This document shows positions 1 to 64,000 of a stretch of DNA of 64,000 nt, piece after piece. Below the pieces are notes generated by a model, which was not told the origin of the DNA, ran no database searches, and worked only from the letters and a program-made list of their open reading frames with translations. The stretch is from an uncultured Isosphaeraceae bacterium. GTDB taxonomy: Bacteria; Planctomycetota; Planctomycetia; Isosphaerales; Isosphaeraceae. The stretch's first letter is position 1, and every line of letters starts with the position of its first letter. The position numbers were made by a program, and so were the translations under genes. Where the stretch lies: positions 124,001 to 188,000 of the forward strand of contig CAMFLR010000005.1 in the NCBI GenBank assembly GCA_945957605.1, given 5' to 3'.

Positions 1-53
1 CGAACCGACCCGGGATCGTAAGCCATTTTGAACTGTGTTGTGAGGGCGGGCAA

Positions 54-332
54 ATGAGCTTTATTCACTACATGCTCGTTGGCCACTTCGACTTCCGCAC
101 ATATCGCCCACTTGGGCGTGTGCCACTGCGCCCGATCGATTTTGTAAGGGCTCGGCGCATGCTCGGAGAAGTTGGAGAACTGGTCGGCGAAGACGAATAC
201 ATTGTCGGAGGCGAGCGAGTCTACCTTGCTGACGGCTACTGCTACGTCAACGGCTATTGCCGAAGCCCGGAGCAGTTCTGCAGCACTGGCAAGAACTCGG
301 AGGAGTTTGCGCGCGCTCTCGCCGAAGTTTGA
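54..332 (+). CDS. Hypothetical protein, possible 5' part of a frameshifted gene
   Basis: A 92-residue open frame starts at an ATG preceded by a purine-rich GAGGGCGGG. No domain is recognised. The middle is rich in acidic, Tyr and Cys residues (YLADGYCYVNGYC), which looks like genuine protein. It ends with a TGA at 330-332, exactly where the overlapping +1 frame starts to look protein-like (FEGCLVIEGGG). I infer either a small gene or, more likely, the N-terminal half of one protein whose C-terminal half is the next entry, split by a single-base indel. Confidence 0.45.
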   Translation: MSFIHYMLVGHFDFRTYRPLGRVPLRPIDFVRARRMLGEVGELVGEDEYIVGGERVYLADGYCYVNGYCRSPEQFCSTGKNSEEFARALAEV

Positions 333-924
333 AGGGTGCCTGGTCATTGAGGGTGGCGGCATCGTTTTGTATCCGCCTCACGAAGCGGATACATACTTCG
401 CCCAGTTTCAGCCTCGCGATGGTGAATGCGCGGACTCACTCACGCGTGCCGAGGCCGAAGCACGTATCCTCGGCGACGACCCGACTGTGTTGTCCCACAC
501 TGTTTTGATGGCTGCGGAAAGCGAAGACGACTGGGTCGAAGAGCTTTGCGCCAGCCTGGCCAGTCACCGTGATTTCCACGTGCGCCGAAATGCCCTATTT
601 GCTCTGGGACGACTCGCGCACAAGAAGCGACCTTTGAACCGCGAGTCCATCCAGCCGATCATCGAGCGGGCGATGGTCGATCCGAATTCCTATGTCGCCG
701 GACAGGCCGCGAACGCAGCAATGGTCGTGGAGGGCGATTTGCGATGGGTCATCAACGCCTTCGATAACGGCCAACCCGAACTGGAAGTTACGACCTATTC
801 CAATGGTTGGATAAAGTGTCCCAACTGTGGCTGGCGGTACGCAACCTATGATCCCAGCGCGTTCCGAGAAGGGCGCTGCATGCAATGCCGTCAGAAATTG
901 CGAGTAATCCCGGGCGCAACGTAA
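172..924 (+). CDS. HEAT-repeat protein with C-terminal zinc-ribbon-like tail
   Basis: The open frame has 250 codons. The first ~50 (Ser/Thr/Ala/Arg-rich) look like an out-of-frame shadow of the overlapping upstream gene, so the real protein probably begins near 334-367 or continues from the upstream frame by frameshift. Residues ~120-200 hold paired amphipathic helices typical of HEAT repeats (FHVRRNALFALGRLA; SYVAGQAANAAMVVEGD). The end has CPNCGW and CMQC pairs about 20 residues apart, fitting a four-Cys zinc ribbon. Function unknown; HEAT repeats usually bind protein partners. Confidence 0.5.
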   Translation: MENWSAKTNTLSEASESTLLTATATSTAIAEARSSSAALARTRRSLRALSPKFEGCLVIEGGGIVLYPPHEADTYFAQFQPRDGECADSLTRAEAEARILGDDPTVLSHTVLMAAESEDDWVEELCASLASHRDFHVRRNALFALGRLAHKKRPLNRESIQPIIERAMVDPNSYVAGQAANAAMVVEGDLRWVINAFDNGQPELEVTTYSNGWIKCPNCGWRYATYDPSAFREGRCMQCRQKLRVIPGAT

Positions 925-1037
925 CCGACGAGTTCAGCAAATCAATTCTAACCAACAGCGCACGACGAAACGCGAGCGGTCCGCATCTCGAACCCCTCGC
1001 GTTGTTATCTCGTCTGCAATTAAAACCGGCCCCGAAC

Positions 1038-1358
1038 TCAGATCGGGTACAGGTTCTTCAGTTCGGTGCGGGCCTTGGCCGAGCCTTTTGAGGCCTTGAT
1101 CAGCGGGAAGGTTTGAACCTTGCCGTCGACTTCGAGCGTGATCTTGCCCGAGCGGATGACCGAGGTAGCCACGCGGACGTGCGTCGTGGTGCCGTTCGGC
1201 AGCCAGATATGAATGCGCTGCAGGTTCGGCTGGAAGGTCCGGCGCGAGATACCAGTGCACTTGGTACCAACGCCACCGAGGTACTTGGCCTTACCACGCG
1301 TGGTGACGTGGTTGCCGAACGATGTCTTCTTGCCACTTACTTCGCACTGGCGACCCAT
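1038..1358 (-). CDS. rpmB: 50S ribosomal protein bL28
   Basis: Large-subunit ribosomal protein of 106 residues. The N-terminus MGRQCEVSGKKTSFGNHV and the core RRTFQPNLQRIHIWLPNG are the L28 signature. A glycine-rich segment (residues ~20-37) lies between them, making it longer than the ~78-residue E. coli protein. Only one Cys sits at the N-terminus, so this looks like the zinc-free (C-) type. It lies 100 nt downstream of bL32 on the same strand and may be co-transcribed. The start ATG is unambiguous from the family N-terminus. Confidence 0.95.
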   Translation of the reverse strand: MGRQCEVSGKKTSFGNHVTTRGKAKYLGGVGTKCTGISRRTFQPNLQRIHIWLPNGTTTHVRVATSVIRSGKITLEVDGKVQTFPLIKASKGSAKARTELKNLYPI

Positions 1359-1458
1359 CGGGAGACTCCCTCGTCGTACGTATCTATTCGATGCGGCACG
1401 ATCGACTCAACGCGAGCTTTGCGATAACCTTGCGGTTAGCAAATGCTTGCGGAATCGA

Positions 1459-1659
1459 TCAGACCTTTTCCTTGGCGGTGGGGTTGTGGGGCTTGCTGCG
1501 CTGAACGTTGCCGCATTCTTCGACGAGTTCGCACACCTTGTGGGGCGGGACGGCGAGCTTGCACTGCGGGCAAATGTTGAGGGCGGGCGCGGTCAAGGCG
1601 TCGTGGCTCCTCCGATTACCCTTCGCTGACTTCGACTTACGTCTCTTTGGTACGGCCAC
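1459..1659 (-). CDS. rpmF: 50S ribosomal protein bL32
   Basis: Large-subunit protein of 66 residues starting MAVPKRRKSKSAKGNRRSH, the classic L32 N-terminus. A zinc site is formed by CPQC and a second Cys pair after PPHKV. That second pair is spaced C-x5-C (CELVEEC) rather than the usual C-x2-C, so the second knuckle is enlarged. The basic, Ser-rich tail is typical. Unlike many bacteria, no plsX/fabH neighbours are seen; the next gene downstream is rpmB. Confidence 0.93.
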   Translation of the reverse strand: MAVPKRRKSKSAKGNRRSHDALTAPALNICPQCKLAVPPHKVCELVEECGNVQRSKPHNPTAKEKV

Positions 1660-1772
1660 GACCGACTCTCCCTGGCATTCCGCGCGAAATTGAACTTTGT
1701 CGAAAGAGAATCATTATCCAAAATCGCGATCTGGTGACAAGTCCAACTCAGCGCGAACTGCCAAAGGAAAAC

Positions 1773-2177
1773 TCAGCCGCATGCGGCCGTCATTGCGCCC
1801 GTCCCCCTTTGCGGAACGAGTCGATTGATCCGTGCCAGCAGTTCAGGAAGGTCAACCGGCTTCAAGATGAAGTCGGACGCCCCTGCCCTGCGTGCTTCCG
1901 ATTCAGCCTGGCCCGAGCCATCCGCCGTAATCGCGAGCACCGGCAATTCTGCCGTTTCGGGCCGAGCGCGCAGTTCTGAGATGAGTTCCACGCCATTCAT
2001 CCGCGGCATCATCATATCGGTAAGCACGAGGTTCGGCCGGAAATCAGCCAGACACTCGAGCGCTTCCTGACCGTCGTTCACCTCGTTGACTTCAAAACCC
2101 TGCAGTCGCAGGAGTCGCCCGAAAATCGCCCGGAGGAAGGGAGTATCCTCGACCAGCAGGAGCCGGGTTGTCGCCAT
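1773..2177 (-). CDS. Single-domain response regulator (receiver only)
   Basis: A CheY-like receiver of 134 residues. The acidic pair E10/D11, phospho-acceptor D54 (VLTDMMMPRMNG), T84 and K106 (FILKPVD) are all present, so it should be phosphorylatable. It has no output domain, and no kinase gene is adjacent. I chose the ATG at 2177 because GGTGGGA lies just upstream; an in-frame ATG at 2189 would add four residues. Such stand-alone receivers usually act by protein-protein contact or relay phosphate. The partner kinase cannot be named from here. Confidence 0.88.
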   Translation of the reverse strand: MATTRLLLVEDTPFLRAIFGRLLRLQGFEVNEVNDGQEALECLADFRPNLVLTDMMMPRMNGVELISELRARPETAELPVLAITADGSGQAESEARRAGASDFILKPVDLPELLARINRLVPQRGTGAMTAACG

Positions 2178-2189
2178 TTTTCCCACCAT

Positions 2190-2552
2190 AGCTTACGGTC
2201 CTTATTCCAACCGACCCAACAATCGCCGCCATGCGCGCCATCGAGAGACATTGCCGAATTCATCAGTCTGAGGGTAAAGTCCTCGTCGCTGATCGCAATT
2301 CTCGTCCGCACATATTCTGCAAATCACAGACCACGATCCGGCAAGCCCGAGCAATTTCGGCGCGATTCTGGGTCAATTGTTGACGATGATTCGGAATGTG
2401 GAGTTTATCGCGATTTTTTGCAACATGATTCGCTCTGGCGTCAATTCCGCGCAACGAACGGGCGCGTTCTGGACGAAGAACAATGCGCGAGCGCGCAATT
2501 TGATTCTTGTTTGCCTGGTCGAAACGGGTGCACCGGCGAGGGAGCTGGTCTG
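2190..2552. other. Divergent intergenic region, no gene seen
   Basis: This 363-bp stretch separates a minus-strand receiver gene from a plus-strand esterase, so it should hold both promoters. It is more AT-rich than its flanks around 2370-2430. Open frames here have no recognisable domain or codon pattern. No strong hairpin or operator was recognised. Confidence 0.5.
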
Positions 2553-3467
2553 ATGTCCGACTGGATAAAGTCAGCGCACGTTGTGGGCTGGCTTGGAATC
2601 GTGACGGTCGTCACCTATGTGATCTACACGGAAGCCACGCGGGTGGAACTTCCCAAAGGCGTTGTCGCCTACACCGACGTCGTCTACAAACGCGCGCCTT
2701 GGCGGCAGCAAAAGCTCGACGTTTATGTGCCGGACGCTCGCCAGAACCAGCCGTTGCCAGCGATCGTGGCGATTCACGGCGGAAGCTGGCGCGGCGGAAC
2801 GAAAAACAGCTACGGACGCGAAGTCTCGCGGCTCGTCAATTATGGGTATGTGGTGATTTCGGTCGACTACATCCTCTCAACTCGCAATCACCCCGGCTGG
2901 CCCGAAAATCTCGACGACGTAAAAGACGCCGTGCGCTGGGTGCGCAGGCACGCGAGTGAATACGGTATCGACTCGCGCCGAGTGGTCGCCTACGGCTCGT
3001 CGGCCGGTGGACATCTTGCGACCCTTCTCGGCACCCACGCCCAAGGCAGCGATCCGGAAACCGAGGTGCAGGCGGTCGTCGATCTTTATGGTCCCAGCGA
3101 CCTCGCCGACCTCGTCCGCAACCCACGAGCTCTCGAAGCGCTCGAAATGCTGTTCGGTAAAAAGCCCAACGAAGCTCCCGAGCTCTACCGCGCCGCGTCA
3201 CCACTCTCACACGTTTCATCAACAACTGTGCCGATGCTGCTCATTCACGGCGAAGACGACGACAGCGTGCCCGTCGCGCACTCGACGCGTCTGGGCGAAC
3301 AGCTCGCAGCAGCGGGCGTTCCGTCGCGCGTGATCGTGCTCAAGGGAGCGGGCCACAGCTTCAAACTCGATGGCGAAGGGTTGAACCTGGTGCCGCGGAT
3401 TGTTGGCTTTCTCGACCAGACGCTTGCGCCGGTTGCGAGTGCGCGGGCCGAGGTGAACCGCAAGTAG
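2553..3467 (+). CDS. Alpha/beta hydrolase (BD-FAE/carboxylesterase-like)
   Basis: About 304 residues, starting at the ATG at 2553 with GAGGGAG upstream; an upstream in-frame ATG at 2418 adds 45 unconvincing residues. A hydrophobic stretch at ~8-25 is a signal anchor. The oxyanion motif HGGSW (75-79), nucleophile elbow GSSAGG (Ser150), acid loop HGEDDDSVP and catalytic His in GAGHSF form a complete esterase triad of the HSL/BD-FAE type. It probably hydrolyses esters on small molecules or polysaccharide decorations at the membrane or outside. Substrate unknown. Confidence 0.88.
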   Translation: MSDWIKSAHVVGWLGIVTVVTYVIYTEATRVELPKGVVAYTDVVYKRAPWRQQKLDVYVPDARQNQPLPAIVAIHGGSWRGGTKNSYGREVSRLVNYGYVVISVDYILSTRNHPGWPENLDDVKDAVRWVRRHASEYGIDSRRVVAYGSSAGGHLATLLGTHAQGSDPETEVQAVVDLYGPSDLADLVRNPRALEALEMLFGKKPNEAPELYRAASPLSHVSSTTVPMLLIHGEDDDSVPVAHSTRLGEQLAAAGVPSRVIVLKGAGHSFKLDGEGLNLVPRIVGFLDQTLAPVASARAEVNRK

Positions 3468-3580
3468 TGTTTGTTTTTATGATCGTTAAATATATTGAAT
3501 TATAGGTGGATGGGGCAGAATGCCCGAGTGTCGCCAATCCTACGCGATGCCTCCTAATCGCTTGCAATTAGCGTAACGCG

Positions 3581-4336
3581 TCAACGATCCTTTGCCCGAC
3601 GTCGCTTCCAATCGAGCTTGATACCGATCCGTTCCGCTAGATCGCCGTTCCATTCCGTTTTGAGGCCCTTACTTTCGAGTACTTTCACGACTTCGTGGCC
3701 AATATCAACGTGAGTCTGCTTGTCGTCGAGAACCGAGCCGTAGTTCAGGTAGAGTACTCGTCCATCTGCAGCCGCTTCTGTGTCTTGCTGATGATAGAAT
3801 ACGTATCCGCGAACCTTGCGCCCCGTCTTCTTGGCAGCAGCCATCTCGCCTTCGATTTCCGCAACCCCGCAGGTGCCGCAGTCGGAGAAATTCTGTCGGG
3901 CGATGACTCCAACAATATCAAGCGCGGCGAATGCTTGATCAAGGCGGTCACAGTCGGTCACGGCTGGCCAGGTCGCCTGCTCCTTCCGAAGTTTATCGAA
4001 CGCTTCGTCAACAGTCTTCTGAACAAGTGGTTTCAGCACCGCGGCATCAAGTTCATTTGAGTAAGACTCAATGGCAGACTCGATGATTTCTTCGCGCGAG
4101 TCAAAGCCGGCATTCACGTTGGCGGTGATGTCGCTCGTCAAGTCTTCAATCACCACTTTCTCATCAGTTGTTACTTTCTTTTGCGATTTCTTGCCGCTTG
4201 CACTCCCGAAATCTTGCGTCGGTCCAAGATTCACTGTGATCTTTTTCGGTGTCCCCAGCGCGCGGGGCTTTAAATCGAAGCCATCGCAGGCAGGAAGGCA
4301 GAGCAACCACAAAGCAATGAGACAAAAGCGATTCAT
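3581..4336 (-). CDS. Lipoprotein with DUF6891-like C-terminal domain
   Basis: The N-terminus MNRFCLIALWLLCLPAC ends in a lipobox (LPAC, Cys17), predicting a lipid-anchored exported protein of 251 residues. Residues ~60-130 are Lys/Glu-rich and helical. The C-terminal half carries FSDCGTCGVAEIEGEM, YVFYHQQDTEAAADG and KTEWNGDLAERI, which matches my recollection of DUF6891. Its function is not established. It is the last gene of a minus-strand run starting at hemY. Confidence 0.72.
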   Translation of the reverse strand: MNRFCLIALWLLCLPACDGFDLKPRALGTPKKITVNLGPTQDFGSASGKKSQKKVTTDEKVVIEDLTSDITANVNAGFDSREEIIESAIESYSNELDAAVLKPLVQKTVDEAFDKLRKEQATWPAVTDCDRLDQAFAALDIVGVIARQNFSDCGTCGVAEIEGEMAAAKKTGRKVRGYVFYHQQDTEAAADGRVLYLNYGSVLDDKQTHVDIGHEVVKVLESKGLKTEWNGDLAERIGIKLDWKRRRAKDR

Positions 4337-4387
4337 AAGTGATGTCCTGGGATCAAGGCAGTTTCGCGACGTGGTTCAGAAAGCAAT

Positions 4388-5404
4388 TTATCTCTTATGA
4401 TCATCAAGAAAATCACGCGGAACCTCAAGCGACCAAACCTCACTGCTCAACGGCATCGCATGACCACCCGCAACCCAGATTTTATCCTTGAAAACATAAG
4501 CCGAATGTTCGTGACGCGCTTTCCAGATGACGTTTGACTTCAACTCTGTCCAGGTTCTCCCATCCTTGGAATACCAGACGTCACCCCAGTTCTTTGAAGG
4601 GTTGTTCGACCATCCGCCGAGCACCCACATCCGGTCGCGATAGACGACCGTCGAGAACCAGAGTCGCGGCGACCACGGCGCTTTTTCAACGACCTGTTCC
4701 CAATGGACACCGTCGCTCGAACACCAAACGTCGTCGTGAGCCTCGTAGCTCGGCACGTAATTGCCGCCGCCCAGCACCCAGATTCTGCCGTCGTGCACAA
4801 CCGCGGTGTGATAGGCCCGCGACGACCAAGGAGCGTGCTCGACTTCGCGCTTCCATTGCTTGCCGTCGCTCGACGACCATACGTCGTTCTTCAGACTGTT
4901 TTTGTCGCCAAAATAGTAGTTCTCGGTCCCGCCCAGAATCCAAAGCCGTCCCTTGAACGACACCAGCCCCGAGGCAAGCCGAGGACTCCATTCCGCGTGG
5001 TTGGTGATCCGCTTCCACTGCTTGCCGTCGGATGATGACCAGACTTCATTGCTGGCACCGTGACCTGGTAACCGGCCGTTATACCAGCCGCCCATGAGCC
5101 AAACTTGGTCGTTGAAGACAACCGTCATCGGCAGGTCGCTATGCTTCCACGGAGCCTCGCGGGTTTGCAGGTTCCATGTTTTGCCGTCAGGTGAACTCCA
5201 AACGTCGCGCGGCGGTGCTGCGAACGAGTCGAACCAACCGCCCATCAGCCAGAGCTGATCTTTGTAGACCACTTCGCCGCTGGAGTCGCGCGCTTGCCAG
5301 GCGGCTCGATCAGTCACTTTCATCCAGTCGACAATTCGATCTTCGGCCGAAACGGCTGATGCCCAAAACAGCAGATTGATGAGAATGACAAAACGTCGGC
5401 TCAT
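4388..5404 (-). CDS. Exported kelch-repeat beta-propeller protein
   Basis: About 338 residues, starting at the ATG at 5404 with GGGAG five bases upstream; a GTG at 5410 adds two residues. A signal peptide (MSRRFVILINLLFWASAVSA) precedes roughly six kelch-like repeats, each containing a hydrophobic strand, LWLMGGW or IWVLGGG, and a DVWSSxDGKxW blade end. This is a kelch propeller of the type that reads out binding or measures nothing enzymatically. It follows the DUF4261-like gene by 12 nt and precedes the lipoprotein by 51 nt, so the three are likely one operon. Confidence 0.85.
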   Translation of the reverse strand: MSRRFVILINLLFWASAVSAEDRIVDWMKVTDRAAWQARDSSGEVVYKDQLWLMGGWFDSFAAPPRDVWSSPDGKTWNLQTREAPWKHSDLPMTVVFNDQVWLMGGWYNGRLPGHGASNEVWSSSDGKQWKRITNHAEWSPRLASGLVSFKGRLWILGGTENYYFGDKNSLKNDVWSSSDGKQWKREVEHAPWSSRAYHTAVVHDGRIWVLGGGNYVPSYEAHDDVWCSSDGVHWEQVVEKAPWSPRLWFSTVVYRDRMWVLGGWSNNPSKNWGDVWYSKDGRTWTELKSNVIWKARHEHSAYVFKDKIWVAGGHAMPLSSEVWSLEVPRDFLDDHKR

Positions 5405-5416
5405 GTTCACTCCCGC

Positions 5417-6148
5417 TCAAGCTCGAACCAGCCGCCACATTCCATAGGGATTATTGAACAGCGAATCGCTGCCGTAGTCGACAGGCTCGGTCTGCTCGAT
5501 CCGATAAACCGGCGCAGACGGGGCGATCGCGAACGTCTGGCCGTGCTTGATTGTGGGCGATTCAGTAAACAAGAAATGAGTGAAATCACGAAGCAAATCG
5601 GCCTCGACGCCGGTGCAATCGCGATCGGTGTAGGCGTCGGGATGCCCCAGCACATGCATGCCGCACGAATGAACGGATGATTCGTCGTGGACGTAAATCA
5701 CCAGCGCTTCGTGGGCCTTGAAGAGATAGAGATGCTGTGTGAAATCGAGCCAGCGTTCGGGCGGATGGGCGATGCCGCTGCTTTCGACCTTCACACCAAG
5801 TCCACCGGCTTTCAAAAGAACCGCCGCCGCTTCGATCATCGCGTTCGCTGCTTCGTGCGAGCCACCGCGGCCGACGAGATACACCACCGACTGATGCCCC
5901 GCAATCGCCTGCATCGCTTCGCTGTCGCGCCAGTGCGGTCCGGCGGCCTGGAACGCTCGCTGCATCCGAGCGTCGGCGCCTTCGAACACAACTTCACACT
6001 TGAATTTGGTCGCAATGTTCATGAGCATCGGACCAGCGGCGAGGTAGCCGGCATCCAATGCAGCGATGCTCATCACAAACTCGCGACGGTCTGCCCATGG
6101 CCCAGGAACGCAAAGCACGAGTTGAGGGGGTTCAATCGGCGCGTTCAT
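5417..6148 (-). CDS. DUF4261-like cytoplasmic protein
   Basis: A 243-residue soluble protein, ATG preceded by AAGGAA. It has no signal peptide. Residues ~165-225 (SCGMHVLGHPDA, then a helical stretch and IKHGQTFAIAP) resemble the C-terminal DUF4261 pattern, but I hold this loosely. The N-terminal half is alpha/beta-like. It lies 15 nt downstream of hemY and 12 nt upstream of the kelch gene. Function unknown. Confidence 0.7.
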   Translation of the reverse strand: MNAPIEPPQLVLCVPGPWADRREFVMSIAALDAGYLAAGPMLMNIATKFKCEVVFEGADARMQRAFQAAGPHWRDSEAMQAIAGHQSVVYLVGRGGSHEAANAMIEAAAVLLKAGGLGVKVESSGIAHPPERWLDFTQHLYLFKAHEALVIYVHDESSVHSCGMHVLGHPDAYTDRDCTGVEADLLRDFTHFLFTESPTIKHGQTFAIAPSAPVYRIEQTEPVDYGSDSLFNNPYGMWRLVRA

Positions 6149-6163
6149 GAAATTCCTTGGCGG

Positions 6164-7615
6164 CTAAACGACGGCGGGGACGACGAGTGAAGCTAGCAAA
6201 TCATCCGCAACCGTTTGCGCTGATTTGACGATGTCGGGAATGCCGACACCATCGAACGCATTGCCCGCCAGCACCAGGTTGGGATGGAGTGCCGCGCGGG
6301 TGCGAATTGTGGCGACGCGATCGAGATGGCCAAGCGTGTATTGCGGCATCGCGCGGGGGTGGCGACTCACTCGTGTGAAAATCGGCGGTCCGGTGATGCC
6401 CAGAAGTTGGCTGGCCTCGCTACATGCCAGGGCTTCGATCGCCCCATTGTCGAGGTCGAAAAGCTCGGGCTGCGTCGCGCCGCCGACGAAGATACGGAGG
6501 ATCACCGAATCCTTCGGCGCGCGGCCGGGAAATTTCACCGAGGTGAACGAGATCGCCAGAATCCGCCGGTTTTCGATTGTCGGCACGACAACGCCGAAAC
6601 CGTCGAGCGGGTGCGAAACCTGGTCGCGCTTGTAGGTGGCGATGACGATCGCCGATGACGCATAAGGAATCGAGCGGAGGTGAAGCGCAAGCTCGGGATC
6701 AAGCGCGTCGACCATTCGCGCGGAGGCGTGGGCTTCGGTCGCGAGGATCACGCCAGTTGCTTCGATTGGCGGCCCGTCGAGCGGTTCGACCAGCCAGCCC
6801 CCCGTGTCGCTGCGCGATACTCTGCGCACCGGGCTATTGGTGCGAATCGTCCCGGGCGGCAGCGAGGCCGCAAGGGCGCGGGGGAGCGTCTCCATGCCGT
6901 CGATCAGGCTGGCGAACAGGCCATAGCGCGCACCAGAGGCGGTGCGATCGGCGTTCTTGGTTTTTTTCATCTCGGCGAACGCGCCACGGATCAGGCCGCC
7001 GTATTTCCGCTCCATCTCCACGAATTGCGGCAGCGTCGCCTTCACGCTCAGCTCGTTGGGATCGGCCGTATAAATGCCGCCGACCAGCGGCTGCACCAGG
7101 CGTTCGAGTGCCTCGCGACCCAACCGGCGTTTGACGAACGACGCCAGGCTTTCGTCGGCATCATCGTTGCGGCGCGGGCGAATCAGGTCCATCAGCATCC
7201 GCAGCTTGCCGCGGAATGAGAGAATCGGCGTCGTGATGATCGGCCCCAGCTTTCGGGGGGCCATCAACACGAAACCTTCGGGCACCGGCAAAAGCTTGCC
7301 GTTACGGACGACGAACGAGCGGCGGTTTGTGGCGTCGGGACCGATGAGCTGATCGCCTAACCCAAGTTCCTTGCAAAGGTTAAGTGCGGCTGGCTTGTTG
7401 GTGATAAAGGAGTCGGCGCCGCCTTCGAGGAGAAATCCGTCGACGTGTTCTGTCCAGATGGCCCCGCCGACGCGGTCCTTGGCTTCGAGCAAAACCAGGT
7501 CGACGGGATCGGCGGATTTGGCGGTTTGGGTATGAATTCGGTGCGCTGCGACGAGTCCCGAGAGCCCGCCCCCCACGATGACGATCCGGTTTCGCGAAGT
7601 CGGTCGGTCGGACAC
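6164..7615 (-). CDS. hemY: Protoporphyrinogen oxidase (oxygen-dependent, HemY/PPOX type)
   Basis: FAD enzyme converting protoporphyrinogen IX (or coproporphyrinogen III in coproporphyrin-route bacteria) to the porphyrin in haem synthesis. The dinucleotide fold RIVIVGGGLSGLVAAHRI sits at the N-terminus, followed by the substrate-flavin region GGADSFITNKP and the C-terminal flavin motif LAGNAFDGVGIPD. I chose the GTG at 7615, giving 483 residues, which fits the family; the frame stays open upstream to an ATG at 8074 but that extension overlaps fdhD and is Arg/Ser-rich shadow. First gene of a four-gene minus-strand run. Confidence 0.92.
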   Translation of the reverse strand: MSDRPTSRNRIVIVGGGLSGLVAAHRIHTQTAKSADPVDLVLLEAKDRVGGAIWTEHVDGFLLEGGADSFITNKPAALNLCKELGLGDQLIGPDATNRRSFVVRNGKLLPVPEGFVLMAPRKLGPIITTPILSFRGKLRMLMDLIRPRRNDDADESLASFVKRRLGREALERLVQPLVGGIYTADPNELSVKATLPQFVEMERKYGGLIRGAFAEMKKTKNADRTASGARYGLFASLIDGMETLPRALAASLPPGTIRTNSPVRRVSRSDTGGWLVEPLDGPPIEATGVILATEAHASARMVDALDPELALHLRSIPYASSAIVIATYKRDQVSHPLDGFGVVVPTIENRRILAISFTSVKFPGRAPKDSVILRIFVGGATQPELFDLDNGAIEALACSEASQLLGITGPPIFTRVSRHPRAMPQYTLGHLDRVATIRTRAALHPNLVLAGNAFDGVGIPDIVKSAQTVADDLLASLVVPAVV

Positions 7616-7883
7616 AACGCACGTTCCTATCTGCACGCCACGAATCAATTTGGGACCAAAGCTCCGACGAGATCGTACTCTAAGCCCGCGCGATCGAAAA
7701 GCAAGAGCCACTGCCCGGCACCGAGTCGCTTGCCAAGTGCGGCAACAGGCCGCACAATGCAGGGTAACGGGTTGTGCGATTATATAGAGTTTGGGTGCGC
7801 AGCGACCGAATCGATCGGCCGCGCCCAACGATCGAAATCTCGCTCCACGCCCCGCGTGCGTCCGTGATTCCTCCGAGTTTCCC

Positions 7884-8765
7884 ATGAGTTCCGAAACCCT
7901 CGAACCACCGCCGGAACGCACGTCGCGCGAAGACGTTGCGTCGGTGCGCGTGTTGTCGGTCGCGGGGGAATCAGCTCGGGAACGCCTCGACTGGCTCGCA
8001 GTCGAGGAACCGCTCGAAATCCGCGCGCACGGTCCTGGCGAAACACCGTCTAGTATTGCGGTCACGATGCGCACGCCGGGTCACGACGCCGAACTGGCCG
8101 TCGGTTTTCTCGCGACTGAGGGGTTCATCTCCAGGCCGAGCGACGTCGTTTCGGTTGGACGCGATGAGGGCACGCAGAATTCGCAATCGAACATCGTGGT
8201 GGTCGAATTGAGCCACCCGTTCGATGATGCGCGACTCAAACGAAACTTCTACGCGACATCGAGTTGCGGCATTTGTGGTAAGGCGTCACTCGAGCGAGTC
8301 TCGGTTCAATGCTCGCCTGTACCACGCGGTTTGCAGGTCGATCGCAAAGTCATACTCGATCTGCCGAAACGTCTTCGCGCAGCGCAGGCCGCGTTCGAGC
8401 GCACTGGCGGATTGCATGCGGCCGGGTTGTTCGACGTGCACGCGGACACATTCATCGCCCGCGAGGACATTGGCCGGCACAATGCGGTTGATAAGTTGGT
8501 TGGCCGTTCGCTGCTCGACGGTGCACTGCCTCTGAGTCGGCACATTTTGATGGTTTCCGGCCGCACGAGTTTTGAAGTTCTCCAAAAGGCGGCCGTTGCG
8601 GGTATTTCGATCGTATGTGCCGTATCGGCACCGTCGAGCCTGGCGGTAAGCCTGGCCGACGAGCTGGGAATCACCCTCGTGGGCTTCCTGCGCGGCGACG
8701 GTTTCAACGTCTATACGCACTACGATCGCATCGACACGATCTCCGGTGATCGAGGGGTTGAGTAG
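7884..8765 (+). CDS. fdhD: Formate dehydrogenase accessory sulfurtransferase FdhD
   Basis: About 293 residues. FdhD passes sulfur from a cysteine desulfurase to the molybdenum cofactor of formate-dehydrogenase-type enzymes. The catalytic CGIC motif is at residues 128-131 (SSCGICGKASLE), and the family blocks TPGHDAELAVGFL, REDIGRHNAVDKLVG and SGRTSFEVLQKA are present. The ATG at 7884 was chosen because the preceding ~30 codons are not family-like. Only one base separates its stop from the start of the molybdopterin oxidoreductase, its probable client. Confidence 0.95.
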   Translation: MSSETLEPPPERTSREDVASVRVLSVAGESARERLDWLAVEEPLEIRAHGPGETPSSIAVTMRTPGHDAELAVGFLATEGFISRPSDVVSVGRDEGTQNSQSNIVVVELSHPFDDARLKRNFYATSSCGICGKASLERVSVQCSPVPRGLQVDRKVILDLPKRLRAAQAAFERTGGLHAAGLFDVHADTFIAREDIGRHNAVDKLVGRSLLDGALPLSRHILMVSGRTSFEVLQKAAVAGISIVCAVSAPSSLAVSLADELGITLVGFLRGDGFNVYTHYDRIDTISGDRGVE

Positions 8766-8766
8766 C

Positions 8767-11079
8767 ATGTCAGACACAAGCCAGAGCGGTTCGCCGCAAC
8801 CGGATTCGAATGTCGAAACCGCTGAGATCGACGTTCGCCCCTACCATCACCCGGCGGCGGGTATAGGCGCGATTTCCAGCACGCTCCAGCACGTCGTGCA
8901 TGAAACGGGGCTGATCCGTGGCGCCCTGACGCTGCTCAAGCTCAACCAGGTGAACGGCTTCGATTGCCCGGGCTGCGCCTGGCCCGAGCCGAACCACCGG
9001 TCAGCGGCCGAGTTCTGCGAAAACGGCGCAAAGGCCGTCGCCGCCGAGGCGACCACCAAGCGCGTCACCGCCGAATTCTTCCGCAACTGGCCCGTCGCGC
9101 GGCTGCTCGATCAATCGGATTACTGGCTCGAGCAGCAAGGCCGACTCACCGAGCCGATGGTCCTCCGCGCGGGTGCGACGCATTATCAGCCGATCGCATG
9201 GGACGAAGCTTTCCAAATGATCGGCCGCGAGTTGAAAGCGCTCGCTTCGCCCGATGAGGCAATCTTCTACACTTCCGGCCGCACCAGCAACGAGGCAGCG
9301 TTTCTTTATCAGTTGTTCGTCCGCAAGTACGGCACGAACAACTTGCCCGACTGCTCGAATATGTGCCACGAGTCGAGCGGCGTCGGCCTGAACGAAACGC
9401 TTGGCGTCGGCAAAGGAACGGTCTCGCTCGACGACTTCGAGCTTGCCGACGCGATTTTCGTCATCGGTCAGAACCCCGGCACGAATCACCCGCGCATGCT
9501 GTCGGCCCTTCAGGCAGCGGCGCGACGTGGATGTCACATCGTCAGCATAAATCCGCTGCACGAACGCGCGCTCGAACGCTTTGCGCACCCGCAGCACGTC
9601 ACCGAGATGCTCCTCGGCGGCACGCCGATCGCCGAGCTGGTCGTCCCCGTTCGCATCAATGGCGACGTGGCGCTGCTCAAGGGGATGATGAAAGAAGTGA
9701 TGGAAGAGGAACGCCGCAGGCCGGGCGAAGTGCTCGACTGGGCGTTCATCAACGAGCACACGTCGGGGTTCGAAGAATTCCGCACCGCGCTCGAAGCCGC
9801 AAGCTGGGACGAGATCGTCGAACAGTGCGGTTTGTCTCGCGAATTGATTCAGAAGACGGCGCAGGTTTATATCAAGGCCGAGCGCGTGATCGCCTGCTGG
9901 GCGATGGGTCTTACGCAGCACAAGAACGCTGTGGGTAACATTCGGGAGGTTGTGAACCTGCTCCTCCTGCGCGGCAACATGGGGCGCCCCGGCGCTGGGG
10001 CCTGTCCGGTCCGCGGGCATAGCAACGTGCAGGGCGACCGGACGATGGGCATTTATGAACGCCCATCAAAGGTGTTTCTGGAACGGCTTGGCAAGGTGTT
10101 CGACTTCTCGCCGCCGGTCGAGCATGGACACGACGTCGTCACCGCGATCAAAGCGATGCACGCGGGCGAGGCGCACGTGCTGTTCGCAATGGGTGGCAAT
10201 TTCCAGTCCGCCACGCCCGACACCGAGTTTACGTCCGAAGCCCTTCGTCGCTGTCGCCTGACCGTTCACGTGGCAACGAAGCTCAACCGTTCGCACCTCG
10301 TACACGGCCGCGAAGGGCTGATCCTCCCCTGCCTCGGCCGCACTGAAGTCGACGAGCAGCCCGGTGGTATGCAGTTTGTGACAGTCGAAGATTCGATGAG
10401 CGTCGTGCACGCGTCGCGCGGTGGGCTTGTTCCAGCGTCGAAGCATCTTTTGAGCGAGCCGGTGATTGTCGCTCGGATGGCCGAAGCAACGCTTGGTGGC
10501 GTCGAGCAGTCGGGGGTCGACTGGACCTGGCTGGCGCAAGACTACGCCCGAATTCGCGACAAGATTGCCGACGTTATCCCCGGCTTCGAGGATTTCAACG
10601 CCCGAGTCGCGGCTCCTGGCGGCTTCACGCTTCCCAATGCGGCGGCCGCTCGCACGTTCAAAACCGGTACCGGAAAAGCGCGATTCACCGTGCAGCCGAT
10701 CCCACGTATCGAACTACCGCCCGGCCGGCTCTTGATGATGACGATTCGCAGCCACGACCAATACAACACGACGATTTACGGGCTCGACGACCGGTATCGC
10801 GGCGTCTATCAAGAGCGTAAAGTCGTGTTCATGAATCCGCTGGACGTTGCCGAGCAAGGATTGGTTGAGAGTCAGGTGGTCGACCTGATCAGCGAGTTCC
10901 GCGGCCAGGAGCGAGTTGCCCAGCGGTTCATCGTGGTGCCGTACGACATTCCAAAACGCTGCGTCGCCACGTATTTCCCCGAGGCGAACGTGTTGGTTGC
11001 GGTCGATGATTACGCCGACGGCAGCAAGACGCCGGCGTCGAAGTCGGTTGTCGTTCGCATTGTGCCGACGACCACGTGA
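8767..11079 (+). CDS. Molybdopterin oxidoreductase, FdhF/YdeP family
   Basis: About 770 residues, cytoplasmic, with no Tat signal. The N-terminal GFDCPGCAWPEP (Cys67, Cys70) and CENGAKAVAAEA mark the FdhF/YdeP family. TSGRTSNEAAFLYQ and NMCHESSG are close to the cofactor region, and the C-terminal domain has SHDQYNTTIYG and the molybdopterin-dinucleotide-binding fold. Members are linked to acid resistance in E. coli (YdeP), but the substrate is not known. The ATG at 8767 follows the fdhD stop directly, so the pair should be co-expressed. Confidence 0.92.
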   Translation: MSDTSQSGSPQPDSNVETAEIDVRPYHHPAAGIGAISSTLQHVVHETGLIRGALTLLKLNQVNGFDCPGCAWPEPNHRSAAEFCENGAKAVAAEATTKRVTAEFFRNWPVARLLDQSDYWLEQQGRLTEPMVLRAGATHYQPIAWDEAFQMIGRELKALASPDEAIFYTSGRTSNEAAFLYQLFVRKYGTNNLPDCSNMCHESSGVGLNETLGVGKGTVSLDDFELADAIFVIGQNPGTNHPRMLSALQAAARRGCHIVSINPLHERALERFAHPQHVTEMLLGGTPIAELVVPVRINGDVALLKGMMKEVMEEERRRPGEVLDWAFINEHTSGFEEFRTALEAASWDEIVEQCGLSRELIQKTAQVYIKAERVIACWAMGLTQHKNAVGNIREVVNLLLLRGNMGRPGAGACPVRGHSNVQGDRTMGIYERPSKVFLERLGKVFDFSPPVEHGHDVVTAIKAMHAGEAHVLFAMGGNFQSATPDTEFTSEALRRCRLTVHVATKLNRSHLVHGREGLILPCLGRTEVDEQPGGMQFVTVEDSMSVVHASRGGLVPASKHLLSEPVIVARMAEATLGGVEQSGVDWTWLAQDYARIRDKIADVIPGFEDFNARVAAPGGFTLPNAAAARTFKTGTGKARFTVQPIPRIELPPGRLLMMTIRSHDQYNTTIYGLDDRYRGVYQERKVVFMNPLDVAEQGLVESQVVDLISEFRGQERVAQRFIVVPYDIPKRCVATYFPEANVLVAVDDYADGSKTPASKSVVVRIVPTTT

Positions 11080-11102
11080 TGCCAGAGATGGGCCGAAATC
11101 TG

Positions 11103-11219
11103 TTGGGTGCCATGCTTCCGCGGAACGCGTAAGCATGCGAGTGTCGATTGGCATCGCAAATCCGACGTCTCCCTTTGATTCGACATGCTTACGCCGTTCG
11201 GCGGAAGCATGGCACCCAA
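11103..11219. repeat. 117-bp hairpin element with terminal inverted repeats
   Basis: The left end TTGGGTGCCATGCTTCCGC continues to ~11138 and is matched in reverse complement by the right end from ~11184 to 11219 (GCGGAAGCATGGCACCCAA), about 34 of 36 positions allowing one small gap. It fills the gap between the fdhF-like gene and the converging GT39-like gene. No ORF is inside. It looks like a MITE/REP-type element; the terminal GGGTGCC is shared with the repeats at 39900 and 40360. Confidence 0.75.
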
Positions 11220-11244
11220 TTCAGGGATCGAATCTTGCGAAGTC

Positions 11245-12930
11245 TTATCTCGATCCCATGTCGCGCCGCATGAGTGTGGCACCGACGGGTTTGTCGGCCG
11301 GAAATCGGTCTCTGGGAATGATGCCGGCCGCAAGGAATGGATTCGTCACGCGATAGATTCGCACGGTGAATCGCGAGCCTTCCTGGTGATTGACCGGCAC
11401 CTTACCCTGGTAGTAGTTCGGCACGGTGCGGAAGGGGAGCGCGTCGGCGTCGAAATTGAGTGTGAGCACATTAACAAGCTGGCGTGGGTCAAGGACGATC
11501 AGCGGTTCCTGCGACATTTTGTTGTCGTGCACCACCAAAATATCGCCACGCTTTAGCTCGCTGTCGCCGGCGATCACCTGCTTCAGACCCGCGCGGTTGG
11601 CGTAGTACCGAAATCCCCAGCGGCCGACGAACCACACCGTCGATCCCGGTTGGATCATCGATAGTGCTTCGTGCGACGCCGTTTCTGCGGCCGATCGCTC
11701 GACTCGTGCCTCGTGCAGATCGACGACGTAGTAAAAAATGCCGAGCAATGCGCCGGCGATTGCGATCGCATTCAGAAGTCGGCGGGCAGCGGCATCTCGT
11801 CGCGTGCGCGACGCGAGTCGCGCCGTTAGGAACGTCGCCACGACCGCCATTCCCACCACGCGCCTCACGGCCGAATAGGGCGAGAGGACGAACATCCCCA
11901 CAACTTCGAGCACGAGCCAGAGCACGAGAAAGAGGCTATCGGCATTTCGTCGGCGATGTGGCCGAGCTGGCCGGCGATGCAAAACGATCGCCACATGGGC
12001 GAGGTTAACCAGCACGCAAAGCCCGAGCACCAGAAAGAGTGGCAGCGCGGGTGTTCCGAAGCCAATCGCTACAAGAACGGCGATGACAATACATGCATAC
12101 AGCGGCACGAATCGTCCGAGTTTGAGGCCGGCGAGTCCAAGCAGGAACGCGGCCGGGCAAACACCGCCGATGATCGCGATGAATGCTTTGATCGGGTCGA
12201 GCCAGGCGATCTGCCGGGCGCGGGAATGTAACAGGAAGTGCGACTGGCCGTATTTCAGATAAACGAGCCCTTCCCAGCCGGCGAACACGCCAGTTGCGAC
12301 CAGGCCGGCGATGATTCCCAATCCCAGCCGTCGATGTGTAAGCGCGTAAATGCCGAGCACGCCCGGAACGACCAGTCCCGTCCATTTCGTGTTGATCGCA
12401 ATCCCAGCGACCGCGCCGGCGAGAAGCGCTCCCCAGCACGATCGCCGGTCGCAGGCTCGCGTGAATACGTGAAGCGCTGTCAGGCCAAGCGAATATGCGG
12501 GGATGTCGAGCATGAAATTCATGCCCGGAAGAATCGCAGGGGAGAACGCAACCAGTAACGCGGTGATTGTCTCGCAACCGCGGGCGAACCGGTGTGCCAG
12601 GTTCCATGTGCTCGAAACGAGGAGTAAGGCATAAGGCAAAAGCCAGAGTTTGCAGAGAAATGGGTTGTCGCCGTGAATTCGAAGGGCGAGCGACCAGAGG
12701 TAAGGGAGTGAAACCGGCGCGAGCACTTGCATCGAGGGACGACTGGGCGCCCAGTAAACGGCGATATCGCCGCCGTAAGGATCAGACGGTTGTGCGGCGA
12801 GGTGTGAGGCGAACGAATAATAAACAGTGTCGTCCATGTGCAACGGTTTGATGGCGTTCAGCAACGTGATCGCCACCGCGATCGCGCCGATGGCGACCAT
12901 GCCAGAACCGCCGCGTCGCGCTAAACCCAT
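11245..12930 (-). CDS. GT39-like membrane glycosyltransferase
   Basis: A 561-residue polytopic protein with roughly ten to twelve hydrophobic segments. The first loop after TM1 contains HMDDTVYYSFA, matching the acidic DD motif of GT39/PMT/ArnT-type C-class glycosyltransferases, which use polyprenyl-phosphate sugars on the outer face of the membrane. A soluble C-terminal domain (~440-561) follows the last TM. The ATG at 12930 lacks a clear SD; an ATG at 12900 is an alternative. Substrate unknown. Confidence 0.8.
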   Translation of the reverse strand: MGLARRGGSGMVAIGAIAVAITLLNAIKPLHMDDTVYYSFASHLAAQPSDPYGGDIAVYWAPSRPSMQVLAPVSLPYLWSLALRIHGDNPFLCKLWLLPYALLLVSSTWNLAHRFARGCETITALLVAFSPAILPGMNFMLDIPAYSLGLTALHVFTRACDRRSCWGALLAGAVAGIAINTKWTGLVVPGVLGIYALTHRRLGLGIIAGLVATGVFAGWEGLVYLKYGQSHFLLHSRARQIAWLDPIKAFIAIIGGVCPAAFLLGLAGLKLGRFVPLYACIVIAVLVAIGFGTPALPLFLVLGLCVLVNLAHVAIVLHRRPARPHRRRNADSLFLVLWLVLEVVGMFVLSPYSAVRRVVGMAVVATFLTARLASRTRRDAAARRLLNAIAIAGALLGIFYYVVDLHEARVERSAAETASHEALSMIQPGSTVWFVGRWGFRYYANRAGLKQVIAGDSELKRGDILVVHDNKMSQEPLIVLDPRQLVNVLTLNFDADALPFRTVPNYYQGKVPVNHQEGSRFTVRIYRVTNPFLAAGIIPRDRFPADKPVGATLMRRDMGSR

Positions 12931-13327
12931 TCAACCGAACTCCAGCTTCGCCGCAGTCATTCGGGGGGAGAGCCTTCGCCAGGGACGAAAATCCGACGGG
13001 TGTTCGCACCTTATTGCAATGCGCGAGTTTATGCAAGGTCGCGCATTCTTTGGCAAGGATCGTGCGGATTGTAACGATTTTTTGGCGTGGGAAAATCCGC
13101 GGGTCGGCTTGCAATTCGGCGCGAAGACTGGAAGGATAAGGGAGTTGAGACCCACGTCAGTTCACTGATCGCTCGGTTAGTTTCGCAAGTCCTTGATTGT
13201 TTTGCTGATCCGCGAAGGTGGCGCCGGCTCCCCCCGAACGTCCGTCGCTTCGCATCCGCGCGATCCTCTGCCCAAGTGATGCTCCGCCGTAAGGCTCGGC
13301 ATCGGCCGAAGGTATGGAGGTAGCTCC
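12931..13327. other. Divergent intergenic region, no gene seen
   Basis: 397 bp between the divergent GT39-like and M24-fold genes. Open frames on both strands lack domains. A SD (GGAGGT, 13316-13321) near its right end serves the M24-fold gene. A poly-T run with flanking GC at ~13075-13085 is the only local oddity. Confidence 0.5.
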
Positions 13328-14662
13328 GTGGCGTCCGCAGAGTTCGATTTGAATCAGCTTCTCGGTCCACTCGTCGCTGGAAATGGAGAGGGAGTCGAGG
13401 CGCAGTTCTCCAACGGGGAGACGGCGTCACATACGAACCTCATCGTTTCCACTCCCGCACAGGTTGTGCAGGATCCCGTCGTGCAGACAGCCGAGGATCG
13501 GCCAGCCAAGGATACTCTGCCCGCCCTCGTCGACCCTGCGGCCGACCATGAAGAGGCCGAGGTCAAAGAGCGCCGGCTGGACGTCGACGCGAAGCACGAA
13601 CGCATCCTTCAATTCCTTGACGAGCACGATTACGACGGGCTGTTGCTCACTCGTGCCGATGCGCTCGCGTGGTTCAGCTCGGGCGGCGATTTCGGGATTG
13701 ATTATGCGACGCAAGAAGGCGCCGCGTGGATCTTGATCAACCGCAAGTGCCGGTCGCTAATCGCCGACAACGTGCAGAGTCCGCGCCTCTTTGAAGAGGA
13801 AGTCGCCGGTCTGGGATTCCAGCTCAAGGAACGTCCCTGGATCGAAGACCCGCGCGAGATTCTCCTTTCTCTCGTCGGCAGCAAAAAAATCGCGACCGAT
13901 GCTTACCTTCCCGGCCTGATTAACGTCTCGCGCGACCTCAAGAAGCTGCGCGGCCCGCTTTCCGGCATCGAGAGACGCAGGCTTCGTCAACTGGGACGTA
14001 CCCTCACACTCGCGGTTGAAGCGACTTGCCGGAACTTCCAGCCTGGCGAAAAAGAGGCGGATATCGCCGGCCACCTGGCGCATCGGCTCTTGCGCGAAGG
14101 CGTCGCGCCGGTAAGCATTCGCGTCGCCAGCGACGACCGCCTCGATCGCTTCCGCCAGCCGACATTCAAGGCTGCGCCGATCAACAAACGCGCGACGATC
14201 ACCGCAGTTGGCCGCCGTTTCGGTCTGTGCGCCGCCGTGACGCGGACGATCTCGTTCGGCCCCGTCGATGCCATGGTTCGCACCGAGCATACGCTCGCGA
14301 CGATGGTCGACGCCACCTGCATTTACTTCTCGCGGCCCAACGAGCCGATTTCGGAAGTCTTCCGCCGCGCCCGGCGCATTTACGAGAAGTTCGACTGTCC
14401 GCACGAGTGGACGCTCGACTATCAAGGCTGCCAGATCGGCTACTCCCCGCGCGAGCAGGTATTTCTCCCCGACTCGCCCGAACTGTTGACGAACGGCATG
14501 GCCGTCGCCTGGAGTCCGTCAGTTGGCTCAGCACGGTCCGAGGACACAGTCCTGGTCGACGACCGCGGCTTCGAGGTCGTCACCGAGGCGCAGGACTGGC
14601 CGAAGCTCGAGGTGATCATCAAAGGCTACAGCCTGCCGCGCCCCGGCATTCTCGAGCGGTAA
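13328..14662 (+). CDS. M24-fold (Xaa-Pro peptidase-like) protein, probably not a metallopeptidase
   Basis: 444 residues beginning at a GTG six bases after GGAGGT. Residues ~1-85 are a low-complexity extension. Residues ~90-210 resemble the creatinase N-domain (GLLLTRADALAWFSSGGD), and ~215-444 the pita-bread fold. The five metal ligands of active M24 enzymes are mostly missing: both Asp positions are Ala (TAVGRRFGLCAAVTRTISFG) and the His loop reads DYQGCQIGY. The last Glu (ARSEDTVLV) remains. Other planctomycetes have M24-annotated proteins of this kind, as I recall. Its role is unknown; it may bind peptides without cleaving. Confidence 0.85.
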   Translation: MASAEFDLNQLLGPLVAGNGEGVEAQFSNGETASHTNLIVSTPAQVVQDPVVQTAEDRPAKDTLPALVDPAADHEEAEVKERRLDVDAKHERILQFLDEHDYDGLLLTRADALAWFSSGGDFGIDYATQEGAAWILINRKCRSLIADNVQSPRLFEEEVAGLGFQLKERPWIEDPREILLSLVGSKKIATDAYLPGLINVSRDLKKLRGPLSGIERRRLRQLGRTLTLAVEATCRNFQPGEKEADIAGHLAHRLLREGVAPVSIRVASDDRLDRFRQPTFKAAPINKRATITAVGRRFGLCAAVTRTISFGPVDAMVRTEHTLATMVDATCIYFSRPNEPISEVFRRARRIYEKFDCPHEWTLDYQGCQIGYSPREQVFLPDSPELLTNGMAVAWSPSVGSARSEDTVLVDDRGFEVVTEAQDWPKLEVIIKGYSLPRPGILER

Positions 14663-14674
14663 TTTGCTAGCGAT

Positions 14675-15451
14675 TTACGGGAAAAACTTACTATCCCGGA
14701 ACGACGCGCTGCCGGGATACATCCCCAGGTAGCCGTCGCTCTTGTTGATCGACTTGGCGTGCCCATCGAGATACAGCACGTTCGAACTTCCGTGCCGGCT
14801 CCAGGGAATCCAGGTGTCGAGCACGTCGGTCCCTAGCCAGATATCGTAGTCGTCCTGGCGAGGATCCCCTGCCTCGGGGCTCTTGAGAATCCCGGCTGCG
14901 TCACGCTCATTGAAAGTAACAAAGTTTGATGTGCCGATCTCTTGCTGGAATCTCGGGAACGACCACCGCCCATAGCGAATCGTCTTGTGCGTCAGCAGCG
15001 AGTTCATCAGGTAACTCGCACGATCGGATATGCCGTTGACGGCTCCCGTGTCGGGATCGACATACGGCTTGGGGACCGAAATATCGCTCGGACAGCGATA
15101 AATTCGCTCGTCGGCGACTTGCGTTCCGCCCTTGGCAATCAATTCGTTTGCGTATGCGGGATTCACATACGGCATGATCTTGTCTTCCCAGTAAATCTCG
15201 GCGAACGAGTCGGCCTTGTCGACCGATGCGATACTGTCGGCGAAGAATGGGTGATGTAGGAAGAACTGGCCATCCCAGGCGTCGAAATACTGCAAGGTTC
15301 CCAGGCCAATCTGATGCAGATTACTCTGGCATTGCATCCGGCGCGCAGCTTCACGGGCGTTCTGAACGGCCGGGAGCAGAAGCGCGATCAACACGGCGAC
15401 GATCGCAATCACCACCAAGAGCTCGATGAGCGTAAACCCTCGACGCTTCAT
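14675..15451 (-). CDS. DUF1559 protein with prepilin-like N-terminus
   Basis: 258 residues, starting at the ATG at 15451 with AAGGGGGGAA upstream. The N-terminus [20 protein letters not shown] is a type IV prepilin/type II pseudopilin methylation and cleavage motif followed by one TM helix. The DUF1559 block [20 protein letters not shown] follows. The C-terminus has the [10 protein letters not shown] motif. Planctomycetes carry dozens of these; they are thought to be exported, possibly pseudopilin-like surface proteins, with no proven role. Confidence 0.95.
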
Positions 15452-15650
15452 GTGTTCCCCCCTTCTCGCCTCGCTCGTGACTCGCCGCAGTATTACGAGT
15501 TGGAAAATCGTAATAAGGCTGGTGAGTGAATCGTAGCCGTGGGGACGTGCGATCGCAAGAGAGTGGTGGACCCAGGTGCGTCGCGATATCCTCCAGGGGT
15601 TGCGCGAGGCGAACTCAATAAAAGCATGACACAGCCCAGGGAGTTTTCCA

Positions 15651-16577
15651 ATGAGTGAAGATGCACAAAGGCCGGAAGGTGAAACGAGCCGGCGCGACGT
15701 CTTGAAGTCGACCGCGGCGATGACACTCCTGGGTGCCGCGGCGGGAGCTGCGCAGGCACACGCTGAGGAAGAAAAGCCGATCGCGCGCAAGGGGCGCATC
15801 AAGCAATCGCTCGTGCAGTGGTGCTACGCCGATTACTGGGACATCGACAAGATGATCGGCGTCGCCAAGCTGCTGGGCGTGGGCAGCATCGAGCTGGGCG
15901 ACCACAAGTTCTTGCCGGCGATCAAGGCGGCTGGACTCGATTGCGCGATCGCGTCGATCGACATGAGCCCCGACATGCCGTTCGACAAGGGTTTTAACAA
16001 CCCCAAGTATCACGACCGCGTGATTGCCGCGACCAAGCAAGCCATCGACGTCTGCGCCACGCACGGCATCAAGCGGGTGATCGCCTTCACCGGCATGGCA
16101 GAGGGCCTGCCCAACGACGTTGGTGCGACCAATTGCGTTGAAGGGTTCAAGAAGGTCGTCGAGTATGCCCAGAAGCACGACGTGACGATCTGTATCGAGA
16201 TGCTCAACACCCGCGCCAGCGATCACCCAATGAAGGGACATCCCGGCTACCAGGGCGATCACACCGACTATTGTATTGATATCATCAAGCGAGTTGGATC
16301 ACCTTACCTCAAGCTGCTTTTTGATATCTATCACGTGCAAATCATGGACGGCGACGTGATTCGCCGGATCCATCAGCACAAGGATTACATCGGTCACGTA
16401 CACACGGCCGGCAACCCCGGTCGCGGCGAGCTCGACGACAACCAGGAAATCCTCTACCCGCCGATCATGAAGGCGCTCATCGACATCGGCTACACCGGCT
16501 GGGTGGCGCAGGAATTCATCCCCACGCGCGACCCGCTTGTGGGACTGAAACAGGCCGTCGCGCTCTGCGACGTTTGA
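15651..16577 (+). CDS. Tat-exported TIM-barrel isomerase, hydroxypyruvate isomerase-like
   Basis: 308 residues with a Tat signal ([18 protein letters not shown]). The mature part is a xylose-isomerase-like TIM barrel of the sugar-phosphate isomerase/epimerase superfamily. Candidate metal and catalytic residues are in [31 protein letters not shown] and WVAQEFIP, which resemble hydroxypyruvate isomerase. Export suggests it acts on sugar-derived acids outside the cytoplasm. The exact substrate is not determinable. The ATG at 15651 lies in AGTTTTCCAATG, a weak ribosome site. Confidence 0.88.
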
Positions 16578-16592
16578 TCGATTCTTGATGAT

Positions 16593-16627
16593 GTCGCCGC
16601 TCTCGGAGCCCATCCGAGGGCGGCGAC
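16593..16627. terminator. Bidirectional hairpin terminator between convergent genes
   Basis: GTCGCCGC and CTCGGA arms pair with TCCGAG and GCGGCGAC around a short loop, giving a 14-bp stem with a single mismatch or bulge. It sits in the 56-bp gap between the convergent isomerase and sulfotransferase genes. There is no T-tract. Confidence 0.7.
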
Positions 16628-16633
16628 TGAACG

Positions 16634-17554
16634 TCATGCGAAGTCGCGATAGAACGGCAGCTTGAAGCGTTCAATCACCGACGCGACGGTGTCGATTTGC
16701 TGCGAAGAGAGCTCGGATTTCCACTTCGCAGGCTGCTGCGCACTGATGCGGTTGAGCGAGTAAAGGTCGGCGTCGTGCGTGACGGTGGATGTGTCGAGGA
16801 ACTCGCGCATCCGGCGATTCGCTTTGAGACCAAGCCGGTCGCACAGTTGCTCGAAATTCTTATGTGGGGCGTCGCACGTCGTTTCGTGGCAAACGGTCGT
16901 CCATTCGGGATGATGCGGAAGCTGGTTCGCGATGATCCTGTAAACCATTCCGAAGCCGGCGGCCATGCGCGCGACGGGGTCTTTCAGATTGCGGATCCAG
17001 TCCTGGTCGGCAGGCGAAAACTCGCTCATCAGCCTTGGTTGCGCAAGCAACAGGTCGAGGTTGATGACCTCGTGGCCGACCGATTCGAGCCGCATTCCGC
17101 TGGCGACGTAGCCGCACGGGTGACGGAGCGTGACGACGATTTGAAACCCGAACCGTTTTGCCAGCCACTCGAGCGCGAGCGGGCAATTCACTTCCTTGAT
17201 CAGCAACCGCGCCGGCCAGACCGGCAGGCGATGCAGCCAGCGCTGCGATTGGGCCATGAGCCATCGACGGCCCAGAAACGGGTCGAGCGATAACACCTTG
17301 CACCAGACCGCTTCGTAATTGGGAGCGTCGTCGTCGGCAAGAAGGTATTCAAACCCGTCGAGCCCCGCGCCGGCGGTATAACCACCGTGAGAGAGCGGTT
17401 CGCGAATGTAGCGAACGTTACCGGCGAAGCTGAGGACCTTTGCTGTCCAGCTCGTGGCGGTTCGGGGGGCGCCGCAAACGAGAATCGGCCGGTGATGGAT
17501 CAACCGTGCCGAGGTCCCGAGTCTGGTCCTTGATGCGCTCGTCGCGACGGCCAA
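16634..17554 (-). CDS. Sulfotransferase family protein
   Basis: 306 residues. The 5'-phosphosulfate-binding loop CGAPRTATSWTAKVL lies near residue 28, and IVVTLRHPCGYVASGMR fits the 3'-phosphate-binding region, so it should transfer sulfate from PAPS to a carbohydrate or lipid. It begins at a TTG codon (17554) about 8 nt after GGGAG, which decides the start. No signal peptide. It converges on the isomerase gene. Acceptor unknown. Confidence 0.85.
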   Translation of the reverse strand: MAVATSASRTRLGTSARLIHHRPILVCGAPRTATSWTAKVLSFAGNVRYIREPLSHGGYTAGAGLDGFEYLLADDDAPNYEAVWCKVLSLDPFLGRRWLMAQSQRWLHRLPVWPARLLIKEVNCPLALEWLAKRFGFQIVVTLRHPCGYVASGMRLESVGHEVINLDLLLAQPRLMSEFSPADQDWIRNLKDPVARMAAGFGMVYRIIANQLPHHPEWTTVCHETTCDAPHKNFEQLCDRLGLKANRRMREFLDTSTVTHDADLYSLNRISAQQPAKWKSELSSQQIDTVASVIERFKLPFYRDFA

Positions 17555-18021
17555 GGGATTTACTCCCGGAGGGCGGATACCGGGTCGGAGTTTTTCTACA
17601 CACTGATGATCGACGCGACCAAACCCTGGTCGGAGCCGATCTGCTTATTCAAATGGAACTGGCTGCGAGGACGGACGAGAGGCAGGAAAACCTTCAGGCT
17701 GCGACGCCGTGCGCAAATTCATCTCGCGCACTCATCGTTCCGCGGACCCAGTCCCTTCATCGCGTTAACGATCACTTATATCGAATCGTCAGATCGCGTC
17801 TGGGCCGAATGGTCGGGGCGGTTCCTCAATTGAATCAACAATGATTCAATTGCTGGAAACTTCGTGTCTTTATGCATTGCTCGATTCAGGCCCCAACTTT
17901 GGGCAAGAATCGCTCATCGACAGGCACCGGTCGAGGGCCGCGAATCAAGGGCAAGCATAATGGCTACAGGTCACAATTCAAGAGGTTGTTTGCATTTCTT
18001 CATGATATAGCCATCGATGTG
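17555..18021. other. Intergenic region with one small doubtful ORF
   Basis: 467 bp. A plus-strand ORF at 17606-17833 (75 codons, Arg- and Trp-rich, no domain) could be a small gene, but no SD or family is evident, so it is not called. The hairpin at 17827-17852 overlaps its stop. The rest (17853-18021) shows nothing recognisable. Confidence 0.4.
17827..17852. terminator. Perfect AT-rich hairpin
   Basis: CAATTGAATCA and its exact reverse complement are separated by a 4-nt ACAA loop. The 11-bp stem lacks a T-run, so it may be a terminator, an operator or an mRNA element. Confidence 0.45.
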
Positions 18022-18507
18022 TTACTTAGGAATACCTTTTTTGGCTTGGAATCTGAAGTCGCAAAACGGGGCACCTTCCATAATTGTTTGCGTCCGTTCG
18101 AGCATGATTGCGGGATTGAAGCCTTCGATAAGGGCAAAATCGCGCTGACAGGAAAGGCTTCCGCCGAGATCGGCCAGTCCGAGGGCGCGGTATAATTCGG
18201 CATACTTGCAGCGTGTGACGTTGAACGCCAACGTTTCTTCGGTCTGTTCGATGATGCTTATTTCGAGCGCGCCATTGGCCCGCCACAGTTCGAGTGCCTG
18301 AGAAAACGCTTCGAGGCTTGTCTCGCCGAGACGATTCGCGAGGTTTGCACCCCCCTCGCGCGCCAGGTTGGTGATCACTTCACGGACCACGGCAAGCGCC
18401 TGGTCTCGGCCCATCGCTTCGATGAATCCGCGGATAAGCGGCCCGACGATTTTGGCTTCGATTTCGCGTTGTTCGAGCAGTGTGAGTGATGGCGGCGGGG
18501 TCGACAT
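18022..18507 (-). CDS. L-2-amino-thiazoline-4-carboxylic acid hydrolase family protein
   Basis: 161 residues. The C-terminal block, with NVTRCKYAELYRALG, SCQRDFALIEGFNP and FCDFRFQAKKG, matches the ATC hydrolase family, whose best-studied member (AtcB of Pseudomonas) opens the thiazoline ring of ATC. Conserved Cys residues in CKYAE, SCQRD and FCDFRF are seen. The family is broad and most members act on unknown substrates. No ATC pathway neighbours are present. Confidence 0.8.
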   Translation of the reverse strand: MSTPPPSLTLLEQREIEAKIVGPLIRGFIEAMGRDQALAVVREVITNLAREGGANLANRLGETSLEAFSQALELWRANGALEISIIEQTEETLAFNVTRCKYAELYRALGLADLGGSLSCQRDFALIEGFNPAIMLERTQTIMEGAPFCDFRFQAKKGIPK

Positions 18508-18641
18508 GATGGTCTACGCCTCGGGACTGTGATGGTCGGGCCGATCTTTGATTGAGTATGATCGGGACAGGTGGCTGTCAGCTAGCCGCCATGTCCCTCG
18601 CTCAGATGCTCGCAATTGAAAACAGAATCGGGAGTCTCGCA

Positions 18642-19361
18642 ATGAGCGCAATCTGGGCACGCGTGAAGCACCGGCCAGAGGGACTGACCGTCGGCCCAAA
18701 CGCTCGCCCCGCCGCGGCGGTGGTCGATGCACTTGAGGGCGGCAAGTCCTGGGCCGAAGTTGCTTCGCAGTTTGAACTTGAGCCAATAGACCTCATCGCC
18801 GCCGTCGCCGCCGAAACCCTGGGCGACGAGAACAGTTTCGGCCCCGAACTGGTCCAATGCGCAGCCTCGCGCCCTGGGCTTCGCACAGCGCTGAGCGAAC
18901 AGGGCCTACGTACGCTCGCACCCAATGCGAGTCGCGTCGACCGGCTCGTTCTGGCGGCGGGATTGCTTCAACTCGCCGACTTCTGGGATCCCTCCCACGA
19001 CGCAGCGCAGTCGGCCGAGGATCTCGGCGAGCGTGCGTTTTCGGCGTACTGGCACGGGATTGCCCATCGCCGCGAGCCCGATCCCGGCAACGCGGCCTAC
19101 TGGTTCAGGCGTGTCGGGCGACATGCCCTGTTTCCCGCGCTTGCCGAGGCAGCGCATCCCCTCATCGTGCGCCACACTGCGGCGAACAAGGTCGCGCGCA
19201 CTACACTCGGCCAAGGCAGTGGCTGGGACGCGATGGAGTTCATCAACTTCTGCACGCAGGCCCGGCCCGCCTCGGCCGACGAAGGCCTGGCGCGCCGGCT
19301 ACAGCGGCTCGAAATGCTGATGCTGCTTGACCTTACTGTAGCGACGGCGCTTGGGGGTTAA
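18642..19361 (+). CDS. Planctomycete conserved protein with DUF433-like N-terminus
   Basis: About 239 residues from the ATG at 18642; the frame is open to 18552 but the extra 30 codons look non-coding. Residues ~10-60 (GPNARPAAAVVDALEGGKS, then WAEVASQFELEPIDL) resemble the helical DUF433 module found in antitoxin-like proteins. The C-terminal half has YWHGIAHRREPDPGNAAYW and FRRVGRHALFPALAEAA, a motif I associate with planctomycete proteins. Function unknown. No toxin gene is adjacent. Confidence 0.7.
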   Translation: MSAIWARVKHRPEGLTVGPNARPAAAVVDALEGGKSWAEVASQFELEPIDLIAAVAAETLGDENSFGPELVQCAASRPGLRTALSEQGLRTLAPNASRVDRLVLAAGLLQLADFWDPSHDAAQSAEDLGERAFSAYWHGIAHRREPDPGNAAYWFRRVGRHALFPALAEAAHPLIVRHTAANKVARTTLGQGSGWDAMEFINFCTQARPASADEGLARRLQRLEMLMLLDLTVATALGG

Positions 19362-19382
19362 CCCCGGCTGCTGGCGAACGGA

Positions 19383-19709
19383 TCAACGTTCGTTGAGGAT
19401 CTTCTGGGTGATCTCGCGTTCGCAGACCTTGCACCACTTCCAGCGGTTCGATCCGACAGCACCGTCGAGATGCCCCTTAGCCACGCCGATGGTCCGATAC
19501 CAGATCTTGGCCTCGGCGTCGCTCACGCGCTCGAGCTTGGCACAGCGGGCGAAGTGGAGCAGGTTCGTGCCGGCTTTCACCGCGGGCCGCTTGGCGCCTT
19601 CGACAGGCAAGGTGCCATGGAACACGAAGCCGACCGCTTCGAGCCTCGCCTCTGCAAAATCATCGGCCGTGTCGAGCGTGCGGAGTTCGGTGTCGGCTTG
19701 CGTGGCCAT
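19383..19709 (-). CDS. Small soluble protein of unknown function
   Basis: About 108 residues starting MATQADTELRTLDTADDF. It has a Trp-rich tail with WKWCKVCEREITQKIL, where CKVC could be half a zinc site. No signal peptide and no family recognised. It converges on the DUF433-like gene with a 21-bp gap. An in-frame ATG at 19718 would add three residues. Confidence 0.6.
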   Translation of the reverse strand: MATQADTELRTLDTADDFAEARLEAVGFVFHGTLPVEGAKRPAVKAGTNLLHFARCAKLERVSDAEAKIWYRTIGVAKGHLDGAVGSNRWKWCKVCEREITQKILNER

Positions 19710-19953
19710 TCGAGGCATCCTCTCGATCCGAATACCTTGCGGTGCGGCATCTTCAATACGATTTATGTTACCGGGCCCATCCGGTTCGACGCAAGGGAAG
19801 TGTCTCGCCGCTTACAGTTGGCGGCTTTGCGTTTAAGGGATAAAACGCCATAGAAAGCCCTCATTCACGCAGAAAACGCCTCGCGGGCGGAAGCGGATCT
19901 TTTATCGATTCCGCTTCCCACCCTGCGAACGTGCAAGCCTGCGCTGAGACCTG

Positions 19954-21180
19954 TCATTTGCGGCGAGTGCCGCCGAAGCCAACAGGACGGCCGAGCGACC
20001 CCTGCGGGCAAGGGACGGGCTCAACCGATGGGTCGGCTTTGTGCGTCAGCAGTTCGCTCAGTTGGAACGCGTGATACGGCTGACTCGCTGCGGGCTCGCC
20101 GCTCGTTGAGGCGTTGGCGATCCAGAGCTTGGTGGTGGTCGTCTCGAACAGCACGCTGTGCAGGTTCGACTTCATGGCAACCGGCCTGTCCATCAGGTGC
20201 CGGGCCGACTCAGCGTCGAACTTGCCGTGCCCTTCCTGGGCTCGCTTCACCAGTTCGGTGTAACGGTCACCGGCCGAGAGCAGCACGGCGTCCTTCACGG
20301 CAGTCGGCAACTTCTCGTGCGACTCACCCATGCCCACGGTGTAGAACTTGTTCCACGAGGCTTCCATGCCCACCGCCTTGCCCGAGTTGCCGTCGGCGAT
20401 CACATAGTAGTATTCGCATGTCCGAGGCTTGTCGCGGAAGATGGCAATCGCCTCGTCGAGCGTCTTGCTCTCCTCAAGCGCCATGCGAACGAGCAAGGTC
20501 ATCGGCACGCCATCCCAGTGGCCGATCCCCTTGCCACCCATCTCGCCAATCGAAATCTTCTTGGCGTTCATACCCGTGACCGAACCAATGAAGCCTGCGT
20601 AGCTCACATTCGCGAACGGGATCGCGTCGTTCGGCTCGGCGATGGTCAGCACTGCGTGATCTTGCAGCGTCCAGTCGCAGCCGTAGTCGAGAATCCGCCC
20701 ATGATAGAGCGTGCCGTCCTTCGTGGCCGAGCCGCTCAGCGCGAATCCGCTGCAATGGAACAACTCGGGGAGGAAGTTGGCGACGAGGATCTCGTTGTAG
20801 TCGACGCCCGACCCATCGGCGATTCCCTGCAACTCTTCGTAGTAGCGGGCGGGAACCCACTTCTTCTGGTTTTCGGAAATCGTGGCGACGAGAATCTTGG
20901 GGTTCGGACTAACTTTGAGGCCGGCGGCCAGCTCGACCTTGAACTCCTTCGCCTTCACGTCGAACAGATAACGCACAAGCTTGTTGATATCGTCCTTGAG
21001 CAGGAACCCCTGCTGGTAGCCCATCTCATAAGGGCTGCCCTTGATGTGCAGCACCTTGTAGCCGCCGATCTCCTCGAGAAAGCCCCTGCCGCATCGCGCG
21101 ATGGTGGTCGATTCCGCACGCGCGGGGGCGACGCACACGACGAGAAGCATCATCAAGCATGCGATTGTGCGTTTGTTCAT
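19954..21180 (-). CDS. Exported C45-type peptidase/acyltransferase-like protein
   Basis: 408 residues with a signal peptide (MNKRTIACLMMLLVVCVAPA). The catalytic N-terminal nucleophile region is FHCSGFALSGSATKDGTLYH, where the Cys starts the autoprocessed beta chain of C45 (acyl-CoA:6-aminopenicillanic acid acyltransferase) enzymes, and GRILDYGCDW follows. The upstream part (GSPYEMGYQQGFLL) is the family's alpha-chain motif. Likely an amidase/acyltransferase in the periplasm. Substrate unknown. Confidence 0.85.
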   Translation of the reverse strand: MNKRTIACLMMLLVVCVAPARAESTTIARCGRGFLEEIGGYKVLHIKGSPYEMGYQQGFLLKDDINKLVRYLFDVKAKEFKVELAAGLKVSPNPKILVATISENQKKWVPARYYEELQGIADGSGVDYNEILVANFLPELFHCSGFALSGSATKDGTLYHGRILDYGCDWTLQDHAVLTIAEPNDAIPFANVSYAGFIGSVTGMNAKKISIGEMGGKGIGHWDGVPMTLLVRMALEESKTLDEAIAIFRDKPRTCEYYYVIADGNSGKAVGMEASWNKFYTVGMGESHEKLPTAVKDAVLLSAGDRYTELVKRAQEGHGKFDAESARHLMDRPVAMKSNLHSVLFETTTTKLWIANASTSGEPAASQPYHAFQLSELLTHKADPSVEPVPCPQGSLGRPVGFGGTRRK

Positions 21181-21279
21181 GTCGGCGCTCTTGCAATTCC
21201 GGGTCGGAAGGTTGGATTCAAAACGTGACGCCGTATTGGAGAGAGCAATAAGATATCACAGACAGGCGGGGGGAGAACA

Positions 21280-23913
21280 TCAGTTCGCGTGCGCGAGCAG
21301 ATCGGCCAGGACGTCAAAATCGACCGGTTTGATTAAGTGATGATGAAATCCTGCGTCGTTGGATCGGGCACGATCGTTGTCCTGCCCATATCCTGAGACG
21401 GCGATGAAAACCGCGCTGGAGAACTCGGGATTCTGGCGGAGTTTGCGGGCGAGGTCGTACCCGTTCATGCCGGGCAAACCGATATCGAGCAGGAAGACGT
21501 TTGGCTGAATTTGCGAGGCAACGCTCAAGCCTTCGAGGCTATCGTACGCGACGTCTACATGATGGCCGTGCACGCGCAGCAATCGCGCGAGACCACGCGC
21601 GGAGTCGGCATTGTCGTCGACGAGCAAAATCCGCCGCGAGCTTGCCTTGTCGGCAAGGCGGGCCACCGACGACCCATTCGTCGCCGCAACAAGCTCGCTC
21701 GCTGGTACGGAAATCGCCGGCAGACGGATCGTGAACTCACTTCCTTTTCCTGCGCCCTCGCTCGCCGCCGAAACCGAGCCGCCGTGCAGTTCGGTGAGCA
21801 TTTTCACGAGCGTCAGGCCGATTCCCAAACCGCCTTGGGCGCGGTCGAGCGAGTTATCAGCCTGCACGAAAAGGCCGAAAATCGAGTCGAGCATTTCGGG
21901 CCGAATGCCGACGCCGTTATCACGAATCGCAACGACCACATCACCGTCCACTAGTCGCGCTGAGGCACGAATGAGTCCGCCGGGATCGGTGTATTTCGAC
22001 GCGTTGGTGATGAGATTGCCAATCACCTGCTCGAGCCGATGCGGATCGCCCTGAACCGGCAAGTGGACATCCGGCAGGCTCATTTCGAGGCGATGGTTTT
22101 TGGCCGCGAGGATCGGCTGAATGTCGTCGACGGTGCGTCTGACGACTTCGCGCAGGTCGATGAGCGATCGTTGCAGGGGAATCTTCCCCTGACTGATGCG
22201 CGAGACGTCGAGCAGGTCGTCAATCAGGCGGTTCAAGTGCACCGTTTGCCGACCGATAACGTCGTGGCTCCAGCGCACTTCAGGGTCGTCTTCAGGTCGA
22301 AGTTTCAGCAGGTCGGCCGCATTACGAATCGCGGCGAGCGGGTTTCGCAGTTCGTGCGCCAGCATCGCAAGAAATTCGTTCTTGCGGCGATCGGCCTCTT
22401 TGAGTGCCTGCTCGCCGAGCTTTGCTTCGTTGATATCCCACGAAACGCCGCTAAGTCCAATTGGACGGCCGTCGTGATCGTGAAGCACCCGCCCCTGCAC
22501 TGCGAACCAGCGGTAACCACCATCGGCATGCCGGGCGCGAAACTCGGCGCGGAAGTCGGGGCCTTGTCCGAGTGCTCGATTGAGGGCCTCGTGAAGCCCA
22601 GGGAGATCGTCGCCGTGTATGATTGCGAAAAAGTCGTCGGCCACGGCCGGAAACTCGTGCGGCGCGAGGCCGTATACGGCTTCCATCGTGCTCGACCATC
22701 GCAGCCGGCCCGAGTCAATTTCCCATTCCCAAACGCCCATCCGGCCGGCCTGCAACGCCATAGCGCGGCTGGACTCGATGTGCTTGAGTGCCTTCTCGGC
22801 CTCCTTGCGATCGGTAATGTCCTCGACAATTGAGAGGAAAGTCGGCTGGCTCTCATCGTCGCAGAAGAGTGAGACGGTCAGATTCACCCAGACCAGTTCG
22901 CCGTTGCCGCGGATGTATCGTTTTTCGAGCGAGTAATTGGGAATCTCGCGCGCGAGCAGGCGCGTGACGAGCGCGAGATCCTCCTCGAGATCCTCGGGAT
23001 GCGTCACCTGTTGAAACGTGCGTGTGAGAAGATCATTCCGCTCGTAGCCGACAATCTCGCAGAGTCGATCGTTCACACGGAGCCAGCGGCCATCGAGATC
23101 GACGTGTGCGATTCCCACGGCAGCGTTGTCGAACGTGGCACGAAAGAGCCGCTCGCTGCGGTGTAGTTGGTTCTCGAAGCGCTTGCGATCGGTGATGTCG
23201 GTCGCGACGCTCAATACGGAAACGACTTTGCCATCGGCGTCGAACTCAGGCGCCAGCCGCGCCAGGAAATGACGCACGCCTGCGGGCGTGGTGTATTCAA
23301 ACTCGTGGGAAACTTGAGCGCCTGTGATGAAGACCTCGCTCGTTTTGGCTTCCCAGAGCGTACACAAACGTTCGTCGATGCCGAGTTCGCGATTCGTTTT
23401 GCCCAGGATCTGTTCAGTTGGCAGGCCGATCGCTCGCTCGACCGCGTCGTTCACATAAACGTGCCGCAGGTCGCGATCGAGCCGCGCGATGATTTCTGGG
23501 GCGCTCTTGGGCAGAAGCGAATGCTCGCGCTTCATGCGATCGACTTCGTCGCGCGACGCTTTGAGCTCGCGCTTCAAGCGATGCCGCTCGATCGCGAACT
23601 CGACCGCCTGCTCGAAGAGTTCGGTACGACTCACCGGCTTCGTCAGCACGACGCAAGTCTCCGCTACTTTGATAGTCGCCACATCGGCGGGGTCGACAAT
23701 CGCCACCACGGGCACGTACACTTCGGCCGCATGCTTGAGAGTTTGCTCGGCCGTCTCCAGCACCAGAACGAGCACATCGACAGCCGGAAGCGTGTCGCCC
23801 GAATCGTCTGCAACAGTGAAGATTTCGACGAACTCACTTCCCACAAACGCGCGCAGGTCGGCCCGGCTGATGCTGTCATCGTGAAGAATGCCGAGTCTGA
23901 GCGACGACTGCAT
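21280..23913 (-). CDS. Hybrid sensor histidine kinase with three PAS domains
   Basis: About 877 residues, starting at the ATG at 23913. Order: a degenerate receiver-like module (~1-115, lacking a clear phospho-Asp but keeping VLTKPVS), PAS (~135-255), PAS (~265-390), PAS (~395-510), HisKA with phospho-His in LAMLAHELRNPLAAIRNA (~530), HATPase (IGNLITNASKYTD; GGLGIGLTLVKML), and a C-terminal receiver with FLLDIGLPGMNG and HLIKPVD. No TM segments, so a cytoplasmic sensor. No cognate regulator is adjacent. Confidence 0.93.
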   Translation of the reverse strand: MQSSLRLGILHDDSISRADLRAFVGSEFVEIFTVADDSGDTLPAVDVLVLVLETAEQTLKHAAEVYVPVVAIVDPADVATIKVAETCVVLTKPVSRTELFEQAVEFAIERHRLKRELKASRDEVDRMKREHSLLPKSAPEIIARLDRDLRHVYVNDAVERAIGLPTEQILGKTNRELGIDERLCTLWEAKTSEVFITGAQVSHEFEYTTPAGVRHFLARLAPEFDADGKVVSVLSVATDITDRKRFENQLHRSERLFRATFDNAAVGIAHVDLDGRWLRVNDRLCEIVGYERNDLLTRTFQQVTHPEDLEEDLALVTRLLAREIPNYSLEKRYIRGNGELVWVNLTVSLFCDDESQPTFLSIVEDITDRKEAEKALKHIESSRAMALQAGRMGVWEWEIDSGRLRWSSTMEAVYGLAPHEFPAVADDFFAIIHGDDLPGLHEALNRALGQGPDFRAEFRARHADGGYRWFAVQGRVLHDHDGRPIGLSGVSWDINEAKLGEQALKEADRRKNEFLAMLAHELRNPLAAIRNAADLLKLRPEDDPEVRWSHDVIGRQTVHLNRLIDDLLDVSRISQGKIPLQRSLIDLREVVRRTVDDIQPILAAKNHRLEMSLPDVHLPVQGDPHRLEQVIGNLITNASKYTDPGGLIRASARLVDGDVVVAIRDNGVGIRPEMLDSIFGLFVQADNSLDRAQGGLGIGLTLVKMLTELHGGSVSAASEGAGKGSEFTIRLPAISVPASELVAATNGSSVARLADKASSRRILLVDDNADSARGLARLLRVHGHHVDVAYDSLEGLSVASQIQPNVFLLDIGLPGMNGYDLARKLRQNPEFSSAVFIAVSGYGQDNDRARSNDAGFHHHLIKPVDFDVLADLLAHAN

Positions 23914-24397
23914 GAATCGCTTCCCGCGATCGCGTGGGTGCTTACCGAGACACCGCGAGCCCAAATGCCCGACGAAGCCTGCGGTCGCCTAGGTGACGAA
24001 AACCAGGTTGTGACAAGCGCGACGCCGCGCGGGGAACTCGAACGAATTGAAACGCCTGATCGCCCGGGAACTCCCTTCGGTTCCCCGACCGCTGCGAATG
24101 TTGCCGTCCCTCCCAGGGTGCGAACTGCAACAATGGCCAAACCTGCTTCATTCTATCTTGCCCGTCCAGCGCCGCCGCGACAAGCGATTGCACGAAGTTT
24201 TCGCTTTTCTTGGCGACGCGCGTATCGATAAGCCAACGTAACCCATGTCCGCACTGTCGGAAAGAACCAACCGATCTTTTGATCCGATTCTCACCGATAG
24301 CCGATTACGACAGGTCAGAACCGGACCACACAGCAATCCGGTTCGCTCACCTCCAGATAACTGGATTCGAGTCAATATCATGACGCTCTTGACCAGC
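23914..24397. other. Intergenic region, nothing recognised
   Basis: 484 bp between the kinase start and the esterase stop. A short hairpin GGGAAC...GTTCCC lies at 24066-24085. Open frames on both strands have no domain. The kinase promoter should be here. Confidence 0.5.
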
Positions 24398-25378
24398 TCA
24401 TGGTTTTACTGACCCGCTGGTATCACTTGACTTTGCGGCTGCCAAACTGCGCGTGATCACCGCATATTGCACCGCGACCGAAGTGCCAATTTCGCGAGTC
24501 CAGTAAGCGCCGTTATGCTCGCCGGCCGATTCGCCGTAAGTGTATGCAATCTTGTGCTCAGTCATCAATTTGGCCAGTTCTCGGCTGGCGCCGATGAGGC
24601 GATCTTCGGTCCCGCAATCGACGTAAATATGCGGGAGCTTCTCCTTGGGAACTGTAAGAATAAGCTTAAATGGGTCGACTGCATCAGCCTCTTCGGCTTT
24701 TGTGAAAAGCGTTCCCTTGGGAGTGCGTTCTGCCTGCGACCGGAATCCATCGATTTGAATCTGCGAATTGGCGTTCTCGCTCGCTGCTCGGCGTGCGGGA
24801 GGAGCCGATCCGTCGCGGAGGCGTGTTGCCGCGCCTCGGGCGAAGGCAAGTGCTCCGGAGTGGCTGCCGATCGAGCAGAACAAATCGGGGTGACGCAGGC
24901 CGAGCGTCAGGCCGCCGTATCCGCCCATCGACAGCCCGTTGATCGCTCGCCCTTCGCGCTTGGCGATCGTCCGGTAATTCGTGTCGACGTGGCCAATCAG
25001 GTCCTTGATGATGAAGTCTTCCCAGGCGTTTTTCTGTCCGTCTTCGCTTTTGGACCAGTTCAGGTACCACGAATTCCCGGCGTCGGGCATCACGACGATC
25101 AGGTCGAGTCCGCGCGTCGCTCGACCGGCACCCAGCCGCGCCCAGCCGATGTAGTTGCCCGAAAATCCGTGCAGCAGATAGAGCACGGGATAGCGCTTGT
25201 CGCCCGATTTCTCATACCCTTCGGGTAAAAAAATGTTGTAAGCGGTTTTGCGACCGATGGAGGGGGCATCGAAGGTGATTGTCTTGACCGGGCGAGCGTT
25301 GTCCTGGCCGAACGAGACAGATGGGATCGCGATAATAGCCAGGGCGAAAAGGGCGAACGGTGAGCGCCTGGAGAGCAT
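24398..25378 (-). CDS. Secreted esterase (esterase D/Fes-like alpha/beta hydrolase)
   Basis: About 326 residues; the ATG at 25378 has GGAGGAAGT upstream and begins a signal peptide (MLSRRSPFALFALAIIAIPS). LYLLHGFSGNYIGW precedes the nucleophile motif NGLSMGGYGG, the acid lies in YVDCGTEDR, and the His in SAGEHNGAYW, so the triad is intact. This is the esterase/feruloyl-esterase-like family that cleaves esters on small molecules or plant-derived polymers. Substrate unknown. Confidence 0.87.
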   Translation of the reverse strand: MLSRRSPFALFALAIIAIPSVSFGQDNARPVKTITFDAPSIGRKTAYNIFLPEGYEKSGDKRYPVLYLLHGFSGNYIGWARLGAGRATRGLDLIVVMPDAGNSWYLNWSKSEDGQKNAWEDFIIKDLIGHVDTNYRTIAKREGRAINGLSMGGYGGLTLGLRHPDLFCSIGSHSGALAFARGAATRLRDGSAPPARRAASENANSQIQIDGFRSQAERTPKGTLFTKAEEADAVDPFKLILTVPKEKLPHIYVDCGTEDRLIGASRELAKLMTEHKIAYTYGESAGEHNGAYWTREIGTSVAVQYAVITRSLAAAKSSDTSGSVKP

Positions 25379-25653
25379 GAACTTCCTCCGGTAGGTGTCG
25401 ATTCGCAGCGCGGCGATGATGCGAGATGAAACACCCAGAAGGGGCGGCAGGGTTCGCGGCATGGGCTCGAATTTCGTCGAGGATTTCGGAAGGGCATTGA
25501 AAAACCGGTGTTTGTTCGGGTGAACTAGGTGTTTGAGAGTTGTTGCCCAGTCCGGACCGATCTGGCGAATTTGCCCTGCGGGCCCTGGCTCGGTTTCGCG
25601 CGCGGTCAGTGGCCGCGGGTTTGGTCCGTCCTTTTTTGATCGAGGAGAGCCTG

Positions 25654-26742
25654 ATGTCCTTCCGTTTGATCGGCGCCGCGGCGCTGGCGTTCGCGCTATT
25701 TGGCGGGGTCGACTGCTCCCGGGTGATTGCCGCCGATGGCGACAAGCCCAAGGAAGAGAAGAAGGAAGAAAAGAAGGCCGATGCCGAGCCCACCGCTCTC
25801 GACCTTTTGCAAGAAGGTCTGCAGAACGCCCAGAAGGGCGACTTCGTCAAGGCGACCGAATTCATCGAGAAGGCGATCAAGAAGGACCCCAAGGACCGCC
25901 GCGCTCCGTTCATCCTGGGCGCAATCCTTCAGCACCGCGCTGGCATGGCCGAAAAGGACGCCAAGCGTGAGCTGATCATCAAGTCGGCCGACGCCCTGCG
26001 CCAGCTCAAGGCGATCGACGGCAAGCTCGTCGGTCCCCAGGAAAACGGCCTCTACCGCCAGGCGCTCTACACCGAAGCGACCGTCTATGCCGTCGAAAAG
26101 AAGACCGACAAGGCGCTCGCCTCGCTGAAGGATGCGGTCGATGCCGGTTTCAGCGAAGTCGACGCGCTCAACAAGGACGAGGACTTCGACTCGATCCGCA
26201 AGAATCCGGAGTTCACCGCGCTTGTTGAGAAGGTTGCCGCCGCCGCGAAGAAGGAAATGGAAGCGATGGTTGCGGGCGTGAAGAAGGAAATGCACGCCTT
26301 CAAGACCTTCCCCTTCACCTTCAGCCTGCCCGACCTCGAAGACAAGACCGTCAAGCTCGCCGACTTCAAGGGCAAGGTGACGATCGTCGACGTTTGGGGA
26401 ACCTGGTGCCCCCCCTGTCGCGAAGAAATCCCCCACTTCGTCGCGCTCAAGGATAAGTACGCCGCGAAGGGCTTGGCCATCGTCGGCATCAACTACGAGC
26501 GTGGCGACCAGGCGAAATGGAAGGCGATGATCGGCCAGTTCGCCAAAGAAAATAAGATGAACTACCCGTGCGTCATCGGCGACGAGAAGACGCAGGACTC
26601 GATCCCCGAGTTCACCGGCTTCCCGACCACGCTGTTCATCGATCGCGGCGGCAAGGTCCGCTTCAAGATGACCGGCTCAGCCCCGTACGGCGTGCTCGAA
26701 GCGATCGTCCTCAGCCTGCTCGACGAGGCCGCGAATCCCTGA
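25654..26742 (+). CDS. Exported TPR-thioredoxin (TlpA-like) protein
   Basis: About 362 residues. A signal peptide ends near SRVIAADG. A Lys/Glu-rich linker and TPR-like helices (~45-200) precede a TlpA/ResA-type thioredoxin domain with the redox motif TWCPPCREEIP and the cis-Pro loop FTGFPTTLFID. It should exchange disulfides or deliver electrons in the periplasm. The ATG at 25654 follows GGAGAG. It lies 275 bp from the divergent esterase gene. Confidence 0.92.
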   Translation: MSFRLIGAAALAFALFGGVDCSRVIAADGDKPKEEKKEEKKADAEPTALDLLQEGLQNAQKGDFVKATEFIEKAIKKDPKDRRAPFILGAILQHRAGMAEKDAKRELIIKSADALRQLKAIDGKLVGPQENGLYRQALYTEATVYAVEKKTDKALASLKDAVDAGFSEVDALNKDEDFDSIRKNPEFTALVEKVAAAAKKEMEAMVAGVKKEMHAFKTFPFTFSLPDLEDKTVKLADFKGKVTIVDVWGTWCPPCREEIPHFVALKDKYAAKGLAIVGINYERGDQAKWKAMIGQFAKENKMNYPCVIGDEKTQDSIPEFTGFPTTLFIDRGGKVRFKMTGSAPYGVLEAIVLSLLDEAANP

Positions 26743-26920
26743 TTTGCGATCGCTTCGCGTAGAATCTAATGGCTGCTTCCAGACGCCTCGGGACTCCCTT
26801 GCTGAAGGGTTGTTCCGGGGCGATTTTATTGGCAGTTCTTGAATTCTGACAAAATGCGGATGAAAACGGGCGCGAACGGGAAATAAGTAGGAAGAAGAGA
26901 AATCTTGCGAAAGGGCCGAT

Positions 26921-28459
26921 GTGGAGAAAACCAGCTTAATGGATGCTATGGCCCGTGACCTCCAAGCCCTGTTCGCCACAGGGGCGATGGGCACTCTCAC
27001 TGACGGGCAATTGCTGGACAGGTTTGTCGAACGGCGCGAGCAGGTTGTCTTCGAGGTAATCGTCTCTCGCCATGGCCCAATGGTCTGGGGGGTCTGTCGG
27101 CGGGTCCTCGGCGACCATCACGACACAGAAGATGCGTTCCAGGCTACATTTCTCGTGCTCGCTCGCAGGGCCGCGTCGATCATGCCGCGCGGGAAGCTTG
27201 GCAACTGGCTTTACGGCGTCGCCTATCAAACGGCTCTCAAGGCAAGGGCAATCCGGACGAAGAGGCGAAGACGGGAGGGTCAGATGCCGGAAATCGCGAA
27301 GCCCATGGCAACAACGAAGGGTTTTCAAGACGGTCTGACCGAACTGCTCGACGGTGAGCTTAGCCGCCTGCCTGAGAAGTTCCGCATTCCTATCGTCATG
27401 TGCGAGCTGGAAGGCTGGACACGCCAGGAGGCGGCAGACCAGCTTGGGTGGCGGATCGGCACGGTGTCGAGCCGCCTGTCGAGAGGCAAGTCGATGCTGG
27501 CCAGACGGTTATCCCGGCGAGGTGCATCGGCCTCGGTTGGCTCGCTCGCGGTGTTGATTGCTCAGGACTCGGCGTCGGCCGGCATGCCGCCCGTGCTGTT
27601 GGATTCGACCGCACAGGCTGCTTGTTTATTCGTGGCGAGTGGAACGTTAATGGCGGAGGTGGTTTCCGCCGAAGTCGCGGCCTTAACGAGAGAGGTGCTG
27701 AAAATCATGTCCCTGTCGAAGCTCAAGATTACGACGGTCGTTGTCCTTATAGCCGTCACGCTGACCGTCGGCGGAACAAGCGTGGCGTATCAAGTTCGAG
27801 TCGTTCGGTCAGGTAGCAGCGGATCGACTCCGGTACAGCCGTTACCCGTCGGGACGAGCACCGTTGATTCTGGGTTGCCAGGCAAGAAAAACAACGTGTT
27901 CGGTGGCGGCCCCAACGAGCCACGCTATTCGCGAAGCGGCGATCTCTTTTTCGTAACATCACCCCGGTCTGACAAGTTTTCCATCTATAGCGCCGCGACG
28001 AACAAGGCCAGCTCGATTCGGCTGCCTGATTCAGTGGAAACCCCGTTCCATGTGAACGCGGTGATCGGTGGCGGGTCCCTTATCTCATTAACTTCCAGCG
28101 GGCCGAAGCTGAGCAAGCTCTATGTGTTCAGCCTTCCCGATTGGAAATGGTATCCACAAGATCTGAAGGAACCGGTCACTACGGGAACTCTCCATCCCAG
28201 CCTGGGTTATTCGGTGGCAGGCTACTCTCAAGGACGAACGATCTACGCGTTTAGCGCGGTGACGAAGCGCTGGACTGTTCTCGAACTACCCGAAACCGCA
28301 CCCCTGAAACCCGGGTTGAGTGTGGGCACCAGTTCCATGCATGTCGAATTTGACAGCCACATTTATGAATTCACCGCTAAGTCCGGCGAGTGGAAGCACA
28401 CCGACCTGCGTGCCGTTATCGACGCCGCAATCAAAGCGGCTGGCGACGACGATAAGTAG
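26921..28459 (+). CDS. ECF sigma factor fused to a membrane anchor and C-terminal exported domain
   Basis: 512 residues. Sigma region 2 (~30-105, VWGVCRRVLGDHHDTEDAFQ) and region 4 (~140-200, RIPIVMCELEGWTRQEAADQ) form an ECF sigma factor. A linker leads to a single TM (~272-292, LKITTVVVLIAVTLTVGG) and a ~210-residue extracytoplasmic domain with Trp-containing strands (SLPDWKWYPQDL; SGEWKHTDL), suggestive of a propeller. This is the planctomycete-expanded ECF type in which one chain may sense and regulate. Start is GTG 26921 or ATG 26939. No separate anti-sigma factor is present. Confidence 0.9.
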   Translation: MEKTSLMDAMARDLQALFATGAMGTLTDGQLLDRFVERREQVVFEVIVSRHGPMVWGVCRRVLGDHHDTEDAFQATFLVLARRAASIMPRGKLGNWLYGVAYQTALKARAIRTKRRRREGQMPEIAKPMATTKGFQDGLTELLDGELSRLPEKFRIPIVMCELEGWTRQEAADQLGWRIGTVSSRLSRGKSMLARRLSRRGASASVGSLAVLIAQDSASAGMPPVLLDSTAQAACLFVASGTLMAEVVSAEVAALTREVLKIMSLSKLKITTVVVLIAVTLTVGGTSVAYQVRVVRSGSSGSTPVQPLPVGTSTVDSGLPGKKNNVFGGGPNEPRYSRSGDLFFVTSPRSDKFSIYSAATNKASSIRLPDSVETPFHVNAVIGGGSLISLTSSGPKLSKLYVFSLPDWKWYPQDLKEPVTTGTLHPSLGYSVAGYSQGRTIYAFSAVTKRWTVLELPETAPLKPGLSVGTSSMHVEFDSHIYEFTAKSGEWKHTDLRAVIDAAIKAAGDDDK

Positions 28460-28607
28460 GCAAGAATCGGAGAAACGACCGCCCTGGCAGGCGCCTCACC
28501 CACTCGCACGGGCACTGTGTCCCTTCGGCGGTCGGACTTGCGATTTTCGCCCGCTTAGCCCATGATCGAGGGATCATGGCGGAGATCGCGAGTCGGGGGC
28601 GGTGAGG

Positions 28608-29528
28608 ATGTACTGGAAAGATCGGGTGTATGGCGAGGTTTCAATCGATGATCCCGCCGTTCTGGCTCTCATCGCTAGGCCCACGTTTCAGCGGTTGAAA
28701 GGGATTCGCCAGGCTGGCCCATCTGCGCTCGCCTACCCATTCAAAAATGTCACCCGCTTCGAGCATAGCCTGGGTGTTTATCTCTTGCTGCGTCGCCTCG
28801 GGGCCGAGCCGAAGGAACTGCTCGCCGGTCTCTTGCACGACATATCGCACACCGCTTTTTCCCACGCGGTCGATTTCATCTTCGCGTCGGAAGAACAAGA
28901 TCACCACGAAGGGCTCAAGCCCGTATTCCTCAAGCGGCCCGACATGAAAGCCGCGATCGCTTCGATTGGCTACGCGCCCGAAGATTTCTTTGACGACAGC
29001 GTGTTTCCGCTCCTCGAACGTCCCCTGCCCGGCCTCTGTGCCGATCGCCTCGATTACTTTCTCCGCGATAGCCTCGCCTGCAAAGTGATCACGCCTGACC
29101 TCGCCGCGCGGTTCTTGAACAACCTGACGGTCGTGGACAACACGATCGCCTTCAAGGATCCGTCCGTAGCCCGGTTGGCCCGCGATCGCTTCGCGGAGAT
29201 GAACCGCGATTGGTGGGCGAGCGATAGCGAGTCGTACATCTACAACGAATTCGCCGACGCCATGCGCGAAGGTTTCCGCCTCGGTGTTTTGAGTAAGAAT
29301 GATTTGCTCGCGGACGATGCGCACGTTCTCGCGTGCCTGCAATCGGCGCATGATCCTATTATCGATTCAAAACTCTACCATATTCAAAACTACAAGCCTG
29401 AATTGCTCGAAGGCTACCAGGGGAAGATCACGCCCAAAACGCGCTGGATCGACCCGCCGATTGTTTCGAGTGCGGGACTGGTGCGTTTGAGCGAGCTTGG
29501 CGGTTCACCGGCGCGGGAGCGGGCGTAA
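28608..29528 (+). CDS. HD-domain phosphohydrolase
   Basis: About 306 residues. The metal motif is complete: His in RFEHSLGVYLLL, HD in GLLHDISHTAFSH, and Asp in LCADRLDYFLRD. It resembles the COG1078 dNTPase/(p)ppGpp-type HD proteins, so it probably hydrolyses a phosphorylated nucleotide. A GTG two codons upstream (28602) is the alternative start. Its TAA overlaps the next ATG (TAATG), so the two products are translationally coupled. Confidence 0.9.
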   Translation: MYWKDRVYGEVSIDDPAVLALIARPTFQRLKGIRQAGPSALAYPFKNVTRFEHSLGVYLLLRRLGAEPKELLAGLLHDISHTAFSHAVDFIFASEEQDHHEGLKPVFLKRPDMKAAIASIGYAPEDFFDDSVFPLLERPLPGLCADRLDYFLRDSLACKVITPDLAARFLNNLTVVDNTIAFKDPSVARLARDRFAEMNRDWWASDSESYIYNEFADAMREGFRLGVLSKNDLLADDAHVLACLQSAHDPIIDSKLYHIQNYKPELLEGYQGKITPKTRWIDPPIVSSAGLVRLSELGGSPARERA

Positions 29529-29749
29529 TGGGTTCGTTGATCAGGGCGGTCAAATGCAAGTCGTGCGGCGACAAGCACGACCTCTTCTACGCGGCCAACG
29601 AGCCAATCAGCCGCAACGGCCGGTACGTCTACTCGTGCCCAGAAACCGGCGAGGAAACCGTCTTCCGACGCGCCGGCACCGATCCCTCCCCTGCCCCCAA
29701 ATGCCCGGCCGGGGCGATCACGATCGAACGCTCGCATCGCGAGTTGTGA
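29528..29749 (+). CDS. Small zinc-ribbon protein coupled to the HD hydrolase
   Basis: 73 residues starting one base before the end of the upstream stop (TAATG). CKSCG at ~10-14 and two further Cys (YSCPETG and PKCPAG) could form a zinc site. No TM segment. Being coupled, it may be a partner or regulator of the HD enzyme; this is inference. Confidence 0.75.
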   Translation: MGSLIRAVKCKSCGDKHDLFYAANEPISRNGRYVYSCPETGEETVFRRAGTDPSPAPKCPAGAITIERSHREL

Positions 29750-29930
29750 GCGATTGGGTCGCATGATGCGACGTTCATTCACATTCGACGTGGGTCGTCG
29801 CGCGCTCGTATCGCTTCGATCGAGAACCAAGTAGCGCCTTCTGGACGGCTCGCCTGCGCGCGTGGAGAATGAGTTCGCTGCCGAGGGGGTCGGCGGCTCG
29901 TAACGTGCTGTCGACTCGAGGACTCATCTC

Positions 29931-30929
29931 ATGGCTTGCAAACGAACGGCCTGTTTCGTTTTTGTCGCTGTCACTTGCATATTCGTCGGAGATGTTCGCT
30001 TCGCAAACGCACAATTAGTCGCCAACGCCCCCGACGAGCCAGAGATGCGATTTCGTTTCGACGCACAGCGATTTCGAACGCTTCGCGAAACGGTGGACAA
30101 GCGATTGAACGAGAGCAAATCAAAAAACGCGTCTGCTCAGGCCGCTCATGAAAAGGCAAAGCAACTGGTCGCGGAAACGGAGAAGGCATGGAATGAGGCG
30201 AGGCTGGTCACCGACATCGCCAAAATCGCCCCTAAGGAATATGAGGTAGAATTTCAGCAGGGAAAAGAAACGTATGACGGTGAAATCGTTCTTTCCCAAG
30301 CCGATCTGGTGAGGGCCAAGGAAAACGTCAAAGCGAGAGAAGCGCTGATCCAACGGCTCGAACAACAACCTCACGAAAACGTCCAGGCGCTCATTCTCAT
30401 CTTTGGTCAAAAACAATCGCTTGAAGCCGACCGCCTTGGAATTCCTATGGCGCAAATCAAGATCGATCAGGCTCAGAGCAAGAAGGATGTGCTGATCACG
30501 TGGGAGGCGCCCGTAAAGCGGAAGAGTCTGGCCGATGCGATCGAGAAGGCGAAACGTGATGAGGCGGAAAAACTTCGCAATCATACCAAGGCGAAGGAGC
30601 ATGCCGAGCGCCTTGTGACCGAAATGCCCTATCCGATCGTCGTCTCCGTCGAAGAAATCAAAATGCTGACGAAGTTTGAAGCTGCAACGAAAGCGTGGAA
30701 AAAGCTATGTGCTGAACGCGCTGCCGTGCGCGAGAATCCTGACAAGAAGCAGACGATTTCCAAAGCGTCATTCGAAGAACTGGAACGCTCGATCGAAAGC
30801 GTTCAGACGGCCTGGGACGACTTTCTCGAATCCCAAGCCCAAACTCGCGATGTCGCATTCGGCACGCGGTTGCAGCAAACACTGCAGGCGGCGAAGGCCA
30901 GCCAGAAGGACGCCGGCAAGAAGGATTGA
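29931..30929 (+). CDS. Exported coiled-coil protein
   Basis: 332 residues with a signal peptide (MACKRTACFVFVAVTCIFVG). The mature part is Lys/Glu/Gln-rich with long heptad-like helices (QAAHEKAKQLVAETEKAWNE), so a periplasmic coiled coil. No enzymatic motif seen. It is 142 nt upstream of another small exported protein. Confidence 0.75.
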   Translation: MACKRTACFVFVAVTCIFVGDVRFANAQLVANAPDEPEMRFRFDAQRFRTLRETVDKRLNESKSKNASAQAAHEKAKQLVAETEKAWNEARLVTDIAKIAPKEYEVEFQQGKETYDGEIVLSQADLVRAKENVKAREALIQRLEQQPHENVQALILIFGQKQSLEADRLGIPMAQIKIDQAQSKKDVLITWEAPVKRKSLADAIEKAKRDEAEKLRNHTKAKEHAERLVTEMPYPIVVSVEEIKMLTKFEAATKAWKKLCAERAAVRENPDKKQTISKASFEELERSIESVQTAWDDFLESQAQTRDVAFGTRLQQTLQAAKASQKDAGKKD

Positions 30930-31071
30930 GTCCATTACAAGGGAGACGAATCCCCTGCTTTTTCGCTACAAACTCTCCAAATTTGCAGCCAATCCCAAAA
31001 AAACATCAATGGGTTTCTCGTGTGATAGACTCCCCTCGGAGATTTCGAGTGGACACATCGCGGAGAAACTC

Positions 31072-31515
31072 ATGCCCAGGACTCTTTGCCGAGGCTTGAT
31101 CGCCACCGCGGCCATCCTGGTCGCGTTGGGCTCGGCACGCTCTGCCGAAGCGCAACTCTTTCATAGATCCGGCCCGTATAGCAATACATATAACGCTATG
31201 GTCACGGGTGCCAATTACGATATCTGGAACCAGCAGCACGCTGAAAAGCAGCTCCAGAAGGTTCAGTCGCGGCTCAGCTCCGACGCCGCCCGACAGGATC
31301 CCGCCGCCTACAGCCGCGACTCCTATCGAGCCGCTATGCTGCAACACCGCATTCAGGTCGACGAATGGCTGATCCGGTACAACCTGTGCCAGCAACAGGG
31401 ACCTTACCCGAGACAGGTCTGTTTGGACCCCGTCTCGCGAGCCGCCATCATCGACGTCGCCCGCCCGCCGGGTGCCCCGCCAACCCGAATTTGCGATAAG
31501 TGGTACTGCCCGTGA
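31072..31515 (+). CDS. Small exported protein, unknown
   Basis: 147 residues from the ATG at 31072, with a signal peptide (RGLIATAAILVALGSARSAE). It has a Gln/Tyr-rich helix region and paired Cys in NLCQQQ, RQVCLDP, RICDKWYCP that may form disulfides. The frame is open back to 30676 in the coding strand of the preceding gene, but that part is a shadow. No family recognised. Confidence 0.65.
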   Translation: MPRTLCRGLIATAAILVALGSARSAEAQLFHRSGPYSNTYNAMVTGANYDIWNQQHAEKQLQKVQSRLSSDAARQDPAAYSRDSYRAAMLQHRIQVDEWLIRYNLCQQQGPYPRQVCLDPVSRAAIIDVARPPGAPPTRICDKWYCP

Positions 31516-31590
31516 TGATTGCGATCGCCTGACGGTAAGCGATCCGACTCGCATCGCGAGCCATTCACTATAAACAGTCGAATACATGTT

Positions 31591-31632
31591 GCAGGATGGT
31601 CTGGACAGGAAAACTTGTCCCAGCCATCCTGC
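31591..31632. repeat. Inverted repeat (hairpin)
   Basis: GCAGGATGG pairs perfectly with CCATCCTGC, with further pairing of CTGGACA to TTGTCCCAG inside. The right arm TTGTCCCAGCCATCC recurs with one change at 31975-31990. Confidence 0.65.
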
Positions 31633-31807
31633 GATTTCATTTGCGCCTTCGCTTTTCTGCCAGGACGACGCGCCAATTAATCGACCGTCCCAGCGTACGA
31701 GCGCAACATCAACACGATCGAGCCGAACTCGTCTCGGTCAGGTGCAACACTGTTGAAATAAGAACGACTCACGATGGCTTTCAGGGTGATCGATTCAGAC
31801 CGTCGGC

Positions 31808-31877
31808 TGCCACAGGTGGTATGCCACCAGTGCGCCCTAGGCGAGTTCCAACACACTGGTGTCGTACCCCAGTGGCA
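31808..31877. repeat. 70-bp imperfect inverted repeat
   Basis: The left arm (31808-31832) matches the reverse complement of the right arm (31854-31877) at about 20 of 24 positions (TGCCAC...CCACCAGTG against CACTGGTG...CAGTGGCA). A compact loop lies between. Looks like a REP/MITE-type palindrome. Confidence 0.6.
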
Positions 31878-31958
31878 ACCCAGAAAAGGCGGATCTGGCG
31901 CGAATATGGCTCACTACCCTGAAGCCCTGCATGAGCCATTAAAAACGAATAGGATTAG

Positions 31959-31990
31959 GCGGCCAGGACGATTCGTTGTCCCGGCCATCC
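31959..31990. repeat. Inverted repeat sharing an arm with 31591-31632
   Basis: GGCGGCCAGGAC and GTTGTCCCGGCCATCC form an imperfect stem. The right arm repeats that of the hairpin at 31591, so the two may be the ends of one ~400-bp element. Confidence 0.5.
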
Positions 31991-32051
31991 AAGCAAATCC
32001 AACATTTCGGCCATCATTTTTGTCGAGCCGTTAGTCGGAGTTTGATAGTAC

Positions 32052-33047
32052 TCAATCCAGCACCTCAACCACCGATCGATACCCCGACAATCCTGGCAAG
32101 CTTTCGAGCGACCGCCGTACCGTCCTGCGCTGCAGGAATTTCACACCGCGCGCCTGAATCGTCACCGAACGGCCGACGACGCGGACATCAATGCTCTTCG
32201 TCCGATCGCCAACCGCGTCGTTTGCCTGACGTTCGATGCGCCGCTTGATCGCCGCGTCGGCCGCGGGATCGGTGCGGGGCTCGACCTTGATTCCGCTATT
32301 GTTTTCCGGCTCGGCGGCAGGACGTGGCATCCAGCGATTGAACAGCGGGAATCCGCGCCGGGGCGGAGGGGCCATCGCTTCGGTCTTTTTCTCTTTTTCC
32401 TTGAGCTTTTCAAGCTTTTCCTTGCTGAGCTCTTCGTCGAGCAAATCTTTATCGCTTCCCAGCGGTTTCGGATCGAGGTTGTCGAACTCGTCGCGCATTG
32501 TGCGCGTGCGACTGGGCAAAGTCGTTCCGTTCAGCGATGAATTCACGCGTGATCGGCCTGGAATTATCGTCGACGTGCCTGATCGCGGAATGCTCGGCGC
32601 GGTGATGGGAGGGATTCCATCAACAGGCACCGATTCAATCACGTTGCCGCGAAACCGGTCGGAGGGAAGCGGCATCAATTCGGGCGTGCTGCGTGACGCG
32701 GGCTTGTCGCCGGGCATTTCGAGCGGAGGCAGGCCGCCGTCGGCCGAGGACGAGATGCTGGGCGGTGGCAGAGGTGCGGTGATCGGCTTGTTTCGATTTG
32801 ACGGAACCGTCAGGCCTGGAAGCGCCAGCACAGGCCGGTCTTCTCGCGCTGGGGGAGCGGGAGATGGCGCCGGTTTGGGATCGACGGGGGCCGGAATTGG
32901 CGCGGGCGCTTCGGGCGCCGAGCCTTCAGGGCCGGTGAGCGGCGGCGGGCCTCCGTCGGCCAGGCCGAGGGATGGAGCGAGCGGTCCCGCTGTCGCGAGG
33001 AACGTAAGCGAGAGAACCAGGCGTCGCGCCACCGCGTTAGCATCCAT
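32052..33047 (-). CDS. Exported Pro-rich protein with BON-like C-terminal domain
   Basis: About 331 residues, starting at the ATG at 33047 and a signal peptide (RRLVLSLTFLATAGPLAPS). Residues ~45-230 are Pro/Ser/Gly/Ala-rich and probably disordered. The C-terminal ~75 residues (AADAAIKRRIERQANDA, IDVRVVGRSVTIQARGVKFL, YRSVVEVLD) have the alpha/beta pattern of a BON domain, which binds phospholipid or protein surfaces. The upstream frame extension to 33146 is not convincing. Confidence 0.75.
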   Translation of the reverse strand: MDANAVARRLVLSLTFLATAGPLAPSLGLADGGPPPLTGPEGSAPEAPAPIPAPVDPKPAPSPAPPAREDRPVLALPGLTVPSNRNKPITAPLPPPSISSSADGGLPPLEMPGDKPASRSTPELMPLPSDRFRGNVIESVPVDGIPPITAPSIPRSGTSTIIPGRSRVNSSLNGTTLPSRTRTMRDEFDNLDPKPLGSDKDLLDEELSKEKLEKLKEKEKKTEAMAPPPRRGFPLFNRWMPRPAAEPENNSGIKVEPRTDPAADAAIKRRIERQANDAVGDRTKSIDVRVVGRSVTIQARGVKFLQRRTVRRSLESLPGLSGYRSVVEVLD

Positions 33048-33160
33048 GGGGACGTCCCCACCTTTCAAGAACAGGCCGGCTCGCCGTTGCATTTCGGCAT
33101 GATTCGTCATCAAAATCGGCACACCAGGGCAATTCGGATGAGGCAAACCGGGGCGACCAC

Positions 33161-33925
33161 ATGCGATTCAAGGCGGAAACGGCGATTATCACCGGGGCAT
33201 CGAGCGGTCTTGGTGCCGAAATGGCCCGCCAACTCGCCCGCACAGGCGTCAAAGTCGGCCTGACCGCCCGGCGCGAGCCTGAACTCGAATCGCTCGCCCA
33301 GGAAATTCGAGCCGCCGGCGGAATCGCGTTCCTCGCCCCGGCCGACGCCGCCGACCCCGCGTCAACTCGCGCCGCGTTCGCACAACTGACCGAAGCGCTT
33401 GGCCCAGTCGATTTGCTCATCGCCAATGCAGGTGTCGGCCTGCATGTGACCGCCGACCAGTTCTCGGCGGAAAAGTTCGACAAGATGACACGAGTGAATC
33501 TCATCGCTGTGGCCTACGCGATCGAGGCGGTTTTGCCCACGATGCGCGAACGCAAGAGCGGGCAAATTGTGGGTATCAGCAGCCTGGCGAGTTATCGCGG
33601 ACTCCCCGGCTCGGCCGGATACTCCGCGACGAAGGCGGGACTCACATCGCTGCTCGAAGGGTTGCGGGCCGAGCTTGCCGGCTCGGGCGTGAAGGTGACG
33701 GCGGTGCATCCGGGATTTGTTCGGACGCCGATGACCGCCGGGTCGAACCACCGGCAGCCGTTCATGATGGATCCCGAGCCAGCCGCGCGAATCATGCTCC
33801 GCGGCATCGCGCGTGGCAAACGCAGGGTCGACTTTCCCTTGCCGATGGTCGCGCTGCTCAGAGGAGTTCAATTCATGCCGGGCTGGCTCTACGATCGACT
33901 GGCGAATCGCCTCTTCAATCCATAG
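33161..33925 (+). CDS. Short-chain dehydrogenase/reductase
   Basis: 254 residues, classical SDR. The cofactor motif is TGASSGLGAEMARQLA; RR after strand 2 (GLTARRE) suggests NADP(H) preference. NAGVG and the catalytic Ser/YSATK (GISSLASYRG, SAGYSATKAGL) are intact. C-terminal LLRGVQFMPGWLYDRLANRL is an amphipathic tail. Substrate unknown. It converges on the next gene with a 4-bp gap. Confidence 0.92.
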   Translation: MRFKAETAIITGASSGLGAEMARQLARTGVKVGLTARREPELESLAQEIRAAGGIAFLAPADAADPASTRAAFAQLTEALGPVDLLIANAGVGLHVTADQFSAEKFDKMTRVNLIAVAYAIEAVLPTMRERKSGQIVGISSLASYRGLPGSAGYSATKAGLTSLLEGLRAELAGSGVKVTAVHPGFVRTPMTAGSNHRQPFMMDPEPAARIMLRGIARGKRRVDFPLPMVALLRGVQFMPGWLYDRLANRLFNP

Positions 33926-33929
33926 CGTG

Positions 33930-34280
33930 TCAGTACGCCTTGGTCGGCGTTCCCGTGACGATTTGCTTCAACTCGCCATAAATGCCGACGGGAATCCCCA
34001 CAAGAGTCGCACCAGCGACTTTAACGACAGTATTGTTGCCCGAGGTTTCGTAATATTCTCTGGGCTTGTAAAAGAGCGGATGGCGCTCAATGAAGGCGGT
34101 TGAAGTGCCAGCCGTTGACGGTTTTTCGGCAACAAAACCTGGCCCGGCCGAACTGCCGAGCGGCGGCTCGTTCGCGGCCATCGTACGGCGAGAGGGACCC
34201 CCCTGGCAGCCGGTGATTCCCAGGAGAACCAGACCCGACAGCAGAGAACAGAGAGCTACCGTCCGTTGATTGCGTCGCAT
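33930..34280 (-). CDS. Small lipoprotein
   Basis: 116 residues from the ATG at 34280; lipobox LGITGC gives a lipid-anchored protein. The C-terminal half has a hydrophobic Gly/Val-rich helix (VVKVAGATLVGIPVGIYGE). No family recognised. The start was placed at the ATG that begins a proper signal (MRRNQRTVALCSLLSGLVLL); the frame extends 15 codons further upstream. Confidence 0.72.
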   Translation of the reverse strand: MRRNQRTVALCSLLSGLVLLGITGCQGGPSRRTMAANEPPLGSSAGPGFVAEKPSTAGTSTAFIERHPLFYKPREYYETSGNNTVVKVAGATLVGIPVGIYGELKQIVTGTPTKAY

Positions 34281-34373
34281 CGTATCGCGTCCTTTCCGGC
34301 GCGCAAGGACCAGTACGGCCCTCATCGCGCCCGATAAGGAATCTTACCCCGCGACGAGCTTCAGAGGCGGAAA

Positions 34374-34892
34374 TCAGCCGCCCGCGGGATCGCCGAATGT
34401 AACGCACCAAGCGGCTGTGCCGTCCGTCGCGGTCGCGTAACCCGCACCGATCTGGGAATAATTTCCGAGGATCGCACGGCGATGCGGCGGGCTATGCATC
34501 CAGGCGTCAACCGCCTCTTCGGGCGTGGTTTGTCCATATGCGACGTTCTCCGCCGCACTCTGGTAAACATAGCCGACGCGTTTCATGCGGTCGAACGGAC
34601 TCGACCAGTCCGCCCCGCGATGCGACATCTTTTGACGTCTGGCCATATCGGCCGCATGCAACTCGGCCGCGCGCTGGAGTTTGGGATCGATCTCAAAAGG
34701 CGGTAGTTTTCGCTCGGCTCGCTCGCGATTATGCAACTCGACCACTCGTTCGAGCCACGCGGATTGGTCGGGGACTTCGTCGCGGGAAACACGAGGGCGC
34801 GCAGGCTGGCGCGTCGGCGGTGAATTGCACGCCGTGAGCATCGCGCCGTAAACGGCGAGGATCGCAAGAAAGAGTTGGGCTGTACGCCTCAT
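34374..34892 (-). CDS. CAP-domain (SCP/PR-1) lipoprotein
   Basis: About 172 residues. A signal peptide ends in lipobox AMLTAC. The CAP fold is clear: LHNRERAERKLPPF, AAELHAADMA, KMSHRG, SAAENVAYG and WMHSPPHRRAILG, with the conserved His/Glu residues. CAP proteins bind ligands or act in stress and envelope roles. An ATG six codons upstream (34910) is an alternative start. Confidence 0.9.
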   Translation of the reverse strand: MRRTAQLFLAILAVYGAMLTACNSPPTRQPARPRVSRDEVPDQSAWLERVVELHNRERAERKLPPFEIDPKLQRAAELHAADMARRQKMSHRGADWSSPFDRMKRVGYVYQSAAENVAYGQTTPEEAVDAWMHSPPHRRAILGNYSQIGAGYATATDGTAAWCVTFGDPAGG

Positions 34893-35047
34893 GTCGGGGA
34901 TTTTCGGCATTAGGGCGAACTTGGCAAGATCGGTTCTTGTGCTGAGGGTAGGTCGCCCAGACTGGTCGAATCAATTGCTCCGGCCTTATGATGAAGGAGA
35001 CGGCACACAATGCCTGTCCCTCTCATCAGACCAAGAGACCGCGCGCA

Positions 35048-35872
35048 ATGACGACGGGCGCTCGCATCTATATCGCCTTTGACTTCGAGACCACCGGCCT
35101 CAGCGCGCTTGATGATCGCGTGATTGAAGTTGGCGCTGTAAAGTTTGACGAAAGTGGCGAAGTTCTCGACACGTTTGAGTCGCTGGTCAATCCGGGACGG
35201 TCTTCAAGCGCTCGTGCGCTTGCCGTGCACCGCATCAGCGACGCGGAACTTACCTTCGCCCCACGTGCGACCGAAGTTTTCCCGCAATTCCTCGACTTCC
35301 TCGGCGATCCCGAACATTCGACGCTGATTGCCCACAATGCCAGCTTCGATGCGGGCTTTCTTGGGGCCGAAGTGGCGAGGTTGGGGCAGGCGATTCCTGC
35401 ACATGCGGTGGTTGATACGCTCGCGTTTGCCCGCAGGCGCTTGCCGAACTTATATAGCCATCGCCTTGAAGCGCTCGCGCAGTATTTCGAGATCGAGAAT
35501 GATGGCGCTCACCGCGCCCTGGCCGATAGCTTGCGCGTGAAGTCGCTTTGGTTTGCACTGGGAGGCGAGGCGGCGCTCGCGACCATTACCCCTGCAATCT
35601 ATCCGGTTCACGACCCGGCTGGCCCCTTCCCTGCCCCTCGCGGATGGGATCGACTCGCCCGCGCTGCGCTTCATGGCCTGCGTGTGCGGATGATTTACGA
35701 AGGCGGACGGCGCGGAGAAACTCCTCGTGAGATTACGCCTCAGAAGTTCCTCAATCGTGGCGGCGTCGCTTATGTGACGTCCTGGTGCCATATTGACGCC
35801 AAGGAAAAGCAGTTTCGGCTCGATCGAGTGCGTAGTTATGAAGTATTAGGCGAGGAGCCTACGTTTCTTTGA
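35048..35872 (+). CDS. DnaQ-type 3'-5' exonuclease fused to a WYL-like domain
   Basis: About 274 residues from the ATG at 35048. The exonuclease domain (~5-170) has ExoI FDFETTGL, ExoII AHNASFDAGFL, and the terminal His/Asp in AHRALADS, so all catalytic acids are present. The C-terminal ~65 residues (LRVRMIYEGG, REITPQKFLNRGG, YVTSWCHIDAKEKQFRLDRV) match a WYL domain, a ligand- or nucleic-acid-sensing module. Such a fusion suggests regulated exonuclease activity in repair or defence. Confidence 0.88.
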   Translation: MTTGARIYIAFDFETTGLSALDDRVIEVGAVKFDESGEVLDTFESLVNPGRSSSARALAVHRISDAELTFAPRATEVFPQFLDFLGDPEHSTLIAHNASFDAGFLGAEVARLGQAIPAHAVVDTLAFARRRLPNLYSHRLEALAQYFEIENDGAHRALADSLRVKSLWFALGGEAALATITPAIYPVHDPAGPFPAPRGWDRLARAALHGLRVRMIYEGGRRGETPREITPQKFLNRGGVAYVTSWCHIDAKEKQFRLDRVRSYEVLGEEPTFL

Positions 35873-36000
35873 AATAAAGCCGTAATAAATGGGAGATAAA
35901 ACGCGATTGAAACCCGGTGAGTAACCGACTATTCTAGCGGTTCAGGATGACGAACTACGGACTACCCAGGTTGCCGGTGTTAACGAAGGCGGAGCGACTG

Positions 36001-36558
36001 ATGACGACCCCTTTGATCTTGATCGTGTTAGGAGCGCTCTGCCGGATTTTGCCGCACTACCCGAACGCCGTCGCGATTGGCGCGGTCTCGCTCTTCGCGG
36101 GCGCTAAATTGCCCAGGCGCTGGGCTTGGATCGTCCCCATTGGATCGATGGCGCTCGCCGACATTTGGCTCGACTGGGGTACCACGAACGCAACCGTCTT
36201 CACGGTGAGCCGAGTCACCATCTATCTGACATATGTGGCGATTTGCTTCATTGGCCAGTTCGCTCGCTGGTTGACTGAGCACAAGGCCACGATTGCGGTT
36301 CTGCCGCTCTCGTTCGCCTGCTCTTGCCTGTTCTTCGTCACGACGAACTTCGCCGAGTGGGCGGCCGGCCCGCTCAAGCTTTACCCGCACACCTTCGCGG
36401 GACTGGTCGAATGCTACGCCTCGGCGCTTCCGTTCTTCCAGAATACGGTTTATGCGGATCTCGCCGGCGTGACCGTTCTCTTCGGTCTCGACGCCTTCGC
36501 CCGCTCGCTGGCGGCGCGTAAGCCTGTGGCGGCTCCCGCTGAGCTGGCCGAGGTCTGA
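36001..36558 (+). CDS. DUF6580 membrane protein
   Basis: About 185 residues from the ATG at 36001 (GGAG upstream). Five to six hydrophobic segments with the DUF6580 pattern CRILPHYPNAVAIGAVSLFA, PIGSMALADIWLDWG and FFVTTNFAEWAAG. Such proteins resemble ECF-type substrate-specificity (S) components; the transported molecule is unknown. The frame is open to 35947 but the added N-terminus is polar and unlikely. Confidence 0.8.
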   Translation: MTTPLILIVLGALCRILPHYPNAVAIGAVSLFAGAKLPRRWAWIVPIGSMALADIWLDWGTTNATVFTVSRVTIYLTYVAICFIGQFARWLTEHKATIAVLPLSFACSCLFFVTTNFAEWAAGPLKLYPHTFAGLVECYASALPFFQNTVYADLAGVTVLFGLDAFARSLAARKPVAAPAELAEV

Positions 36559-36692
36559 TCCGGAGATTTCTCCGTAATTCGTATCAAGCGGACCGCCACC
36601 AATTCCCCCCTCGGTCGGTCTCGGGCAAGTCCCGCCCGAGACTCCTTGGTTGTGTTTTGAATCGCGTGCTCGAATTGAGACGAGGAGTCGGC

Positions 36693-37373
36693 GTGCCGGG
36701 GTTGCTCGTAAGTGTGCGGTCAGTGGAAGAAGCGCGAATCGCAGTAGCCACGGGCGCCACGGTTATCGACATCAAGGAACCAAGTCGCGGACCGCTCGGT
36801 CGCGCCTCGGTCGAAGTCTGGAAAGCCGTGCGCGCGGCCGTCCCCCGCGCCACGCCGGTTTCCGTCGCGCTCGGTGAGCTTCACGAGCTCGAAGCGGCAA
36901 CAGAACCGCTCGACTGGACAGGAATCTCCTTCCGCAAGGTTGGCCTGGCCGCCGAACGGATCGACTGGGCCGATCGCTGGGCCGCTATTCGCGCCCGCCA
37001 TCCCGGTCCCCCCTGGATCGCGACCATTTACGCCGATTGGAACGTGGCGCAGTCGCCACCTCCCCGCGAAATCGTCGACATCGCGCTCTCCATTCCTGAC
37101 TGTATCGGCTTCCTCATCGACACCTGGGACAAGTCTCGCCCCAACCGGCTCGATGACTCGTGGTTCCCGTTGGTCGCACGTGCGAAAGCCGCAGGCCGGC
37201 TGGTCACACTCGCAGGCGGGCTCGACGCCAATGCGATTCGCCGCCTTGCCCCGCTCGGCCCCGACCTCTTCGGCGTGCGTTCGGCGGTTTGTGTCGCAGG
37301 CGACCGCGGTGCCACGCTCGACCCTGCACGCGTCGCCGATCTGGTGCAACTGACCGCCTCTTTGAAGTTCTAG
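36693..37373 (+). CDS. mfnB: (5-formylfuran-3-yl)methyl phosphate synthase (MfnB)
   Basis: About 226 residues. MfnB builds the furan precursor of methanofuran from two glyceraldehyde-3-phosphates; in planctomycetes it belongs to the tetrahydromethanopterin/methanofuran C1 pathway. Signature blocks: LLVSVRSVEEA, VIDIKEPSRGPLG, RKVGLAA, FLIDTWDKSRPN and LAGGLDA, with the Schiff-base Lys residues. The GTG at 36693, with GAGGAG upstream, gives the family-typical start; a TTG at 36657 would extend by 12 codons. No other C1-pathway genes are in the window. Confidence 0.9.
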   Translation: MPGLLVSVRSVEEARIAVATGATVIDIKEPSRGPLGRASVEVWKAVRAAVPRATPVSVALGELHELEAATEPLDWTGISFRKVGLAAERIDWADRWAAIRARHPGPPWIATIYADWNVAQSPPPREIVDIALSIPDCIGFLIDTWDKSRPNRLDDSWFPLVARAKAAGRLVTLAGGLDANAIRRLAPLGPDLFGVRSAVCVAGDRGATLDPARVADLVQLTASLKF

Positions 37374-37710
37374 TACTTGGTCAACAAGCAAAAACTCGGG
37401 TGCGACTGGCTATGCCAGTGCTCTTAAATCCAGGCGGAAAACAGAAGATCGCTCGCAAAGCCCTTGGCACCCAAACCCAAGACCTTGCTCTGTCAGCCCT
37501 ATAAAATCTCGAAAATCGGCCCAAAACCCGTTCCGCCAAGTGCTCGTGGATGTTTTCCGGCGCGATGAAGTCGGTTAAGATACGCGGGGGGTTGTTCGGG
37601 TTGGCGCGTCTGCGTTCGTACGAAACGCCTTCCCACATGTCTTGTCATCTCGCATTACCACCGGGTTCACTCTTTGCTCTGACGAATCCGTCAGACGGGG
37701 GCCGTTTACC
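37374..37710. other. Intergenic region with a small hairpin
   Basis: 337 bp. A hairpin ACTGGC-TAT-GCCAGT lies at 37405-37419. The rest has no recognised feature except the presumed promoter of the sugar-binding protein gene. Confidence 0.45.
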
Positions 37711-38817
37711 GTGAAGCAGACAGTAGTACGACGCGCGTTTTGGTGTCTTGGAGCAGCCCTCAGCCTGCTGATCGTCGCCGGATGCGGCGGCGACGCCAAG
37801 GACGCGGGAACCTCGTCCCCGTCGACCTCGAACTCCGCCTCGCCCAAGCCGGCCGGCGCCCCCAAGCTGGTCTTCGTCACCAACAGCAACGCCGACTGGT
37901 GGAACGCTGTCGAAAAGGGAATGGAAGACGGCGGCAAGGAATTCGGCTGCGACGTCGTCATGAAGCGCAACGACGGCGAAACCCAGGGCCAGGTCGACAA
38001 GCTCAAAGAATGCTTGGCGCTCTCTGATGTTCAAGGCGTCGCCGTTTCCGTGATCGAAGCCGACGCTCCCGGCGTGCTCGACGCGATGCGTGCCCTGCAA
38101 AAAGCAGGCAAGCTCGTGATCGCGATCGATTCTGACGTCGCCACTTCCGCGACCGACGCACGTTCGGGCTACATCGGCACGAACAATGTCAAGGCGGGTG
38201 AAGCGGCCGGCCGCGCGGGCGCTGCGCTTCGTCCCGATGGCGGCAAGACCGTCGTGTTCGTCGGTACGCGTTCGGCTGCGAATGCGCGCGAGCGTGAAGA
38301 CGGCTTCTTCAAGGGCGCAGGCGAGAAGTTCACCCGCGTCGAAACCTGGGAAGACGGCGGTAATCACACGAAGGCGGCCGACAACGTCGTCAGCGCGATC
38401 ACCAAGACGCCCGCCCTCGGCGTGCTGCTCGGCCTCTGGTCGTATAACGCCCCCGCGATCGCCGGCCAGGTCCGCAAGTCGCCCGACGTTCGCAAGAAGG
38501 CGACCGTCGTCACCTTCGACCTCGACGAGGCCGCCGTTCCGGACATTCAGGACGGCATGATCGACGCCTCCGTCTGCCAGAATCCGTATGAAATGGGCTA
38601 CCAGGGCGTGAAGCTGCTCAAGGCGCTCATTCAGAAGGATGAGAAGACGGTCAAGGAAATCCTGCCCGACGGCAAGACCCGCGACACTGGCGTGCGCGTG
38701 ATCGTTCCCAAGGCCGACTCGCCCGTGATGAAGCTGAACAAGCCCAAGGGCGACGACGTGATCACGATCGAAGAGATGAAGAAGTGGCTGTCGAGCAAGG
38801 GCCTCAAATCATCATGA
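37711..38817 (+). CDS. Sugar ABC transporter substrate-binding lipoprotein
   Basis: About 368 residues from the GTG at 37711. Signal with lipobox (LLIVAGC) anchors it outside. It is a periplasmic-binding-protein-I fold of the ribose/xylose class (LVFVTNSNADWWNAVEKGME, VIAIDSDV, QNPYEMGYQGVKLLKALI). It captures a monosaccharide or similar ligand. Its stop overlaps the permease ATG (ATGA), so the two are coupled. An ATG at 37642 could begin a longer form. Confidence 0.9.
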   Translation: MKQTVVRRAFWCLGAALSLLIVAGCGGDAKDAGTSSPSTSNSASPKPAGAPKLVFVTNSNADWWNAVEKGMEDGGKEFGCDVVMKRNDGETQGQVDKLKECLALSDVQGVAVSVIEADAPGVLDAMRALQKAGKLVIAIDSDVATSATDARSGYIGTNNVKAGEAAGRAGAALRPDGGKTVVFVGTRSAANAREREDGFFKGAGEKFTRVETWEDGGNHTKAADNVVSAITKTPALGVLLGLWSYNAPAIAGQVRKSPDVRKKATVVTFDLDEAAVPDIQDGMIDASVCQNPYEMGYQGVKLLKALIQKDEKTVKEILPDGKTRDTGVRVIVPKADSPVMKLNKPKGDDVITIEEMKKWLSSKGLKSS

Positions 38818-39872
38818 GTGATTCCGCTGATGTTGGGGTTCAGAAGAAGGACGCCAAGAAGACGTTGAACCGCGACGAAGCGGGACGTGGCCCCATCGCC
38901 GCTGCGCTCCGAGCCCCCGAATGGGGGCTCATCGCCGCGATCATTGCGAGCCTGGCGTTCATCTACAAAGTTGACTCGTCGCACAACTTCTTCACGGCGT
39001 ACAGCCTCGAAAACGTCCTGCACAACGTCGCGCTCTACGGCGTGCTCTCGCTGGGCGCAGCGACCGTCATCATCGCCGGCGGCATCGACCTTTCGGTCGG
39101 CGCCGTCGTCGCGCTTTCGTCGGTCTTCTGCTCCAAGTTGCTGATCGAGTGGCTTCCCAAGATTCCTGGACTGGGGAGCGAGATCACAATTGCGCACGTC
39201 GCAATTGCGGTCTTCGCGACACTTCTCCTGGGATTGGTCGTCGGCCTCTTACATTCATTGATGATCAACATCTTCCGCCTGCCGCCGTTTATTGCCACGC
39301 TGGCGACGATGGCCGGTCTGCGAAGCGTGGCGATCATCATTGCGAACAACCGAACGATCACCGTCGCCTCGAACACGTTCCGCTATCTCGGCAGCGAGAA
39401 TCGGTACACCGTGCCGATCTTCGCCGTGCTCGCCGTGGTGATGAGCATCATGATCGGCGCGACTGTACTCGGCCGGCATCTCTACGCGCTTGGCGGCAAC
39501 GAAACGGCAGCGCGTTTGAGCGGTTTGCGAGTGATGCGACTCAAAACCGTCGCCTACTGCATTTCGGCGGTGCTCGCCGCGGCGGGGGGAATTCTCTTTG
39601 CCGGCAACAACGGCAAGGGCGACGCCCAGATGGGTAAGTCGTACGAGCTTTACGCGATCACCGCTGCGGTTGTCGGCGGCTGCAGCCTCTCCGGCGGCGT
39701 GGGCTCGATCCGCGGCACCGTGCTCGGTCTCATCCTGATCCAGATCGTGATCAAAGGGACGGGCATCGTCGTCCATGGTATCGATAGCTCGACGATCGAA
39801 GGCCTCGTGCTCGGTACTGTGATCGTGCTGGCAGTGGCGTTCAACCAACGGTTCCGCGTTCGGCGGGCGTGA
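38814..39872 (+). CDS. Sugar ABC transporter permease (RbsC/XylH type)
   Basis: About 352 residues with ~9-10 TM helices. AATVIIAGGIDLSVGAVVAL, FIATLATMAGLRSVAIII, GGNETAARLSGLRVMRLK and GGCSLSGGVGSIRG are the BPD_transp_2 hallmarks. It starts by ATGA overlap with the binding-protein gene. No ATP-binding subunit follows; a 137-bp repeat lies 28 bp after the stop. Confidence 0.93.
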   Translation: MSDSADVGVQKKDAKKTLNRDEAGRGPIAAALRAPEWGLIAAIIASLAFIYKVDSSHNFFTAYSLENVLHNVALYGVLSLGAATVIIAGGIDLSVGAVVALSSVFCSKLLIEWLPKIPGLGSEITIAHVAIAVFATLLLGLVVGLLHSLMINIFRLPPFIATLATMAGLRSVAIIIANNRTITVASNTFRYLGSENRYTVPIFAVLAVVMSIMIGATVLGRHLYALGGNETAARLSGLRVMRLKTVAYCISAVLAAAGGILFAGNNGKGDAQMGKSYELYAITAAVVGGCSLSGGVGSIRGTVLGLILIQIVIKGTGIVVHGIDSSTIEGLVLGTVIVLAVAFNQRFRVRRA

Positions 39873-39899
39873 GAGACGGCTTTATGCGCTGATCCAATT

Positions 39900-40036
39900 G
39901 GGTGCCCCGGGTTTTCGAACCCGGGCAGCGCAGCCGCAAGAGGCTTTGGTTTGATGATCGCCTGACGAACAAGTGGTCGTTAGCTGGTGAGGCCTCTTGC
40001 CGCTGCGCGGCACCCGATCGAGTTCCGGTGCCACCC
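39900..40036. repeat. 137-bp MITE-like inverted-repeat element, copy 1
   Basis: Left end GGGTGCCCCGGGTTTTCGAA through CGCAGCCGCAAGAGG (39900-39943) pairs with the reverse complement of 39993-40036, which reads CCTCTTGCCGCTGCGCGGC... and ends GGTGCCACCC. About 44-bp imperfect arms flank a ~50-bp core. Copy 2 is at 40360-40498 in the same orientation. Confidence 0.82.
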
Positions 40037-40083
40037 TCCAGCATAGACAGCGTGACCATGCTGAGCACCAAGGAGTTCGATCG

Positions 40084-40344
40084 ATGGGGCTCGACACGGT
40101 CGAACTCGTTTACGCGATCGAGTCCGAATTCGGAATTACAATTTCCGACGACGATGCCGCCAGCCTGGAGCGTGTCGGACAGATTCACAGCTTCGTGGTG
40201 CATTCTCTCGCGCATCGTGGCGAGTCAGTCGATCGTGACGAGATCTTTGAGCGGCTCAAGCGCATCTTCACGGACCAGTTTTGCATTCCCTCGAAGGATG
40301 TCGTCCCCGACGCTCACATCGCTTACGACTTGGGCATGGATTAA
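40084..40344 (+). CDS. Acyl-carrier-like protein with circularly permuted halves
   Basis: 86 residues; ATG at 40084 with AAGGAG nine bases upstream. Residues 1-40 (GLDTVELVYAIESEFGI) align with helix 2 to the end of a normal ACP, and residues ~51-86 (DEIFERLKRIFTDQFCIPS through AYDLGMD) align with an ACP N-terminus up to the DLGxD that precedes the phosphopantetheine Ser. The order is thus swapped. The Ser is absent: the C-terminus ends DLGMD and the N-terminus has GLDT in place of SLDT. It lies between two repeat copies. Confidence 0.8.
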   Translation: MGLDTVELVYAIESEFGITISDDDAASLERVGQIHSFVVHSLAHRGESVDRDEIFERLKRIFTDQFCIPSKDVVPDAHIAYDLGMD

Positions 40345-40359
40345 CGGATTAGCTCTGAT

Positions 40360-40498
40360 GGGTGCCCCGGGTTCTCGAACCCGGGCGGCGCAGCCGCAAG
40401 ACGCATCGGTTTGACGTTCGTCCAACAACCTAGGGCGGTCCTTGGACCTTTTATCCTCTTGCCGCTCCGCGGCCCCGGATCAAGATCCGGAGCCACCC
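40360..40498. repeat. 139-bp MITE-like inverted-repeat element, copy 2
   Basis: Begins GGGTGCCCCGGGTTCTCGAA, continues GCGCAGCCGCAAGA, and ends CCTCTTGCCGCTCCGCGGC followed by GGAGCCACCC. The arms match copy 1 closely while the core differs. It starts 15 bp after the ACP-like stop. Confidence 0.82.
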
Positions 40499-40597
40499 GG
40501 TGATCTAAAACGTATTTTATATGCTTGCATTTAGGCATGAAGTTCAGCTGGATCGGAGTCAAGCAGGCGTAAGAACTTGGGTTCGAGGATCGCGTCG

Positions 40598-40990
40598 ATG
40601 TCAAATCCGCGATGTATTGCCCACTTTCGCCGTGTTCCTTTTCTTTTGGCAACGATCGCGCTGTGTTCCGGCGTGCTGGGTATCGTTCAGGACTACCGAG
40701 TTTGGCGACCAAAGAGAGAAGCACGTCGTAAGCTCATCCTGATGCACGAGCGACTGGCCGCGTACTACGACAAGGAGATTGCCGACGAAGGACTTCATCG
40801 CTTCGATTCGCGCGTGCGGGCAAGCTTGATCGAAGCCTCGAAGTGGGAGAAGGAAAGGGTCCGGGAACTCAAGAATTTGGGTTCTTTTGATCCCGCAGTC
40901 GAACAGCAGTGGGATGACATGGCCGCACCTTTCGACCGAGATAGCTTCTCCGAAATTCTCGACGAATACCATTTCCCGCGTCAAATCTAG
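40598..40990 (+). CDS. Small membrane-anchored protein, paralog 1 of a tandem pair
   Basis: About 130 residues with one N-terminal TM (FLLATIALCSGVLGIVQDY), then a helical domain. LMHERLAAYYDKE, SKWEKERVRELKNLGSFD and FSEILDEY align with the next gene. No family recognised. An ATG at 40577 would add seven residues. Confidence 0.68.
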   Translation: MSNPRCIAHFRRVPFLLATIALCSGVLGIVQDYRVWRPKREARRKLILMHERLAAYYDKEIADEGLHRFDSRVRASLIEASKWEKERVRELKNLGSFDPAVEQQWDDMAAPFDRDSFSEILDEYHFPRQI

Positions 40991-41070
40991 CGGCCGTTCA
41001 GTTTCGACTGCATCCCGCTTGTACGCAGTCTGCCGGCCAACTTCAGAACCGTGAACCTGGGCTCACCTTT

Positions 41071-41487
41071 ATGAGTCGCCTTGTAAATGGAAAGACTTTT
41101 GCTGGCGCGATCTTATTTGCAATCGTTCTGATTTCAAGCTGGACGGTCGTGGATTTCAGACTCAAGGCAAGCCAATCCGAGGACCGCCGAAAGCGATACA
41201 TCGAACTTCACGAGACCCTTGCTGAGCGATACCAGAAGTTGGTTGAAATCGACGATCGCGAACGGCCGCTCGACAAAAGGCTGACTCCTGTGCTCACAAA
41301 GTTGATTGATTGGCACAAGAAGAGAGCCTCAGAACTCCGCCAGCACGGCGTTTTTGATTTTGAGGCGGAAATCCTCCGAGATGCCGAACAGTCACCCTTT
41401 CCGAACGACAAGCAGATGCGAGAAATGCTCGGCTACGATCGAAGAGGTGCCGGGTTGTCGAGCCACTCTTACGGCGTTTCGCGATGA
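41071..41487 (+). CDS. Small membrane-anchored protein, paralog 2 of a tandem pair
   Basis: 138 residues with one N-terminal TM (FAGAILFAIVLISSWTVVDF). The helical domain (ELHETLAERYQKL, IDWHKKRASELRQHGVFD, MREMLGYD) matches paralog 1 in order and spacing. The outer face of the membrane is the likely location of the soluble part. Function unknown. Confidence 0.68.
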   Translation: MSRLVNGKTFAGAILFAIVLISSWTVVDFRLKASQSEDRRKRYIELHETLAERYQKLVEIDDRERPLDKRLTPVLTKLIDWHKKRASELRQHGVFDFEAEILRDAEQSPFPNDKQMREMLGYDRRGAGLSSHSYGVSR

Positions 41488-41524
41488 ACGCTCGCCGAAG
41501 ATGCGGAGCCGGCTGCGCTCTGCT

Positions 41525-42739
41525 TTACCGGGTCGAATACCAGACTTCCTTGAACCAGTAATTGCGCAACTCAACGTGATGGCGCAACTGGTCGAGCGGA
41601 TACAAATGCCCGCGCCAGGTCACGCCTTTACGCCTCAACGTGAACCACGTCGACCGCCAGAGCGAGAAAACAAGCAATGGCCCACTAATCGGTAGCAGCA
41701 ACGCGTAAAGCCAATGAAACCGCCCGCCCGTGGTGACGAGTGCCAAAGCGACTAAAGTTGCCAGAATTCCTAACCCACAAATCGCTCGCGCCCAGGTGAA
41801 TCCAAAAAGCAGTCCGCAAATTGGTCCAAGCGACAGCATCAAAAGTACAACCGTCGCAAGAAAAACCATCGGCAAGCGGAAGTCGAGCGACGCAAACGCG
41901 TTCTTCTCGAGTCCGCGAATCATCCCGCCGAGCCCCACCTGCCAGCGAACTGCAAATGCGCCATTGCCATCGACGAGCCGGTTGCGATATCCCGCGAACT
42001 TGATCGCCTGGCCGAGCCGCATGTCTTCATCAATCGACATCGCCACGCGTTTGAAACCGCCAATCGCCTCGAAGACCTCGGCACGCACGAGATTAAAAGC
42101 GCCGACGCCGATCGACGCCTTGATTCGACGATTCTCAACCCAGGCCGGCGGTGCTTTGAACAAAAATGCCAGCGAGAAAACGGCCATGAACAGCCGTTCG
42201 CCCACCGTCTTCAAGATTGTGCCGGGCGTGGCGGTGAGATGATCGAGGCCCGCTAGTTCGACCAGGCTCACAGCACGTTCGAGCGTATTCGGCGCAAAGA
42301 CAATATCGGCGTCGGTAAAGAGCAGCCAGCGTGCAATCGCCGTTTCGGCACCATGCTGAAGCGCGTTCGTTTTACCCAGCCAACCGCTGGGAATGTCGGT
42401 CACGTGCACGACGTTCAGCCGGTGGTCGTGTTGTGCCAACTCGTCGAGAATCGCGCCGGTGCGGTCGGTCGAACGATCGTCAACCGCGATCACCTCGAGC
42501 GCGGGATAGCTCTGCGCCAATAACGAGCGAATCGAAGCTTCAACCGTCGCCTCTTCATCGCGTGCAGCGACAATCACCGCGAGCGACGGCCAGCCGTCCT
42601 CGGGCTCTTCGATCGGCTGCTCGCGCAGTCGCGTCGACTTGCGGCTGTTGGCCAGCACTTGAACCAGCGCACCAATCCAGAGCAAGCTGGCGACTGCGCC
42701 CAGAATAGAAATGATGCCGGTGAGAGAGAGCAATGTCAT
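41525..42739 (-). CDS. GT2-family membrane glycosyltransferase
   Basis: 404 residues: N-terminal TM, a GT-A domain with SLAVIVAARDEEATVEASIR, VIAVDDRSTDRTGAIL and LLFTDADIVFAP (DXD-type), VFEAIGGFKR, then SIDEDMRLGQAIKFAG, followed by several C-terminal TM helices. Resembles HpnB/ceramide-glucosyltransferase-like enzymes. It uses a nucleotide sugar and a lipid or polyprenol acceptor. Last in a minus-strand run. Confidence 0.85.
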   Translation of the reverse strand: MTLLSLTGIISILGAVASLLWIGALVQVLANSRKSTRLREQPIEEPEDGWPSLAVIVAARDEEATVEASIRSLLAQSYPALEVIAVDDRSTDRTGAILDELAQHDHRLNVVHVTDIPSGWLGKTNALQHGAETAIARWLLFTDADIVFAPNTLERAVSLVELAGLDHLTATPGTILKTVGERLFMAVFSLAFLFKAPPAWVENRRIKASIGVGAFNLVRAEVFEAIGGFKRVAMSIDEDMRLGQAIKFAGYRNRLVDGNGAFAVRWQVGLGGMIRGLEKNAFASLDFRLPMVFLATVVLLMLSLGPICGLLFGFTWARAICGLGILATLVALALVTTGGRFHWLYALLLPISGPLLVFSLWRSTWFTLRRKGVTWRGHLYPLDQLRHHVELRNYWFKEVWYSTR

Positions 42740-42932
42740 GGAATATCGACCAGGTCCGCGAAGCCGCCGAGCTCAGCGCGAGCCCGGGAACGCCCGCGAC
42801 TTGGTGACCACAGCCGTCGCCGCTGAGAGCCCAAGTATAAAGTAATCCGACGCGCAAACACAGGACTCGGCTCCCCGAAGTGCAATCGCACGCACGGGAA
42901 GTGCCGAGTCCCACGTCAAAAGCTAAGCGCAA

Positions 42933-43331
42933 TTACTTCGACTTCGCTTCGTTGACCTTATCCTGAAGACCCGTGCCCGCCTTTTCGACGGAACCACCGG
43001 CCTTCTCGATGGCCTTGCCGGTCGCTTCAACGGCCTTGCCCGCGCCTTCGCCGAGGTGCTTCTCGGCCGATTCCTTCACAGCGGTCTCAACCTTCTCGCC
43101 TGCCTTTTCAACGGCGGCGCCGGTCTTCTCGATCGCCTTGCCGGTCGCCTCGGCGGCCTTGTTCGTGGCCTTGGCGGCCGCAACTTCGGCTTCGCCGAGC
43201 TTTTCTTTGGCCTTTTCAACAATGCCGGTCGGCGGTGTGGCGGGCTTCGGCGGGGCTTCTTCCGAGCAACCGGTGAAACCGGCGAAGGTAACAGCGGCAG
43301 CCAGGGCCAGGGCACGATCGAAACGCAACAT
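42933..43331 (-). CDS. Lipoprotein with LEA/apolipoprotein-like repeats
   Basis: About 132 residues from the ATG at 43331. Lipobox FAGFTGC. The mature part is almost entirely 11/22-residue amphipathic repeats (KATNKAAEATGKAIEKTG, then AVEKAGEKVE, then KAVEATGKAIEKAG), Ala/Lys/Glu-rich. Such repeats form helices on membrane surfaces or resist desiccation. The frame is open to 43418 but the added N-terminus is not signal-like. Confidence 0.8.
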   Translation of the reverse strand: MLRFDRALALAAAVTFAGFTGCSEEAPPKPATPPTGIVEKAKEKLGEAEVAAAKATNKAAEATGKAIEKTGAAVEKAGEKVETAVKESAEKHLGEGAGKAVEATGKAIEKAGGSVEKAGTGLQDKVNEAKSK

Positions 43332-43486
43332 AGGTGGGGTCCTTTGAAGAATCAAACAATTCCCGACGCAGGCAAATCTCAGTGGAATCGAATTTGCTTG
43401 CGCCGCATCAGTCGTCACTCTAGATTACGAGCCGACATGAAGCTTTCGTGGGAACTCGTCGAAAATCTCGCAGATTTTCTCAAAAG

Positions 43487-44179
43487 TCAATGGAGTACGT
43501 CGGCGTCGTCAATGTGATAGACAATCGTGCCGAGCTTCCCTTCCCCCTGCTCCGCCGCTACCCGGAACGTTCCGCCCACCCCGTGTTCGCTCGACGTATA
43601 GTGCAGTTTCAGCGGATTCTTGAGCTTCACCGAGACCATATCCTTCAGCTTCGGCTGGCCGCCAAAGCAGCACGTGCCGTTGTCGCGGCAAAGCACGAAC
43701 GAAGTCACGCCGTTCTTGCTGCGGCTCATCTCTTCCGTAGGGTAAACGTAGCCTTTAATGTAGATTTTTTGGCCGTCAATCGCCTTCAACTCGGGCCCAG
43801 GCGATTCCGGCATCGAGTCATTGAGAACTTTGTACTCGACCACCTGGTAGCCCGGAGGAACCACGGTTTTGAGGTAATAGACGTAGTAAGCCGATCCGCC
43901 GACGAGCGAAAGGGCCGACAGCACAAGCGCTGCCCTGGCCGCAGGCTTGCCGGCCATGTCGTACTTCTTGATCGAGCCAATCGCGCGCTGGCCAAGCAGC
44001 AAGCCCACAACGGGCACGGCCAGAAACGCCCAACCGACGTCTGCAACGGTAATTGCCGCAATCACAGCCGCGATGCTCGTCAAAAGTGCGAGCGTGGCCG
44101 AAGGGCTGACCGGTTTGTAGCTTTGAAACTCGTCGGCAAGCAACTCGTCGCTCGCGTCCGAATACTTGTAGTCCGACAT
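43487..44179 (-). CDS. DUF3299 membrane protein
   Basis: About 230 residues from the ATG at 44179. Two or three hydrophobic segments (~25-110) with a DUF4190-like pattern (LLTSIAAVIAAITVADVGW, KPAARAALVLSALSLVGG) lead to the C-terminal DUF3299 block (AIDGQKIYIKGYVYP, FVLCRDNGTCCFGGQPK, KDMVSVKL). It follows an ABC permease. In P. aeruginosa a DUF3299 gene (PA4066) closes a zinc-limitation-induced ABC operon, which suggests a metal-linked export function. Confidence 0.87.
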   Translation of the reverse strand: MSDYKYSDASDELLADEFQSYKPVSPSATLALLTSIAAVIAAITVADVGWAFLAVPVVGLLLGQRAIGSIKKYDMAGKPAARAALVLSALSLVGGSAYYVYYLKTVVPPGYQVVEYKVLNDSMPESPGPELKAIDGQKIYIKGYVYPTEEMSRSKNGVTSFVLCRDNGTCCFGGQPKLKDMVSVKLKNPLKLHYTSSEHGVGGTFRVAAEQGEGKLGTIVYHIDDADVLH

Positions 44180-44263
44180 CACCAGCCTCAGCAAAGAAGG
44201 AAACCGAGAGATGAACAAACGGTGAATAATCGTTCGAGCGCCCGCGCTCGCGGCCTCATTCCA

Positions 44264-45580
44264 TTATGGCGAGGAAGCAAGCGCCCGGGCCACATCAGTT
44301 CGGTACGCCGTCATCGCCGGCAAGTAACCGACGAGCGCCGACAGGCAAATCAGCCCCGGAATCAGGAACAATTCGCTCGACATCAAAGGCGCGAAGCCAA
44401 TCGAGACACCCGTCTGAGCCACGATCACCGGACTCAACGTCGCGATCAAACCTCGCCCCATCAGCCAACCGACGACGCCCCCGCCCAGCGACAGCAGCAC
44501 CGATTCGAGCATGATGATCGACATAACAGTCGACCGCCGCGCGCCCAAGGCCCGCATCACACCAATTTCTCTGCGCCGCTCGCTCATCGAGTTGTAAATA
44601 CTCACGAGAATGCCGATCCCCGACACGATCACGATGAGGACCGTTAGACCCAGGAGCAGCCACTGAATCGGCTCGACGATCACATCGAACAGCCCGCGAA
44701 TCTCACGAATCGGCGACACCGCCTGCGCGATATTCGCCTCGTTGATCTTGTTGGGCAGGAACATCGACGCCGTCGTGTTTTTCGCGCGAACAAGAAGCGC
44801 CGTCACTTCCCGCTTGTTCTCGGGAAGCGGTTCGTGATGATCGTGCTCGTCGTTGTGGTCATGATCGTGGTCTTCGTGCTTCGCCTCGGCTTTGGCAGTA
44901 GGCTCGGGCTCGCCCGGAACTGGTTTGGCGTGATTTTCGAGGAGGTAAAAACCCTCCATATTGATGAACAACGCGCGATCGTTGGGTGTGCCCGTCGGTG
45001 CAAGAATGCCGACCACCGTGAAAGCATCGTGCTTGTGACCGAGGCCGTCGTTCATCACGCCGTGAGCTGGGCGGAATGTATCGCCGACCTTCAATCCCAA
45101 TCGCCGCGCCGCAAGAGCACCAACCACCCCTTCAAAGAACTTGTCCTGCTTGAAGTTTCGCCCTTGCGCGAAGGTGTATTTCTCGTCTTCGGTGTAAAAC
45201 TCGTTCTCGAAAATCTCGGGAGTGGTCGCGACGACCCGATACCCCTCGTAGTTATCGCCCAGGCAGTAAGGAACCACCTTGCCGACATAATCCTTGTACG
45301 CGCCGGTCGTGAATTCCTTCAGGTACGAATAGGGGATGTTCTCGACCGGCGTGCTCAGGTGGTACACCGTGTTGAGCACGAGCTGGAGTTTGCCGCCTTT
45401 AGCACCGACGATCATGTCGTAGCCGAGTCCGGCGTTGCGCTGGAAGGCGTCTTGCACGACGTGATGAATCACCAGCACGGCGACGACGAGCGCGACGCCG
45501 AGGGCCATCGAAAAACCGGTGAGGGCCGAGGCGAGTCCGCGTTGCTGAATGCTACGCCAGGCGATTTTGAAGAGACTCAT
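44264..45580 (-). CDS. FtsX/MacB-like ABC permease with His-rich loop
   Basis: 438 residues. TM1 (SALTGFSMALGVALVVAVLV), a ~250-residue extracytoplasmic loop and three C-terminal TMs (LLLGLTVLIVIVSGIGILVS, LESVLLSLGGGVVGWLMG) are the MacB/LolC-E pattern. Near residue 250 the loop carries a His/Asp/Glu-rich stretch (KHEDHDHDHNDEHDHHEP), a likely metal-binding patch. Its first bases overlap the ATPase stop (ATGA). Confidence 0.9.
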   Translation of the reverse strand: MSLFKIAWRSIQQRGLASALTGFSMALGVALVVAVLVIHHVVQDAFQRNAGLGYDMIVGAKGGKLQLVLNTVYHLSTPVENIPYSYLKEFTTGAYKDYVGKVVPYCLGDNYEGYRVVATTPEIFENEFYTEDEKYTFAQGRNFKQDKFFEGVVGALAARRLGLKVGDTFRPAHGVMNDGLGHKHDAFTVVGILAPTGTPNDRALFINMEGFYLLENHAKPVPGEPEPTAKAEAKHEDHDHDHNDEHDHHEPLPENKREVTALLVRAKNTTASMFLPNKINEANIAQAVSPIREIRGLFDVIVEPIQWLLLGLTVLIVIVSGIGILVSIYNSMSERRREIGVMRALGARRSTVMSIIMLESVLLSLGGGVVGWLMGRGLIATLSPVIVAQTGVSIGFAPLMSSELFLIPGLICLSALVGYLPAMTAYRTDVARALASSP

Positions 45581-46248
45581 GCGAGCGCGGCCACCCGATT
45601 GAATTGTTCCAGATGCTCGACGCGATCGAACTGCGACGCAACCTCTGGAGCGTGCGTCACCAGGAAGATCGCCACCCCTTCTTCGCGGCAGGTCGAGCGA
45701 ATCAGGTCGATCACTTGTTGCTGATGTTTGGGATCAACGCTCGCCGTCGGCTCGTCGGCCAGCAAGAGGCGCGGCCTGTTCGCCAACGCCCGCGCGACCG
45801 CCACGCGCTGCTGTTCGCCGACGGACAGGGTGCTCGGCTTGTGCTTGAGCCGGTGCGCCAGGCCAACGCGGTCGAGCAACTCCTTCGCCCGCTTCTCGTC
45901 GCGTTTCCCGCGCGCGAACGTCATGCCAAGCATCACGTTTTCAAGCGCGGTGAAACCGGTGAGCAGGTTGAAGGTTTGAAAGATGTATCCGATTTTTTCG
46001 GCTCGCACGCGATCGCGCTCGGCCTCGTCGAGTTTGACGATGTTCACACCGTCGATTTCGACCGAACCGGCGTTTGGCGTACTGATGCCGGCGATGATGT
46101 GGAGCAGCGTCGACTTGCCGCACCCGCTTCGACCCAGCAGCACAGCCTGTTCGGCTTCGCCCAGGTGAAATTCGGGGACATCCAGCACCGGCAGGCGACC
46201 CCCGCCCGGCTCGGCGAACGACTTCTTCAAGCCTTTGAGCGACAGCAT
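45577..46248 (-). CDS. LolD-like ABC ATPase
   Basis: 223 residues from the ATG at 46248. Walker A (GRSGCGKST), Q-loop (IFQTFNLLTGFTALENV), signature LSVGEQQRVAVARAL, and Walker B LLLADEPTASVD are all present. It pairs with the overlapping permease (ATGA). The frame is open to 46611 but the 121-residue extension lacks homology. Confidence 0.92.
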   Translation of the reverse strand: MLSLKGLKKSFAEPGGGRLPVLDVPEFHLGEAEQAVLLGRSGCGKSTLLHIIAGISTPNAGSVEIDGVNIVKLDEAERDRVRAEKIGYIFQTFNLLTGFTALENVMLGMTFARGKRDEKRAKELLDRVGLAHRLKHKPSTLSVGEQQRVAVARALANRPRLLLADEPTASVDPKHQQQVIDLIRSTCREEGVAIFLVTHAPEVASQFDRVEHLEQFNRVAALA

Positions 46249-46480
46249 GAATTCACTAGGGGATCGAGAGCGGGAGGTGTGGTAAACACGTCTAATACGC
46301 GGCGAATGCCCAAAGGGTTCGGAGGATATCCAGCGTAGGAATTGCGTCCACAACCCGTCAAGACCGCGTGCTGGCCCGTCGAATTGCCGCGGCCGCTCTG
46401 GTACAACGTGCTCCTTCACAGCCGGTCCCGCCGTTTTTCTCCAAATAACATCCATCCAACATAAAAAAAGGAGTGGCGCC

Positions 46481-47635
46481 GTGGCCTCACACAAGGGAAC
46501 AGGGCTGACCAGCGACCTCAAAATCACCAGCGTCGAGGCGATGTACCTCCGCCTGCCGCAAGTCAAAGAACAGTGCGACAGTGGCCAGGACGCGTTGGTC
46601 GTGAAGATCACAACCGACGCCGGAATTACAGGTTACGGCGAAGTCGATTCCAACCCGATGGGTGCCAAGGGGATCATCGAAGGCCCCTTCTCGCACACCG
46701 CGACGACCGGCCTCGGGCACGTCTTGATCGGCGAAGATCCTCTGCAAACAGAGTATCTCTGGCACAAGATGTATCGGGCGAACATCTATGGCGGCCGCCG
46801 GGGCGTCGCGATCCACGCCATGAGCGGCATCGACCTCGCCCTCTGGGACATCAAAGGTAAAGCGCTCGGCCTTCCGGTCTGGAAGCTGCTGGGCGGTGGT
46901 TTCACGAAATCGCTAAGACCTTACGCCAGCTCGCTTTTCGGAGAAACACCCGCCGAGACCGGTGATCGCGCCCGACGTTTCGTCGATCAAGGCTTCACCG
47001 CCGTCAAATTCGGCTGGGACCCGATGGGTCGCGACGAGGCTACGGATATCGCGCTAGTACGAGAAGCTCGCGCTGGATTGGGAACCCAGCCCGACCTGAT
47101 GATCGACGCCGGCCTCGTTTTCGACGCCAAGACCGCCATCCAGCGCGCCAAGGCGTTCGAGCAATACAACCCGTTCTGGTTCGAAGAACCCCTTCTGCCC
47201 GACGACTACCACGGCTACGCCAAGCTCTCCGCCGCGAGCAGTTTGCGGATTGCAGCCGGCGAGGAAGAGTCGGAGCGGAAGTCGTTCATCGAACTGATGG
47301 ACGTCGGCCAGGTCGACGTGATCCAGGTCGACCTCACGCGCTGCGGCGGTTTCACCGAGGCCATGAAAATCGCCTCACTCGCCGCCGATCGCGGCATTCC
47401 CGTAGTGAACCACGGCTTCACAACGTACCTGAATGTCGCCGCCGCCCTGCACTTCCTCGCGAGCATCCCCAACACGCTCGGCCTGCTCGAATTCGTGGTC
47501 GAGGAGGGTACGACGCTGCGTCACCATATCACCGAGCCAATCCGCGCCGTCGACGGCCGCGTCGCCGTGCCCGATGCGCCGGGGTTGGGTTTGGGGATTG
47601 ATGAGAAGGGGATTGCGAAGTATCGGGTGGGGTGA
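46481..47635 (+). CDS. Enolase-superfamily enzyme (mandelate racemase/muconate lactonizing type)
   Basis: 384 residues from a GTG with AGGAG upstream. The N-domain precedes a TIM barrel with metal ligands in LMIDAGL, FWFEEPLLP and AAGEEESE, and a His base in VVNHGF. A Lys (AVKFGW) lies at the second strand. Such enzymes dehydrate or epimerise acid sugars; the substrate cannot be set. Its 3' end (~265 bp) is duplicated twice downstream as decayed fragments. Confidence 0.9.
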   Translation: MASHKGTGLTSDLKITSVEAMYLRLPQVKEQCDSGQDALVVKITTDAGITGYGEVDSNPMGAKGIIEGPFSHTATTGLGHVLIGEDPLQTEYLWHKMYRANIYGGRRGVAIHAMSGIDLALWDIKGKALGLPVWKLLGGGFTKSLRPYASSLFGETPAETGDRARRFVDQGFTAVKFGWDPMGRDEATDIALVREARAGLGTQPDLMIDAGLVFDAKTAIQRAKAFEQYNPFWFEEPLLPDDYHGYAKLSAASSLRIAAGEEESERKSFIELMDVGQVDVIQVDLTRCGGFTEAMKIASLAADRGIPVVNHGFTTYLNVAAALHFLASIPNTLGLLEFVVEEGTTLRHHITEPIRAVDGRVAVPDAPGLGLGIDEKGIAKYRVG

Positions 47636-47768
47636 GGTTGTGATTGGCCAGTCCCGCCTCTCTGGGGCATGGGGAGAGTCAGATTGACAGAAATCGCCTG
47701 ATCATTTAAATGGTCGCCGATATCAAACTCTTTCTGACAAGCCTCCGTCGCGAGCAGGTCGCCCCCCT

Positions 47769-48965
47769 ATGCGATTTAACGGATTGAATGTCGGCAAGCA
47801 TTTCGCGGTCGTAGCGCTGGCGGCAGCAGATCTATTCTCGCTACCGCAAAGCGCTTCGGCCGCGCCTATGTATACGGCCACCAGAGTTGGCGTAAATAGT
47901 ATCGGTACAATTAACGACTCTGGTACCGCCATTCTGAGGAGCGGCGACACTCAACAGGGCCTCATTTACAACGGCAGCGGACCCGACGCTGGATTGCTCC
48001 AACTCATACCTGGCAATCCCGGTTACGCTTCCATCAACAATTCGGGGCAAATTGCCACAACGGTGACCACCCCGGGATGGCCAAACTTCCAACGGGCTGA
48101 GATTGTTCAAAACGGCCAAGAGACTCCGCTTCCGTTGCCCGCCGGCTATCAAAACAGCATCACAACTGGAATCAACGACGCTGGCGACGTCACGGGGTAT
48201 GCCTACACTTCCAGCGGGTCGTCCAGCGCTTACTACTATCACACCGGGCAAATGACACTCTTTGGCCCCGTTTGGCCGAACGGGACATCTCAAACGCCCA
48301 CGTCGATCAATTCCTCGGGGGCAATCGTCGGCACCGCGTCAAGTTCGGACATGACTGATGCATTTTTATACTCAAATGGGAAGTATCAAGATTTGGGCGG
48401 ATTCGGCGCCCGGCAAGCTTTGCCCACAGCGATTAATGACAAAGGTCAGATCGCCCTTAATCTTATTGGCAAGCAAGTACCGATCGTGTCGGAAACGCCG
48501 GTCCACGCTTATATCGACAATAACGGTCAACTCACAGCGCTTCAGCCACTGGCGGGAGACAATTACACCCGCGTCTTGGCGATGAATAACCAGGGGGTTG
48601 CTGTCGGTTTTTCCTATGCTAAGACTGACGGTCTGCTAACCGACCACGCGGTCGTTTGGCAAGACGGAATCGCCACCGAACTCACTTCGGCAACAGCCAA
48701 GTTGAATGGATTCTCGCTATTCTCCACTGCTTCGATCAATAACCTTGGTCAAATTACCGCTAAGGGTTGGAATGCGGACCGGCAGGAGTTCGGTTCCTTC
48801 ATCCTTACTCCCGACGGTCTATCAGTACCCCCCGACGCGCACACCGTACCCGAACCAAGCACTCTCGCTGCATTCAGCCTCCTTGCCGCAGGCAGTTTGA
48901 CTTACCGGAGGCTGAAATCGAGGAAACAAGCAAAGCGCCGTGTGCGATTCAAAGAATCAGGCTGA
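47769..48965 (+). CDS. HAF-repeat PEP-CTERM protein, copy 1
   Basis: 398 residues. Signal peptide (HFAVVALAAADLFSLPQSASA), then about six HAF-type repeats (INDSGTAILRSGDT, INDAGDVTGYAYTS, INSSGAIVGTASS) and a PEP-CTERM sorting tail VPEPSTLAAFSLLAAGSLTY with a basic end. The tail should direct processing by an exosortase and outer surface display. The last ~130 bp match copy 2 exactly. Confidence 0.9.
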   Translation: MRFNGLNVGKHFAVVALAAADLFSLPQSASAAPMYTATRVGVNSIGTINDSGTAILRSGDTQQGLIYNGSGPDAGLLQLIPGNPGYASINNSGQIATTVTTPGWPNFQRAEIVQNGQETPLPLPAGYQNSITTGINDAGDVTGYAYTSSGSSSAYYYHTGQMTLFGPVWPNGTSQTPTSINSSGAIVGTASSSDMTDAFLYSNGKYQDLGGFGARQALPTAINDKGQIALNLIGKQVPIVSETPVHAYIDNNGQLTALQPLAGDNYTRVLAMNNQGVAVGFSYAKTDGLLTDHAVVWQDGIATELTSATAKLNGFSLFSTASINNLGQITAKGWNADRQEFGSFILTPDGLSVPPDAHTVPEPSTLAAFSLLAAGSLTYRRLKSRKQAKRRVRFKESG

Positions 48966-49083
48966 CGGAGCCGATTTAAGATGCCGCCCTCGCCGCCGAT
49001 CGCGGCATTCCGGTAGTCAATCTCGGCTTCACAACCCACCTGAACGTCGCCGCCGCTCTGCACTTCCTCGCGAGCATCCCCAA
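48831..49083. repeat. 253-bp direct repeat, left copy
   Basis: Identical base for base to 50488-50740 (offset 1657). It spans the end of the HAF gene, the short spacer and the start of the enolase fragment. Outside this block the two units differ clearly. Confidence 0.9.
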
Positions 49084-49246
49084 CACGCTGGGCCTGCTCG
49101 AATTCGTGGTTGAGGAAGGAACGACTCTGCGACACCACATCACCGAGTCGATCCGCGCGGTTGATGGGCGCGTCGCGGTGCCTGATGGTCCGGGGTTGGG
49201 CTTGGGGATTGATGAGAAGGGGATTGCGAAGTATCGGGTGGGGTGA
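48980..49246 (+). pseudogene. Decayed 3' fragment of the enolase-superfamily gene, copy 1
   Basis: An open frame without its own start codon, ending in TGA at 49244-49246, translates to the last ~88 residues of the upstream enolase gene (AALAADRGIPVVNLGFTTHL through GIDEKGIAKYRVG). The base His of VVNHGF is Leu. It has no N-domain or metal ligands, so it cannot be a functional enzyme. Confidence 0.88.
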
Positions 49247-49377
49247 GATCGCAATCAGGCAATCCGCCTGCGAGGGCCACCGGGACAGTCAGATTGACAG
49301 AAATCGTCTGATCATTTATTTGGTCGTCGATATAGGACTTCTTCTGACAAGCCCGCGCCACGGACAGGTCTCCCCCT

Positions 49378-50622
49378 ATGCGATTCAACGGATTGAATGC
49401 CGAAACGCATTACGAGCTCATAGCGCTGGCGGCCGCATGCCTGTTTTCGCTGTCGCCAAGCGCTTCGGCTGCGCCGATGTATACGGCCACCAGGATCGGC
49501 GTAAATGGTATCGGTACAATCAACGACTCGGGTACCGTCACTTTGACCAGCGGCTACTATGTGGAAGGCCTCATTTACAAAAGTAGCGGACCCGACGCCG
49601 GATTGCTTAAACCCATACCTGGCAATCCCGGCAACACCTACCTCAGCAATTCCGGGCAAGTTGCCACAACAGTGACAACGCCCGGATGGCCATCGTTCCA
49701 GCAGGCCGAGATTGTTCAAAACGGCCAAGCGACGGTGCTACCGCTGCCCACCGGTTATCAAAACAGCGTCACAACTGGAATCAACGACGCTGGTGACATC
49801 ACCGGGTATATGTACTCGTCCGCCGGGTATATGAATGCGTTCATCGGGTCGGCAAGCGCCTTTTATTATCACGCCGGGCAGGTGACGCCGATTGGCCCCA
49901 TTTCGCAGTCGATGCTAGATCAGATTCCCACGGCAATCAATTCGTCGGGGGCCATCGTGGGAACCGCAGAATCAACGACGGCGTCCGGTGCCACTGATGC
50001 GTTTTTATACAGTAATGGAACGTATCAAGATTTGGGCAACTTCGGCGCCCGGATCGCTTCGCCCACGGCGATTAACGACAAAGGCCAGATCGCCCTTAAT
50101 CTCCTTGGCACGTACAACGCTAATGATCCGCTGGCAACCGTTCTCTCAACAAACTCCGTCCACGCCTACATCTACAACAATGGGCAACTTACAGCGCTTC
50201 AGCCATTGCCGGGAGACACTTATACCCGGGTCTTAGCGATGAATAATATGGGGACTGCCGTCGGATATTCTTTCGCCAACTCTGACGGCAGGTTTACCGA
50301 CCACGCGGTCGTTTGGCAAAATGGAATCGTGACTGACCTCACGTCGGCAACGGCAGGGTTGAATGGATTCTCGCTGGTCAATGTCGCTTCGATTAACAAC
50401 CTTGGTCAAATTACGGCTAACGCTATGGGCCCGGATCAGGAAATGGATGGTTCCTTCATCCTAACGCCCGCTGGTCTGCCGGTACCGCCCGACGCGCACA
50501 CCGTACCCGAACCAAGCACTCTCGCTGCATTCAGCCTCCTTGCCGCAGGCAGTTTGACTTACCGGAGGCTGAAATCGAGGAAACAAGCAAAGCGCCGTGT
50601 GCGATTCAAAGAATCAGGCTGA
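49378..50622 (+). CDS. HAF-repeat PEP-CTERM protein, copy 2
   Basis: 414 residues, same architecture as copy 1: signal peptide (YELIALAAACLFSLSPSASA), HAF-type repeats (INDAGDITGYMYSS, INSSGAIVGTAEST, INDKGQIALNLLG) and the identical PEP-CTERM tail. The body differs from copy 1 at many positions and has insertions (e.g. around residue 150), while the tail and 3' flank are identical. Likely surface protein anchored by an exosortase system elsewhere in the genome. Confidence 0.9.
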   Translation: MRFNGLNAETHYELIALAAACLFSLSPSASAAPMYTATRIGVNGIGTINDSGTVTLTSGYYVEGLIYKSSGPDAGLLKPIPGNPGNTYLSNSGQVATTVTTPGWPSFQQAEIVQNGQATVLPLPTGYQNSVTTGINDAGDITGYMYSSAGYMNAFIGSASAFYYHAGQVTPIGPISQSMLDQIPTAINSSGAIVGTAESTTASGATDAFLYSNGTYQDLGNFGARIASPTAINDKGQIALNLLGTYNANDPLATVLSTNSVHAYIYNNGQLTALQPLPGDTYTRVLAMNNMGTAVGYSFANSDGRFTDHAVVWQNGIVTDLTSATAGLNGFSLVNVASINNLGQITANAMGPDQEMDGSFILTPAGLPVPPDAHTVPEPSTLAAFSLLAAGSLTYRRLKSRKQAKRRVRFKESG

Positions 50623-50740
50623 CGGAGCCGATTTAAGATGCCGCCCTCGCCGCCGATCGCGGCATTCCGGTAGTCAATCTCGGCTTCACAACCCACCTGA
50701 ACGTCGCCGCCGCTCTGCACTTCCTCGCGAGCATCCCCAA
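50488..50740. repeat. 253-bp direct repeat, right copy
   Basis: Exact match to 48831-49083; the first mismatch after the block is C/T at 49084/50741. Confidence 0.9.
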
Positions 50741-50903
50741 TACGCTGGGCCTGCTCGAATTCGTGGTCGAGGAAGGAACGACCCTGCGACACCACATCAC
50801 CGAGCCAATCCGCGCCGTCGACGGCCGCGTCGCGATTCCCGATGCGCCGGGGCTTGGCTTGGGGATTGATGAGAAGGGGATTGCGAAGTATCGCGTGGGA
50901 TGA
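50637..50903 (+). pseudogene. Decayed 3' fragment of the enolase-superfamily gene, copy 2
   Basis: The same ~88-codon fragment as 48980-49246, with the His-to-Leu change (VVNLGF). Its 3' half (GAGCCAATCCGCGCCGTC at about 50810) matches the intact enolase gene better than it matches fragment 1, showing a mosaic origin. Confidence 0.88.
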
Positions 50904-50960
50904 GGTTGTAAGGTCCAATCCACCCACGCTACGTTCGACGACAACTCATCTGGAGTCGCG

Positions 50961-51578
50961 ATGGGACAGAACCGTCGCTTGTTCAAAATCCAGGATGGGG
51001 TGATCGTCGTCGCGGCGTGCGCGACGGTGTTCGCCTGCTTCCAGGCGATTTACCCGTCGCTCGTCTCGAACTTCTTCCGTCAGCGATGGACCGGGGTACG
51101 GCTGGTTCACTGGTTGATCGATATTTCCGATTCAGCGCACGTGTTGAGTGGCTGCCTGATGTGCGTCAGTTTTGCAGTCGTCCTCTTACGATTTGTTCAG
51201 CCCCGCCCGTCGCTGCGTCGGATTACGGCACAACCTGGATTCGTCGCGTGCTTTGCCGCCTCAATTATGGGCGGAGTGGTGATCCTCTTCGTCGCCGCGC
51301 GAAAGGTCGGTCGACTTTTAGGCGGCTGGAATCTCAATACCAGCTTCTGGGAACTGACAACCCCCGCACTGTCTAGCCTCGATTCGCTGGGCCGTATGAT
51401 CGTGGGGGTGTGGATCATGTTGCGACTCATGCGACGACCCAAGCCTGAATCGGATTGGGTCGAACGCATCGGGCAGGTTGTTGGAGTCCTTTGGATCGTC
51501 CAGTGGCTGCTTGCCCGTGGGATTCAAGTCGTTTCAATGATGAGCAACCGCTCGCTATTCGATGACGGCACCTATTAA
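50961..51578 (+). CDS. Array membrane protein A1
   Basis: 205 residues, about four TM helices. Shares with A2 and A3 an N-terminal helix, LLRFVQPRPSLRRITAQPGF followed by ACFAA, a central TM, and SDWVERIGQVVGVLWIVQWL. The basic loop between TM2 and TM3 is the conserved core. No signal peptide or known domain. First gene of the six-gene array; the next ATG directly follows its stop. Confidence 0.82.
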   Translation: MGQNRRLFKIQDGVIVVAACATVFACFQAIYPSLVSNFFRQRWTGVRLVHWLIDISDSAHVLSGCLMCVSFAVVLLRFVQPRPSLRRITAQPGFVACFAASIMGGVVILFVAARKVGRLLGGWNLNTSFWELTTPALSSLDSLGRMIVGVWIMLRLMRRPKPESDWVERIGQVVGVLWIVQWLLARGIQVVSMMSNRSLFDDGTY

Positions 51579-52190
51579 ATGATGATTAAAAGGCGTCATG
51601 TTCTTGAGTGGATGATTCTACTCGCCGCGAACGCGTTTGCGGTGCTCTGGATACTCACGAGTCTTTCATCGCACGTAGCCTTATACTATCACTTGGACGA
51701 CGGTCACACTGACGAGCTAATCCTGGCTTACCATTGCGAGGCCGCTACCAGGGCCGTTTTGGTTTCTTGGAGTGTGGCCCTCACTGCGCTTGGGTTGATC
51801 CGCTCCGGCGTTCCCTTGCGACGCTTGCTCGCGCGGCCTGGCTATGTTGTCTGTTTTGCCGTGACGCTAGAAGCTTTTGTTTGGCTCGGTTTGATCATTC
51901 TTGGTTTCGGCTTCCGGATCTTCTATCGTTTGCCAAGTTTCTGGGGCGAGGATATTCGCGCACTCACTCTGAGGGAGAGTTCAACGACGGCTTACTTGAT
52001 CATGATCTGGTGGACGTTGCTCGCCTTCTCGCGAAGGTGGCGTCCATCGCGCGGTTGGATCGACCGAGCCGGTAGAATTATCGGGGTGATCTGGATCGTC
52101 AGTATCGTTTTGCATCTCGCCGTCGACTATGGTTTCGACGTCGAGAATGACCATCGTACCATGGCGCGACAACCGGCCCCAAGTCGGTGA
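51579..52190 (+). CDS. Array membrane protein B1
   Basis: 203 residues, about four TMs. The core reads GVPLRRLLARPGYVVCFAV and the last helix GRIIGVIWIVSIVLHL, the same plan as the other array members but more diverged. Starts immediately after the A1 stop (TAAATG). Function unknown. Confidence 0.82.
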   Translation: MMIKRRHVLEWMILLAANAFAVLWILTSLSSHVALYYHLDDGHTDELILAYHCEAATRAVLVSWSVALTALGLIRSGVPLRRLLARPGYVVCFAVTLEAFVWLGLIILGFGFRIFYRLPSFWGEDIRALTLRESSTTAYLIMIWWTLLAFSRRWRPSRGWIDRAGRIIGVIWIVSIVLHLAVDYGFDVENDHRTMARQPAPSR

Positions 52191-52383
52191 ACCACGAGGA
52201 TCAACGATCGCGCGGCAACTATAGCCTTTTCTTCAGGCCGCTCTGTTGCGCGAGCATTCCTCAACTCTTGTCTCACGGGCTTTTGCTGCAAAGCCCGGTA
52301 TGCCGATGCGGCTCATGTCATTGAATCAATAGGTTTGATAAGATTGCTGCGATAAACCACCTGATTCGTCGCCGGAGACTTGC

Positions 52384-52959
52384 ATGGTGAAGCAGAATCG
52401 CAAATTCACGATCCTGGATCTGATGATTTGCGTGGCGTTCGTGGGACTTGGGGCTGCATTGTTCCGCCTGATGAGCCCATACCTTCGCGGTTGGTCTCCC
52501 TTTGCGCGATCGGCCAAGTTCGAAGACCACCTGGTCGATCTTTCAGGTGTTGCGAAACTTGCGAGCGAGGGTTTGTTTTGTGCAAATCTTTGTGTGCTTA
52601 CCCTTCGATTCATTCCCCCGCGTCCCAGCGTCCGGAAACTTGCGAGGCAGCTGGGTTTCGTCGCGTGCTTTGTTGCGGCGATCGCTGTGCTTGCGCCACT
52701 CGTCCGCCTCTTCGCTCAACTGGTTGAATATAAGCTGCTTGGCTTGAAAATTGCCGACCCATCGCACTATTTGACGCCGATCGTCGATGCAGCGGAAATG
52801 GCCGGTGCCGGTGTCATGGCGTCGTGGGGCATTTTGGTGCTGAGGCGGGGAGCGAGAATGAAGGCAGATTGGGTCGAATACATGGCGCGCACACTTGGAG
52901 TCGTCTGGATTGTGCAATGGATTCTCTGGCATGGACTCTATTTCGCCGGAGTTCTGTAA
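52384..52959 (+). CDS. Array membrane protein A2
   Basis: 191 residues starting MVKQNRKFTILDLMICVAFV, a planctomycete-style N-terminus, with GGAG upstream. TLRFIPPRPSVRKLARQLGF then VACFVAA, and ADWVEYMARTLGVVWIVQWI are the A-type signatures. Four to five hydrophobic segments. Confidence 0.85.
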   Translation: MVKQNRKFTILDLMICVAFVGLGAALFRLMSPYLRGWSPFARSAKFEDHLVDLSGVAKLASEGLFCANLCVLTLRFIPPRPSVRKLARQLGFVACFVAAIAVLAPLVRLFAQLVEYKLLGLKIADPSHYLTPIVDAAEMAGAGVMASWGILVLRRGARMKADWVEYMARTLGVVWIVQWILWHGLYFAGVL

Positions 52960-52972
52960 GGTGAAAACGTGC

Positions 52973-53608
52973 ATGAGATTCATCAATACTCTGCGAAATA
53001 CCATAGCCCTGAAGTTCGCGGTCGTATTTGCGTTCGCAACAGTCCTGGCTTGCCTATGGATGCAAAGGGCCATGGCGACGCATCACCCCAAGGGTGTCGT
53101 CTGGCCGACGCAAGCTCTCTGGGCGATCGGATATGGAATGTGGGTCGGAACCACCGTCGCGTTCCCCTATCTGGTTTGTTGGTGTTGCGGGATTGTTGTT
53201 CTGGTCAGGTCGACTCCCAGGTCGCCGATTTCAAGAATCGCCTCACAGCCGGGATTTGCAGCGTGTTTCGCAGTTGCCTCTCTGACTCTGCTATTCTTCT
53301 TCTGCGGACTGTTGCGCGTGGTTGTCAAAGTAGCTGTCGGACGGGCAATGGCCTGGAACCGGTTCACCGTCATTCTCTTTGCGTATCAAATCTCAGATTA
53401 TGCAGGCCAGTTCGTTGCGATCCTCTGGCTCTTATTTCTGCTGGCCCGAATTTGGCGTCCTTCGTCTAGTCCATTGGAAACGCTGGCTCGGATACTTGGC
53501 GTTCTTCTCATTTTCACGTGGTCGCTCGATCGATTAGGCTCCTTCCTAATGTCTGTGGGCGTGGATCTCGTCGTTGAGTCGGACCGGATTCAGAAGGGCG
53601 TGACATGA
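52973..53608 (+). CDS. Array membrane protein B2
   Basis: About 211 residues from the ATG at 52973 (AAGGTG upstream); GTG 52961 is an alternative start. B-type features: FAVVFAFATVLACLWMQRAM, the Cys pair in VCWCCG, SPISRIASQPGFAACFAVAS, and LETLARILGVLLIFTWSL. Its stop overlaps the A3 start by ATGA. Confidence 0.82.
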   Translation: MRFINTLRNTIALKFAVVFAFATVLACLWMQRAMATHHPKGVVWPTQALWAIGYGMWVGTTVAFPYLVCWCCGIVVLVRSTPRSPISRIASQPGFAACFAVASLTLLFFFCGLLRVVVKVAVGRAMAWNRFTVILFAYQISDYAGQFVAILWLLFLLARIWRPSSSPLETLARILGVLLIFTWSLDRLGSFLMSVGVDLVVESDRIQKGVT

Positions 53609-54189
53609 TTAAAAAGCAGCGCAAGTTCATGATTTTGGATCTGATGATCTGCGTCGCTTCTGCCGCTCTCTCGGTCGTCTGGCTTCAGCAAATACTTCCA
53701 GCGCTTCGGTCTGTGTTTCCTTATTCGCGATCGGGCAAATTGAAGGATTACATGCTCGATCTGGCAAATATCACCAACATAATCGGCGGATGCTTGTTCT
53801 GGGCAAGTGTCGGAGTGACGATCATCCGGCTTGTTCCTCCGCGCCCCAGCATACGGCGGCTCGCCAGGCAACCAGGTTTCGTTGCGTGCCTTTCCGTCTC
53901 GATCGCTGGCGTCGCACCACTGGCGGTCAGTGTCGCGCAACAAGTCGGACGCGCTTTGATCGGTTGGACATCATCCGCCGCTGGGACATCGATCCCCTAC
54001 ATGTCAATGACCGTAAATTCATCAGAAATGGCGGGCGCAGGCGTCGCCGCGTTGTGGGGGATCTTGGCGCTGAGGCGGCGTGTTCGAATCAAAGCGGATT
54101 GGGTCGAATATACGGCACGAACGCTCGGGTTCGCCTGGATTGCACACTGGGTACTCTTTAAAGGACTGGCTTTCGTTTGGGCGATTTAA
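53605..54189 (+). CDS. Array membrane protein A3
   Basis: 194 residues starting MIKKQRKFMILDLMICVASA. IIRLVPPRPSIRRLARQPGF then VACLSV and ADWVEYTARTLGFAWIAHWV make it the closest relative of A2. Starts in the B2 stop (ATGA); its TAA overlaps the B3 start (TAATG). Confidence 0.85.
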   Translation: MIKKQRKFMILDLMICVASAALSVVWLQQILPALRSVFPYSRSGKLKDYMLDLANITNIIGGCLFWASVGVTIIRLVPPRPSIRRLARQPGFVACLSVSIAGVAPLAVSVAQQVGRALIGWTSSAAGTSIPYMSMTVNSSEMAGAGVAALWGILALRRRVRIKADWVEYTARTLGFAWIAHWVLFKGLAFVWAI

Positions 54190-54857
54190 TGCAAAACCGC
54201 GACGTGCTAAAAGGAACTCAGCTAATTATGAGCAAGCTAAAATTTGTAGTTGTGTTCGTTTTTGCAACCGCCCTTGCCTACATATGGATGCGAGGCACGC
54301 TAGCGACTTTTTACCCCAAAGGAAGCTTCTGGCCTGTACGATTTCTTCAGGCAGTTAGCGAGGGGACTTCGATAGGCGCCTTCGTATTATACCCCTTTCA
54401 GATTTGTTGGAGTTGCGGGGTAGTTGTTTTATTTCTTTCCCCGCCGAAGTCACGACTATCGACACTCTGCACACAGCCGGGATTTTCGGCGTGTCTCGCG
54501 GTTGCTTTTCTGACACTACTCTTTATTGGTTGCAGTTTGATTCGGTTGATTGTGAGACCATTATTAGGATGGCCGATGATCTGGAATCGGCCGATGGCGC
54601 ACGAAGCATTTGGAGTCGCGTCCCAATTTTCAGGCTACGCAAGCCAATTGGTTCTGGTCATCTGGGGTCTCTTCTTGCTAACTCGAACGTGGCGGCCTGC
54701 GTCTGACCCGTTGGAAAAACTGGCCCGCATCCTTGGTGCACTGCTGATTCTCACTTGGTCGCTCGCCTGGCTTGGCGGGCTGGCTTCATCTGTGGATTGG
54801 GATCTTGAGTATATGGCTCAACAAGAGGCGATTCGCATTCGGACGAACGCGCGATGA
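54189..54857 (+). CDS. Array membrane protein B3
   Basis: 222 residues from the ATG at 54189; a second ATG at 54228, with AAGGA 12 nt upstream, is possible. FVVVFVFATALAYIWMRGTL, CWSCGVVVLF, LSTLCTQPGFSACLAVAFLT and LEKLARILGALLILTWSL match B2. The tail is charged. Last gene of the array, followed by a terminator. Confidence 0.82.
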   Translation: MQNRDVLKGTQLIMSKLKFVVVFVFATALAYIWMRGTLATFYPKGSFWPVRFLQAVSEGTSIGAFVLYPFQICWSCGVVVLFLSPPKSRLSTLCTQPGFSACLAVAFLTLLFIGCSLIRLIVRPLLGWPMIWNRPMAHEAFGVASQFSGYASQLVLVIWGLFLLTRTWRPASDPLEKLARILGALLILTWSLAWLGGLASSVDWDLEYMAQQEAIRIRTNAR

Positions 54858-54871
54858 GTACGAAAAAAATC

Positions 54872-54919
54872 GACTCTCCGCGATCCCCCAATTGGCACAC
54901 GGGAAGATCGCGGAGAGTC
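54872..54919. terminator. Bidirectional intrinsic terminator
   Basis: GACTCTCCGCGATC pairs perfectly with GATCGCGGAGAGTC (14 bp) around a 20-nt loop. A run of seven A precedes it and TTTG follows, so it works in both directions, ending the array and the convergent HTTM gene. Confidence 0.88.
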
Positions 54920-54948
54920 TTTGTACGAACGGTCTACAATCAAAAGCT

Positions 54949-55965
54949 TCAGGCCGAAGCTGCGGGCAAGTTCACCGTTTCCGACGTCGCCACTGAACCT
55001 ATTGGCTGACGCGCCGGGAGGCGGAACGTCATTTTACTCTTCGCCCAGCTCGACAATCCTGCCAGCCAGCCGAGCGGGTTGAACCTCTGCGTCAGTGTTT
55101 CCCACTCACCTGAGGTCAGGAAGGTGAGATACATCGCCACCGAGAGCTCGCCGAACACGGGGATGTTCACCAGGAACATGATGCCGAAGTGTAGCGAAAT
55201 GCCCAGTAGCATCACGAGCGGTCGCGCGGCTTTGAACCAGAGGAGGAACGCGAGAGCGAATTCGATCGCCAGGCCTGAGTATGTTGCGATGTTGATCAGC
55301 AGGGGATATCCAGCCAGGAAGCTGAAATCCCACCGGCCTACCTCGCGATTGCACAGTACAAAGTGAATCGCCGTGCCGGTGATCCAGTTGGATCCGGTTG
55401 TTTTCCAGATCGCCGTCGTAAGATACAGGATCGCGATCTGAATCTGGATCAGCCGCTGCGCCCAGGGGGCAATGAGCGGATCGGCTTCCGTTCCGCCGCG
55501 TCGTTTCCGGGCTCGCCGGGCGTCGAGCGAATAGGCCGCGCCGCAAGGGGCGAGCATCAGGTAGAACGCGTTGCACATCAGCAAAACATCGGCGCCGCTC
55601 GCGTTGGCGATGTTGCGCTGATGAATCGAAAGCATCAACACGTAAAAAATGACGCTCATGATGCGCGTGTGCCAGCCGAGAGTCAGTCCTACGGCCGACG
55701 CGACTGTGCACCAGAGAACTACGCGAACGGAAACGGGATCGCGGAGGTAGTAGAGGATCGAGTGGCGAAGCGGGCCGCCAAGTTCGTGAGCCTCACCACG
55801 CTGAATGACGCCGAGGTCGGTTAGCCAGTAGTCGGTGTCGATGAACATCATCGCCACGTTGAAGATGGCGATCAGGCCGAACAGGATGCGGAACGCTCCC
55901 AGCGGCTTGGCGGAAACAGGCGCGAACCAGAAGCGATTCCAGGCGCGAATCGGGTTGAAGCTCAT
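54949..55965 (-). CDS. HTTM-domain membrane protein (vitamin K carboxylase-like)
   Basis: 338 residues with about six to seven TM helices. ILFGLIAIFNVAMMFIDTDY, SIHQRNIANASGADVLLMCN and LQIQIAILYLTTAIWKTTG-type helices are the HTTM signature, the membrane module of vitamin-K-dependent gamma-carboxylases and related proteins. A carboxylase activity is unproven. Starts inside the stop of the upstream partner (ATGA). Confidence 0.88.
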   Translation of the reverse strand: MSFNPIRAWNRFWFAPVSAKPLGAFRILFGLIAIFNVAMMFIDTDYWLTDLGVIQRGEAHELGGPLRHSILYYLRDPVSVRVVLWCTVASAVGLTLGWHTRIMSVIFYVLMLSIHQRNIANASGADVLLMCNAFYLMLAPCGAAYSLDARRARKRRGGTEADPLIAPWAQRLIQIQIAILYLTTAIWKTTGSNWITGTAIHFVLCNREVGRWDFSFLAGYPLLINIATYSGLAIEFALAFLLWFKAARPLVMLLGISLHFGIMFLVNIPVFGELSVAMYLTFLTSGEWETLTQRFNPLGWLAGLSSWAKSKMTFRLPARQPIGSVATSETVNLPAASA

Positions 55966-56504
55966 GGCCGGGCCTCCTCCCAGTTGGGAAACAGGTATTC
56001 CTTGATCGGAACGGTGCGCGTCAGCGCCATGGGATCGGGAACGGTCCCCGGCGGCGGGGTATCGCGGACGACGAACCGAAGCTCCACTTCAACGGGGAAC
56101 GCTTCGGGCGGGATTTTTAGCTCGCGAATAACGTGTCGCGCTCCAACTTCACGAAGCACCGCGAATTCATCGTTCGCAAAGTACGACGTGAACTTGGAAT
56201 GTCGAACGCGAGGCACGCCTTGCCAGATCGAGAAGTCGGACATCTTGGGGAAGACGAAGTTGTGCATCATGCCATTCTTATCAATGGCGAGCGCCTCGAG
56301 CGTGAGCGTGTTCTGCATCGGGTTCGGCGCGAACATCGACCAGTTCTGCCAGAGGCCGAGCGGGAACATGTAGTTCACCGCGAAGCCAAGCGCCCGGTCG
56401 CGGATGACGCACGTCGGCATGTTGTAAACCGTCAGCGCAGCGAGATGCACGACGATGAACGCCGAGATCAAGACCCGTTTTAATCCCCAGATTCGTCGAG
56501 CCAA
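55962..56504 (-). CDS. Membrane-anchored partner of the HTTM protein
   Basis: About 180 residues starting at TTG 56504 with AGGAGG five bases upstream, which decides the start; the extra 64 codons upstream lack sense. One N-terminal TM (VLISAFIVVHLAALTVYNM) and an outside domain with FPLGLWQNWSMFAPNPMQNT and PRVRHSKFTSYFANDE. The WSMFAPNP block is typical of proteins paired with HTTM genes. Role inferred to be a partner or substrate. Confidence 0.82.
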   Translation of the reverse strand: MARRIWGLKRVLISAFIVVHLAALTVYNMPTCVIRDRALGFAVNYMFPLGLWQNWSMFAPNPMQNTLTLEALAIDKNGMMHNFVFPKMSDFSIWQGVPRVRHSKFTSYFANDEFAVLREVGARHVIRELKIPPEAFPVEVELRFVVRDTPPPGTVPDPMALTRTVPIKEYLFPNWEEARP

Positions 56505-56685
56505 TGCGCCCTCCTTCCCCTCAATCCTTGATGGGGTGCTTCGCGAAGGGGCTAGACCTGAATCGTTGGAGGAAAGCGCGAGTGGTAGAGGGCCTGCCCC
56601 GGGACGACCGCGTCGGTCGGGACCGGCCGGAACTTTAGAAGATGGGGCCAAAACCGTCAAGGCGAGCGCAGCAGAAGAACTCGCC

Positions 56686-57108
56686 TCACTCGCCAATAAT
56701 CTTGATCAACACCCGCTTATCTCGTTTCCCGTCGAACTCGCCGTAAAAAATCTGCTCCCACGGACCGAAATCGAGCCGGCCATTTGTGATCGCCACCACC
56801 ACCTCACGCCCCATGATTGTTCGCTTAAGATGGGCATCGGCATTATCTTCGCCGGTCCGGTTGTGATGGTAGACGTCGGGAGACGCATTAAAAGGTGCCA
56901 ATTGTTCCAGCCAAACGCCGAAGTCGTGGTGTAGTCCACGCTCGTCATCATTGATGAAAACGCTCGACGTGATGTGCATGCTATTCACCAAGCACAGCCC
57001 CTCCTTCACCCCTGATTCACGAATTGCATCACTCACCTGTGGCGTGATGTTACGAAACCCGGTTGCCTGCGGCATGTGCATTTTTAAGTAAACAGTGTGG
57101 GCTTTCAT
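56686..57108 (-). CDS. yjbQ: YjbQ-family protein (UPF0047)
   Basis: About 140 residues. [56 protein letters not shown] and [20 protein letters not shown] are the UPF0047 signature; E. coli YjbQ shows weak thiamine-phosphate-synthase activity. The conserved His residues could bind metal. The ATG at 57108 gives the usual length; an extension to 57249 is not family-like. Confidence 0.93.
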
Positions 57109-57566
57109 AAGCCGAAAATGCTCCGCAATCATGCCATAAGATTTGCCTGTCACATCACAGGCATCACGACCGTAAAGGATTTGTGACGTCAATGATTGGA
57201 TGCATGAAATCACGCAGAGTTGCAATAACTCAGGGATGATTTCAGGCAAACACTGTTAACAAAATGGAAAAAGGGGCGTCACAAGGGAATTGTGGTTGCG
57301 TATGCCACAGGATCTGACCGTGGATGCGGCATTCGAAGGTGATGGCGCAATATCGCCTATTTTGACGCCTAGCCTGAGTGCGACTCCGCGCTCGAGTCTG
57401 CTCTCTCCGTTTTCCCCCCTAACGTCGGCGAGCTTCAGCAAATCACATGCCGGATCGGCAACCCTCGGCAAGAGGTTCCGGTTCGACCGTGTGTGCGACA
57501 CATCTGCCCGCCAGTTCCGCACGGGAAGACGTTGAGGATGCCGCATGCCTTTGGAGACAGGCACCG
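57109..57566. other. Divergent intergenic region
   Basis: 458 bp between yjbQ and the NtrC-like gene. The stretch 57235-57300 is AT-rich and could hold a promoter. No consensus -24/-12 sigma-54 site was found by eye. No ORF is convincing. Confidence 0.45.
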
Positions 57567-59033
57567 ATGAATGAATGTACTCTTCTCTTAATCAGCCAGG
57601 ATTCACAGCTCGTCGACGGTGTCGTCCGGATTGCGCGGGAAATCGGCAACCTGGAAGTGGCGGTTGTGGGCAGCCTCGAACAAGCGTACGTCTACCCCAG
57701 TTGGGATAAAGTCGCGCTCGCGCTGATTCACCACGATCGTCGGAGCACGACGATGGGGGTGATTCGGCTGCTGAGGATGCTGGCGGCGGCACGCCGATCG
57801 GTGGCGACCGTTGTTCTGGGCGACGATACAGACACGGAAGAAGCGACTGAATTGCTGCGGCGTGGAGCGGCCGATCTCCTGCTCCGCCCGTTCGATATGT
57901 CGCGTCTTATGTACCTGACCGACGTGCTTACCCTACGCATGCGGAAGCCCGTCGTGACACTCGCTGCGCCACGGGTTGTGAAGGAAAAGGACGGCTCGGT
58001 CCCGGCCTGGGACGAAGACGATCCGATGATCGCCCAGGCTCGCCGGATCGCTCCACTCGACACGACCGTATTGATTCAAGGCGAAGCGGGAACCGGCAAG
58101 TCACGTCTCGCGCGGATTCTTCACGAGATGTCGCCCCGCAAGTCGGGACCGTTCGTGACGATTCGCTGCTCGTCGCTCTCGGCCGACGGTCTCGCGCAGG
58201 AACTGTTTGGACGCGAAATGGATGCGTCGAACGGCCTGGGTTCGGGCCGGCTTGCCGAGGCACGCACCGGTACACTGCTACTTGATGATGTCGACACGCT
58301 TTCACCGCGTTCGCAGGCGGCACTTGTCGACTGGATCGAGCGTGAATCGCACCGGCCCTCGATGGGTGGCGATAACCGGCCCGTCCGGCCTCGCCTGCTC
58401 GCAACCGCCCGCGGTTCGCTCGCCGATACAGTGACCGAAGGTCGTTTTCGATCCGACCTTTTCTATCGCCTCAATGTGGTCGGGCTGAGCATTACCCCGC
58501 TCCGCCAGCGACGGACCGAAATCGCCGACGTCGTGAACGCCCTCATGGCCGAACTAAGCTCGGGTGCGGTCACAATCGCCCCCGACGCTCTCCAGGCACT
58601 CGAGTCGTACAACTGGATGGGCAATGTACGCGAGTTGCGTGACGTGCTCGAATCTGCACTGTCGCAGTGCCGGAGCGAGACGCTCGGTCGCGAACTACTG
58701 CCCGAAGCAATCCGCGCCGCCAGCCTGCTCGCCAAATCGCAAACAGGTGCGGCCGACGAAGCGGCGAAACTCGCCGAGACGACACTGGCTCAAACCAAAC
58801 GCGAAGCCGAATTCGCCCGGATCACCCAGGCTCTCGAAAAGCATGGGCATAACCGACTACGAACTGCGAGCGAGCTTGGTATTAGCCGGATGACCTTGTA
58901 CAAAAAATTGTATAAATATGGCATCATCGAGCAGGAGGGGCGCGCCGGCGTCTTGCCATCGGGACGTCCCCGTCGCATGCCCGCTCCGAACGTGATTTCC
59001 ATTCCCGAGGAAGATCTTTCCCATCAGTTCTGA
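57567..59033 (+). CDS. NtrC-type AAA+ regulator with degenerate receiver and no GAFTGA
   Basis: About 488 residues from the ATG at 57567 (GGAG upstream). The N-terminal receiver-like domain has no clear phospho-Asp (HHDRRSTTMG). The AAA+ domain has Walker A GEAGTGKS (172-179), Walker B LLLDDVD (237-243) with DD instead of DE, and arginine fingers in GRFRSDLFYRLNV. Where GAFTGA should be it reads DASNGLG (219-225), so contact with sigma-54 is doubtful. A Fis-type HTH (HNRLRTASELGISRMTLYKK) is C-terminal. Probably a repressor or other DNA-remodelling regulator. Confidence 0.9.
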   Translation: MNECTLLLISQDSQLVDGVVRIAREIGNLEVAVVGSLEQAYVYPSWDKVALALIHHDRRSTTMGVIRLLRMLAAARRSVATVVLGDDTDTEEATELLRRGAADLLLRPFDMSRLMYLTDVLTLRMRKPVVTLAAPRVVKEKDGSVPAWDEDDPMIAQARRIAPLDTTVLIQGEAGTGKSRLARILHEMSPRKSGPFVTIRCSSLSADGLAQELFGREMDASNGLGSGRLAEARTGTLLLDDVDTLSPRSQAALVDWIERESHRPSMGGDNRPVRPRLLATARGSLADTVTEGRFRSDLFYRLNVVGLSITPLRQRRTEIADVVNALMAELSSGAVTIAPDALQALESYNWMGNVRELRDVLESALSQCRSETLGRELLPEAIRAASLLAKSQTGAADEAAKLAETTLAQTKREAEFARITQALEKHGHNRLRTASELGISRMTLYKKLYKYGIIEQEGRAGVLPSGRPRRMPAPNVISIPEEDLSHQF

Positions 59034-59036
59034 TTC

Positions 59037-59276
59037 ATGGGAATGGATCCTTCGGGACTTGTGATCGAATTGGATCGTCTTCCCATGAACTCTTCGACAG
59101 ACTCGAACGCATTGCCGCGACGCGAGCAGGAAGCCAGTCGCGGCGATGTGCGGGCAGATCAGTGCCGGCCATCGTGTCCCGTATGCGGCGGCAAGCTGAT
59201 CGAAGTGAAGGCGAAGTTACAGTGTTCGCGATGCCGGACAATTTGCGAGACCTGCTGCGAAGGCGGTCCCGGTTAA
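59037..59276 (+). CDS. Tiny zinc-ribbon protein
   Basis: 79 residues starting 3 bp after the NtrC-like stop. The C-terminal CPVCGGKLIEVKAKLQCSRC plus ICETCCEGG is a zinc-binding ribbon of a type I associate with planctomycetes. ATG at 59043 or 59085 are shorter starts. Position suggests co-transcription with the regulator. Confidence 0.8.
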   Translation: MGMDPSGLVIELDRLPMNSSTDSNALPRREQEASRGDVRADQCRPSCPVCGGKLIEVKAKLQCSRCRTICETCCEGGPG

Positions 59277-59287
59277 CTCGCACGCGA

Positions 59288-60802
59288 TCAAAGCTCGAAA
59301 CGAATCCCTTGCGCGAGTGGCAACGCAGATCCGCCGTTGATCGTGCACGTTTGCCGGCGCATGTAGGCTTTCCAGGCGTCAGATCCCGCCTCGCGCCCGC
59401 CGCCGGTCGCTTTTTCGCCGCCGAAAGCGCCGCCAATCTCTGCGCCTGATGTTCCGAGATTGACGTTTGCGATCCCGCAGTCCGATCCTTCGGCCGAAAG
59501 GAATCGTTCCGCTTCGGTGACGCGATCGGTGAAGATCGCCGACGACAACCCTTGCTCGACTCCGTTTTGAATCGCGATCGCTTCGTCGAGCGTGCGATAC
59601 GGAATGACATACAGAATCGGCGCGAAGGTTTCCTCGGCGACGATCGGCATATCGCCCGTCGCCCGAACAATTGCCGGCTCGACAAACCAGCCAGGCCGAT
59701 CGATTCGTTTTCCGCCCGTTACAATGGTTCCGCCCTGCTCTGCGGCCTGCTCGAGTGCCTGCATCATTGAGGCAACGGCCTGCTCATTGATGAGTGGACC
59801 CATCAGAGTCGAATCATCGGCCGGATCGCCGATGCGCACGCTCTTGTATGCATGACCCAAACGCGCGAGGAGGTCGTCAATAATCGACTCGTGCACGATC
59901 AGTCGACGGAGTGTTGTGCATCGCTGCCCCGCGGTTCCCACCGCTGCGAACACAACGGCGCGAAGCGCAAGGTCGAGATTCGCCGATGGCGTGACAATGA
60001 CAGCATTATTGCCGCCCAGTTCGAGCAACGTTCTGCCCAGCCTCGCTCCAACAACTTCCGCCACACGTCGGCCCATCCGGCACGAACCGGTTGCTGAGAT
60101 CAGCGGCAAACGTGGGTCGGCGACCATCCGTTCGCCAATCTCCGTCTCGCCGAGACAGAGCGAGAACAACCCTGGGCACTCGTGCGCCTCGGCCACCTGG
60201 CTGGCGATTTTCGTCACGGCGATGGCCGTCAGAGGCGTGATGGGCGATGGCTTCCAGATCGTCGAGTCGCCACAAACCGCCGCCAGCGTCGCGTTCCAGG
60301 CCCAGACCGCAACCGGGAAATTGAACGCGGTGATGATGCCGACCGGGCCAAGCGGGTGCCATTGTTCCATGAGGCGATGGACAGGACGTTCCGACGCGAT
60401 CGTTAAACCGTGCAGGCAGCGCGAGAGACCGACGGCGTAATCGCACATGTCGATCATTTCCTGGACCTCGCCCTCTGCCTCCGTACGAATCTTGCCGGCT
60501 TCGAGGGTGACCAGTCGGCCAAGGTTCTGCTTCTGCAGGCGCAACGCGTCGCCCAGATCGCGAATCAGTGCTCCGCGCACCGGCGCGGGACGGCTTCGCC
60601 ATCGGGCAAATGCTTTAACCGCGACTTCCGCAACTTGCTCATAATCGCCAGGCGACGCCGCTTGCGCATACGCCAGTACTTCGCCGGTCGCCGGGTTTCG
60701 TGAGGCGAGACGTGGCCCGGTCGCCTGAATTGCCTGCGAGCCAGCCAGCACGCCGGAATTTTCGGTCTCAAGGCCGAGCGTCGCAAAGACCGGGTCAATC
60801 AT
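59288..60802 (-). CDS. Aldehyde dehydrogenase, ALDH7-like
   Basis: 504 residues. The catalytic Cys is in TAGQRCTTLRR and the Glu in LLELGGNNA; WKPSPITPLTA is the cofactor loop. The C-terminus EAGSDAWKAYMRRQTCTING followed by LPLAQGIRFEL is typical of the ALDH7A1 (alpha-aminoadipic semialdehyde/piperideine-6-carboxylate dehydrogenase) branch. It should oxidise an aldehyde with NAD+. No lysine-catabolism genes are adjacent. Confidence 0.92.
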   Translation of the reverse strand: MIDPVFATLGLETENSGVLAGSQAIQATGPRLASRNPATGEVLAYAQAASPGDYEQVAEVAVKAFARWRSRPAPVRGALIRDLGDALRLQKQNLGRLVTLEAGKIRTEAEGEVQEMIDMCDYAVGLSRCLHGLTIASERPVHRLMEQWHPLGPVGIITAFNFPVAVWAWNATLAAVCGDSTIWKPSPITPLTAIAVTKIASQVAEAHECPGLFSLCLGETEIGERMVADPRLPLISATGSCRMGRRVAEVVGARLGRTLLELGGNNAVIVTPSANLDLALRAVVFAAVGTAGQRCTTLRRLIVHESIIDDLLARLGHAYKSVRIGDPADDSTLMGPLINEQAVASMMQALEQAAEQGGTIVTGGKRIDRPGWFVEPAIVRATGDMPIVAEETFAPILYVIPYRTLDEAIAIQNGVEQGLSSAIFTDRVTEAERFLSAEGSDCGIANVNLGTSGAEIGGAFGGEKATGGGREAGSDAWKAYMRRQTCTINGGSALPLAQGIRFEL

Positions 60803-60958
60803 GGTTACGTATCCGGGAATTGCGTTCGCGGGACTATGCGTAAGTGGGACGCGACGACGGGAGGCTTAACGTCAAACCCGCGATGCGTTAGCCTGATCAC
60901 ACGGCAATGCGCGCCGCCACAAGATTATTCGCTGCCCGCTGTTCACAGGAAAGTCCGC

Positions 60959-62056
60959 ATGACCGACGCGGTTCCTCCCCCCACTCCGAAGTCCGAATTC
61001 GCTGCCCCCCGGCGCATCGACTCGCTCGACCAGTTTCGCGGCTACACCGTCGTCGGCATGTTGCTCGTGAACTTCATCGGCGGGTTCGTCGTCATGCCGC
61101 CGATTCTTAAGCACCATAAAACGTATTGCAGCTACGCCGATACGATCATGCCGCAGTTCTTTTTCGCGGTTGGCTTCGCATACCGCATGACGATGCTCCG
61201 CCGTCGCGAGCGTGAAGGGGCGCGATCGGCCTACTGGCACGCGATCACTCGCAACATCGGCCTGATTCTTATTGGCTTCGCAGTTTATCACCTCGATGGC
61301 AACTACAAGAAATGGGCCGACCTGCAAGCTCTGGGGATCTGGGGTGTCTTGAGCACCGCTTTCCAGAAAGAGGTGTTTCAAACGCTGGTACACATCGCGC
61401 TCGCGTCACTCTGGGTTTTGCCAGTGATCGGCGGGAAAACTCGCACGCTCGGGATCTGGATCGTCGTATCCGCACTTGCGCATTTGGGCTTGTCGCAAGT
61501 TTGGTATTACGACTGGCTGATGAAGCGCGGAGTGATCGACGGCGGTCCGTTCGGGTTCCTGTCGTGGGCGATTCCGGTACTGGTCGGCGCGATTGCTTTC
61601 GATGCGATGAAATCGGCCCGAAAGGAAATGGTGCTGGCACTCGGAGGTTTGGCGGTCGCACTGATGGCAGTCGGCTACGGTATCACCTGTATTGATGGCG
61701 CTCCCGATGCTCCGCCGTTCTATCAGCCCAACGCGCCTGTGAACATCTGGACGATGAGCCAGAAGTCGGGCAGTATTAGCTACCAAATCTTCGCAGCCGG
61801 ATTTTCTCTCGCTGTTTACCTCTTTTTCGTCGGCATGAGCGATGGGCTTGGCTTTAAGCTCGGCCTGTTCCGGACGTTCGGCAAAAACGCGCTTGCTGTC
61901 TATATCTTGCACGGCATCGTCGCCGGCGCTGTGAAACCGTTCGTTCCCGATGATGCACCGCTCTGGTATGTCGCGCTTGGGTTTTGGCTCTATTTCGGCC
62001 TGACCTATCTGTTCGTGCGCTACCTTGAGAAAAACAACCTGTTTCTCAAGCTTTGA
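60959..62056 (+). CDS. DUF5009/HGSNAT-like membrane acyltransferase
   Basis: About 365 residues from the ATG at 60959. Nine to ten TMs. RIDSLDQFRGYTVVGMLLVN is the DUF5009/heparan-alpha-glucosaminide N-acetyltransferase-like start; FGKNALAVYILHGIVAG is the C-terminal signature. Probably acylates a sugar across the membrane. The frame opens at 60836 but those codons lack homology. Confidence 0.85.
   Translation: MTDAVPPPTPKSEFAAPRRIDSLDQFRGYTVVGMLLVNFIGGFVVMPPILKHHKTYCSYADTIMPQFFFAVGFAYRMTMLRRREREGARSAYWHAITRNIGLILIGFAVYHLDGNYKKWADLQALGIWGVLSTAFQKEVFQTLVHIALASLWVLPVIGGKTRTLGIWIVVSALAHLGLSQVWYYDWLMKRGVIDGGPFGFLSWAIPVLVGAIAFDAMKSARKEMVLALGGLAVALMAVGYGITCIDGAPDAPPFYQPNAPVNIWTMSQKSGSISYQIFAAGFSLAVYLFFVGMSDGLGFKLGLFRTFGKNALAVYILHGIVAGAVKPFVPDDAPLWYVALGFWLYFGLTYLFVRYLEKNNLFLKL
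62024..62050. terminator. Hairpin at the end of the acyltransferase-like gene
   Basis: CTTGAGAAA pairs perfectly with TTTCTCAAG around a 9-nt loop, overlapping the last codons of the gene. It resembles an intrinsic terminator but lacks a strong T-run. Confidence 0.5.
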
Positions 62057-62197
62057 CCGTGTTGCGAGATTGCCACGATTGATTGAGCAACCGGTGGCGA
62101 GCGGCCTTTTTTCCTGATCCAATACGGAGACGGGGATGCGGAGGCAGGTTCGGCCTCGAGGCACGTCATTCTCATCTACGGTCAGGGAGCGAAATCG

Positions 62198-63514
62198 ATG
62201 CAGATGCTGCGGCGCGTGATGGTTTTGGGATGCACGCTGGCATTCGCCCTATCCTGGGCCAGCCAGTCAAACGCAGGGCTGGATGAGTACGTCAAGAAAC
62301 CAGACCCTTCTTATGCCTGGAAATATGTTGAGACGAAGGACTTTCCGGACGACGTCAAAGTTCACCAGTTGAGCCTGACCTCGCAAACCTGGAAAGACAT
62401 CGTTTGGACTCATGTTGTTTCGATCATCGAGCCCAAGGTACAACTTCATCCCGACGCGGCGGTGCTCTACATCACCGGCGGCAAGATCGGCGATAGCCAG
62501 CGCCAGGGTGACCTCGCAGTAGGCTTTGCGATCGCCAAGAACACGAAGTCGCGCGTCGTTGTGCTGCCGCAGGTTCCCAACCAGCCGCTGCTCGGCAACA
62601 AAACCGAAGACACGCTCATCGCCGAAACCTTCGTGCGCTACCTTGATACTCGCGACGAGGAATGGCCCCTTCTCTTCCCGATGGTGAAGAGCGCCATCCG
62701 TGCGATGGACGCCGCGCAGGCGTTCGCGAAGGAAAAGAACGCTCCAATCGAGCGATTCGTCGTCACCGGCGCCTCGAAGCGCGGTTGGACGACGTGGCTC
62801 ACCGGCGCGTCCGACCCGCGCGTGAAGGCGATCGCGCCGATGGTCATCCCCACCCTCAATTTCCCGGCGCAGAATGCCCACCAGCTCGAAAACTTCGGGA
62901 AGTTCTCAGAGCAAGTTGGCGACTACACCGCCCGCGGCCTGATGGACCGCTTCGAACTGCCCGAGCGCAACCGCCTCTGGCACATGGTTGATCCGCTCAG
63001 CTATCGCGACCGTCTCACGATGCCCAAGTTCCAGATCAACGGCACGAACGATCCCTACTGGACGCTCGACTCGATGAATATCTACTGGGACGAACTGAAG
63101 GGTCCCAGCTACGTCGTCTATTTGCCGAACGCCGGCCACGGCCTCGACAAGAATCGCGAGTACGCCACGCAGGCCATCGGCGCGATCTATCACAACGCGA
63201 TCGGCGGAATGGCGATGCCCCAACTGTCATGGAAGCATGGCGATACCGATTCAGGTGCCCTGCTCCTCACAGTCACATCGCATCCCGCGCCCAAGTCGGC
63301 CCAGCTTTGGACCGCGACTTCGCCCACGCTCGACTTCCGCAAGTCACCTTGGACCGCGAGTCCGCTCAAGGCCGGTACCACCATGGCGGGTGACGTGAAA
63401 CTTCCCAAGAGCGGCAACGTCGCGCTTCTTGCGGATCTCGAATACGAGATCGACGGATACGTGTTCCATATGTCGACGCAGGTGCGTCAGACCAACGTTA
63501 AGCCCGAGAAGTGA
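62198..63514 (+). CDS. Exported PhoPQ-activated-protein-like (PqaA) hydrolase
   Basis: 438 residues. A signal peptide (MVLGCTLAFALSWASQSNAG) precedes the PhoPQ_related fold: VLYITGGKIG, VVVLPQVPNQPL, the nucleophile-type motif VVTGASKRGWTTWLTGA, and IAPMVIPTLNFPAQ. It is an alpha/beta-hydrolase relative. The Ser in GASKRG is the likely nucleophile. Activity unknown. Confidence 0.9.
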   Translation: MQMLRRVMVLGCTLAFALSWASQSNAGLDEYVKKPDPSYAWKYVETKDFPDDVKVHQLSLTSQTWKDIVWTHVVSIIEPKVQLHPDAAVLYITGGKIGDSQRQGDLAVGFAIAKNTKSRVVVLPQVPNQPLLGNKTEDTLIAETFVRYLDTRDEEWPLLFPMVKSAIRAMDAAQAFAKEKNAPIERFVVTGASKRGWTTWLTGASDPRVKAIAPMVIPTLNFPAQNAHQLENFGKFSEQVGDYTARGLMDRFELPERNRLWHMVDPLSYRDRLTMPKFQINGTNDPYWTLDSMNIYWDELKGPSYVVYLPNAGHGLDKNREYATQAIGAIYHNAIGGMAMPQLSWKHGDTDSGALLLTVTSHPAPKSAQLWTATSPTLDFRKSPWTASPLKAGTTMAGDVKLPKSGNVALLADLEYEIDGYVFHMSTQVRQTNVKPEK

Positions 63515-63524
63515 GTTCGCAAGC

Positions 63525-63557
63525 CGCCGGGCGTCCTGCAAAAAATGGCGCCCGGCG
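63525..63557. terminator. GC-rich hairpin after the PqaA-like gene
   Basis: CGCCGGGCG pairs perfectly with CGCCCGGCG around a loop containing six A. It starts 11 bp after the stop. No T-run follows. Confidence 0.6.
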
Positions 63558-63688
63558 AGCAGGCGGCGAAACGCGGGCCCGAACCCGATTACACCTTAAC
63601 CTTACCTTAGTTGGGTTGGGCCACCCGATCGCGATTACCGCCGCCGGGCAAGTATCGTGTCCAAATCCGAGCGGCGGGCAGCACAACC

Positions 63689-63856
63689 TTACGACGGAAC
63701 CCTGGTACGCTCGATCGAAGCATCAGGAGGAGTTGGGGGGGTGGCCTCCTTCTCCCTGGCTGGTTCTACTGAAACGTATCGCAGCAGCGTCTCAATGGGC
63801 TGCACTTTCTGGGTTACCACTCTTAGCTTGCTTAGCTGCATTACCCTGCGTTTCAT
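63689..63856 (-). CDS. Possible small basic protein
   Basis: 55 residues from ATG 63856: MKRRVMQLSKLRVVTQKVQP and then ETLLRYVSVEPAREKEA. The basic N-terminus and Pro/Thr-rich tail look protein-like. The frame extends upstream to 63937. No family was recognised and no SD is clear. Confidence 0.3.
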   Translation of the reverse strand: MKRRVMQLSKLRVVTQKVQPIETLLRYVSVEPAREKEATPPTPPDASIERTRVPS

Positions 63857-64000
63857 ACGCTTAACTGCCCGCCGTCGGGGCTCGGATAGCAACGCTCCGA
63901 TTTCGTCGCGCTGCGGATCTAACTGGTCTATGGGCATCTACGCCGAAAAACCGGACATGTTTTTTGAAAATCTTTTCCGCGATGAGTTCACGTTTTTGAG

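Follow-up and report, generated by a model that had tools for sequence, protein, structure and literature searches.

What kind of locus is a run of six consecutive genes for small membrane proteins in an uncultured Isosphaeraceae bacterium? In the stretch of 64,000 nucleotides that we analysed (hereafter the window), an initial annotation had read these genes as two types, A and B, alternating in strict order and encoding a heteromeric membrane unit amplified by duplication. We therefore considered whether A and B are distinct subunits, how far their order is kept elsewhere and what the proteins might do. Planctomycete genomes are to a large extent annotated as hypothetical (PMC5352709), and the present analysis makes one unnamed family of membrane proteins, with up to 26 copies per genome, annotatable by its motifs, predicted topology and profile.

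Layout of the array

The block between 50961 and 54857 indeed consists of six co-directional open reading frames (ORFs) of 191-222 aa, followed by a hairpin:

A1, 50961..51578, + strand: ORF, 205-aa membrane protein of the family; family HMM E 5e-45; A clade 96/91
B1, 51579..52190, + strand: ORF, 203-aa family member; family HMM E 2e-38; type B not established (p-AU 0.39, B clade)
A2, 52384..52959, + strand: ORF, 191-aa family member; sister of A3, 99/95
B2, 52973..53608, + strand: ORF, 211 aa, ATG at 52973; sister of B3, 100/100; lacks the N-terminal RxFxxxD
A3, 53605..54189, + strand: ORF, family member of 194 aa, overlapping B2 at ATGA; model with five helices, pLDDT 88, pTM 0.82
B3, 54189..54857, + strand: 222 aa from ATG 54189, or 209 aa from ATG 54228; five-helix model (209-aa form), pLDDT 86
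Hairpin, 54872..54922, no strand assigned: between the array and a convergent HTTM gene; fold -36.1 kcal/mol, z -6.5

The genes had been described as abutting or overlapping. This is true for A1/B1 (TAAATG), B2/A3 (ATGA) and A3/B3 (TAATG), but B1 and A2 are separated by ~190 bp, so that two transcription units (operons) are possible; A2 and B2 are spaced by 13 bp. A consensus scan revealed no sigma-70-like promoter for the array, the sigma-70 consensus saying little for planctomycetes. Where a strong terminator had been proposed, at the end of the block, there is a strong hairpin 3' of B3; with an A-run at the 5' side and TTT at the 3' side, it is possibly a bidirectional terminator. A simple terminator scan did not list this hairpin, the loop limit of the scan being 8. 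The hairpin is common to the array and the convergent HTTM-domain gene (PF05090); at 54949-56696 this gene lies beside another with a weak DUF5819 match.

The region upstream of the array (46481-50921) is itself a tandem duplication with a unit of ~1.6 kb. The MR/MLE enolase gene at 46481-47635 has its 3' end (~300 nt) repeated at 48965-49264 and 50622-50921 with 85-86% identity, and these enolase tails alternate with two PEP-CTERM-like genes (47769-48965 and 49378-50622), the second of which matches DUF3466. A1 starts ~40 bp downstream of the last tail.

A and B belong to a single family

The family profile matches all six window proteins at full length (E 8e-33 to 5e-45), although all six also contributed to it. 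Support independent of the profile comes from a search of the window's own genome with A3 as a single sequence, which recovers the other five window proteins, namely B1 (E 2e-8), B2 (3e-5), B3 (9e-9), A1 and A2, along with many further loci. The homology of A and B rules out the reading of two distinct subunit families in constant order: they are paralogues of one family, many members of which are singletons. The motifs noted initially, QPGFxxC in the loop and RxxGxxxI in the last helix, reappeared when the six window proteins were checked; the Gly of the QPG loop is found in all of them and PG in five (A2 has LG). The Cys pair ascribed to B2 and B3 is likewise real, residing in a Cys-rich TM2 (CWCC and CWSC). 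The N-terminal RxFxxxD motif is present in A1, A2 and A3 and absent from B1, B2 and B3. Since it is typical rather than universal (D12 is found in 107 of ~128 members), it was not taken as a requirement for membership.

A carefully built tree of 40 members unites A1, A2 and A3 (96/91), within which A2 groups with A3 (99/95), and B2 groups with B3 (100/100), while the six window proteins come together only moderately (93/74). B1 is unplaced in this tree (p-AU 0.39 for the B clade), and its identity is 21-23% to B2/B3 and 26% to A1 or A3. Consequently, of the A-B-A-B-A-B order, A-?-A-B-A-B is firm, but B1, being no nearer to B2/B3, is not demonstrably a B. For three labels of each type, strict alternation alone has a chance probability of 2/20. 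The solid part of the alternation claim is the duplication of the A2B2/A3B3 block. A2 and A3 are 48% identical (dN 0.39, dS 1.37) and B2 and B3 are 50% identical (dN 0.39, dS 1.24), dS being near saturation by NG86 in both cases; this equal divergence fits one duplication of a two-gene A-B block. The origin of A2-B2 and A3-B3 by such a duplication is well supported.

Distribution of the family

The profile, built from 28 members, places 26 copies in the 8.8-Mb genome of the window, at least one of them broken. One candidate (L021), which had entered an early profile through overfitting, was dropped. Copies are found in 35 of the 45 genomes of Isosphaeraceae, the taxonomic family of the window, ranging from 0 to 26 per genome with the window's genome the highest. 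Among named records, matching loci occur in Paludisphaera soli, Aquisphaera insulae, Singulisphaera sp. GP187 and MAGs labelled Isosphaeraceae or unclassified planctomycete, in keeping with this assignment of the taxonomic family. Ten of the 45 genomes, nearly complete ones included, show no copy, and any role of the family must therefore be dispensable. Outside Isosphaeraceae, a phylum sample yielded no match at 1e-5 in any of 293 genomes (11 candidates scored per genome). A genome-collection scan with A3 alone as the query gave no match. A deeper sample of the class produced two marginal partial matches outside Isosphaeraceae, of which one was weak on re-search and the other was not recovered. 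The weak one, from another family of the class, is a partial match in the RTEQRWIDRL region within a longer ORF (L158; G371 C180, ~20465-20734; E ~0.002 on re-search) and is possibly a remote relative. Altogether, the family is largely confined to Isosphaeraceae.

The initial annotation knew of no named family for these proteins. In agreement with this, members scanned against Pfam-A, NCBIfam, PADLOC and PDB sequences had no credible match; there were only isolated sub-threshold matches, to a different family each time. Searches of open-licence papers, by words rather than by sequence, found no description of the family. Thus, as far as the searched libraries and papers go, the five-helix family appears to be undescribed. 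What is new here is a lineage-specific family and not a mechanism, the lineage-specific expansion of small membrane proteins being an already known kind of thing.

Pairs, singletons and neighbouring genes

A tree of 128 members comprises 64 singletons, 26 pairs, two triplets and the six genes of the window, and some of the members are in homogeneous triplets or recent twin pairs. The initial annotation had proposed to look for the alternating order in other planctomycetes. In five species of genus g12 an ordered non-identical pair has been inherited, its first genes forming one clade (97) and its second genes another (96), but for the window's own A-B pair no clear orthologue was found in any other genome sampled, including the one congener among them. 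Another, divergent 'second-gene' type is seen repeatedly after canonical members, in several genera, but its branches are long. At one locus (L061, 6354-7580; G003 C236), two family members are fused in one frame, the second half lacking TM1. At two others (L016, 7525-8223, and L124, 4961-6176; G000 and G028), a stop or a change of frame divides a copy into two ORFs, and stops break several copies of the family; such split or broken copies are signs of birth-and-death evolution.

Neighbouring genes were compared on a smaller set of loci. Besides widespread kinds of genes, the sole recurrent neighbourhood is an operon found beside the pairs of g12 and of genome G022. Conserved at L055, L056, L057, L070 and L064, it encodes a ketoacyl synthase, an ACP-like protein, a lipid-A-type acyltransferase and a membrane protein with a Y_phosphatase2-like C-terminus. 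A functional link to this lipid operon looked promising at six loci. However, the Y_phosphatase2-like gene is present, mostly in single copy, in 44 of the 45 Isosphaeraceae genomes, whereas adjacency of the listed five-helix members to it is limited to g12 genomes and G022. Since the gene is near-universal and the linkage local, we rejected the functional link. The recurring neighbour families included none that looked toxin-like or secretion-related, and no conserved neighbour gene, partner or ligand pointing to signalling was found.

Predicted topology and conservation

The proteins had been assigned about four transmembrane helices, but the AlphaFold2 models of A3 and B3, the two window proteins modelled (from 32 sequences), show five long helices. 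In A3 (pLDDT 88.3, pTM 0.82) these span residues 10-37, 46-76, 90-119, 132-156 and 166-193; the model of B3 (209-aa form) has pLDDT 86.3 and pTM 0.81. Neither model was matched confidently by a PDB fold: Foldseek gave a best E of 0.9 for both models, and the best VIA-align Z for A3 was 7.7, which is within the range common among helical bundles.

When ~128 sequences were mapped on A3, the mean net charge per residue was +0.24 at the N-terminus, +0.34 in loop 2-3, +0.15 in loop 4-5 and +0.02 in each of loops 1-2 and 3-4. Together with the positive-inside rule, this charge distribution implies an N-in/C-out topology, with loops 2-3 and 4-5 predicted to be cytoplasmic. The two faces differ sharply in conservation. 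The cytoplasmic loops, which carry the conserved basic motifs PRPxxRRLxRQPG and GRWRPExxWIDRxGR, contain 1.66 and 1.79 bits of information versus 0.83 and 0.75 bits for the external ones. Similarly, the standard deviation of the loop-span length, a measure that covers part of the flanking helices, is 0.5 and 1.6 residues for the cytoplasmic loops versus 9.1 and 9.8 for the external loops. Roughly 80% or more of the 128 diverse members retain the best motif residues. For most pairs dN/dS is ~0.2-0.5, and the family is thus under mild purifying selection.

What might the family do?

Based on these results, it is our tentative reading (probability of about 0.4) that the block is a species-specific tandem expansion of an Isosphaeraceae family of ~200-aa membrane proteins, constant inside and variable outside, that serve as a sensor or docking module. 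The copy number of 0-26 per genome goes along with duplication in tandem, broken copies and mild purifying selection, a pattern of birth and death. The constant inner face could dock to one common partner, either a cytoplasmic protein or an anionic lipid surface, whereas the variable outer face could meet differing ligands, which would amount to the role of a sensor or something receptor-like. Paralogues that lie side by side may associate, the degenerate copy (B) perhaps serving the canonical one (A) as a modified partner. The patchy distribution, the birth and death of copies, their fast divergence under only mild constraint and the contrast between the two faces all suggest a sensor or docking function, which we consider most likely, albeit with low confidence. 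Against a receptor, external loops vary in many membrane proteins that are no receptors, and basic inner loops are what the positive-inside rule predicts for any membrane protein. If the pattern does reflect recognition, Isosphaeraceae would carry a lineage-specific receptor-like repertoire. An elaborate form of this idea, in which species-specific tandem blocks encode two-subunit receptors (a canonical and a degenerate subunit, constant inside and with diversified outer loops) recognising ligands, phage, neighbours or kin, strikes us as quite improbable.

How do other explanations fare? An obligate A-B heteromer, that is, two subunits of one channel, transporter or sensor that were amplified together, would agree with the A2B2/A3B3 block duplication, the ordered pairs of g12, the fused gene and the canonical-first, degenerate-second order at several other loci. 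In line with such an order, R6 is kept in 27 of 31 first copies versus 19 of 32 later ones, although this difference (Fisher p 0.022, uncorrected) is one of six tests and ignores relatedness. Yet A and B are paralogues, the window's pair is in no other sampled genome and B1 is not demonstrably a B. Moreover, half of the 128 members are single genes, which leaves an obligate heteromer without support at the level of the family, and further members form homogeneous twins or triplets. Thus, of the proposed amplified heteromeric unit, the duplication of the pair stands, as the matching dN and dS indicate, but the obligate heteromer as a general rule does not. We regard the latter explanation as rather doubtful, even if an obligate heteromer is possible for the window's pair and for g12. 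Less likely still are structural or lipid-binding proteins, whose conserved basic inner face would bind anionic head groups and shape or organise the membrane. The members are small all-helical proteins without soluble domains, with conserved basic inner loops and Trp at the interface, and a pair does lie beside the ketoacyl synthase/ACP-like/lipid-A-type acyltransferase operon in g12 and one g13 genome. That adjacency, however, reflects local linkage, and a membrane-organising role has to contend with the ten genomes that show no member.

Tandem arrays of small diverse membrane proteins with a patchy distribution and birth and death might also be expected of immunity proteins against bacteriocins or polymorphic toxins, held as a diversified stock. 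But neither the recurring neighbours nor the PADLOC scan offered anything in favour of immunity, and it is the inner loops that are the best conserved parts; we find this explanation hardly probable. The variable copy number, broken copies and fast divergence could even be taken as marks of largely neutral lineage-specific paralogues with little selected function. Considering the prevailing dN/dS values and the retention of the best motif residues across such diverse members, we judge neutrality to be very improbable.

Comparison with known systems

Type IV pilins have a prepilin peptidase site G-F with Glu at +5, and the type IV pilin/DUF1559 N-terminal motif of planctomycetes resembles the RxFTLxD-MILVA of our family in spacing. 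However, Gly precedes Phe in only 10 of ~128 members, Asp replaces Glu5 and four further helices follow. The A proteins of the window themselves have no G before F and have D in the place of Glu +5. The missing G at -1 and the five helices thus rule out a pilin relationship. Catalytic Cys pairs characterise thiol membrane proteins of the DsbB/VKOR type, and the Cys pairs in TM2 of B2/B3, as well as the Cys following QPG in many members, are reminiscent of them. Nonetheless, within the window Cys pairs are found only in B2/B3, and about one-third of members lack the Cys that follows QPG. As the Cys pairs are not among the conserved columns of the family, a thiol oxidoreductase is ruled out. Expansions of paralogues are on record for Planctomycetes, including young ECF sigma-factor paralogues and the expanded families of Gemmataceae (PMC8567305). 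The five-helix family shares with them lineage-specific growth in paralogues but, in contrast to them, has no known domain and is almost wholly confined to Isosphaeraceae.
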